This document shows positions 1-36,424 of a stretch of 36,424 bases of DNA, piece after piece. The translations under genes were made by a program, and so were the position numbers. Source of the stretch: a bacterium. GTDB taxonomy: Bacteria; Desulfobacterota; Anaeroferrophillalia; Anaeroferrophillales; Tharpellaceae. The notes beneath the pieces were generated by a model that was not told the DNA's origin, did no database searches, and was given only the letters and a program-made list of their open reading frames with translations. Numbering within the stretch: position 1 is the first letter of the stretch; each line of letters opens with the position of its first letter. The DNA lies in contig JAOZQE010000010.1 in assembly GCA_029932385.1 (NCBI GenBank), positions 1-36,424 on the forward strand, in the 5' to 3' direction.

Positions 1-391
1 TGATGGCGGGGCCGGAATAGAGGAAAGCCGTGGCCGGCCCGAGACCGGCACCCATGCGGTAGATTCCGGCAAACAGCGGCAGCACGGTGCAGGAGCAGAC
101 CGCCAGAATAGTTCCGGAAACCGAGGCCACCCCGTAAGCCAGAATTTTATTGGCTTTGGCCCCGAGATATTTCATGACCGAGGCCTGGCTTATAAAAACC
201 GCGATCGCCCCGGCGATAAAAAAAGCCGGAATCAAACATAAAAGTACATGCTCACGGGCATACCACTTCGCCAGATAGAGGGCCTCCATAATGGCATTGT
301 CAAATCTTTGCGACCCGACCGGGAGATAGAAAAAAGCTAAAAACACCCCGATAATCAGGAGCAGCTTTTTCCACTCAGATTTCCAACTCAT
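1..391 (-). CDS. ArsP/DUF318-type permease, truncated by the window edge
   Basis: Only the N-terminal 130 residues are present; the gene runs off the left edge. The start is ATG at 391, with a GAGG ribosome site 5-8 bases upstream. The protein opens with a transmembrane segment (about residues 9-25) and a second one (about 48-68). A hydrophobic stretch follows carrying the motif VCSCTVLPLF and then GIYRMGAGLGPATAFLYSGP. The Cys-Ser-Cys followed by a Pro-rich membrane turn is characteristic of the DUF318/ArsP permease family, inner-membrane exporters linked to organoarsenicals or metals. It lies 52 bases downstream of an ArsR-type repressor on the same strand, so both probably form one metalloid- or metal-inducible operon. 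Substrate cannot be set from this fragment: trivalent organoarsenical, arsenite or Cu/Zn are all possible. The fold call is firm, the substrate is inference. Confidence 0.8.
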   Translation of the reverse strand, partial: MSWKSEWKKLLLIIGVFLAFFYLPVGSQRFDNAIMEALYLAKWYAREHVLLCLIPAFFIAGAIAVFISQASVMKYLGAKANKILAYGVASVSGTILAVCSCTVLPLFAGIYRMGAGLGPATAFLYSGPAI

Positions 392-443
392 AGATACCTC
401 TTAAGGTGTCATGTTCCACCAGATCAAATACAAACGCATAAAA

Positions 444-767
444 CTACGCAATCAGAGCCGCCTGCGCTTTTGCCTGGGACTCAATTACCGCCTCAACACA
501 GCTCATAAAACTTAAAACGCAGGGCACTTTCAAACGATAGAAAACCTGCTTGCCGCGCTTTTCATCTTCGACAATCCCCGCCTGTTTCAAAATCGACAGA
601 TGTTTTGAAATTGTCGAAAAATCAACCTCAATCACATCAACAAATTCGCAAACACACCTCTCGCCGAAACCCAGCTGTTCCACCATCCACAACCGGGTCG
701 GATGGGCCAGCGCCTTGAGTACTTTGGCTTTAGCTTCGTACAGTCTCTTCTCTTGTGCATTCATCAT
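444..767 (-). CDS. ArsR/SmtB-family metalloid-sensing repressor
   Basis: A winged-helix repressor of about 107 residues that would bind its operator without metalloid and release it on binding. The helix-turn-helix is seen at about residues 20-70 (ALAHPTRL, then DFSTISKHLSILKQAGIV, then a wing with VFYRLK). The recognition region carries CVC (Cys38, Cys40), the position of the ELCVCDL arsenite site in classical ArsR; Cys83 and Cys90 may add ligands. The frame stays open upstream to 860, but GAGGTGAG immediately before the paired ATG codons at 767 and 764 points to a start there. The upstream extension would also run through the promoter and operator-like palindrome. The next gene on this strand is the ArsP-type permease, which this protein likely controls. 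The family call is secure; arsenic specificity is inferred from the CVC motif. Confidence 0.9.
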   Translation of the reverse strand: MMNAQEKRLYEAKAKVLKALAHPTRLWMVEQLGFGERCVCEFVDVIEVDFSTISKHLSILKQAGIVEDEKRGKQVFYRLKVPCVLSFMSCVEAVIESQAKAQAALIA

Positions 768-784
768 CTCACCTCTCATTAGTC

Positions 785-821
785 TATTTGGCCAAATAAC
801 CATATATAAGCATTTTGTCAA
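785..821 (-). promoter_or_regulatory. arsR promoter with overlapping palindromic operator
   Basis: Read on the minus strand there is a -35 TTGACA (821-816), a 17-base spacer, and a -10 TATTTG (798-793). The -10 sits inside a perfect 14-bp palindrome, TATTTGGCCAAATA (785-798), about 18 bases ahead of the repressor start codon. Repressor binding to the palindrome would block polymerase. ArsR-family operators are typically AT-rich imperfect dyads placed like this, so autoregulation is a reasonable inference. Confidence 0.6.
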
Positions 822-959
822 GATTTCTTTATTGAGGTTTTTCACTCGCCGGATAGCCACTTAACTATTTTAAGGAATGGAGCTTACATTTCCCCGTGAC
901 ATGTGCTAAATCTTAAATATCTCCAACTTTCTGACAAATATTCTCATCCAGGATATAAG

Positions 960-2204
960 ATGAAGCTTCTCCATACCTCAGACTGGCACCTGGGCCGCGC
1001 TCTTTACGGCCGCAGACGCTACGACGAATTTTCGGCCTTTCTCGACTGGCTCGGTGATACCATCGAAACGGAAAAAATTGAGGTTCTACTGGTAGCCGGC
1101 GACATCTTCGATAACAGCACCCCCGGCAATCAGGCCCAGGAGCTATATTACCGCTTCCTCTGCCGCATGGTCAATTCCGGTTGCCGCCACATTGTCATTA
1201 TCGCCGGCAACCACGACTCCCCCTCCTTTCTCGACGCTCCGAAAAAACTTCTTCATACTTTGAATGTCAATGTGATCGGTGCAAAAACGGAATCTATTGC
1301 AGATGAGGTCATTATTCTTGAGGATAAAAACGGTATGCCGGCAGCCATTATCTGTGCCGTGCCCTACCTCCGGGATAAGGATCTCCGCACGGTTGAACCG
1401 GGGGAGACAGTCGCCGATAAAAACAGTAAGCTCATAGCCGGACTACACCGGCATTACGCTGAAGTCTGTGCCGCCGCGGAACAACAGCGGCGGCAACTTA
1501 ACACCGGCAAACCCGGCTTTGATATCCCAATTATTGCCATGGGGCACCTTTTTACGTCCGGCGGCCGCACCAGCGACGATGACGGAGTCAGAGAACTCTA
1601 TGTCGGCTCACTGGCCCATGTCGGCAAGGATCTCTTTCCGAAAGTAATTGACTATCTGGCTTTAGGCCACCTGCACATACCTCAATGTGTGGCTGAAACC
1701 GAATATTTCCGTTATTCAGGATCACCGATCCCGATGGGCTTCGGTGAAGCCCGGCAGCAGAAAGAGGTGGTCATCATCGAGTTCAACAATGGTATCCGGA
1801 TTATCCGCAAACTCCCGGTTCCCGGTTTTCAGAGACTGGCAAAAATCAGTGGCTCGCTGGATGAAATCCGGTTGCAAATAGAAGAGCTTAAATGTAAATC
1901 CAGCTCCACCTGGCTGGAGATTGATTATACCGATTCTCAACCTGTCGGCAATCTCAAAACGCGGCTGGATGAGTTTATTGAAGACTCGTCACTTGAAATC
2001 TTAAGGGTTAACAACCACCGCATAATTGACAAAATTCTCCATCCTGTTCATGAACATGAAACCCTTGACGATCTTGATCTAAACGAGGTCTTTTCACGCT
2101 GTCTCGACAACTTCAAGATACCGGCGGAGGAGCGTTCCGAAATAACCCGGTCATACAACGAAATTATCAACGCTCTTCATGAAGATGACGTTAATGCACA
2201 GTAA
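960..2204 (+). CDS. sbcD: SbcD, nuclease subunit of the SbcCD complex
   Basis: This is the Mre11-type metallophosphoesterase that cleaves DNA hairpins and protein-blocked ends together with SbcC. The calcineurin-like metal-binding motifs appear in order: HTSDWH near the N-terminus (Asp8, His10), AGDIFDN, AGNHDSP, and GHLH before the C-terminal capping domain. I chose ATG at 960 (414 residues). It has AGGA six bases upstream and gives the standard start MKLLHTSDWHLG. The open frame extends back to 903, but the extra 19 residues are not family-like. sbcC begins 11 bases after the stop, so the two are cotranscribed. Length and motifs are normal. Confidence 0.96.
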   Translation: MKLLHTSDWHLGRALYGRRRYDEFSAFLDWLGDTIETEKIEVLLVAGDIFDNSTPGNQAQELYYRFLCRMVNSGCRHIVIIAGNHDSPSFLDAPKKLLHTLNVNVIGAKTESIADEVIILEDKNGMPAAIICAVPYLRDKDLRTVEPGETVADKNSKLIAGLHRHYAEVCAAAEQQRRQLNTGKPGFDIPIIAMGHLFTSGGRTSDDDGVRELYVGSLAHVGKDLFPKVIDYLALGHLHIPQCVAETEYFRYSGSPIPMGFGEARQQKEVVIIEFNNGIRIIRKLPVPGFQRLAKISGSLDEIRLQIEELKCKSSSTWLEIDYTDSQPVGNLKTRLDEFIEDSSLEILRVNNHRIIDKILHPVHEHETLDDLDLNEVFSRCLDNFKIPAEERSEITRSYNEIINALHEDDVNAQ

Positions 2205-2215
2205 AGCGGCAAACC

Positions 2216-5200
2216 ATGAAAATTCTTGAATTAAGATTCAAAAACTTAAATTCACTCGCCGGTGAATGGGTCATAGATTTAACCTCGCCGGAGTATCTGG
2301 CCGATGGTATATTCGCGATTACCGGCCCTACCGGAGCTGGGAAATCAACAATTTTAGACGCGATCTGCCTAGCCCTCTACGGAGCCACTCCGAGACTCGG
2401 CAGAATCACCAAAAGCGGCAATGAAATTATGTCCCGGCAAACCGGCGAATGCTTTGCCGAAGTAACCTTTGCTGCTGCGGCCGGACGCTTCCGCTGCCAC
2501 TGGAGCCAGCACAAATCTCATAAACGGCCTGACGGCAACCTGATTGAAACCCGGCATGAAATTGCCGATGCCGTCAGCGGTAAAATCCTGGAATCAAAAA
2601 AACGCGAGGTCGCGACCGTCATTGAGCAGAAAACCGGGATGAATTTCGAACGCTTCACCCGCTCCAGCCTCCTGGCTCAAGGCGAATTTGATACTTTCCT
2701 GAAAGCCGATTCAGATAAACGTGCCCCGATTCTGGAACAGATCACCGGCAGCGAAATCTACAGTGAAATCTCAAAGAAAGTTCACGAACACCAACGAAAT
2801 GAACAGGAAAAATTGCGAGAACTGCAGGCGGAAACATCTGGGATCACGATTCTCAGTGAATCTCAGGAGAGTGAGATCATCCAGGAACTTGCCAGGAAAC
2901 AGAAATCCGCGGCCACCCTGGCGGTTGAGGTCGAGAAAATCGAAAAAGCGATCACCTGGCATCAGGTAATTGAGCGGATCCGCCTGGAACTTGACTCGTT
3001 GGTTCGGGAAACGCAAGAGCTGCAGACTGCCATCAAAATTTTTCAGCCGGAGCGGGAACGGCTCGGCCGAGCCCGGAAAGCCGCGGAGTTGGAAGGAATT
3101 TACGCAACCCTGATTTTAACCCGAAAACAGCAAGATAGTGATCTGCAAGGCCTTAAAGATGAAGAGCTCCAGCTCCCTAAAATCATGCAGAAAGCAGGCG
3201 AGAAGGAAGAGGAACTAAAAAAACTGGAGCAACTGACCATAAAAGCAAAAAAGGAGCAGTCGGAACTGACCCCGCTGATCCAAAAAATCCGGACTCTCGA
3301 TCAACAGCTTTCCGACCGCAAGAACGCATTCGCCCAAGAAGAACTTGAAGCCGGAAAGGTTTCTGAAGAGATTGCCGTTAATACAAAATCAGGTAAGCAG
3401 ATCCGGCTCCGGATTGAACGGGCGCAAAAAGATCTTACCTTGATACAAGCTGATCTGGAAAAACATGCCGGCAATGAATTACTGCTGACTGAATTTGCCG
3501 GCATCAAAGAACAGTTGAGCCTTCTGCTCTCCTTGCAGGAGGATATATCCACCATGGAAACTTCCCGCCGTGAAGCTAAAAAACAGCTGCAGGCCACGAC
3601 TGCGGAACTCGCCATCCGGAGCAGCAATTTAATCACCGCGAACCAGAAACTGGAAAAGACCCGACAACAAGTTCGCAACAAAAAAACCGATCTAGTTAAA
3701 TTGCTGGGTGAACGCCTGCTACGTGAATATCGCATCGAAAAAGAGACCCGGCTCAGGGAGATGGCTTTTAAACGAAAGATTGCTGATCTGCAAACCTACC
3801 GGGAACAACTTGAAGAGGGCCGTCCCTGTCCTTTATGCGGAGCTTGTGAACATCCCTACGCCCGAAACAATGTACCGGAAACAGCGGCAGCCGAAAAAGA
3901 GATTGAGACTCTGACGGTTTTAATTGATCAGGCGGAAAAGCTTGAATTAGAAATCAAAAAACTGGAATCTAAGGAAAAAGAGGGTGTTGCCCAAGTTGCA
4001 GAAACCGCTAAACTTGAGGCGGAAACCGGCAATGAAAAGAATAACGTGTTAGAAACCTTAAGCCGGATCACCGATGATCTCAATCGGAACCAAACCCGTT
4101 TCACACAATTAAAAGAAGCGCTTTCAAACCGGCTGCGGCCTTTAGGATTTGCAAAAATAAGTGACTCCGACCTGCCGGAGTTGGCAAATTCACTACAGTC
4201 CCGACTTGACCACTGGCAGGAGCAGTATTTAAAGAAAACTGAACTTGAAAAAGAGCTGCTTAAATTTAACAGCGCCCGGAAAGAGATTGAGGCGATAATT
4301 GCCACTCAAAATCAGTCGCTGATCGGAATCCAACAGAGGCTCGCCACCCGTAAAAATGGATATCAAGCCCTGGTGTCTGAACGTCAACATCTCTTCGGCA
4401 GCAAAAAACCTGACACAGAGCAGACTCGCCTGGAAAACGCCGTGACTGCGGCCGAACAGGCGGAAAAAACTTTATCTACGGAATGTACCAGCGTCAAAGA
4501 GCATCTGCAGGCAGTCAGAATCCGCATAACTGAGTTAACTAAACGGGTGAAAACCCGAGTCACTGAACTTAAGACTCTGGAAACTGATTTCAGCCGGGCC
4601 CTGCACACATCAGGTTTTATCAATGAACAATCATTTATCGCCCAGCGCCTGTCGGCTGTGGAACGGAATCAATTGATGGCCAAAGCCGAACAACTCGATG
4701 CCCTGCAGACCAGTATCAAGGCTAGAAAGCAGGATAAGCAAAACCGTTTAAGTAAAGAAATCGATAAGAAAATCACCCCCACCCCGGCCCCAGAACTCGT
4801 AACCCGGCAGCAGGAACAATCGGAGATCCTGAAGCAGTCCCGGGATCATATTGCCGGCTTAAGACATAAATTAAGCGAAAACCGGACGGCACTCGCAAGG
4901 ATAAAAGAAAAACAGACTTTAATTGACGGACAGATGAAGGAGTGCCGGCGCTGGGATAACCTGCACCTTTTGATAGGTTCGGCTGACGGCAAAAAATATC
5001 GGAATTTTGCCCAGGGCCTGACCTTTGAAATGATGGTCTTTAATGCCAATCAGCAGCTCGACAAAATGACCGACCGCTACCTGCTTATACGTGATACTGA
5101 ACAGCCCCTGGAACTCAATGTTGTTGATAAATATCAGGCCGGCGAGATCCGCTCGACCAAAAATCTCTCCGGCGGTGAGAGTTTCATTGTCAGCCTGGCC

Positions 5201-5467
5201 CTGGCCTTAGGGCTCTCAAAAATGGCCAGCCGTAAGGTTCGGGTCGATTCTCTCTTTCTCGATGAAGGTTTCGGCACCCTGGATGAAGACGCCCTGGAAA
5301 CAGCTTTGGACACTCTGGCGAATTTGCAGCAAAACAATAAACTAATCGGCATCATTTCCCACGTCCCGGCCCTAAAAGAGAGAATCAGCACCCGGATCAA
5401 TATTCTCCCGGCCAGCGGCGGCAAAAGCACAATCACCGGCCCGGGTTGTAGGAAATTAAGTGGATAA
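2216..5467 (+). CDS. sbcC: SbcC, Rad50-like ATPase subunit of SbcCD
   Basis: A 1083-residue SMC-family ATPase that partners SbcD in processing DNA hairpins, inverted repeats and blocked double-strand ends. The Walker A loop GPTGAGKST is at residues 37-45. Long Glu/Lys/Leu-rich coiled coils fill about 180-510 and 560-900. The zinc hook CPLC is at 538-541, where two molecules would dimerise. The ABC signature LSGGES is near 984-989, and Walker B plus D-loop (LFLDEGFGTLD) near 1014-1024. All catalytic elements are present and the size is typical. There is only a weak ribosome site, and translation may be coupled to sbcD, which ends 11 bases upstream. A strong hairpin terminator follows the stop. 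Confidence 0.96.
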   Translation: MKILELRFKNLNSLAGEWVIDLTSPEYLADGIFAITGPTGAGKSTILDAICLALYGATPRLGRITKSGNEIMSRQTGECFAEVTFAAAAGRFRCHWSQHKSHKRPDGNLIETRHEIADAVSGKILESKKREVATVIEQKTGMNFERFTRSSLLAQGEFDTFLKADSDKRAPILEQITGSEIYSEISKKVHEHQRNEQEKLRELQAETSGITILSESQESEIIQELARKQKSAATLAVEVEKIEKAITWHQVIERIRLELDSLVRETQELQTAIKIFQPERERLGRARKAAELEGIYATLILTRKQQDSDLQGLKDEELQLPKIMQKAGEKEEELKKLEQLTIKAKKEQSELTPLIQKIRTLDQQLSDRKNAFAQEELEAGKVSEEIAVNTKSGKQIRLRIERAQKDLTLIQADLEKHAGNELLLTEFAGIKEQLSLLLSLQEDISTMETSRREAKKQLQATTAELAIRSSNLITANQKLEKTRQQVRNKKTDLVKLLGERLLREYRIEKETRLREMAFKRKIADLQTYREQLEEGRPCPLCGACEHPYARNNVPETAAAEKEIETLTVLIDQAEKLELEIKKLESKEKEGVAQVAETAKLEAETGNEKNNVLETLSRITDDLNRNQTRFTQLKEALSNRLRPLGFAKISDSDLPELANSLQSRLDHWQEQYLKKTELEKELLKFNSARKEIEAIIATQNQSLIGIQQRLATRKNGYQALVSERQHLFGSKKPDTEQTRLENAVTAAEQAEKTLSTECTSVKEHLQAVRIRITELTKRVKTRVTELKTLETDFSRALHTSGFINEQSFIAQRLSAVERNQLMAKAEQLDALQTSIKARKQDKQNRLSKEIDKKITPTPAPELVTRQQEQSEILKQSRDHIAGLRHKLSENRTALARIKEKQTLIDGQMKECRRWDNLHLLIGSADGKKYRNFAQGLTFEMMVFNANQQLDKMTDRYLLIRDTEQPLELNVVDKYQAGEIRSTKNLSGGESFIVSLALALGLSKMASRKVRVDSLFLDEGFGTLDEDALETALDTLANLQQNNKLIGIISHVPALKERISTRINILPASGGKSTITGPGCRKLSG

Positions 5468-5481
5468 TTTTAACTTTTACA

Positions 5482-5520
5482 ATTTAAGAGAGAATACCGC
5501 TCTCTTAAATCAAAGTTTTT
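5482..5520. terminator. Bidirectional rho-independent terminator between sbcC and the GGDEF gene
   Basis: A perfect 11-bp stem (ATTTAAGAGAG at 5482-5492 with CTCTCTTAAAT at 5500-5510) encloses a 7-base loop and is followed by CAAAGTTTTT on the plus strand. The minus strand has an A/T-rich flank, so it can also stop the convergent diguanylate cyclase gene. A second small hairpin, TGACAT-TTT-ATGTCA (5560-5574), lies between it and that gene. Confidence 0.8.
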
Positions 5521-5610
5521 CTGGCAGATAGATCGTACGACAAAAAAGGGCACCATGACTGACATTTTATGTCACTTTTATAGGTGTTTTTGATGGGAAA
5601 CAGTTTATCG

Positions 5611-6771
5611 TTACCCGGCAACACTCGACAAGAAGTTTTTGGGCCGGACGTCCGAATGTTCAACGCAGATCATATCGCGGCCTGATTCTTTAGCTTTATA
5701 GAGAAGCCTATCGGCTTCCAGCGTTATCTCGTCAAAAGATTTTTTCCAGGCAAAGGTGGCAATGCCGCCACTTAAGGTAACCTCAGTTTTCAGTTTGACA
5801 ACCTGGCGAATCCGGTCGCCAATCTCATACGCTTCCTGAGCTGATGCCAGAGGCAGAATCAACAGGAACTCTTCACCGCCATACCTGACCGCAATATCTT
5901 CTTCCCTGATTGTACTCTGGATCAACCTCGCAATATTTTGCAGCAGTTCATCACCGGCGGTATGACCCCTGGTATCATTATAATTCTTGAAGAAATCAAT
6001 ATCCATCATAATAACTGAGAATATCTCATTGTGCCTGATACTTCTAGGAATCAATTTTTTGACAACATCATATAGCTGCCGCCGATTCCAGAGACCGGTG
6101 AGAATATCCTTTTTGGAGAATTCATCATTTTGAATCTTCAAGCTGATAAATTCAATAAGATTCCGGCTTTGCTGTATGACCGCACGGGTTAGGATCAGCA
6201 AAAAGACAACACCGGTAATCCCCACTAATATTAAAACTCTATCCCCGCTCACGAATAATCTCAGTAGAGGGGGAACAAGGGTAATGCAGAGATAGATTAA
6301 AACCATATTTCTTGAGGAAGAGTACATGGAGACAACCACAGAACTGATCCCGACCTGGACAAGAACAACAAAAAGCAAGGAGATAACGATATTGCCGGTA
6401 TAGGGCAGGAAAGCCGTACTGCTCCAGAGTACGCCGGAGGCACAAAAGCCGCCGATAAAGTAGTACTCCCAGCGTTTTACATCATTGAGTAAAATAAGAT
6501 TATTGGCTACCCGAGAGTTAAAGGCCCGTAAAATAAAAACCCGGGGCAGGTTGACGACAATAATCAGAATTGTCCAGATCGCTATAATTTTATGATCAAG
6601 CCGGTTAACCATGAATAGAGGAAACAGAGCTACGATCAAAAAAATACTGACCAGGCCGCTGCGGCCGGCTTTATATAAAAGCTTTATCCGTTCGAAATCA
6701 ATTTCATTACGGTACTGAAAGAAATGGCTATCCAACTCTTTCTTAGCATCAAATGATTTATACTTCTGCAT
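5611..6771 (-). CDS. Membrane-anchored GGDEF diguanylate cyclase
   Basis: A 386-residue protein predicted to make cyclic di-GMP from two GTP at the inner membrane. After a short cytoplasmic N-terminus there are about six hydrophobic segments between residues 38 and 200, with no recognisable periplasmic ligand domain. The GGDEF domain follows at about 218-375. It starts with DILTGLWNRR and MDIDFFKNYND and has the active-site loop GGEEF at 298-302. An inhibitory RxxD site (REED, 289-292) lies exactly five residues before the loop, so product inhibition is expected. No EAL or HD-GYP domain is attached. The start ATG at 6771 has AGGA upstream. It stands alone, convergent with sbcC. The cyclase call is firm; the signal sensed is unknown. 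Confidence 0.93.
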   Translation of the reverse strand: MQKYKSFDAKKELDSHFFQYRNEIDFERIKLLYKAGRSGLVSIFLIVALFPLFMVNRLDHKIIAIWTILIIVVNLPRVFILRAFNSRVANNLILLNDVKRWEYYFIGGFCASGVLWSSTAFLPYTGNIVISLLFVVLVQVGISSVVVSMYSSSRNMVLIYLCITLVPPLLRLFVSGDRVLILVGITGVVFLLILTRAVIQQSRNLIEFISLKIQNDEFSKKDILTGLWNRRQLYDVVKKLIPRSIRHNEIFSVIMMDIDFFKNYNDTRGHTAGDELLQNIARLIQSTIREEDIAVRYGGEEFLLILPLASAQEAYEIGDRIRQVVKLKTEVTLSGGIATFAWKKSFDEITLEADRLLYKAKESGRDMICVEHSDVRPKNFLSSVAG

Positions 6772-7097
6772 AATTTCCTAGGGCCGTTCTACTGAGGGTC
6801 AACAATAAAGCCAGTTAAATTTACAGAGAAACAAATTGCTAAACTTTCCCTCTCCGACAAACCATCTGAATCATATACCGGCCTCTGTATTTATCAGTAA
6901 AAAAATCTCTAACTCTGTGATTTACAATGGCGATGGAGTGTGCCTTCTACTTAATGTATGCAAAAGGAATGCCTGAATGAAATTTTATGTCGACAACCTT
7001 TTTATTGCTGATGGCATGGAGAGGGCGCTTAGAAGAAAAGCCGCCGAGAAAAGATCAATAATCGCCCGACCATTCACAACCGGTCGAATGAAAACAA
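6772..7097. other. Intergenic region without a convincing gene
   Basis: This is the spacer between the diguanylate cyclase start and the tRNA terminator. It is AT-rich. I see no clear sigma-70 promoter for the cyclase, no hairpin array and no RNA family. A 46-codon plus-strand frame (6977-7117, with AAGGAA upstream) is present but runs into the tRNA terminator hairpin and encodes nothing recognisable. Confidence 0.6.
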
Positions 7098-7138
7098 AAA
7101 AACACCCGGCCGCATGAAAACTGCAACCGGGTGTTTTT
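7098..7138 (-). terminator. Terminator of the tRNA-Glu gene
   Basis: A perfect 12-bp inverted repeat (AAAAACACCCGG at 7098-7109 and CCGGGTGTTTTT at 7127-7138) encloses a 17-base loop. On the minus strand it begins nine bases after the tRNA CCA end and finishes in a T-rich run, as expected for an intrinsic terminator of a monocistronic tRNA. Confidence 0.8.
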
Positions 7139-7146
7139 GATTTTAA

Positions 7147-7224
7147 TGGCGTCCCCAAGGGGATTTGAACCCCTGTCGCCGCCGTGAAAGGGCGGTGTCC
7201 TGGGCCAGGCTAGACGATGGGGAC
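7147..7224 (-). tRNA. tRNA-Glu, anticodon TTC
   Basis: The minus strand folds as a full cloverleaf of 78 bases including an encoded CCA. The acceptor stem is GTCCCCA/TGGGGAC with discriminator G. The anticodon stem CCGCC/GGCGG encloses the loop CTTTCAC, giving anticodon TTC. The T arm is AGGGG-TTCAAAT-CCCCT. It is a single-gene transcription unit with its own promoter (7282-7310) and terminator (7098-7138). No integrase or duplicated tRNA 3' end was seen nearby, so it is not evidently used as an attachment site. Confidence 0.97.
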
Positions 7225-7281
7225 GCAGATAGTTCCGTTTTCACAGATAAGATGACCTACTCATTGTAAAATCGGAAGCGC

Positions 7282-7310
7282 TTTCTACCTTAAAATTCAT
7301 TCCTTGTCAA
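7282..7310 (-). promoter_or_regulatory. Promoter of tRNA-Glu
   Basis: On the minus strand TTGACA (7310-7305) is separated by 17 bases from TAGAAA (7287-7282). This puts the likely transcription start about 50 bases upstream of the mature tRNA 5' end, a normal leader for RNase P processing. Confidence 0.55.
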
Positions 7311-7594
7311 CAGTAAAAGTGAAGACCACCGGATAAAATTGGGCCCTCCATCCTCTTGTAATGATTCCCGTTTTATTTTGAGGTTGACAGTTCAACCCGG
7401 AAGATATAGGTTATATTCAAAGTCATTGTTCTTGAAATATGCTCATTAAGCAAACCGCCGGGCCGATAAACCGCCTGTTTGAACTTAATCTGAGCCATCA
7501 AAAACGGCTCGTTCAGAGGCTCTTCTTTCTGTTACACTCCTATCTTTGATGCCATCATCTTTAATAACCTGATATCACAAGAAAGCTTAACAAT
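7311..7594. other. Intergenic region and long leader ahead of the RNB exonuclease
   Basis: No gene is seen. It holds the promoter at 7376-7412, so the exonuclease mRNA would carry a leader of about 175 bases. A small hairpin GAGCC/GGCTC lies at 7492-7510 in the leader. No recognised riboswitch or binding site is apparent. Confidence 0.5.
7376..7412 (+). promoter_or_regulatory. Likely promoter of the RNB exonuclease gene
   Basis: A -35 TTGACA (7384-7389), 17-base spacer and weak -10 TAGGTT (7407-7412). The -35 is embedded in TTTTGAGGTTGACA (7376-7389), which is repeated exactly in front of def (9496-9509). Confidence 0.45.
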
Positions 7595-9469
7595 ATGTCC
7601 TTATCTAATTTCAACGTCGGAGCTTTGTTACTTTATAAAAGTCAACCAGCTGAACTCATTCGCCTCGGTGATAAGATTGAGATCAAGCTCATCGTACAAT
7701 CGCAAACAAAAAAGGTCCGGCCCAAAGATGTTTCCATCCTCCACCCCGGCCCGGTTACCCGGTTAAACATTATTACCCCACCGGCGGAAGACCTCGAAGA
7801 AGCCCGCTCCCTCTTACAAGATGAAACGACAACCCTTACTGAAATTGCAGAACTAATTTTCAACGAAGCCACAGTTTCCGCAGTCTGGAGTGCCTGGCAG
7901 ATAGTGACTGAAGGGCTCCATTTTCACGGCTCTCCAGGCTTGGTTAAAGCCCGCTCGGACGAAGAATTTGCTCATGAGAATACCCGCCGCGCCGCCAAAA
8001 AGGCCCGAAACGAAAGTTGGCACTCTTTTCTCACAAGGGTGGAAAAGAAGGAGCTGATTGAAACCGACCGGAACTTCATGGAAGAGGTTGAAAATCTGGC
8101 TTTAGAACGCGGCAGTGAAAGCCGGCTGCTGCGTCACTTGAATAAACAGCAGAATAAAGAAAATGCTCATTCCCTGCTCATAGACCTAGGCTTCTGGGAC
8201 AAATCGTACAATCCCTATCCCCGGCGTTTTGAATTAATTGATGGTAAACCCGAAGAGGAGCCACAACCAGACCCGGCAGATTGCCGGATAGCATCTCTAG
8301 CCGATGAAAAACGGCTTGATCTTACAAATCTTAAAGCTTTCGCAATCGATGATGATGCAACCAATGACCCGGATGACGCGATCAGCTTTGACGGCAAAAG
8401 ACTCTGGGTTCATGTTGCCGATGTTGCCAGTTTAATCGATATTGACAGCCCGCCGGATATGTACGCGAGAGCCCGGGCCGCGACTCTCTATCTTCCGGAG
8501 CAGACCTGGACCATGCTGCCCGAATCTTTTACTGGTGAACTCGGCATCGGGCTGCATGAAACCTCAAAAGCGCTCTCATTCGCTATGATTGTTGCTGAAA
8601 ACGGCACTATTTCCAATCTCGAAATTATACCTACTCTCATCAAGGTAACCCGTTTAAGCTACCTTGAAGCAGAGAACATGATCAGCAAAGATGAGGATCT
8701 CAAAAAAATTACTGCCATCACCAAAGCTCACCGGCAAAAAAGAGTGCGGGCTGATGCGGTAGAAATTGAGATGCCGGAAGCTGACATCAAGGTTACAGAC
8801 GGACTTGTAAATATTACTCCAAATGCCAGGCTGGCAAGCCGTGAGCTGGTCAGTGAAGCCATGCTTATAGCCGGTGCCGCCTGCGCTGGCTATGCACAGG
8901 AACATAACCTGCCGATGCCCTATGCCGGCCAGGTCGCACCCAACAGTGAAATGCCATACACTGAAGATCTGGCACCCCTGGCGGCGATGTTTACGAAACG
9001 CAGAATGATGCGCCCCGGCCGCATAAGCTGCACGCCACAGTCTCATTTCGGCTTAGGACTAAGTGCCTATATCCGGGTAACCAGCCCTTTACGCCGCTAT
9101 CTTGATCTGGTTGCCCACCAGCAGCTGCGCCGGCATCTTAACGGTGCGACCCCGTTTTCCGAAAATGAAATAACCCAACGGATCGGAGCTGTCAACACCA
9201 CCAGCACCCGGATCCGCCAGGCAGAACGTATCTCCAACCGCCACTGGACTCTGGTCTACCTGCAGCAACACCCCGACTGGCAAGGTGAAGCTGTGGTTAT
9301 TGCCGAATGGGGGCGGAAATCTCTGCTGATAATCCCGGAGCTGGCTTTGGAATTTGAACAGAATATCCCCGGCAACCCTCTGCCCGGGTCTCACCTGATT
9401 CTCTCTTCACCGCGAGTCAATCTGCCCTATCTTGAGGTATTTTTTCAAGCAAAAAACAAACACCGGTAA
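7595..9469 (+). CDS. RNase II/R-family 3'-5' exoribonuclease (RNB domain)
   Basis: A 624-residue cytoplasmic exoribonuclease predicted to degrade single-stranded RNA processively from the 3' end. The RNB catalytic domain spans roughly residues 240-560. It has the metal-binding acidic cluster AIDDDATNDPDDAISF (250-265) and, near 490-505, the downstream signature YIRVTSPLRRYLDLVAHQQL. The N-terminal 240 residues do not show the cold-shock domains of E. coli RNase R in obvious form and include a helical, charged stretch (about 120-190). The C-terminus is short, with no long basic tail. It is therefore better called an RNB-domain exonuclease than RNase R. The start has only a weak AAGAAAG site. 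It is transcribed alone, ahead of the def cluster. Family certain, exact RNA targets unknown. Confidence 0.92.
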   Translation: MSLSNFNVGALLLYKSQPAELIRLGDKIEIKLIVQSQTKKVRPKDVSILHPGPVTRLNIITPPAEDLEEARSLLQDETTTLTEIAELIFNEATVSAVWSAWQIVTEGLHFHGSPGLVKARSDEEFAHENTRRAAKKARNESWHSFLTRVEKKELIETDRNFMEEVENLALERGSESRLLRHLNKQQNKENAHSLLIDLGFWDKSYNPYPRRFELIDGKPEEEPQPDPADCRIASLADEKRLDLTNLKAFAIDDDATNDPDDAISFDGKRLWVHVADVASLIDIDSPPDMYARARAATLYLPEQTWTMLPESFTGELGIGLHETSKALSFAMIVAENGTISNLEIIPTLIKVTRLSYLEAENMISKDEDLKKITAITKAHRQKRVRADAVEIEMPEADIKVTDGLVNITPNARLASRELVSEAMLIAGAACAGYAQEHNLPMPYAGQVAPNSEMPYTEDLAPLAAMFTKRRMMRPGRISCTPQSHFGLGLSAYIRVTSPLRRYLDLVAHQQLRRHLNGATPFSENEITQRIGAVNTTSTRIRQAERISNRHWTLVYLQQHPDWQGEAVVIAEWGRKSLLIIPELALEFEQNIPGNPLPGSHLILSSPRVNLPYLEVFFQAKNKHR

Positions 9470-9495
9470 AAGGGAAAAAGTAATAGGCCTCTCTC

Positions 9496-9533
9496 TTTTG
9501 AGGTTGACATGCTTCACTCCGATTGACTATAAT
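9496..9533 (+). promoter_or_regulatory. Strong sigma-70 promoter of the def-fmt operon
   Basis: Consensus -35 TTGACA (9504-9509), 18-base spacer and consensus -10 TATAAT (9528-9533), giving a leader of about 115 bases before def. The 14 bases ending in the -35 are identical to those before the RNB exonuclease. Confidence 0.75.
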
Positions 9534-9653
9534 TGCCGGCATTTTACTATTTTCATAAGAGAAACAAATCAATCGAACCTGACGTAATCGCACCCCTTAA
9601 CGATCTTTGCACACAACCCTCGCGATGGCGTCAGTCAACCAATTCAGAGTCAA

Positions 9654-10160
9654 ATGAGTATTTTAGATATCAGCGTTTATCCAGCACCGGTCTTAAACAA
9701 GGTAGCTGAAAAGATTACCCGAATCGATGATGAGATCCGGCAGCTAGCTGAAAATATGCTGGAAACAATGTATCAAGCTCCCGGTGTCGGTCTGGCCGCA
9801 CCCCAGGTCGGACGCTCGATTGCACTTATTGTCGTTGACCCGGCAACCGGTGATGATGCCCCGCCCGACCCGATGATTCTGGTTAATCCGGAAATAATCT
9901 CCGCATCCGGGGAAACGGCCATGGCTGAGGGCTGCTTGAGTGTTCCGGACTATTCCGCCGAGGTTTCCCGTTATAAAAAAATTGTCGTCAATGCTCTGAC
10001 TCTGGATGCGGAGGAGATCGAGATGACGCTCGAAGATTTTCCCGCAATTGTTATCCAACACGAAATCGACCATCTCAACGGCATTCTGTTTATTGATCGC
10101 ATCAGCCGCATGAAACGCAATATGTTCGAGCGTAAATTAAAAAAAGGAACCCTCAAATGA
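9654..10160 (+). CDS. def: Peptide deformylase
   Basis: Removes the formyl group from N-terminal formyl-methionine of nascent proteins; a 168-residue cytosolic metalloenzyme. The three family motifs are intact: GVGLAAPQVG (44-53), EGCLS with metal ligand Cys94 (92-96), and HEIDH with both His ligands and the catalytic Glu (136-140). The length is typical. The ribosome site is poor. A 10-codon frame (9625-9657) ends by overlapping the def ATG in an ATGA, which may help re-initiation. fmt follows with a 4-base ATGA overlap, so the enzymes that add and remove the formyl group are translationally coupled. Confidence 0.97.
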   Translation: MSILDISVYPAPVLNKVAEKITRIDDEIRQLAENMLETMYQAPGVGLAAPQVGRSIALIVVDPATGDDAPPDPMILVNPEIISASGETAMAEGCLSVPDYSAEVSRYKKIVVNALTLDAEEIEMTLEDFPAIVIQHEIDHLNGILFIDRISRMKRNMFERKLKKGTLK

Positions 10161-11095
10161 GAATCCTTTTTTTAGCCTCAGGCGAATTTGCGATCCCGAC
10201 CCTTAAGCTTCTCGCCGGGCAGCGGCCCGAAGTTGAGCTTAAACTTATATCACAACCGGATCGCAATAAGGGCCGGGGCCGCAAGATTGCGCCAACCCCA
10301 GCTAAAGCTACAGCCCTTGAACTCGGCATCGAAACCGCAACGCCAAAATCGGTAAATTCAGAAGAAGGCCGACGGATAATCAGCGACTTTGCTCCTGACT
10401 ACCTGGTCCTGGTCGATTACGGCATGAAATTGAATCCTGAAACTATTGCCCTGCCGAAAGAGGCCGCAATCAACCTTCACCCTTCACTGCTACCGGCCTA
10501 CCGGGGACCGGCACCGATGCCCTGGGCTCTAATCAACGGTGAACCGATAACCGGGGTCACAACCCAGCTTATCGGCGAAAAGATAGACTGCGGCCAGATT
10601 CTGCTCCAGGAGCCGACCTTCATCTTCGACCATGAGACCCTGCCCCATCTTTCCCAACGTCTGGCTCAGTTGGGAGCCCCGCTGGTCTGGCGCACGATTT
10701 CCGAACTTAAAGATAACCGCCTGGAGCCCACCCCGCAGGATGAACGCCAGGCTTCAATTGCACCCAAGCTGAAAAAAGAAAACGGCCTGATCGACTGGCA
10801 GATTCCGGCTGCAGCCCTTTTCAACCGGATCAGAGGTTTAAATCCCTGGCCTGGAACCTACACTTTTCTTAAAGGAAAAAGAGTAAAGATAATTACGGCA
10901 AGCCCTTCCGAAGAGACTTATCTGCTTCCGCCCGGTGCCTTGCGGGTCGAAAATGACAAACTTATTGTCGGCTGCGGCCAGGCCGGAAGCCTGAGTATTG
11001 ATGAGCTCCAGATTGCCGGGAAACCACCTCGAACCGCGGCTGATTTTTTACGTGGACACAAAATTAACCCTGACGACTGTTTCAACAGTAAATAA
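10157..11095 (+). CDS. fmt: Methionyl-tRNA formyltransferase
   Basis: Transfers the formyl group of 10-formyl-tetrahydrofolate to initiator Met-tRNA. It has 312 residues, the usual length. The N-terminal formyltransferase Rossmann domain (about 1-190) carries the signature NLHPSLLPAYRGPAP with catalytic Asn106 and His108, and Asp144 in EKIDCGQILL. The C-terminal OB-fold tRNA-binding domain covers about 205-305 (NGLIDW, then RIRGLNPWPGTYTF). The start overlaps the def stop by four bases, and the DUF116 gene starts three bases after its stop, so the three belong to one transcript. Confidence 0.97.
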   Translation: MRILFLASGEFAIPTLKLLAGQRPEVELKLISQPDRNKGRGRKIAPTPAKATALELGIETATPKSVNSEEGRRIISDFAPDYLVLVDYGMKLNPETIALPKEAAINLHPSLLPAYRGPAPMPWALINGEPITGVTTQLIGEKIDCGQILLQEPTFIFDHETLPHLSQRLAQLGAPLVWRTISELKDNRLEPTPQDERQASIAPKLKKENGLIDWQIPAAALFNRIRGLNPWPGTYTFLKGKRVKIITASPSEETYLLPPGALRVENDKLIVGCGQAGSLSIDELQIAGKPPRTAADFLRGHKINPDDCFNSK

Positions 11096-11098
11096 TAG

Positions 11099-11881
11099 AT
11101 GTGCAATCCTGAAACTGACAAAACTCCCACAACCTCAAAAAAAAGGATCTTCATCGGCCTTTTAGGGCTGACTTTCGCCCTGATTATGCTTCTGATCCTG
11201 ATTGGCGGCTGGATTGCGACTATCGGTCTCGACCATATGCACCCAACCGTTGCGCTCGCGGCCAAGATTATAGCCGGCTTCACTTTCGTCATTTTAAGCA
11301 GTATAATTTCAGCCCTGATTCTCTCTATTTTACTGGAAAAAGAGCTGCCCTTCACCCATAAAATCCGCGGTCTGGGCATCAAACTTTTTCTCCCCCTGAT
11401 GGAAATCCTCGGGCCCCGTTTAGGCGTCAGCAAAGAGCAGGTCCGCAACTCTTTCATTGAAACCAACAACCGTCTTCTCCTCTCCGGCAACCGTCACAAA
11501 ATCGCTCCGGAGCGAATGCTGCTGCTCCTGCCTCACTGTCTCCAGAGAGCCGACTGCCAACGCCGGATCACCACCAGCATCGACAACTGCGAGCAGTGTG
11601 GCCGGTGTAATATCGACACCCTGATCAAACTTGCCCGGAGTTACAAAATTCACATCGCCGTCGCCACCGGCGGTACTCTCGCCCGCAAGATTGTCCGCGA
11701 CCATAAACCAAAAATGATTATCGCCGTTGCCTGTGAACGAGACCTGACCAGCGGCATCCACGACACCTTTCCCCTCCCGGTCTACGGCATCTTAAATCAA
11801 CGCCCTGAAGGACCCTGCTGGAATACCCTGGTAGAAACTATCGAGGTTGAAAACGCTCTCAAAACCTTTTTGAAAATATAG
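11099..11881 (+). CDS. DUF116 membrane protein with a cysteine cluster
   Basis: A 260-residue protein of the DUF116 family, whose function is not established. Two transmembrane helices lie at about residues 17-42 and 52-80. They are followed by a cytoplasmic domain with PHCLQRADC and CEQCGRC (Cys147, 153, 164, 167, 170) and a later conserved Cys212 in AVACERDL. Six ordered cysteines suggest metal or iron-sulfur binding. The ATG follows the fmt stop by three bases, so it is cotranscribed with def-fmt. From memory, DUF116 also lies beside def-fmt in clostridia, which hints at a real link with formyl-methionine or one-carbon metabolism. That link is inference. The family assignment is confident, the role is not. 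Confidence 0.85.
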   Translation: MCNPETDKTPTTSKKRIFIGLLGLTFALIMLLILIGGWIATIGLDHMHPTVALAAKIIAGFTFVILSSIISALILSILLEKELPFTHKIRGLGIKLFLPLMEILGPRLGVSKEQVRNSFIETNNRLLLSGNRHKIAPERMLLLLPHCLQRADCQRRITTSIDNCEQCGRCNIDTLIKLARSYKIHIAVATGGTLARKIVRDHKPKMIIAVACERDLTSGIHDTFPLPVYGILNQRPEGPCWNTLVETIEVENALKTFLKI

Positions 11882-11921
11882 CGGCCCGATCAACTCTTTT
11901 CACCTTCTGCCATCGACCTTT

Positions 11922-14900
11922 ATGACTTCACTCCCATTTACCGCTGAGACAGAAACCATTCTCAGTGCTATTGAACACTCAAAAACAATTCATTTAAGCG
12001 GTCTTAAAGGTTCTGCTCCGGCACTCCTGCTCTCCCGCCTGGCCCTTCTCAATCAGGGTGCTTTCATCATTATAAGTGACGATTTTCAAAAGAGCCGGGA
12101 TCTCTGCCGCGATGTTGCGGCCTATTTTGAAATACTCCACCCCAAAAAACCGGCCCCCGAACTTCTGACACTGCCGCCGCTGCCCCGCTTAGCCTACCGA
12201 CAGACTCTCCGCAGCGGCCGGATTGAGAGAGAGAGAATCAGCGTCCTGACCCGAATCAGAAACCTGAAAAATTTTCTCTGCTTTACCACGATTGCGGCCT
12301 ACAGTGATCGACTTCCCGATCCGAAGCGTTTCTTCAGCCGCTGTTTTCGCCTCGAATGGGGCTTGAGTATTGACCGGGAAAAGCTTTTTGCCAAACTGGA
12401 TAAATCCGGCTATATCCGGGTTCCGGTAGTTGACGAACCCGGAGATTACAGTGTCCGCGGTGGGGTTATCGATATCTTCTCACCACTCCATGAAGAACCG
12501 ATGCGGCTCGATTTCTTTGGTGATGAAATTGAATCGATTCGCGCTTTTGCCCCGCTGACCCAGCTCAGCCGTAAAGAAGAACTGGAATTTATCGATATCG
12601 GGCCAGCCCGCGAGGTTCTGCCTCCGACCGACCTTGACCAAGCCAGACAACGGCTGCGCCGGCGCTTTGTCGAACTTAACGACTCGGAAATCGCCTTAGG
12701 TCAGGCTTTGACCGAACTTGAACAGAGTCCGAACCGCCCCGGCTTTGAGAGCCTGCTACCGGCTTTCTCGGATCACTGGCACTCACTGGCTGATTTCTTC
12801 CCGCAAAAAAGTCCGGCAATTTTTATCGACCCTTACGCCCTGCGGGAACAGATTGAAGACCTGCAGCAGCAGCTTACGGAAGGCTATGAGCGCGCAATCA
12901 CTGAAAAAAGGCTGAGCTTTGCCCCGGATGCCTACCTCCTGCCGCCCGATAGAGCCTTAAGCTCTCCCGCAGGCTGCGGCACTATCTTTATCGAACAATC
13001 GGAATACCTGCTGGAACCAACCGGCCTTATCCCGGCTGCCAACAGCCCGGAAAAGTTGCTCTTTAAAACCCGGGACAATCTTTTCATCCGAGACAGCATT
13101 AAACAGACGGCCCTCAGGAATGAACATGAAGGCCCTCTGAGTGCGGCGGCGGCTCTCTTAAAAGAGCATCTCAAACTTAACTATCATATCTTTTTAGCCG
13201 GACGCAACCAGACCACCTGTGAACGCCTTGAAAACCTGCTCTCAGACTACGCTCTTCCTGTCAGCCGAAGTCAGGATACGCCATACAACAAGGTTAATTC
13301 GATTACACTCCTGGCTACCCGCTTAAGTCATGGAACCCTTCTGCCGGCAGAGAAAATACTCTTTCTCAGCGACAGCGATCTCTTCGGCACGAAACAGAAA
13401 ACCCGGTCAACAGCACGAGCGGAACGAAAGAGCCAGGAGAGTTTTTTTGATGATTTCTCCGCCATTAAACCGGATGATCTGATTACCCATATTGAACACG
13501 GTATCGGCCGTTACAAAGGCTTAAAAACTTTCACTATTGAAAGTATAGTCAACGAATATCTGATCCTCGAATATCAATCAAATGACCTGCTTTATGTTCC
13601 GGTCGACTCTTTCCATCAGCTCCATAAATATCACGGCAGCGGCGACCGGGAGACCAGTCTGAGCCGACTCGGCGGCCCCCAGTGGGCGGCGGCAAAATCA
13701 AAAACCAGAAAAGCGATTGATGATCTTCTGATTGAGCTTTTAGACCTCTACGCTGAGCGGGAGGTCATAAAGGGCAGTGCCTGCATCGAACCTGATCATC
13801 TGTTCCGTGAATTTGAAGCCTCTTTCGCCTATGATGAAACACCGGATCAACAACGCGCTATAGATGAGGTTATCAGAGACCTGAATGCTCCAAAACCGAT
13901 GGACAGACTGGTCAGTGGTGATGTTGGCTTCGGGAAAACCGAAGTCGCGATGCGAGCGGTTTTTCTGGCCGTTCTCTCGGGCCGGCAGGCGGCGGTAATG
14001 GTGCCGACCACGATTCTGGCGCAGCAGCATTTTCTCACCTTTACGGAACGCTTCACCAACTACCCGATCAAGATTGCCGTCTTGAGCCGTTTCCGCACAC
14101 CGGCCCAGCAGAAAGAGACGGCTGCGGGTCTGCGCAACGGCACTATAGATATTGTGATCGGCACCCATCGCCTTCTGCAGAAGGATATCTCATTTAAAAA
14201 CCTGGGGCTGCTGGTTCTCGATGAAGAACATAAATTCGGCGTCCGACACAAGGAAAAACTGAAAAATTTCCGCCGCCAACTTGACGTTCTCTCCATGAGT
14301 GCGACCCCGATTCCGCGCACGCTGCAGTTTTCACTCTCGGGAATGCGCTCCTTAAGCGCAATCACTACCGCCCCTAGGGACCGCCTGGCAATTCGGACTT
14401 TCGTTGCCTCCTATGATGATCTGGTGATCAAAGAAGCGGTCGAAAAAGAGATAAATCGCGGCGGCCAGGTATTTTTTGTCCACAACAGTGTCGCCACCAT
14501 TGAAGCCCGGGCGGCCCGCCTGCAAGCCCTGCTGCCGGAAGTCAGGATCTGTATCGGTCACGGCCAGATGCGGGAGAGTAATTTAGAGAAAGTAATGCTG
14601 GGTTTCGATGAACACAAATATGACCTGCTGCTCTGCACAACCATAATCGAATCCGGCCTGGATATCCCCAATGCCAACACCATGATTGTCGAAAACGCAC
14701 AGAATTTCGGCCTCGCCCAACTCTACCAGATGCGGGGCCGCATTGGGCGTTCACAACGCAAAGCTTATGCCTATCTCCTGGTTCCCGAACTTGACTGTCT
14801 CTCACACGATGCCCGGAAACGGCTCAACGCCCTGGCCGAAGCCAATACCTTAGGAGCCGGTTTCCGAATTGCCATGCAGGATTTAGAGATCCGCGGCGCT

Positions 14901-15452
14901 GGAAATATTCTCGGTAAGAAACAGTCGGGCCAGATCTCAGCTGTCGGTTACGAACTCTATCAGGAGATGCTCAATGACGCAATTAATGAAGCTAAAGGCG
15001 GCGGCCGCAAGAGTAAAACGGTAGAACCGGAGCTAAAAGTCAAACTTTCGGCTCACATCCCCCCCGCCTACCTCCCGGATCTTACCTTGAGGCTCCAGTT
15101 TTATAAAAAAATCGCGGCGGCGGAAAATGATCTGGAACTGGCCCGGCTTGAAGATGAATTAAGTGATCGCTGCGGGGTCCCGCCGGAAGAGGTCTTAAAC
15201 CTCCTGCGCTTGAAAAACCTTAAGCTTCTGCTCAGACGCTACCATGTCCTGGCACTGGATCTGGGCCGCAAAAAAGTAAGCCTGCATCTGGACCCGGAAC
15301 ACCCTCCGGTAATGACAACGATAATGACTCTTCTGCAGCAGGAACCGAAGCGTTATCAACTGACTCAGGAGCACTGGTTCAATATCGCGGCGGCAATCGA
15401 GGCTGACGAGCTCTATAGCTGGTGCGAAAAGCTGTTGCAAAAAATCTATTGA
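11922..15452 (+). CDS. mfd: Mfd, transcription-repair coupling factor
   Basis: A 1176-residue ATP-dependent translocase that removes RNA polymerase stalled at DNA lesions and recruits UvrA. Domain order is complete. The UvrB-homology region is at about 1-330. The CarD-like RNA polymerase-interaction domain is at about 525-600 (DLITHIEHGIGRYKGL). The helicase module has Walker A GDVGFGKT near 666, DEEH near 767, SATPIPRT, and the motif VI/TRG region QMRGRIGRSQRKAYAYLL. The C-terminal TRCF domain covers about 1020-1150. The size is typical. Only a poor ribosome site precedes ATG at 11922, 40 bases after the DUF116 gene, and cotranscription with it is likely. Confidence 0.97.
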   Translation: MTSLPFTAETETILSAIEHSKTIHLSGLKGSAPALLLSRLALLNQGAFIIISDDFQKSRDLCRDVAAYFEILHPKKPAPELLTLPPLPRLAYRQTLRSGRIERERISVLTRIRNLKNFLCFTTIAAYSDRLPDPKRFFSRCFRLEWGLSIDREKLFAKLDKSGYIRVPVVDEPGDYSVRGGVIDIFSPLHEEPMRLDFFGDEIESIRAFAPLTQLSRKEELEFIDIGPAREVLPPTDLDQARQRLRRRFVELNDSEIALGQALTELEQSPNRPGFESLLPAFSDHWHSLADFFPQKSPAIFIDPYALREQIEDLQQQLTEGYERAITEKRLSFAPDAYLLPPDRALSSPAGCGTIFIEQSEYLLEPTGLIPAANSPEKLLFKTRDNLFIRDSIKQTALRNEHEGPLSAAAALLKEHLKLNYHIFLAGRNQTTCERLENLLSDYALPVSRSQDTPYNKVNSITLLATRLSHGTLLPAEKILFLSDSDLFGTKQKTRSTARAERKSQESFFDDFSAIKPDDLITHIEHGIGRYKGLKTFTIESIVNEYLILEYQSNDLLYVPVDSFHQLHKYHGSGDRETSLSRLGGPQWAAAKSKTRKAIDDLLIELLDLYAEREVIKGSACIEPDHLFREFEASFAYDETPDQQRAIDEVIRDLNAPKPMDRLVSGDVGFGKTEVAMRAVFLAVLSGRQAAVMVPTTILAQQHFLTFTERFTNYPIKIAVLSRFRTPAQQKETAAGLRNGTIDIVIGTHRLLQKDISFKNLGLLVLDEEHKFGVRHKEKLKNFRRQLDVLSMSATPIPRTLQFSLSGMRSLSAITTAPRDRLAIRTFVASYDDLVIKEAVEKEINRGGQVFFVHNSVATIEARAARLQALLPEVRICIGHGQMRESNLEKVMLGFDEHKYDLLLCTTIIESGLDIPNANTMIVENAQNFGLAQLYQMRGRIGRSQRKAYAYLLVPELDCLSHDARKRLNALAEANTLGAGFRIAMQDLEIRGAGNILGKKQSGQISAVGYELYQEMLNDAINEAKGGGRKSKTVEPELKVKLSAHIPPAYLPDLTLRLQFYKKIAAAENDLELARLEDELSDRCGVPPEEVLNLLRLKNLKLLLRRYHVLALDLGRKKVSLHLDPEHPPVMTTIMTLLQQEPKRYQLTQEHWFNIAAAIEADELYSWCEKLLQKIY

Positions 15453-15531
15453 CCTGATAGGTGGAGCGCCACTTAAAAGTATAAACTAAAAAAATCATCT
15501 CCATAACCTCTCAAACCCAAGGAATCTATCA

Positions 15532-16383
15532 ATGAAAAACTTTTTCAAAAGAATCTTATTAGCAACTGCTCTCATTACTTTAATCAGCACCTGGGCGGTT
15601 CTGCCTTTAGCTGCCGCCGATGATCCGGTGGTTGCCGAAATCGGCTCCGAGAAGCTCACTTTAAGTCAATTTCAAACCGAAATGAAAGGACTGCCGCCGA
15701 ACCTGAAACAGATGGCCACCGACAAAAAAATGCAGAAAGAATTTCTCGAGCAGCTTGCAACCTCGCATCTCATCTACCAGGAAGGTATCAAACAGGGGGT
15801 TGACAAAGAGCCGCTGGTAAAATTCCAGATCGAGGATGCAACCCGTAAAATAGTGCTCGCCACCCTGCTTCAGCGGGAGATTGAAAGCCGGGTTAAATCC
15901 CCGACCGAAAAAGATATCGAGCAATATTACCAGACTCATGCCGACGAATTCAAGCAGGAGAAACAGGTCCGAGCCCGGCACATCCTAGTTGAAAATGAAG
16001 CTACAGCCAAAAAGATCGAGGCTAGATTAAAGGGCGGAGCTGATTTCGTGGCCTTGGCCAAAGAGAGTTCAAGCTGCCCGAGTTCGGCCAAAGGCGGAGA
16101 CTTAGGTTTCTTCACCCGCGAGCGGATGGTAAAAGAGTTCGCGGATGTCGCTTTCAAGCTCAAAAAAGGTGAAACCAGCGACCCCGTAAAAACCAAGTTC
16201 GGCTACCATATCATTCAGGTCACTGAAATCAAGGAAGCCGGCGTCACCCCCTTAGCTGAGGTTAAGACCGCAATTGAAAACAAACTGATTCAAGCCCAGA
16301 AAAGTCAGGTCTTTCAGGATTATATCGCTGGTCTGAAGAAAAAATCAACATTTGTACTGCACCCGGAACTCATCGGAGAATAA
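15532..16383 (+). CDS. Periplasmic PpiC-type peptidyl-prolyl isomerase
   Basis: A 283-residue secreted foldase. The signal peptide is about residues 1-29 (MKNFFKRILLA through LPLAAA), leaving a mature protein beginning ADDPVVAEIG. A SurA_N-like helical chaperone region (about 33-140) precedes one parvulin/PpiC domain (about 146-234), which shows RARHILV, GGDLGFF and KTKFGYHIIQV. It is the size of PrsA/PpiC-like single-domain chaperones and would act on exported proteins in the periplasm. The next gene, another PpiC-like protein, starts on the last base of its stop codon, and surA follows. Isomerase and chaperone family is sure; clients are unknown. Confidence 0.93.
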   Translation: MKNFFKRILLATALITLISTWAVLPLAAADDPVVAEIGSEKLTLSQFQTEMKGLPPNLKQMATDKKMQKEFLEQLATSHLIYQEGIKQGVDKEPLVKFQIEDATRKIVLATLLQREIESRVKSPTEKDIEQYYQTHADEFKQEKQVRARHILVENEATAKKIEARLKGGADFVALAKESSSCPSSAKGGDLGFFTRERMVKEFADVAFKLKKGETSDPVKTKFGYHIIQVTEIKEAGVTPLAEVKTAIENKLIQAQKSQVFQDYIAGLKKKSTFVLHPELIGE

Positions 16384-17351
16384 TGACTCTACCGGTTAAA
16401 CTTTCGTACCGGAAACTCCTCTGGCCCGAAGCCGGAGTTTCCGGTATAAATTTAAACCAAGAGCCGGCCGGCGGCGAGACTTTTCTTTGGAAATCGATCA
16501 CAAGTTACTTTTTATGCAGTATAATTTTCCTGACGTTGATCAGTTCTCTTCTATTTTGCGGCTGTACTTCTCCGCTAGATGTTGTGGCAATAATCGACGA
16601 TGAGCCGATCACCCGTGATCAGCTTAAGACCCGGCTTAACACTTACGATGAAAAGGCGGTTTTTGCCGCCGCAACTGACTCTGAAACTCAGACGCAATTT
16701 ACAAACGCCGAAGCAGCCCTGACACAGTTGATCAACGAACGACTCCTGCTCATAGAAGCTCGCAAACTTAAACTTCTAGCTGACAGCGATAGAGATGATC
16801 CGGGAAAATGCAAACAGGCTATCCGCAAAGTCCTGATCCGACTCGGGGAGAAAGTCTCTTTCCCCTCTTATCAAGAGGCCTTTACTTACTACAATCAGCA
16901 CCGCAACAAATTCTCAAGTAAAACGCGCTATCAACTGGAGCACCTGCTTCTTAAATCAGAGAATCTAGCCTGGGAGTTAAAGGAACAACTTGAAAATGGC
17001 GAGTTAAGCATCGCTGATGCAACTCGCCGGCAGACTCCCGACATCCAGTCTGCCAAGATTGATAATCAACATCTGATAACGGTAGATGAAATGCCGGTGG
17101 GGGTGGCTGCAATCCTGCCTGACTTAAAAATTAACCAGATCAGCCCACCGATAGCAACCCCTTACGGTTATCACCTTATTATAATCAAAAAAATAGTACC
17201 GGCTGGCAATATTCCTTTCCCCGAAGTTGAAAATAAAATTAAAGATTCACTCTTTAGCGAACGACTTAAAAAAAATTATCAAAACTGGCTGGAACTAAGC
17301 CGTAAGCAACACACCATCAAAATCTACCACAAGCATCTATCCGGTTTATAG
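16383..17351 (+). CDS. PpiC/SurA-like probable lipoprotein
   Basis: A 322-residue protein whose ATG overlaps the previous stop by one base (TAATG). A hydrophobic segment at about 40-58 ends in LLFCGCTSP, a loose lipobox with Cys61 as the probable lipid-bearing residue. A SurA_N-like region follows (VVAIIDDEPITRDQL) and then a degenerate parvulin domain at about 180-262 (YQLEHLLLKSE, then ATPYGYHLIIIKKI). The 39 residues ahead of the hydrophobic segment are unusual for a lipoprotein. No standard start codon exists between them and the membrane segment in this frame. A 13-bp perfect inverted repeat (16407-16446) lies in that stretch. Probably an anchored periplasmic chaperone; catalytic activity is doubtful. 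Confidence 0.82.
   Translation: MTLPVKLSYRKLLWPEAGVSGINLNQEPAGGETFLWKSITSYFLCSIIFLTLISSLLFCGCTSPLDVVAIIDDEPITRDQLKTRLNTYDEKAVFAAATDSETQTQFTNAEAALTQLINERLLLIEARKLKLLADSDRDDPGKCKQAIRKVLIRLGEKVSFPSYQEAFTYYNQHRNKFSSKTRYQLEHLLLKSENLAWELKEQLENGELSIADATRRQTPDIQSAKIDNQHLITVDEMPVGVAAILPDLKINQISPPIATPYGYHLIIIKKIVPAGNIPFPEVENKIKDSLFSERLKKNYQNWLELSRKQHTIKIYHKHLSGL
16407..16446 (+). repeat. Perfect 13-bp inverted repeat inside the start of the second PpiC gene
   Basis: TACCGGAAACTCC (16407-16419) and GGAGTTTCCGGTA (16434-16446) are exact reverse complements around a 14-base loop. In RNA this is a strong hairpin within codons 9-22 of the downstream frame, followed by TAAATTTAAA. Confidence 0.85.
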
Positions 17352-17366
17352 AAAGAGAAGGAATAT

Positions 17367-18323
17367 ATGAAAAAAAATTTAATCCTTTTAGCCCTGATTC
17401 TCTGCCTGAATCTCATCCCCCGGCCCGCAATTGCCATAATCACCAACCGGGTGGTCGCCATTGTCGGTAATAAGATCATCACCGAAATGGATCTGCGCTA
17501 TGCTATCAAGGTCGAGCATAACCTGGACGATTTTAGACATCTTCCCCAAAACGAACAAGATGCTATCACAAGTAAAAAACTTGATGGCCTGATCGATGAC
17601 CAGCTTATTGCCTTAAAAGCTGCTTCCCTGGGTATCAATGTCAGCGATGAAAATGTGGATGCAACGATTGAAAGGGTTTTAACCCAGAACAATATGACGC
17701 AAGAAACACTGGGACAGGCTCTGGCCGCGCAGGGACTTACGTTCACATCCTACCGGAATAAAATCGCCACCGATCTGCTTAAGGCGAGGTTTGTCAGCAA
17801 AGTGGTCAAGGCCAACATCATAATCACCAACCAGGAAATTCTTGATTATGCCAAGGAGAATGGTCTCTTCGACCAGGAAGTAAGTGTTACTTTAGCCCAG
17901 ATTTTCATTCCTAATGACTCCCCGAATGCGGCCGACGGCAAGAAAAATGAACTCTGGAAAAAGGTTCGCGAAAGATTAAAAAATGAAGAGAATTTTTATG
18001 CCCTCGCGAGTGAATTTTCCGAGGGTCCGGCGGCTCAGAAAGGGGGCCGCCTGGGAACTTTCAAGAAAGGCAACCTGCTCCAGGAAATTGAAGATGTGGC
18101 TTATGATATTTCTCTGGGTGAAACCAGTGATGTCATAAAATCATCTCTCGGCTACCACATGATTACAGTCAGTAACCGAACCGGCCCCGAAGAGGAAAAC
18201 TCATTAACTCCAGACGCTGAAGCAGAAATAAAAACAACCCTTTACAATAACAAACTGGAACATTCAATTAAAAATTTAGGCCAGGATCTACGCCAGGAAT
18301 ACAACGTCAGAATTATACAGTAA
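17367..18323 (+). CDS. surA: SurA-like periplasmic chaperone
   Basis: A 318-residue outer-membrane protein chaperone and parvulin. The signal peptide is about residues 1-23 (MKKNLILLALILCLNLIPRPAIA). A SurA N-terminal domain (about 24-165) shows VVAIVGNKIITEMDLRYA. There is a single PpiC domain (about 170-270) with GGRLGTFKKG and SSLGYHMITV, then a C-terminal helix. E. coli SurA has two parvulin domains; single-domain versions are common elsewhere. AGAAGGAA lies seven bases upstream of ATG 17367. It closes the run of three foldase genes and is followed by a strong terminator. The surA name rests on the N-terminal domain and context. Confidence 0.88.
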   Translation: MKKNLILLALILCLNLIPRPAIAIITNRVVAIVGNKIITEMDLRYAIKVEHNLDDFRHLPQNEQDAITSKKLDGLIDDQLIALKAASLGINVSDENVDATIERVLTQNNMTQETLGQALAAQGLTFTSYRNKIATDLLKARFVSKVVKANIIITNQEILDYAKENGLFDQEVSVTLAQIFIPNDSPNAADGKKNELWKKVRERLKNEENFYALASEFSEGPAAQKGGRLGTFKKGNLLQEIEDVAYDISLGETSDVIKSSLGYHMITVSNRTGPEEENSLTPDAEAEIKTTLYNNKLEHSIKNLGQDLRQEYNVRIIQ

Positions 18324-18463
18324 CGAACTACTGGCAATTAATCCGTCTGTTATTTTACCTTCTCAATCAAGTTAAATGCAATAAAGCCAGTCAGTAAAAG
18401 CAACAGAGTCTGACACCAACCCCATTGTTTTCTTATGGGTTCATAGCCACCATACAAAAAACC

Positions 18464-18504
18464 TAAAAGACCCCTGCTGCGAGGTTCGCAGCAGGGGTCT
18501 TTTA
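18464..18504. terminator. Strong bidirectional terminator after surA
   Basis: A perfect 19-bp stem (18464-18482 with 18486-18504) has only a 3-base loop, a GC-rich core ACCCCTGCTGCGA and A/T ends (TAAAAG, CTTTTA). It can stop the plus-strand surA operon and the minus-strand gene that ends at 18591. Confidence 0.88.
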
Positions 18505-18590
18505 ATGAAAGCAAATCAAAAACAGTTGTCGTAAATCGAAACAACAAAACTTAAGCTCTGTTTATTTCTGGTTAATTGTTTGACCAATTA

Positions 18591-19112
18591 TTAATGGGAA
18601 AAAAATGTTTGGAAACCGAACCCGCCGATATCATACATTAAAAATTGAGTAACAGTAAATCCACCTTTGGTTGAGAATATCACAAGTTGTGTCGGAGAGC
18701 GAAAAGGCTCTTCACCCAGAAAAAATTCGTCATTTACCACTCTAGTTATATCAGTCTTCCCTGTAAAATCAACCCGTATTGCACGGTAAGTCTCACCATT
18801 ATGAAGATACCCCACTAACAATTCTTCACCTTTAACACAATTGAAATTAAGGCCGGTAATCCAATGTGGAGCTACTATATTATAGGGTATTGTCAAATAA
18901 CTATGATACTCGGTTTCCCCTCTTGTAGAAACAATGGCACCTTCTTCTGCTTCTTCACTGGCATTTTGCAGGGCAGCCATGCAATCCTGGAATTCTGCTA
19001 TAATATCAGCTTCACTGTTCCCCTCCTGAGCCGCGCACGTCATAGTTAAGCCCGGCAAGATTAAAACGGTCAACAACAACAACAACCCCAGCAATAAACT
19101 TCTCTTCAACAT
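18591..19112 (-). CDS. Orphan secreted protein, unknown function
   Basis: A 173-residue protein that I do not recognise. A clear signal peptide covers about residues 1-28 (MLKRSLLLGLLLLLT, ending near TCAAQ), with cleavage expected near residue 29. The mature part has an acidic N-terminal helix (EADIIAEFQDCMAALQNASEEAEEGA) and then beta-like strands rich in Phe, Thr and Gly. Two cysteines (Cys44, Cys92) could form a disulfide. There is no TPR, SH3 or lipobox motif. AAAAGGAGA lies close upstream of the ATG, so it is a real translated gene. It lies between the surA terminator and the carbamoyltransferase, on the latter's strand, and looks more AT-rich than its neighbours. Confidence 0.8.
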   Translation of the reverse strand: MLKRSLLLGLLLLLTVLILPGLTMTCAAQEGNSEADIIAEFQDCMAALQNASEEAEEGAIVSTRGETEYHSYLTIPYNIVAPHWITGLNFNCVKGEELLVGYLHNGETYRAIRVDFTGKTDITRVVNDEFFLGEEPFRSPTQLVIFSTKGGFTVTQFLMYDIGGFGFQTFFSH

Positions 19113-19252
19113 AGTGTTCTCCTTTTAACTCTGCTTAAATTAACATTAATCAATGCTAGCTGTACCATAGATATACCTATATTACAAGTGGTTACATTGA
19201 TTAAAATTTCGGCTCGGTCTTTCTTAATAATATAGTATAAGAGCCTGATCTG

Positions 19253-20986
19253 TTACTCTTTTGCTTCTTTTGTTACCAAGATATCACCGAGCATCAGATA
19301 CTCGAGGTCACAGCCGTAGAACATGTTCAAGGCGTCAGTTGGCGAGCAGATCATGGGCTCGCCCCGGCGGTTTAACGACGTGTTTAAAACTACCGGCACC
19401 CCGCGCAGTTTTTCCAGCTCCTGCAGCAGGGCGTAATAACGGGGATTGGTTTCACGATCAACGATCTGCGCCCGGGCCGTACCGTCTTCATGCACAACTT
19501 CCGGGATTTTCTTCTTCCACGCTTCAGCTACAGTAAACGCAAAAGTCATATAGGGTGCCGGATGATCGGTCTGGAGAATCTCCGCCGCTACCGTATCCAG
19601 TATGCTTGGACAAAACGGCCGCCAGCGCTCCCGATATTTTATCTGTGCGTTGATCCGATCCGCGACCCCGCGATGACTAGGGTCACCTAAGATGCTGCGA
19701 CAGCCTAAAGCCCGGGGACCAAACTCCATGCGTCCCTGAAACCAGGCTAAAGGATTCCCATCCGCTAAAATCCGGGCCCCGGTTTTCGGGACATCCGCGA
19801 TCTCTTCCCAATGCGGTTTTTCCGGATGTTGCCGGATCGCTTCAAGACACTGTTCCCGGTTATAGGCCGGGCCTAAGTAAACGTGCTTAAGTTTTTTAAT
19901 TTTTTCGCCCCGGGCATTCGCGACATAGGAGGCCGCACCAATCGCGGTACCCGCATCACTGGCCGCAGGCTGAACAAAAAGCTCATTAACGTAAGGCAAT
20001 TCCATAAGCCGCTGATTGAGCTTCACATTCAACGCCACTCCACCAGCAAAACAGAGTCTTCCGGTCTCCCGCAGGATATCACCCAGGTAAGTTTCAACCA
20101 ATTTTAGTGAAGTTTCTTCGAGCAATTTCTGGATCGATGCGGCATAATCGATATAGGGGTCATCGATTTCATCACCCTCCCGCTTGGGACCGAGCCAGTC
20201 AATCAGCTTCGGGCTGAAATAGTAACCTCGGTTCTGATCTTTAAAGCGGCGCAAACCGACGACGTTAACCAAATCAGTGTTAACCTTAAGATTCCGGCCA
20301 TCAGACTCCAGGAGCCGAGAAAAATCATACTTTTCCGGATTACCGTAAGGAGCCATCCCCATCACCTTGAATTCACCGTCAAGCATTTCGAAACCGAGAA
20401 ACTGAGTCATCGCCCCGTAAACCCCGCCGAGTGAGTCGGGGTCATAAAATTCCTTAATCTTGTGAATCACCCCATTCTCACCGTAGCCGAAAAAGGTGGT
20501 CGCATATTCACCTTTACCATCGATCCCCAAGATGGCGCATTTCCCCTCATAACCGCTTAAATGGTAGGCACTGGAAGCATGCGCCAGATGGTGTTCAACC
20601 GGAATAAAGGGTGATTTATCGGCATCAATCCCGAGATCGGCCATAAGCTGCAGAATTCCGCGCCGGTTGCGCCGGAAATGGCGGTTGCCGTTGAAAAGAG
20701 CATCCAGAGCCCGATCCGGAGCATACCAGTAACGTTTGGCAAAATGCAGACGCCCGGGATGAGTGAAACCCATTTCGGCGAAAGGAAAAGCGACATAGTC
20801 GATCTGTTCCGGTTTAACTTCGGCAAAATCAAGACAGAAACGGGCGGCATGATAGGGCCAGCGGTTCTTCGCATGCTTATCCCGTAAAAACCGCTCCTCC
20901 TCTGCCGCCGCCACCAGCTCGCCATCGATAAAGATGGCGGCCGAAGGATCATGGGTCAGAGACCCGGAAAGACCTAAAACTATCAT
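19253..20986 (-). CDS. NodU/CmcH-family carbamoyltransferase
   Basis: A 577-residue enzyme predicted to move a carbamoyl group from carbamoyl phosphate, through carbamoyl-AMP, to a hydroxyl group on a sugar or similar acceptor. The N-terminal Kae1-like domain (about 1-350) opens with VLGLSGSLTHDPSAAIF and has EHHLAHASSAYHLSG (131-145) with the metal-binding histidines, and CFAGGVALNVKLN (312-324). The C-terminal domain (about 365-570) has GRMEFGPRALGCRSIL and RERWRPFCPSIL. The gene follows a tandem sugar-kinase gene by 92 bases on the same strand. In Pseudomonas aeruginosa a related carbamoyltransferase lies among LPS-core kinases and carbamoylates heptose. The same role here is inference; antibiotic or Nod-factor tailoring is less likely without biosynthetic neighbours. 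Confidence 0.9.
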   Translation of the reverse strand: MIVLGLSGSLTHDPSAAIFIDGELVAAAEEERFLRDKHAKNRWPYHAARFCLDFAEVKPEQIDYVAFPFAEMGFTHPGRLHFAKRYWYAPDRALDALFNGNRHFRRNRRGILQLMADLGIDADKSPFIPVEHHLAHASSAYHLSGYEGKCAILGIDGKGEYATTFFGYGENGVIHKIKEFYDPDSLGGVYGAMTQFLGFEMLDGEFKVMGMAPYGNPEKYDFSRLLESDGRNLKVNTDLVNVVGLRRFKDQNRGYYFSPKLIDWLGPKREGDEIDDPYIDYAASIQKLLEETSLKLVETYLGDILRETGRLCFAGGVALNVKLNQRLMELPYVNELFVQPAASDAGTAIGAASYVANARGEKIKKLKHVYLGPAYNREQCLEAIRQHPEKPHWEEIADVPKTGARILADGNPLAWFQGRMEFGPRALGCRSILGDPSHRGVADRINAQIKYRERWRPFCPSILDTVAAEILQTDHPAPYMTFAFTVAEAWKKKIPEVVHEDGTARAQIVDRETNPRYYALLQELEKLRGVPVVLNTSLNRRGEPMICSPTDALNMFYGCDLEYLMLGDILVTKEAKE

Positions 20987-21078
20987 GATTTTTCAATTCC
21001 TTAACTGGTCACAGAAAGATGCAAAAGATATCATTAATATCCGACCCGCTGGAGCCGGAAAATGGAAAACACTCAAGG

Positions 21079-22578
21079 TCATAATAACAATTTCTCGATA
21101 ATCCGTTGAAACGAAAGCTCAAGCTCAGGCACATCATGCCAATTTGCAAGCAGCCGGCGGTAATCCCGCGAAACCGCAACCTTAAAACCTGATTCCGGCC
21201 GAGCCCAACTACGCATGGCATCCAGATCGAGCAGATAGAGTTTGGAATCGCTGCCGCAGAGAAAATTGGTCGCCTTGAAATCACCATGACTCAACCCCAA
21301 ATTCCGAAGCTGGGTCAGCAGTACAGCAAATTGCCGAAGCCATTTTTCAAGCTCTGCGGCCGAGATATCCGGCCGCCGGATATGATCATAAGCTGAACTT
21401 CCGGCAACATACTCACTGATAAAATAGGCTGTCGAACGCAGACCGAAAGATCGCTTTTCGAGCATCGCCACCGGTTTCGGGGTCGCAATCCGCCACCAGT
21501 TCAACCGCTGCCCCATTTTCCAGGAGACAAAAGCCCGACTCGGCCTGAAGCAGCGTCTGAACGCGTGCGTAAAATTTTTGATATTATAACGTTTTACCAC
21601 CAGATCCCGACCATCAATATTGATCCTGACCACGGTGGCACTGTTGCCGGCTTTGAGAATTTCACCATCAGCCAGCAATTCATCCGGGTGGTGCAACAAT
21701 CGCTCTAAATCTCCGCCCTGATAAGTACGATCGAGCAAGGTATAAAAACCAGCTTCCCGGCGGGCCACAAAAGCGGTGCAGTTACGCAATGATTTGGTGA
21801 CAAACTTATCCACTTTTTTACGCCGGTGGCCACCGATCTGAACTCTCAGGCGTTCAAGCTCTCGAGGCTCTATCGACCAATCCCGGCAACCACAGTAACT
21901 CTGCCACAAACGCTCGAGATGTTCGTCAATTCCGGGATAGGGTTCCGCCAGAAAAAGAGCCAGGTTGGCCAGGCTTGATTTACGTCCGAGAGCCCGACCG
22001 GCATTTTTACTCTCGACCGCATCACCATCAATGGTGAAAAGATCATCATTACTGAAGAGAAAATTACTCCAGTGAATATCACTTTGCAAAAGACCGGCCA
22101 CGTGATGTCCGGCAATTACAGCACATACCCTTTCCAGTAATTTAAACCGTAATTGCTTTTCATCCTGACTGAACCAGAGGTCAACTAAAGTTGCAGCCGG
22201 CTTAATCTCAGCAAATATGATCAGCGGCAAACGCCCGGCTGAAACGGTTCCGTGGAAAAGCAGATTCGGTGTCTTGATCCCGGCAGCCGTAAGCACCCTG
22301 ACCCCGGCCAATTCACGCTTAAAATGCCGCCCGCCATTGCGGCGGTCAAGATAGAATTTGACGACGACCTCGCGCTCCTTCCAGAGGGCCGCACAGACCA
22401 TTCTTTTTCCGGGAATAAGCCGCAAAAGTTTACGACAGACAAGTTTTTCGACAGCCTCTTCCCGGACTTCGGAAAGGGGAAGTGTAAAGGGCAGTTTAAG
22501 ATCAAACTGCGCCCGTCGCAATGCCTCTGGATTTGCTAACCAACCGGAATCAACCATAGCTTGCCATTCTACTATCAT
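21079..22578 (-). CDS. Tandem-domain LPS-kinase-like protein (InaA/WaaP superfamily)
   Basis: About 499-506 residues holding two protein-kinase-fold domains of the type that phosphorylates LPS core sugars. Numbered from the TTG at 22599, domain 1 (about 45-235) has VVVKFYLDRR with Lys81, a catalytic loop SDIHWSNF (Asp174, Asn179) and IDGD (191-194). Domain 2 (about 305-500) has LVVKRY with Lys336, HGDFKATNF (His438, Asp440, Asn445) and LLDLDAM (Asp458). Domain 1 lacks the usual His before the catalytic Asp; domain 2 keeps it. There are no membrane segments, so it is cytoplasmic. The start is uncertain: TTG at 22599, or ATG at 22578 or 22557, none with a good ribosome site. It probably shares an operon with the carbamoyltransferase and would phosphorylate heptose or Kdo. 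Confidence 0.85.
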   Translation of the reverse strand: MIVEWQAMVDSGWLANPEALRRAQFDLKLPFTLPLSEVREEAVEKLVCRKLLRLIPGKRMVCAALWKEREVVVKFYLDRRNGGRHFKRELAGVRVLTAAGIKTPNLLFHGTVSAGRLPLIIFAEIKPAATLVDLWFSQDEKQLRFKLLERVCAVIAGHHVAGLLQSDIHWSNFLFSNDDLFTIDGDAVESKNAGRALGRKSSLANLALFLAEPYPGIDEHLERLWQSYCGCRDWSIEPRELERLRVQIGGHRRKKVDKFVTKSLRNCTAFVARREAGFYTLLDRTYQGGDLERLLHHPDELLADGEILKAGNSATVVRINIDGRDLVVKRYNIKNFTHAFRRCFRPSRAFVSWKMGQRLNWWRIATPKPVAMLEKRSFGLRSTAYFISEYVAGSSAYDHIRRPDISAAELEKWLRQFAVLLTQLRNLGLSHGDFKATNFLCGSDSKLYLLDLDAMRSWARPESGFKVAVSRDYRRLLANWHDVPELELSFQRIIEKLLL

Positions 22579-22665
22579 GGCATACAGTTTGGCAACCAAA
22601 AACAGTATTTAATGAAATTGCGGCAACATAAACCGCTCGGCCAACCGGATTTCAACATCGTTTAA

Positions 22666-22726
22666 AACAAAAAGGCCGGGATCGACAACAGGACACCACT
22701 AGTGGTGAATCTGCCCGAACCCGGCT
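22666..22726 (-). terminator. Terminator of the SH3 protein gene, with an internal palindrome
   Basis: On the minus strand, GCCGGG (22725-22720) pairs with CCCGGC (22680-22675) and is followed by TTTTTG and further Ts. Inside the loop is a perfect 14-bp palindrome, CACCACTAGTGGTG (22694-22707), that can form its own hairpin. The whole lies between the SH3 gene and the kinase gene. Confidence 0.65.
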
Positions 22727-22788
22727 CTATTTATTGAGCTAATATCAACAGCACGGCTGGAAAAAGCACCGCCGTTACCGTCTTGAAC

Positions 22789-23274
22789 CTACCAGACCAA
22801 TGATGCGTGAATCCAGCCCTGATCTCCATCTTCGTGCTCAATTTTAAGCCAGCGGCCCTTGCGCTTGATGACCTTCAAAGGCACCTCTCGGTCAACCTTA
22901 AATAAGATATGATTGTCACTGCCGGGGCCGGAGCGAATATTGCAGTCATTTTTCAAGGTGATAACGGTTCCGGTTTTAACCAGTAGATCTTTATAAAGCC
23001 AGCCGGTATCACCTTCGAAATCCTTACATTCGTACCAGTCACCCTTTTTTTTCAAAATCTGGAAAGGATGATATTTAGTAACTTGCCAACTAACTGCACT
23101 GGTTTTACTTGGGCCGGAACGCACATTGGCCGTACTGACTTTCACCGACATCCGTTGTGCCGCCTGCACCCCGGAGACCGGCAGCAGTGCAAAACATAAT
23201 CCCAGCAACAAAAATACGGTTATTGATCTTAAAAAAATCTGCTCTTTCATTCCAGATGCTGCGGCTTCAACCAT
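22789..23274 (-). CDS. Secreted protein with two bacterial SH3 domains
   Basis: A 153-161 residue exported protein. The signal peptide (MKEQIFLRSITVFLLLGLCF to about VQA) is followed by two SH3_3-type repeats. The first is at about 43-97 (VKVSTANVRSGPSKTSAV, then WYECKDFEGDTGWLYKDLL). The second is at about 101-160 (TLKNDCNIRSGPGSDNHIL, then WLKIEHEDGDQGWIHASLV). Such repeats usually bind peptidoglycan or peptides in the periplasm; no catalytic domain is attached. The start is ATG 23274, with GAGGG 12 bases upstream, or the internal ATG at 23250, which gives a more compact signal peptide. It has its own promoter at 23335-23363 and a terminator just downstream. Confidence 0.88.
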   Translation of the reverse strand: MVEAAASGMKEQIFLRSITVFLLLGLCFALLPVSGVQAAQRMSVKVSTANVRSGPSKTSAVSWQVTKYHPFQILKKKGDWYECKDFEGDTGWLYKDLLVKTGTVITLKNDCNIRSGPGSDNHILFKVDREVPLKVIKRKGRWLKIEHEDGDQGWIHASLVW

Positions 23275-23334
23275 CTTTAAACTCTACCCTCTCAATTTTA
23301 AGACTCGATATTTTATTACCCTGATAATGCCTGG

Positions 23335-23363
23335 ATACTAACCAAGAGAGAGTTTAGAGTCAA
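23335..23363 (-). promoter_or_regulatory. Promoter of the SH3 protein gene
   Basis: On the minus strand TTGACT (23363-23358), a 17-base spacer and TAGTAT (23340-23335) form a near-consensus sigma-70 promoter about 60 bases ahead of the start codon. Confidence 0.65.
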
Positions 23364-23574
23364 GCCTTTTCGCCATCGGTTTTTAAAGTTTTACAACTTA
23401 ATTCAAATTACGTTTTCAGCAACAATTATCTTGACATCACCCAGGCAGATATGACACTCACGTCGCAAAGAAAATTGCGAGACCGCAACTTATGTCCGGA
23501 GAATGTTCGGCCCAATAACTGAATTTATATCTATTTGTTCCGGGCCGCAACCGCAATCAACCTGGAGACCCAAA
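23364..23574. other. Divergent intergenic region ahead of the enoyl-CoA hydratase operon
   Basis: This holds the upstream leader of the hydratase operon. A TTGACA occurs at 23431-23436, but no well-spaced -10 follows it, so I do not call a promoter. The hydratase frame is open from 23503, but those extra 24 codons are not family-like and are treated as non-coding. Confidence 0.5.
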
Positions 23575-24384
23575 ATGACCTACGAAACTGTAATTTATGA
23601 GTGCCTGGACGGCGTTGGTATTCTTCGTCTAAATCGGCCCGACCGCATGAACGCGGTCATCGAACAACTCTATCTCGATATTCAAGCGGTTCTTAAAAAT
23701 GCCGCTCAAGACGAAAATGTCCGGAGCCTGATATTAACCGGTTCAGTCCGCAAACGCCCTGAGGGTGACAAACAGGCATTCTGTGCCGGTGCCGACCTCA
23801 AAGAACACAAAAAAGGCGAACGCACCCCCTGGCAGAAACGCGAATACATCCTCTTGGCCCATGAGACCACAAGACAACTCTATGTTTTCCCTAAACCGGT
23901 TATCGTCGTAGTTAACGGTGCCGCCCGCGGTGCCGGAACCGAACTCGCCTTAAACGGAGATTTCCTGCTGATGGCGGATAAAGCCACCATCGCCTTCCCT
24001 GAAACCGGACTCGGCACCTTTGTCGGCGGCGGCGTCACCTCGCACTTAAGCAAACTTATCGGCCGCCAGAGAGCCAAGGAGTTGGTCTTCACCGGCCGGG
24101 TTCTGAATGGTAAGGATGCAGTTGATATCGGCCTGGCTCTGCAGTCACACCCGATTGACGAACTTATGCCTGCAGCCTTAAAAATGGCTGCAACCCTGGC
24201 CGGTAAAGCTCCAATCTCAATGAAATTCGCCAAGACTATTCTTAATCAGGCCGAAAGTCTTGACCTGCAAACCGCCTTAATGATTGAAGCGGAAGCAATT
24301 CTCGCCTGCATGACAACGGATGACTGGCGTGAGGGGATTGTCGCTTTTGCTGAAAAACGTACACCAACATATTACGGGAGATAA
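23575..24384 (+). CDS. Enoyl-CoA hydratase/isomerase (crotonase family)
   Basis: A 269-residue crotonase-fold enzyme expected to hydrate a 2-enoyl-CoA. The acyl-CoA oxyanion-hole segment is FCAGADLKEH, followed by NGAARGAGTELALNGD and PETGLGTFVGGGVTSHL. The two Glu positions used by classical hydratases are both retained (GTEL and PETG). The start at 23575 is chosen because GGAG lies upstream and MTYETVIYE begins the normal first strand; the frame itself opens at 23503. The ADP-forming acyl-CoA synthetase begins two bases after the stop, so the two act in one short acyl-CoA pathway. The substrate is not deducible. Confidence 0.9.
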   Translation: MTYETVIYECLDGVGILRLNRPDRMNAVIEQLYLDIQAVLKNAAQDENVRSLILTGSVRKRPEGDKQAFCAGADLKEHKKGERTPWQKREYILLAHETTRQLYVFPKPVIVVVNGAARGAGTELALNGDFLLMADKATIAFPETGLGTFVGGGVTSHLSKLIGRQRAKELVFTGRVLNGKDAVDIGLALQSHPIDELMPAALKMAATLAGKAPISMKFAKTILNQAESLDLQTALMIEAEAILACMTTDDWREGIVAFAEKRTPTYYGR

Positions 24385-24386
24385 AC

Positions 24387-26525
24387 ATGCTTAGTGACAA
24401 GATTTTAAACGCCAGTTCAATCGCAGTCGTCGGTGCCTCTAAAACTGTTACAAAACGGGGTTATCAGGCGATAAAAATACTTCTCGAAGAAAAATATGAA
24501 GGCAACATCTACGGAGTTAACCCCAAACTTGAAAGTGTCCTGGGAGTAAAATGTTACCCTTCGGTTTCAGCTATTGATGAACCGGTTGATCTGGCCCTGA
24601 TTACCACCCCCGCCAGAACCCTGCCCGATGTTCTCGAAGATTGCGGCAAAAAAGGGGTGGCCGGAGCGGTGATTATTGCCGGAGGATTCGGCGAACTCGG
24701 AGCTGAAGGAAAACAACTTGAAAGCGACATGGTCGAAACCGCCCGCCGCCACAATATCCGTTTGATCGGACCCAATACCTCGGGCATGATAAATATGCAC
24801 AAGAATCTTAACCTGGTCGGCTTACGAGATGCCCCGAAAGGCGGCATTGCCCTGATTTCACAAAGCGGCAACATGGCCTTAACCTTGATAACTGAAGCCA
24901 AAATTAAAAGTAAAGTCGGATTCTCATATTATGTCGGGGTCGGCAATGAGGCCGACATCAATTTTCATGAGTACCTTGAATTTTTCGAGAATGATCCCAA
25001 CACCAAAGCCATTCTCATGTACGTTGAAGGGATGCGCAAAGGCCGTAAATTTCTACAGCAGGCCTACCAGACCGCCCGCAAAAAACCGATTATTCTGTTG
25101 AAAAGCGGACGTTCTTCAACCGGAAAACGTTCCGCTGGATCCCACACCGGCGCTTTAGCCGGCATGTCTGAAGTCGCCCGCACCGCATTCAAACGGGCCG
25201 GTATCATTGTGGTTGATAAATCGGACGAACTGTTGCCCTGCGCTGAAACTCTGGCCAGTCTACCGGCGATCAAGAATAACAACGTAGCGATACTTGCCGA
25301 CGGCGGCGGTCATGCCACTATCGGAGCCGATGAACTGACCGATTTAAATGTCAATATGCCGGAGATAAGTGAGAAAACCCAGAATAAACTTCGGGCTATT
25401 CTGCCTCATGCCGCGGCCACTGCCAATCCGATTGATGTCGCCGGCGGCGCGGATGACAACCCGCAGATTCTGGCCGAATGCGCCCGAATCCTGCTCCACG
25501 ACCCGAATATCGGCGGGGTCCTGGTGGTTGGTCTCTTCGGCGGCTACAGCATCCGTTTTTCGGAGAGTCTGGCTTATGCCGAAGAGGACACGGCTCATCA
25601 ATTAGGCAAACTGGTTAAAGAGACCAACAAGCCGATCATCATGCATTCACTCTACAGTTTCGCCAAGCCACACTCTCTTGATCTTCTGCGCTACTACGGG
25701 ATCCCGGTCTTTGACTCACTTGAACTGGCCTGTAAATCGATCGGTGTCCTGGCCGAATACGGCGGCTACCTGCGCGGTTACAAATCTAAAGCCAAATTTG
25801 TTTTTGATATGGGAGCCAAGGCCAAAACCCGGGGCCGGGAGATCATGCACAACGCTCGCGCCGAAGGCCGCACCGCCCTGCTTGAAAATGAAGCCAAGGA
25901 ACTTTTAAGCCTGCATGGAGGCATGGTCTGCATGGATTGTCTGGCCCAGTCAGCGGAACAGGCGGTAGCCATGGCGGCCGGATTTGAAGAGAAGGTGGTT
26001 ATGAAGATTGTTTCACCCGACATTCTTCATAAAAGTGATGCCGGCGGCGTGTTCCTCAATCTTAAAGAGCCGGAAGAGGTTCGGAACGCCTACACGGCAA
26101 TCATAGAAAATGCCAAAGTTTTTAATCCTGATGCTAATATCAAAGGCATTCTGGTTTCGCCGATGGCCAATGAGGGCCTGGAGATAATTATCGGCACCAA
26201 GATTGACGACCAGTTCGGACCGGTAATCATGTTTGGAATCGGCGGCATTATGGTTGAGGTCTTAAAGGACGTGGTCTTCAGAGTTCTGCCGATCACACCC
26301 TACTCGGCCCGGAATATGGTCAACGAGATCAAATCGGTAAAACTTCTCAACGGTTTCCGCGGTAAACCGCCGCTTGACCGTAAAGCCATCCAGAAATTGC
26401 TGTTGACCATCTCTGAAATCATTGGCTCCTATCCTGAGATCCGGGAGATGGATTTCAACCCGGTACTGGTTTATGAACAGGGACTTAATGTGGTCGATGC
26501 CAGAATTATTCTGAAAAACGATTGA
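24387..26525 (+). CDS. ADP-forming acyl-CoA synthetase (fused alpha-beta ACD)
   Basis: A 712-residue fusion predicted to interconvert acyl-CoA, ADP and Pi with acid, CoA and ATP. In fermentative anaerobes this recovers ATP by substrate-level phosphorylation. The CoA-binding Rossmann domain (about 1-130) opens with SIAVVGASKTVTKRGYQ. Succinyl-CoA-ligase-like domains (about 140-470) carry GSHTGALAG, with the phosphorylatable His at about 253. The C-terminal ATP-grasp domain (about 490-712) has VVMKIVSPDILHKSDAGGV and EMDFNPVLV. No GNAT acetyltransferase domain is fused, so it is not a Pat-type protein acetylase. It is packed between the hydratase (2-base gap) and a TSUP permease (1-base overlap). 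Acetyl-CoA versus aryl or branched substrate is open. Confidence 0.92.
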   Translation: MLSDKILNASSIAVVGASKTVTKRGYQAIKILLEEKYEGNIYGVNPKLESVLGVKCYPSVSAIDEPVDLALITTPARTLPDVLEDCGKKGVAGAVIIAGGFGELGAEGKQLESDMVETARRHNIRLIGPNTSGMINMHKNLNLVGLRDAPKGGIALISQSGNMALTLITEAKIKSKVGFSYYVGVGNEADINFHEYLEFFENDPNTKAILMYVEGMRKGRKFLQQAYQTARKKPIILLKSGRSSTGKRSAGSHTGALAGMSEVARTAFKRAGIIVVDKSDELLPCAETLASLPAIKNNNVAILADGGGHATIGADELTDLNVNMPEISEKTQNKLRAILPHAAATANPIDVAGGADDNPQILAECARILLHDPNIGGVLVVGLFGGYSIRFSESLAYAEEDTAHQLGKLVKETNKPIIMHSLYSFAKPHSLDLLRYYGIPVFDSLELACKSIGVLAEYGGYLRGYKSKAKFVFDMGAKAKTRGREIMHNARAEGRTALLENEAKELLSLHGGMVCMDCLAQSAEQAVAMAAGFEEKVVMKIVSPDILHKSDAGGVFLNLKEPEEVRNAYTAIIENAKVFNPDANIKGILVSPMANEGLEIIIGTKIDDQFGPVIMFGIGGIMVEVLKDVVFRVLPITPYSARNMVNEIKSVKLLNGFRGKPPLDRKAIQKLLLTISEIIGSYPEIREMDFNPVLVYEQGLNVVDARIILKND

Positions 26526-27292
26526 TGCTGATATTTGTTGTTGGTCTGACGGTAGGCCTGCTCTCAACCGTAATCGGTATGGGCGGCGGGATTCTTATGG
26601 TACCGGCTCTGACCGCTCTGGCCGGACTACCGCAGATTGAGGCGATGGCAACCAGTCTCGGAACCATCGCTTTGATCTCCGCCTGGAATACCTGGCGCTA
26701 TCACCGCTTAGGCTTGGTACGCTGGAAAGTAGTCGTCTGGATCGCAATTTCCTCCGGTCTCTGTGCTGCGGCAGCCGGTACCATTGCACCGTATCTACCG
26801 GAAAAGGTGCTTATCGGCCTGCTGATTTTAGTACTCCTCGCCCTGGCCTGGAAAACCATCCGGCTGGGGTCGGTAAGCTCTGCAAAAACGGCCGGGAAAC
26901 CAGCCGACAAGATTGCCTCCTTAAGCATCGGTTCCTTAGGCGGTCTGATTGCCGGTTTCACTGGGATCGGCGGCGGCGGGATTACTACTTCGCTGATGCT
27001 GGTAAGCGGAATTACCGAAAACCGAACCACGGTTCCCACCTCCAACGCCATCATGATCTTCACCACCACGGCGGGAGCACTCGCTTTCGCCCTCAACGGC
27101 AGCTGGAGCTGGCCCCGCTTAGGACTTATTCACACAGATTTCACCCTGCTCTTAGCAACCGGTGCGATAATCTCATCATTTATCGGTATTCACTTAAATC
27201 AACTGATCCAGCTCAAAACCCGCAAAACCATCTTGGGCTTCATCCTGCTATCTATCGCCCTGCGCCTGATATATCAGCTGGCCACCCGTTAA
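26525..27292 (+). CDS. TSUP (TauE/SafE) family membrane permease
   Basis: A 255-residue integral membrane protein with about eight hydrophobic helices and the repeat signature of the family. The N-terminal half has GLLSTVIGMGGGILMVPAL, and the second half has the matching GLIAGFTGIGGGGITTSLM. TSUP proteins move sulfite, sulfonates or related small anions across the inner membrane. The ATG at 26525 shares its first base with the previous stop (TGATG), so it is translationally coupled to the ACD gene. A TTG at 26522 is in frame but unnecessary. Context suggests transport of an acid or sulfur anion linked to that pathway. The direction and substrate are unknown. Confidence 0.9.
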   Translation: MLIFVVGLTVGLLSTVIGMGGGILMVPALTALAGLPQIEAMATSLGTIALISAWNTWRYHRLGLVRWKVVVWIAISSGLCAAAAGTIAPYLPEKVLIGLLILVLLALAWKTIRLGSVSSAKTAGKPADKIASLSIGSLGGLIAGFTGIGGGGITTSLMLVSGITENRTTVPTSNAIMIFTTTAGALAFALNGSWSWPRLGLIHTDFTLLLATGAIISSFIGIHLNQLIQLKTRKTILGFILLSIALRLIYQLATR

Positions 27293-28761
27293 CAACGATT
27301 GTTAAGTCGAACGTTCTGTTGTTCCAACAGGGATTTAATCTCCCGGGCGGTCGATTCACAAAGCCCGTCCGGATGGCCATTTTCCAGTTGCCAGCCGGCC
27401 GCTATGGTCTCAACAAAGCGATTGATTGAAGTCTCCGGTAGAGCCGTCGGATTATGCGCCCAGGCGAGCATCCCCTGAACCTGGTCACGACAGCTTAAAT
27501 CCATATTGAAACCATACTGAAAACCTTTGCAGGCCATCAGAACCGGGAAATAACTGTAATTCCGATCTGCCGGTGCTTTCAACCGCAGATAGGAGTATTC
27601 AACCACCTCTTTCCTGATCTCACCTTTATCCGGACGATGTTTGCGTCTCTGGATTACCCCGCGCAATTCATTATTCGCCAAGCGCAACTCACGCATCTGG
27701 CCGTTCTCATTACAACCCAGATCACCACCTAAAAGGAGCAGGCAGAGATAATCATCAAGCTCCGGTTTTACCTGACCAAAAGCAATTTTTTCAAAATTTA
27801 CATGGAGGCTGTGGGGTTTGATTTCGGAGATGAAATTTATGACTTCATCGATATAGAGAGCGATTAAACCAAGATCCATCGACAATGGCATCGAAAAACT
27901 GCGCGGATAGTCGAGACGCACCAGTGAATACTCGAAAAAACCACCCGGCTGAGCCCAAAGCCGCGGCAGAGACAAAATCGAGCGGCCCCGGATATGGGAA
28001 TCGAGATAACCCCCTAAACGCCAGCTGATATCATCTAGAAAGAAACCCTCGTAATAATGCATATTCTGAAATAGGGGATCGCTTAATTCACCTTTGAAAG
28101 GCTTATCAAAGGTCGCAAAACGACCCAGATTACTGAACTCGAGTTCGACTCCGGCCGGGGTCCGGCCGGGCCGACTGAATTTTATTAACTCCTCAGCCGC
28201 CAATTCCGCCATCTCAGAAAAAGGTCGCAAATCCTGCAACAGGGAGGCACAGAGAAGAGCGTAAACATAAAGACTGCGCTGATTCTCGGCAATCACTTCA
28301 TCAATCAGAGCATCTATCCGGGCATCATATTCCGACCGCTGCCGGTTAAACCAGATAATTGCCGCCAGGTTTGGAAAAAAATCATAATAACAACTCTCCG
28401 GCTGATCCGGCAGGGAGTATTGTTCAAGACTACGGCGAATGCCTTGGGCATGGAGACCAAACAGGTAATGCCTGAAAATAAGCCGGAGATGGGGCCGTAA
28501 GATCTCTTGCTGATTCCAGATCCGGGAGCTGATGGTCTGACGCCGAAACTGGTTGACCGCCGCAAGTTCGATATTATGTCGAAAGGAATTGGCTCGGAAG
28601 GTTGGATCTGCGGCAGACTGTCTCTTAAAAAAGAGAAAACGGCGCCGGTAGGTGACTCCGATAAACTCCCGCAGAAGCGACATCCGCTCATGCACCGTCA
28701 GGCGTTGATAGAGCGTCTCATAACGAGTCGAACGCAGTTGTCTGGGAAAATAGATAGCCAT
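27289..28761 (-). CDS. Unrecognised protein with amidoligase (COOH-NH2 ligase)-like motifs
   Basis: A 490-residue cytoplasmic protein with no clear name. The N-terminal 200 residues are helical and rich in Arg and Phe/Tyr. The rest shows a spaced motif set typical of glutamate-cysteine-ligase/amidoligase folds: GVELEF (204-209), DDIS (243-246), FFEYSL (275-280), HSLHVNFE (317-324), and a late E-x-R type strand VEYSYLRL (387-394). Such enzymes use ATP to join a carboxylate to an amine. The motif match is by eye and partial (HVN instead of HVH), so the function is tentative. Its stop overlaps the convergent TSUP stop. It follows hisS by 86 bases on the same strand. No good ribosome site precedes ATG 28761. 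Confidence 0.8.
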   Translation of the reverse strand: MAIYFPRQLRSTRYETLYQRLTVHERMSLLREFIGVTYRRRFLFFKRQSAADPTFRANSFRHNIELAAVNQFRRQTISSRIWNQQEILRPHLRLIFRHYLFGLHAQGIRRSLEQYSLPDQPESCYYDFFPNLAAIIWFNRQRSEYDARIDALIDEVIAENQRSLYVYALLCASLLQDLRPFSEMAELAAEELIKFSRPGRTPAGVELEFSNLGRFATFDKPFKGELSDPLFQNMHYYEGFFLDDISWRLGGYLDSHIRGRSILSLPRLWAQPGGFFEYSLVRLDYPRSFSMPLSMDLGLIALYIDEVINFISEIKPHSLHVNFEKIAFGQVKPELDDYLCLLLLGGDLGCNENGQMRELRLANNELRGVIQRRKHRPDKGEIRKEVVEYSYLRLKAPADRNYSYFPVLMACKGFQYGFNMDLSCRDQVQGMLAWAHNPTALPETSINRFVETIAAGWQLENGHPDGLCESTAREIKSLLEQQNVRLNNRC

Positions 28762-28847
28762 TGATTCTAAAAATAAAAATCAGTTTATAAGAACCTGCTA
28801 TTGGCGCAAAGGTTACGACTTTATTTTTTTACAATTTATCACTTATC

Positions 28848-30122
28848 TCAATCTTGGTAGAGTCTCCTTAAAGTTTCTTCGAGCTCGGTGAAAGCGATCC
28901 CGGTCTGCTCTTTGGTCTGCATATTACGACAGATAGCCACCCCTTTCTCAAGCTCATCCGGGCCGATGATAAGAGCATATTTGGCTCCGTCCTTGTCCGC
29001 CTTTTTGAGCTGACTTTTGAGACTTTTCTGCTGCAGACCCAGAGTTGCAATACCAGCATCCCGGTTCAGTTTCACGTAAATCGGGAAAAGCCGACGTAAA
29101 GCCTCTTCATCAAGAGGAATCAAGGTGACAAAAGGTGATGATAAAGGCCCGAGTTTATCGCCGGCAAGCATCATTAAGCGCTCAAAACCGATGGCAAAGC
29201 CAAAAGCCGGAGTCATTTTGCCGCCCAGCTCTTCCACCAGACGATCGTAGCGGCCGCCGGCGGCTACCGCGTTCTGAGCTCCAAGGTCTCCGGCCAGAAA
29301 TTCAAACGTCGTCCGCGTATAATAGTCGAGGCCTCTGACCAGTTTGGAATTTATCTGATAATCCAGGCCGACATCATCAAGCAAACCGCAGAGACCGGAA
29401 AAATGTTCCCGGCAATCACCGCACAGAGATTCATTGATCTGCGGCGCATCAACTACCACCTCCCGGCAGGAAGGATTTTTGCAATCCAAAGCCCTGAGCG
29501 GATTCTCCTTAATTCGGCGCTGACAGTCGCCACACAACAAAGATTCACGTTCTAACAGGAAACTTTGTAGTTGTTCCCGAAAAGCCGGACGACAGTCTTC
29601 ACAGCCCAGGCTGTTAAGCTGCAGAATGATTCCGTCAATTGAGAGAGCCTGAAAAAACTGCGCCAGCATCACCAGGGTTTCAGCATCCTGATAAAAACTC
29701 GCTTCGCCAAAAACCTCGGCCCCTAATTGATGAAACTGCCGATAACGCCCTTTCTGCGGCCGTTCGTAACGAAACATCGGACCAACATAATAGAGTTTGT
29801 TTATTTCACTTATTTTGCCGAGAGAGTATTGATTGAAGGCCCGCACAACCGAGGCCGTCCCTTCAGGCCGCAGGGTCAGCGAACGCTCGGAGCGGTCAGA
29901 AAAAGTATACATCTCTTTTTCAACAATATCGGTCTCACCGCCAATACTCCGGGAGAAAAGTTCGGTCGGTTCCAACAGGGCCAGACGCATCTCGGCAAAG
30001 CCGTAACCCTCTAAAAGGTTGCGGAATTTATCTTCAACTAAACGCCAGCGAAAACTCTCAGGCGGCAAAACTTCATTAAAACCCTTAACCGTTTTTATCT
30101 GATTTTTTTTCATAATTGTCAT
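28848..30122 (-). CDS. hisS: Histidyl-tRNA synthetase
   Basis: Charges tRNA-His with histidine; a class II synthetase of 424 residues. The N-terminal motif 1 region has KGFNEVLPPESFRW. LTLRPEGTA is at 83-90, and motif 2 is YRQFHQLGAEVFG after FRYERPQKG (117-139). The histidine-specific LVRGLDYYTRTTFEF is at 261-275, motif 3 GFAIGFERL at 308-316, and the anticodon-binding domain covers about 328-424. The middle insertion (174-245) has nine cysteines in CxxC-like pairs (174/177, 197/200, 214/219, 234/237), suggesting a zinc-binding insertion as seen in some bacterial HisRS. The start is ATG 30122, or 30113 (MKKNQIK). Upstream on the same strand are comEC and the DnaJ-like gene. Confidence 0.97.
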   Translation of the reverse strand: MTIMKKNQIKTVKGFNEVLPPESFRWRLVEDKFRNLLEGYGFAEMRLALLEPTELFSRSIGGETDIVEKEMYTFSDRSERSLTLRPEGTASVVRAFNQYSLGKISEINKLYYVGPMFRYERPQKGRYRQFHQLGAEVFGEASFYQDAETLVMLAQFFQALSIDGIILQLNSLGCEDCRPAFREQLQSFLLERESLLCGDCQRRIKENPLRALDCKNPSCREVVVDAPQINESLCGDCREHFSGLCGLLDDVGLDYQINSKLVRGLDYYTRTTFEFLAGDLGAQNAVAAGGRYDRLVEELGGKMTPAFGFAIGFERLMMLAGDKLGPLSSPFVTLIPLDEEALRRLFPIYVKLNRDAGIATLGLQQKSLKSQLKKADKDGAKYALIIGPDELEKGVAICRNMQTKEQTGIAFTELEETLRRLYQD

Positions 30123-30201
30123 TTTTCATCAGCGCCGCAGCACTTAACGATATATCCCGATTGCAAAATATTCTAAGTCAATAACCTTAGATAAAAAACC
30201 A

Positions 30202-32724
30202 TCATAACTTATCGGGCCATCCTTGACAACTGGAAATTAGGGATGCCGGCAGTTTACGGGTAAGTTTACCCGAAATATCGGCTTCGAGAAAGAGAAAACC
30301 ATCTCTTTTAACGGACCAGCTAGCGAAGGCCGCACCTTTGTCAATCCCGTTAATTTTTCCGCCTGCCGGCAACAGCGTCCAACCGCCGGGTTCAACCACG
30401 ATAGAATCCTGAATCGCGGATTGAGACAGATCGTGAACGCGCAATCGAGCCAAAAGGTCAACCCGTTCCGGCAGTAGCGCCTCATCCAACTGGCCACCAC
30501 TCAAAATCAAAGTCGAAAAGTCGCCGTAACGTAGCAGAAACGACGGAGCCATTGCCAGTAACGACTCGGAATTTGAAATTGACATCCGAAAATCATTGGC
30601 GGGCGGCCCGACTGCTGAGATTGTCACTCCGTTTAAAGAAAAAGGATAGGAGAACGATGAAAGCTTGCGCCATCTGACCGAAAATAAGTCGTTGCTGATA
30701 CGGCAGAAATTCTTAAACGGCGGATAGCCGCTCCAGATTCCATGATACCAGATCTCCCTGACTTGAAAATGTTCAACCAGGAAAAGCAATCCTCCAACCA
30801 GCCCCCGCTGCGGTTCGGTCAGCACCAGCGTATCGATGCATTTGATTTTCCGCCGCCAGCAATAGGGCGCGATCACATTTTTCGCAAAGGAGAAAAAGGA
30901 TGTTGATCTCAGACTTTCGGTACTGCCGCTGGAACCACACCACGACCCACCGTTAAAAAGCAGCGCCTCGCCACCGGGAAGCTCAAACAAAAGAGCCTGG
31001 GGATGGCTGCCGACAAAAGCTGCAACCGCAACCTTTTTACGGCCCTGTTGATACTGCCACCAGATTTGATCTGAACCTAAGACTGCAAAAAGGATGAACA
31101 GCAAGGCCGCAGTCGCTTTTTTACTGCTCGACGGAGTCAGCAGCCAGCCACCGGTCAGTATAATCAGAGCGACTAAAATAATTTCAAAAGAGGTCAGCGA
31201 GGCCCAGTAAGAACGGCCCGCCGGCAACCACTCCTGCAACCACTTGCTGGCGCTGATTAAACCGTCAAGCACGACCGCCGGAAGTTTAAGCAGCAACGCC
31301 ATTATCTGAGGGAATTTCACAAACAGCAGAGAGAGCATACCCAGCGGAATAATCAACAGAGAAAAAAGCGGAATCAGCAGGAGATTGGCGATCAGAGAGT
31401 AGATTGAAATAAAATGGACCCGGTTAATAAGTAGCGGCGCCGTAGTCAGACTTATCGCCAGAGAACTTGCACCAAGATAAAATATGTAACGGCAGCCAGC
31501 CTGAAATATGGCCGTTCTTTTGCACATCAGCGGCAAAAGCCTAAGTTCCCACCACTCATTAGAGCGGGGTACGATCCACAGGATTGTTGCAACCGCAGTA
31601 AATGAGAGCTGAAATGAGAGGGCAAAGAGTGCCTCCGGCCAGATCATAAGAATCACAACTGCTGCCAGAAAAAGGGTTGAAAAGGGATCACGAAGCCGAC
31701 CGCTGAGCAGAGTAAACAGGAAAAAGAGCGCCATTATTCCGGCCCTGACAACCGGCAGGTGCAACCCCGCCAGGAGAATATAGACCGGCAGAAAGAGCAT
31801 AGTTATGCCCGCGGCAATCGGAACCGTACCTTTAGGCAGTCGCCGTCTGATAAAATCGGGAATAATTGCTTTGCAGAGAAAAAAGAGGAGGGCTACGACA
31901 ACACTCAGGTGCAATCCGGAGATGGCAAAGAGGTGAAAAATTCCGAAATCGAGAAAGAGCTCCCTGACCTTGAAACTCAGTTGATCCCGGCTGCCGATAA
32001 GAACTGCCTGCAGAATCGCGGCGCTGTCGGGACTGCCCGCGTTATCTGCCAGCGCCCGATAGAGTAAACGGCGGATTTTTTCAATCCGGGCCAGAAAACC
32101 GGTGGCCGGAGTAACAATCTTGATATCAGCAAAGTCGTCAATCTGAGCCCAAGCCGTGAGACCTGATAGAACCTGGCTGCGCCGCCGGCCGCGAAGAAAC
32201 GGATGCCGGGCCGCAGTCAGCGGTTGCAATGCCACCTTTACCGTAACAATATCACCGATCAACGGCAGACGACTATCGTCATAAACTGTAACGGGGAGTT
32301 TAAGCAGAATTTCTCCGGGTCCGATTGAATCTTCGGCAAGCGGTCGCAAACGCAACTGCCAACCCCTGGGAGAACCGTGGGGAAAGGTTGTAATCCGGCC
32401 TGAGATAATGGTCGCGGCAGCATTCCGGCCATCATGAAGCATACCGCTTACCTTGAGGAAATCGGCCTGCCGAGCCGCAATGCGCAGCGACCCAAACCAG
32501 ACTGCAGCCAGAGCGACCAGTACCAACAACAGAAACTTTAAAAAATCCGGCCTGACTCTATGACAACGCAGAATAAGAAAGTAAAAAAATATCAGCAGAG
32601 CAGCCGATAAAAGAGTGGAAAATATCTTAAAACCGCAACAAACCGGAGCCAGAATCGACCAGATAACAATCGCTAAGAGCAAAAGAGAGGGTCGATAAAC
32701 TACCTCACGCCCAAAACCCGACAT
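30202..32724 (-). CDS. comEC: ComEC/Rec2 DNA-uptake channel protein with degenerate C-terminal domain
   Basis: An 840-residue inner-membrane protein of the ComEC/Rec2 family, the channel for single-stranded DNA in natural transformation. The N-terminal membrane helices are followed by a DUF4131-type OB domain (about 70-210). The competence core has HLFAISGLHLSVVVAL near 262-278 and many membrane helices to about 530. The C-terminal metallo-beta-lactamase-like domain (about 550-840) has lost its expected metal ligands. The SHPDADH position reads TEPQRGL, the TGD position reads LSGGQ, and the HHGS position reads DLSQSA. DNA translocation could remain, but nuclease activity in this domain seems unlikely. 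An AAGG site lies upstream of ATG 32724. Confidence 0.92.
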   Translation of the reverse strand: MSGFGREVVYRPSLLLLAIVIWSILAPVCCGFKIFSTLLSAALLIFFYFLILRCHRVRPDFLKFLLLVLVALAAVWFGSLRIAARQADFLKVSGMLHDGRNAAATIISGRITTFPHGSPRGWQLRLRPLAEDSIGPGEILLKLPVTVYDDSRLPLIGDIVTVKVALQPLTAARHPFLRGRRRSQVLSGLTAWAQIDDFADIKIVTPATGFLARIEKIRRLLYRALADNAGSPDSAAILQAVLIGSRDQLSFKVRELFLDFGIFHLFAISGLHLSVVVALLFFLCKAIIPDFIRRRLPKGTVPIAAGITMLFLPVYILLAGLHLPVVRAGIMALFFLFTLLSGRLRDPFSTLFLAAVVILMIWPEALFALSFQLSFTAVATILWIVPRSNEWWELRLLPLMCKRTAIFQAGCRYIFYLGASSLAISLTTAPLLINRVHFISIYSLIANLLLIPLFSLLIIPLGMLSLLFVKFPQIMALLLKLPAVVLDGLISASKWLQEWLPAGRSYWASLTSFEIILVALIILTGGWLLTPSSSKKATAALLFILFAVLGSDQIWWQYQQGRKKVAVAAFVGSHPQALLFELPGGEALLFNGGSWCGSSGSTESLRSTSFFSFAKNVIAPYCWRRKIKCIDTLVLTEPQRGLVGGLLFLVEHFQVREIWYHGIWSGYPPFKNFCRISNDLFSVRWRKLSSFSYPFSLNGVTISAVGPPANDFRMSISNSESLLAMAPSFLLRYGDFSTLILSGGQLDEALLPERVDLLARLRVHDLSQSAIQDSIVVEPGGWTLLPAGGKINGIDKGAAFASWSVKRDGFLFLEADISGKLTRKLPASLISSCQGWPDKL

Positions 32725-32797
32725 CAGCCGCTGCCTTTACTGCGTCTACACACTAAGAGCACTTCCTCCAATCAGGATACATTGAAAAAGGATATAC

Positions 32798-33721
32798 TTA
32801 AAGCAGCTCTTTCTCAAGTTTTTCAATCAGCTCTTTCGCCTTGGGGGTCAGAGACTTAGGAATGGTTATTTTCAACTCGACAATCTGATCACCCGCCGCA
32901 AGGCCTTTGGTCTTGGCCACACCTTTGCCGCGAAGCCGCATCTTCTGACCATTCTGGGCCCCCTCATTAACCTTTAACATCGCCTTGCCGGAGAAGGTCG
33001 GCACTTCAATCTTGCCGCCTAAAAGTGCGATCGTCAGAGGCACTTCGACTTGACAGAGGATATCCCGGCCCTGCATAGTGAAGATCCGGTCGGGCCGGAC
33101 TTTGACCGTTAAAATAAGATCACCGGCCGGCCCGTTATTAGTTCCAGGGTGGCCCTTTCCCTTCAGTCGCAGCCGGGATCCATCGACAGTACCCGACGGC
33201 ACCTTGATATTAACCTGCTGATTGTCAATTCTGAGTTTAAGTTCTGTTCCACGTACCGCTTCGGCAAATTCAATCTCGACCTGATGTTCCGCATTGCCGC
33301 CCCGGCTCGGCCCGGGGGATCGGCCTTGACAACCGCCGCCACCACCGAAAAGATTGCCGAATATATCGGCAGGATCACCGCCCTGGCCGCCGAACGGATT
33401 ACCGGACGATGAAAAAGTACGCCCACCGCCGCCAAAAAGATCGCTGAAATCAAAACCGCCGGCCCGGCCGCCGGAGAATCCGGCCCCACCAGCCCGCTGC
33501 TGAAAATCGGCCCCGTAGGTATCATACTCCTGGCGTTTCTTTTCATCACTCAGCACTTCATAGGCTTCGTTGATCTCTTTAAACTTCTGTTCCGCCGCCT
33601 TGTCATCAGGACGCACATCCGGATGGTACTGACGCGCCTGACGCCGGAAGGATTTTTTAATCTCATCCGCCGAAGCCTTCTTATCTACGCCTAAAACCTT
33701 GTAAAAATCTTTCCCTGCCAT
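32798..33721 (-). CDS. CbpA-like DnaJ co-chaperone
   Basis: A 307-residue type II Hsp40. The J-domain is at about 1-70 with HPD at 33-35, ready to stimulate a DnaK ATPase. A Gly/Phe-rich linker (about 78-140) follows, then two C-terminal beta-sandwich substrate-binding domains (about 145-300; [16 protein letters not shown], then [21 protein letters not shown]). It lacks the CxxCxGxG zinc finger of true DnaJ, which makes it CbpA-like. GGAG lies ten bases before the ATG. A good sigma-70 promoter is at 33832-33860, and no heat-shock (CIRCE or sigma-32) element is evident. No dnaK or grpE is in the window. Confidence 0.93.
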
Positions 33722-33831
33722 ATATTAACACTCCAAACATGATATTTTATTAAAAAAGTCTTGAAAACTATAAGGTAGCAACACCGGATCAGGTCTCTCC
33801 CCCGACAACATGCAGACATAATCCGGATAAT
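33722..33831. other. Leader of the DnaJ-like gene
   Basis: Part of a 312-base divergent gap that otherwise consists of the two promoters listed separately. It contains only the ribosome site and a T-rich stretch on the minus strand. No small gene or CIRCE-type inverted repeat was found. Confidence 0.5.
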
Positions 33832-33860
33832 AATATAGCGATTAAGGCTTTATTTGTAAA
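33832..33860 (-). promoter_or_regulatory. Promoter of the DnaJ-like gene
   Basis: On the minus strand TTTACA (33860-33855), 17 bases and TATATT (33837-33832) form a near-consensus sigma-70 promoter about 110 bases upstream of the start. Confidence 0.65.
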
Positions 33861-33927
33861 GTGATAGAATACAGAGAACGATACTATACACCTGGCCGAT
33901 TATCAGAGTTTATATTAAAACTTTCAA

Positions 33928-33957
33928 TTGACACCACAATAGCCCGCAAGATATAGA
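33928..33957 (+). promoter_or_regulatory. Promoter of the small TPR lipoprotein gene
   Basis: TTGACA (33928-33933), an 18-base spacer and TATAGA (33952-33957), about 77 bases ahead of the ATG at 34034. Confidence 0.6.
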
Positions 33958-34033
33958 GAAAGTAACGATATTAAAGGATGATTTCGCGTTAATAACATTA
34001 GATTATCCGCAAATTATACTTAAGAGAGCAAAC

Positions 34034-34345
34034 ATGAAAACATTAATCATCGGATGTATGTTATTATTTCTGGTCGGCTGCACCGCTTCCAGCGGTGCAA
34101 TTATTGGCGCACATAAATATTATGATAACGGTGAATATCATAAATCTTTATCAAAGGCACTTCATGCCGGCAATAAATATGAATACTCTGATGAATCAGC
34201 GGCGGAGCTCGATTACATAGTTGCTGAGAGTTATGAAAAATTGGGCGAAATCAATAAATCTCAAGCCATGTACAAATACATCGTCGATAAATATCCCGAA
34301 ACCAAATTTGGTTGCCTGGCCCGAGCTGTCTTGCAGGAGAAATAA
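34034..34345 (+). CDS. Small TPR-like lipoprotein
   Basis: A 103-residue lipoprotein. A short signal peptide ends in the lipobox LVGC (Cys16). The mature part contains about two TPR-like helix pairs (YYDNGEYHKSLSKALHAG, then YIVAESYEKLGEINKSQAM and YKYIVDKYPETKFGCLA). It resembles the shortest members of the BamD/YfgC-type tetratricopeptide lipoproteins, but it is far too short to be BamD. AAGAGAG lies upstream of the ATG. It likely sits on the inner face of the outer membrane as a protein-interaction adaptor; partners are unknown. Confidence 0.85.
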   Translation: MKTLIIGCMLLFLVGCTASSGAIIGAHKYYDNGEYHKSLSKALHAGNKYEYSDESAAELDYIVAESYEKLGEINKSQAMYKYIVDKYPETKFGCLARAVLQEK

Positions 34346-34460
34346 CCTCTTCAGGCAAAATCAACCAGTATCTCAGGAAAAAACGGTGACCGCCGCAAAT
34401 TAAATAAATGTTCGGCCGCCATCCATTTTTTACAACGGCAAAATCGATCTGGAACTACAG

Positions 34461-35081
34461 ATGTCTTTTCTGGCTGCGTTTTTTTATGACCACTTTATGA
34501 CGACTGTTGAAAGATCATGTTTAAGAGAATGGCGGCATGAGCTTCTCGAACAAGTCAGCGGCGAAGTTCTGGAAATCGGGGCCGGCACCGGAGCCAACCT
34601 CGAGTTTTATCCTGAAACCGTCACCAGACTGGTTCTGGCAGAACCCGATCAGCATATGCGGCAGTTCTTACAAAAGAACACCCGCCATAGTAAACTGAAA
34701 GATATTCACATAGCAAATGAAACCGCAGAGGATCTCGATGCAGACGATGAATCTTTTGATTTTGTCGTCACGGCTCTGGTCTGCTGTTCATTTGCCGATC
34801 TGGAAGCAGCTTTACTTGAAATCAGGCGGGTCCTAAAACCTGGTGGTAGTCTACTGTTCATGGAGCATGTGGCCGCCGATGACGGCACCGGCAGAAGGTA
34901 CTGGCAAAACCTGGTTAACCCTATCTGGCGCAGAGTGATGGGCAACTGCCACTTGAACCGGGAAATCGAAGGCGCAATGATAAGCGCCGGATTCAACATC
35001 AGGCAAATCAAACGAGAGAGTATGCGGACGATAATCGCGCCTCTGCTTCCAACAATCAGGGGCTGCGCTCTAAAAATATGA
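34461..35081 (+). CDS. Class I SAM methyltransferase, METTL7-like
   Basis: A 206-residue S-adenosylmethionine-dependent methyltransferase. SAM-binding motif I is VLEIGAGTGANLEFYP (about 36-51), the acidic motif II is LVLAEPDQHM, motif III surrounds DFVVTALVCCSFADL, and LKPGGSLLFMEHV follows. The C-terminal pattern (W-Q near NLVNPIWRRVMGNCHLNREIEGAMISAGF, ending RGCALK) recalls the METTL7/thiol-methyltransferase group, so a small thiol or lipid substrate is possible. There is no membrane anchor. It is followed 63 bases later by a secreted DUF302 gene on the same strand. The methyltransferase call is firm; the METTL7 link is by recalled pattern only. Confidence 0.88.
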   Translation: MSFLAAFFYDHFMTTVERSCLREWRHELLEQVSGEVLEIGAGTGANLEFYPETVTRLVLAEPDQHMRQFLQKNTRHSKLKDIHIANETAEDLDADDESFDFVVTALVCCSFADLEAALLEIRRVLKPGGSLLFMEHVAADDGTGRRYWQNLVNPIWRRVMGNCHLNREIEGAMISAGFNIRQIKRESMRTIIAPLLPTIRGCALKI

Positions 35082-35144
35082 CTCCAGGCTTCACTGCTTT
35101 ACATTAACACAAACCAGATAATTTTAACTTTTAAGGAGCAACTA

Positions 35145-35597
35145 ATGAAACAGATAATTCTCGTGACTTTAATCATAGCATCTTTTGCTCTCCCGGCCGC
35201 GGCCGGTGACGGGATGATTAATGTCGCCAGTTCCTTCACGGTTTCCGAAAGTGCCGAACGCATGGTTAAGATCCTCAATAAAAAGGGCATGACCATCTTC
35301 AAACGCATCAAACATTCTCAAAGTGCTGACCGGGTGGGCGTCAAACTGCGCCCGACCGAGCTCATAATCTTCGGCAACCCCAAAGTCGGAAGCCCGCTTA
35401 TGGCCTGTCAGCAGAGTATTGCCATTGATCTGCCGCAAAAGGCCTTAATCTGGGAAGATGAAAAGGGTAAGGTCTGGATCTCATACAACGACCCCCGATA
35501 CCTAGCCGCACGCCACCACCTTGCCGGCTGTGAAAAAGTAATAAACAAAATCGGGAAAGCTCTGGCCGGCATCACCAAGGCGGCGGCAACCAGGTAG
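35145..35597 (+). CDS. Secreted DUF302 protein
   Basis: A 150-residue exported protein. The signal peptide is about residues 1-20 (MKQIILVTLIIASFALPAAA). The remainder is a DUF302 domain: SSFTVSESAERMVKILNKKGMTIFKRIKHSQSA, then TELIIFGNPKVGSPLMACQQSIAIDLPQKALIWEDEKGKVWISYNDP. The order FGNPKxGxPLM is the family's signature. The biochemical role of DUF302 is not established; some members occur with sulfur or metal redox genes. TAAGGAG before the ATG is a strong ribosome site. It lies between the methyltransferase and marC, on the same strand. Confidence 0.9.
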   Translation: MKQIILVTLIIASFALPAAAGDGMINVASSFTVSESAERMVKILNKKGMTIFKRIKHSQSADRVGVKLRPTELIIFGNPKVGSPLMACQQSIAIDLPQKALIWEDEKGKVWISYNDPRYLAARHHLAGCEKVINKIGKALAGITKAAATR

Positions 35598-35673
35598 AGT
35601 CCTTGTAAGCTCATCTACAATCTGACAGAAGCGACCGCAAATTTAATCTCGGCTTTGTTTAGGAAAGAATTGC

Positions 35674-36294
35674 ATGAATGAACTGCTGCAGCACGCATTG
35701 AGTGTTTTTTTAGGTTTTTTTGCCATCATGAACCCGATTGCCAATACCGCGGTATTTGTCGGTTTAACCGAGGGGAAAGAACTCACAGAGCAAAAGAGGA
35801 TCGCTTTCAAAGCGTTATTGATCTCTTTTATAGTCGTCCTGGCTTTTGCGGTCCTGGGAAAAAGTATTTTTCATCTTTTCGGCATCACGCTCCCGGCCTT
35901 CAGAATAACCGGAGGTATTTTAGTTTTTATTATCGGCTACCAGATGCTCCACGGTGAGAGTTCGAAAATGCACAAATCCCGGGATAATGACGATGCTGAT
36001 ATTGCAGTTTCACCGCTGGCGGTACCGATTCTGGCCGGGCCGGGAACCATTGCCACGGCCATGAATTTTGCCGCGGGCGGAGGCTGGGCTTCGATAATAA
36101 TCACCATTGCGGCATTTGCCAGCCTCTGCATCATTACCTTCTTATGCTTTATTTTCGGCCAGAAAATAAATAAACTGATCGGAGCCAGCGGTCTCAGCAT
36201 CATCACCCGGCTCATGGGTCTGATCCTGGCGGTGATCGGCACCCAGATGCTGATCACCGGAATCTCCGGAGCGGTAACATTCTTCAGCAAATAA
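35674..36294 (+). CDS. marC: MarC-family integral membrane protein
   Basis: A 206-residue inner-membrane protein of the MarC/UPF0056 family, with about six hydrophobic helices. The family marks are FFAIMNPIANTAVFVGLT in helix 1, RITGGILVFIIGYQML, and the second-half repeat SPLAVPILAGPGTIATAMNF, which mirrors the first. The transported substrate is not established; an early link to multidrug resistance was not supported. AGGAAAG lies upstream of the ATG at 35674. A hairpin terminator follows at 36358. The symbol is used in the family sense only. Confidence 0.9.
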   Translation: MNELLQHALSVFLGFFAIMNPIANTAVFVGLTEGKELTEQKRIAFKALLISFIVVLAFAVLGKSIFHLFGITLPAFRITGGILVFIIGYQMLHGESSKMHKSRDNDDADIAVSPLAVPILAGPGTIATAMNFAAGGGWASIIITIAAFASLCIITFLCFIFGQKINKLIGASGLSIITRLMGLILAVIGTQMLITGISGAVTFFSK

Positions 36295-36357
36295 TCGTAA
36301 TGCAGACGAAGACTATTTAAAAATGGTCATGGAAATTAAAATATTTACCCACAACGC

Positions 36358-36401
36358 AAAAAGAGCGGCCACCCGTAACCGGGTGCCGCTCTTTAATTTT
36401 T
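36358..36401 (+). terminator. Rho-independent terminator after marC
   Basis: AAAGAGCGGC plus ACCCG pairs with CGGGT plus GCCGCTCTTT, with one bulged C and a TAAC loop, and is followed by TAATTTTT. A further perfect hairpin, GCGGGC-AAT-GCCCGC (36410-36424), lies at the window edge. Confidence 0.8.
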
Positions 36402-36424
36402 AGCTATTTGCGGGCAATGCCCGC

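Follow-up and report, generated by a model that had tools for sequence, protein, structure and literature searches.

An amidoligase-like protein family of the Candidatus Tharpella order and its pairing with a putative gamma-glutamylamine cyclotransferase

The window, a 36,424 bp stretch of DNA, carries a gene for a conserved protein that resembles glutamate-cysteine ligases (GCS) and amidoligases in two motifs, and in relatives this gene is paired with one whose product matches the gamma-glutamyl(amine) cyclotransferase (GGACT) family. With modest confidence, we read the protein as a divergent carboxylate-amine ligase of the GCS type, with a product that a GGACT could cleave. If this is right, the amidoligases gain a family that the family libraries do not recognize, together with a likely partner, a cyclotransferase removing what the ligase adds, and a two-gene biochemical test becomes possible. 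An uncultured marine order, which its describers proposed as a phylum, would likewise have a core gene pair of its own.

The gene and its locus

The open reading frame is a real gene, transcribed in the same direction as its conserved neighbours:

27289-28761, minus strand: amidoligase-like gene, copy type A; open reading frame with translation, ATG start, 490 codons (490 aa)
28848-30122, minus strand: hisS (PF13393); upstream of the ligase gene, co-directional, 86 bp away
30202-32724, minus strand: comEC homologue (PF03772 and synteny); upstream of hisS, conserved neighbour

Pairwise comparisons with the nearest homologues gave dN values of 0.15-0.18 with dS saturated (>1), which indicates purifying selection. 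On the same strand, dnaJ-, comEC- and hisS-like genes and then the ligase gene follow one another with gaps of 73, 79 and 86 bp; they likely form one run with the ligase gene at its end. The location next to hisS, stated in the original prediction, was thus confirmed. On the other side a TauE/SafE gene converges with the ligase gene, tail to tail. Elsewhere in the window (15532-18323) three SurA/PPIase-type chaperone genes lie in series.

Distribution and gene history

Every one of the 22 genomes searched from the Candidatus Tharpella order (named here after the nearest named relative) has a homologue, and often it has two; a profile search of 377 other genomes from across the phylum found none. 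Searches of viral contigs, phages and plasmids gave no match; beyond the phylum, coverage consisted of a pattern scan for close relatives, so that distant ones may exist there. The family is undescribed and known so far from the marine Tharpella group alone.

Two copy types, A (which includes the window gene) and B, share about 43% identity. In the tree each forms a clade of its own with full support, on a long branch (0.93 changes per column for A and 0.74 for B), and the genes of the sister family branch between them. This topology fits a duplication within the window's family, after which A stayed at the hisS locus and B moved with the other neighbour. Type A copies have a four-residue insertion preceding the GGFFEYS motif (alignment A1).

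Two copies depart from the general pattern. One sister-family genome (L096 / L008, G018:C48) carries, in addition to its own copy, one of type A that lacks an adjacent hisS and nests among the copies of the window's genus; this is either a lateral transfer or a mis-binned contig. The B copy at G011:C12:8461-9881 is broken across two frames, with an in-frame TGA, next to an intact GGACT gene, owing to either gene decay or an assembly error.

Conserved residues and motifs

Residue conservation was counted in 27 homologues comprising A, B and sister-family copies (alignment A1). The features of the protein, all encoded on the minus strand, are:

28177-28761, minus strand: N-terminal helical region, residues 1-195; invariant C124, N139, R162 and Y167 (A1)
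28135-28152, minus strand: GVELEF, residues 204-209; candidate first strand; invariant G204, E206 and E208
28024-28035, minus strand: DDIS, residues 243-246; candidate D-x-S/T; D244 conserved, D243 variable
27994-28023, minus strand: WRLGGYLDSH, residues 247-256; family signature; invariant columns in A1
27925-27945, minus strand: GGFFEYS, residues 273-279; candidate third strand; invariant G273, G274, E277 and Y278
27790-27816, minus strand: PHSLHVNFE, residues 316-324; candidate fourth strand; invariant H317, H320, N322 and E324
27682-27693, minus strand: RELR, residues 357-360; invariant E358-x-R360 (27/27); candidate last catalytic E-x-R
27580-27606, minus strand: VVEYSYLRL, residues 386-394; invariant E388 and R393; position 391 is F in 24 and Y in 3

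Invariant in all 27 sequences were E206, E208, E277, H320, N322, E358, R360, E388 and R393, as well as D254, H256, R282, D284, H317, E324, E365, R373 and H375, and 67 of the 100 invariant positions fall within residues 196-425. All motifs quoted in the original prediction are present (GVELEF at 204-209, DDIS at 243-246, FFEYSL at 275-280, HSLHVNFE at 317-324 and VEYSYLRL at 387-394), and their order agrees with that in GCS/amidoligase enzymes. Of the residues it singled out for conservation, E206, E208, H320 and R393 proved to be invariant and D244 nearly so (D in 26, E in 1), but D243 varies (D in 16, E in 10, A in 1).

The magnesium ligands of E. coli GshA are E27, E29, D60, E67, H150 and E328 (PMC12817896). 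For each of these six ligand types the family has a conserved candidate in the same order, the last one hinging on the choice between E358 and E388. E206 and E208 are candidate metal ligands, and so is E277, whose likely counterparts are E67 in GshA and E74 in L070; H320 and N322 correspond to H150 and N152 of GshA (block match, GshA alignment). The HVN sequence had been considered a deviation from a usual HVH. This view is not supported, because HxN is found both in GshA, where H and N of H150-Y-N152 are invariant in 14 of 14 diverse GshA/GshAB sequences, and in a Pfam Amidoligase_2 subgroup with HxN or QxN (four proteins of the phylum). Towards the C-terminus VEYSYLRL resembles IEYIEVRSL of GshA, with F/Y standing where GshA has E328, and the preceding NELRGVIQRR resembles NELYAPIRPKR. 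The place of the putative catalytic E-x-R, E358-x-R360 or E388/R393, is therefore ambiguous. None of the amidoligases aligned here has a counterpart of the WRLGGYLDSH signature.

Library, profile and structure searches

Searches of Pfam, NCBIfam, PHROG, PADLOC and PDB sequences with the amidoligase-like protein returned no match; the best PHROG match was a 17-residue chance stretch and was discarded. As to a defence role, PADLOC was without a match and no defence genes were noticed nearby. The PF12224 (Amidoligase_2) HMM, with its cut-off of 22 bits, matched none of 27 members even at an E value of 1. PF04262 did not match the family either, and its E328-x-R330 is lacking (F/Y in place of E328 if VEYSYLRL is aligned). 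Because the HMMs of neither family recognize these proteins, they should be filed as amidoligase-like, outside PF12224 and PF04262. The PF12224 features seen in the family are GxExE and H-x-[HN], in the right order and spacing and invariant in the 27 sequences; for the D-x-S, E..SP and E-x-R strands there are conserved candidates (D244, E277 and E358-x-R360), none of them picked by the blind search described below.

When the family was compared by hhalign with three GCS-type alignments (Amidoligase_2, GshA), no signal was obtained (1-2% against Amidoligase_2). This negative carries no weight, since Amidoligase_2 and GshA, two accepted GCS-fold families, likewise failed when compared with each other (0.8%). 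AlphaFold2 models of the full-length protein and of residues 192-490, made from 13 close rows (12 homologues of 59-97% identity), had mean pLDDT values of 51 and 46, respectively, with the core below 40; parts of the N-terminal region were modelled as helices with pLDDT 60-90 in the full-length model. A Foldseek search of the PDB with the low-confidence model of residues 192-490 yielded unrelated matches and no relevant fold.

Chance test of the motif match

Motif blocks were built from the Amidoligase_2 and GshA alignments, blind to the amidoligase-like family. In a test with two blocks (GxExE and Hx[HN] at the correct spacing) 28 of 28 family rows outranked 137 decoys, which were other proteins from the same loci, and the fitted extreme-value p for the window protein was about 0.008. 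The two blocks land on GVELEF, the top-scoring position for GxExE, and on SLHVNFE. A blind search with five blocks failed to put D-x-S, E..S and E-x-R on the residues expected for them. Its total for the family exceeded those of 2000 column shuffles and was topped by four decoy profiles longer than 650 aa (two of them reversed). Together, the block tests moderately favour a GCS/amidoligase likeness beyond chance.

Pairing with a GGACT gene

In the sister family the gene order is comEC, hisS, a gene of about 160 codons and the ligase gene, followed by a convergent gene that encodes a protein matching PF06094 (GGACT, gamma-glutamyl(amine) cyclotransferase) with E values of 1e-17 to 1e-19. The GGACT gene is convergent with the ligase gene at all 15 sister-family and B loci and adjacent to it in 14. 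In 13 of the 15 the distance is at most 178 bp or the 3' ends overlap; the exceptions are L098, with a 525 bp gap, and L086, where two ORFs (2.8 kb) intervene. Being convergent, the two genes are on separate transcripts. The GGACT gene stayed with the B copy after B had left the hisS locus, and the B copy of the window's own genome (L085) also retains it. Beside the type A copy of the window it is absent. The original prediction that the ligase gene has no partner is thus true of the window locus but not of the 15 sister-family and B loci, and the idea of a single-gene ligase was not borne out, as relatives pair the ligase gene with a GGACT gene.

The GGACT family is specific to the order, in which 19 of the 22 genomes have it; outside the order there was one weak generic match. 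The three genomes without it are 68-78% complete. A YGSL motif and an LDxLEGY-type stretch are conserved, the latter being presumably the site of the GGACT catalytic Glu. Direct alignment of the Tharpella GGACT with LUZ24 gp22 gave an E value of 6e-07 and spanned FVYGSL and LDxLEGY. In L085 (7790-8470) and relatives (alignment A5) the protein is extended at its C-terminus beyond the GGACT domain match. Four cysteines of this extension are invariant (C185, C200, C204 and C210 in L085), and it may hold a metal or an Fe-S cluster.

Reported cases of an amidoligase gene near an AIG2/GGCT gene come from the LUZ24-like phage UFV-P2 (PMC3890496), C. difficile Tn6164 (PMC3485107), Arthrobacter phages (PMC5513430), prophages of Terrisporobacter (PMC11253131) and Clostridium clostridioforme (PMC11318856), and a planctomycete phage gene set (PMC10945688).

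The gene for the protein of about 160 aa lies between hisS and the ligase gene at L032, L033, L035-L040, L042, L094, L095 and L097-L100 (alignment A8), in most of the sister family 2-3 bp from the ligase gene. Its product has a weak, sub-threshold resemblance to FliX and occurs elsewhere in the phylum. Since the gene is missing from the window genome (it is also missing from G005), it was rejected as an essential partner.

Comparison with known systems

The family resembles PF12224 Amidoligase_2 in the motif order GxExE, D-x-S, E..S, H-x-[HN], E-x-R, with candidates for D-x-S, E..S and E-x-R, and in the pairing with an AIG2/GGACT cyclotransferase, which for Amidoligase_2 occurs in phages and mobile elements; linkage to AIG2/GGACT or a GAT peptidase is typical of Amidoligase_2, not strictly defining. 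Unlike PF12224, the Tharpella family has a helical N-terminus of 200 residues and the WRLGGYxDxH signature, is chromosomal and order-wide, and has neither a glutamine amidotransferase nor an ATP-grasp enzyme among its conserved neighbours.

With E. coli GshA (PF04262) it shares GVELE (GLERE in GshA), a D followed by an E, SLHVN (GVHYN) and NEL..I..R...VEY..LR (NEL..I..R...IEY..VR). The spacing from the first Glu to the His is 114 residues here, 123 in GshA, 98 in L070 and 65 in LUZ24 gp18. In contrast to GshA, the family is shorter and differently arranged, with Y/F instead of E328 in the last motif. In 198 genomes of the phylum, a search for PF04262 itself found nothing.

PF14395 COOH-NH2_lig (LUZ24 gp16) likewise has an acid motif, H-x-H and then E-x-R 58 residues further on, a distance comparable with the 38 (H320 to E358) or 73 (H320 to R393) of the family, and its gene in LUZ24 sits near amidoligase and GGCT-family genes. 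Unlike the family, PF14395 is about half the length, and there is no sequence match between them. The LUZ24-type cluster, consisting of amidoligase, glutamine amidotransferase, RimK and UPF0131/GGCT, resembles the Tharpella pair in combining a ligase-like gene with a homologous cyclotransferase (gp22), but the Tharpella pair consists of two convergent genes whose conserved neighbours include no GAT or ATP-grasp enzyme.

Proposed function and alternatives

A gamma-glutamyl-type ligase is preferred mainly because of the GGACT pairing, which is known for phage amidoligases and is independent of the motifs. We infer a GCS/amidoligase-type fold and active site behind the family-specific helical N-terminal domain, where Mg2+ would be bound by E206, E208, D244, E277, H320 and a further Glu towards the C-terminus, either E358 or E388. 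A carboxylate, most likely that of a glutamate side chain, would be phosphorylated by ATP and then attacked by an amine, and R360 or R393, both invariant, would stabilize the transition state. The neighbouring GGACT could then cut the product to the amine and 5-oxoproline, giving a make-and-break cycle. Further points in favour of this reading are the conserved candidates for all six GshA ligand types, the fitting distance from the first Glu to the His, the two-block ranking and the clustering of invariant positions in residues 196-425. Speaking against it are the lack of a match in family libraries and PDB sequences, the failure of the blind search to find the later blocks, the ambiguous place of the E-x-R, the missing GGACT neighbour of the window copy and the convergent arrangement of the pair, which rules out a common transcript.

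The most serious alternative, possible though we doubt it, is an enzyme with a different fold, metal-dependent and confined to this lineage, for instance a hydrolase, which has GxExE, E, H-x-N and E-x-R by chance. For such an enzyme the adjacency of GGACT would, with similar doubt, be inherited gene order only, as it is for the equally linked hisS and comEC; the GGACT gene was, however, kept by the B copy away from hisS. Homology to known families is undetectable, the five-block search finds just two blocks clearly, and many invariants (WRLGGYxDxH, GGD, DYP) are without a counterpart in the aligned amidoligases. Against this stand the two-block ranking above all 137 decoys and the chemistry, order and spacing of the invariant residues.

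It is unlikely that B is the working ligase and the A copy of the window a subfunctionalized or regulatory paralogue, with another target or with substrate binding alone. The separation of A and B on long branches, the four-residue insertion and the lack of a GGACT neighbour would agree with such a role, but A keeps every candidate catalytic residue and its dN/dS is low. Least probable is a guanido-kinase or glutamine-synthetase-like enzyme that shares the superfold but makes no gamma-glutamyl amide, its reaction being the phosphorylation or amidation of a small molecule: glutamine synthetase has the same metal-ligand order (E129, E131, E212, E220, H269 and E357), but the GGACT partner points to gamma-glutamyl amides, and there was no guanido-kinase or glutamine-synthetase Pfam match.

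Returning to the gamma-glutamyl-type ligase, a more far-reaching version can be put forward tentatively: new GCS-fold amidoligases, universal in the order and duplicated in one of its families, might act with the order-specific, Cys-rich GGACT in the reversible gamma-glutamylation of an amine or protein of the cell. The pairing known from the papers cited above in phages and mobile elements would then have a chromosomal counterpart in a core genome.

A second GCS-like protein

A separate protein of about 325-345 aa with a weak match to PF04107 (GCS2) is encoded in the window's genome and in other members of its family (L108, G000:C51:13989-14315; L103-L107 and L109-L112). It has GFEYEF / FEPGGQLEYGSPP motifs and may, on this slight similarity, be a second divergent GCS-like enzyme.
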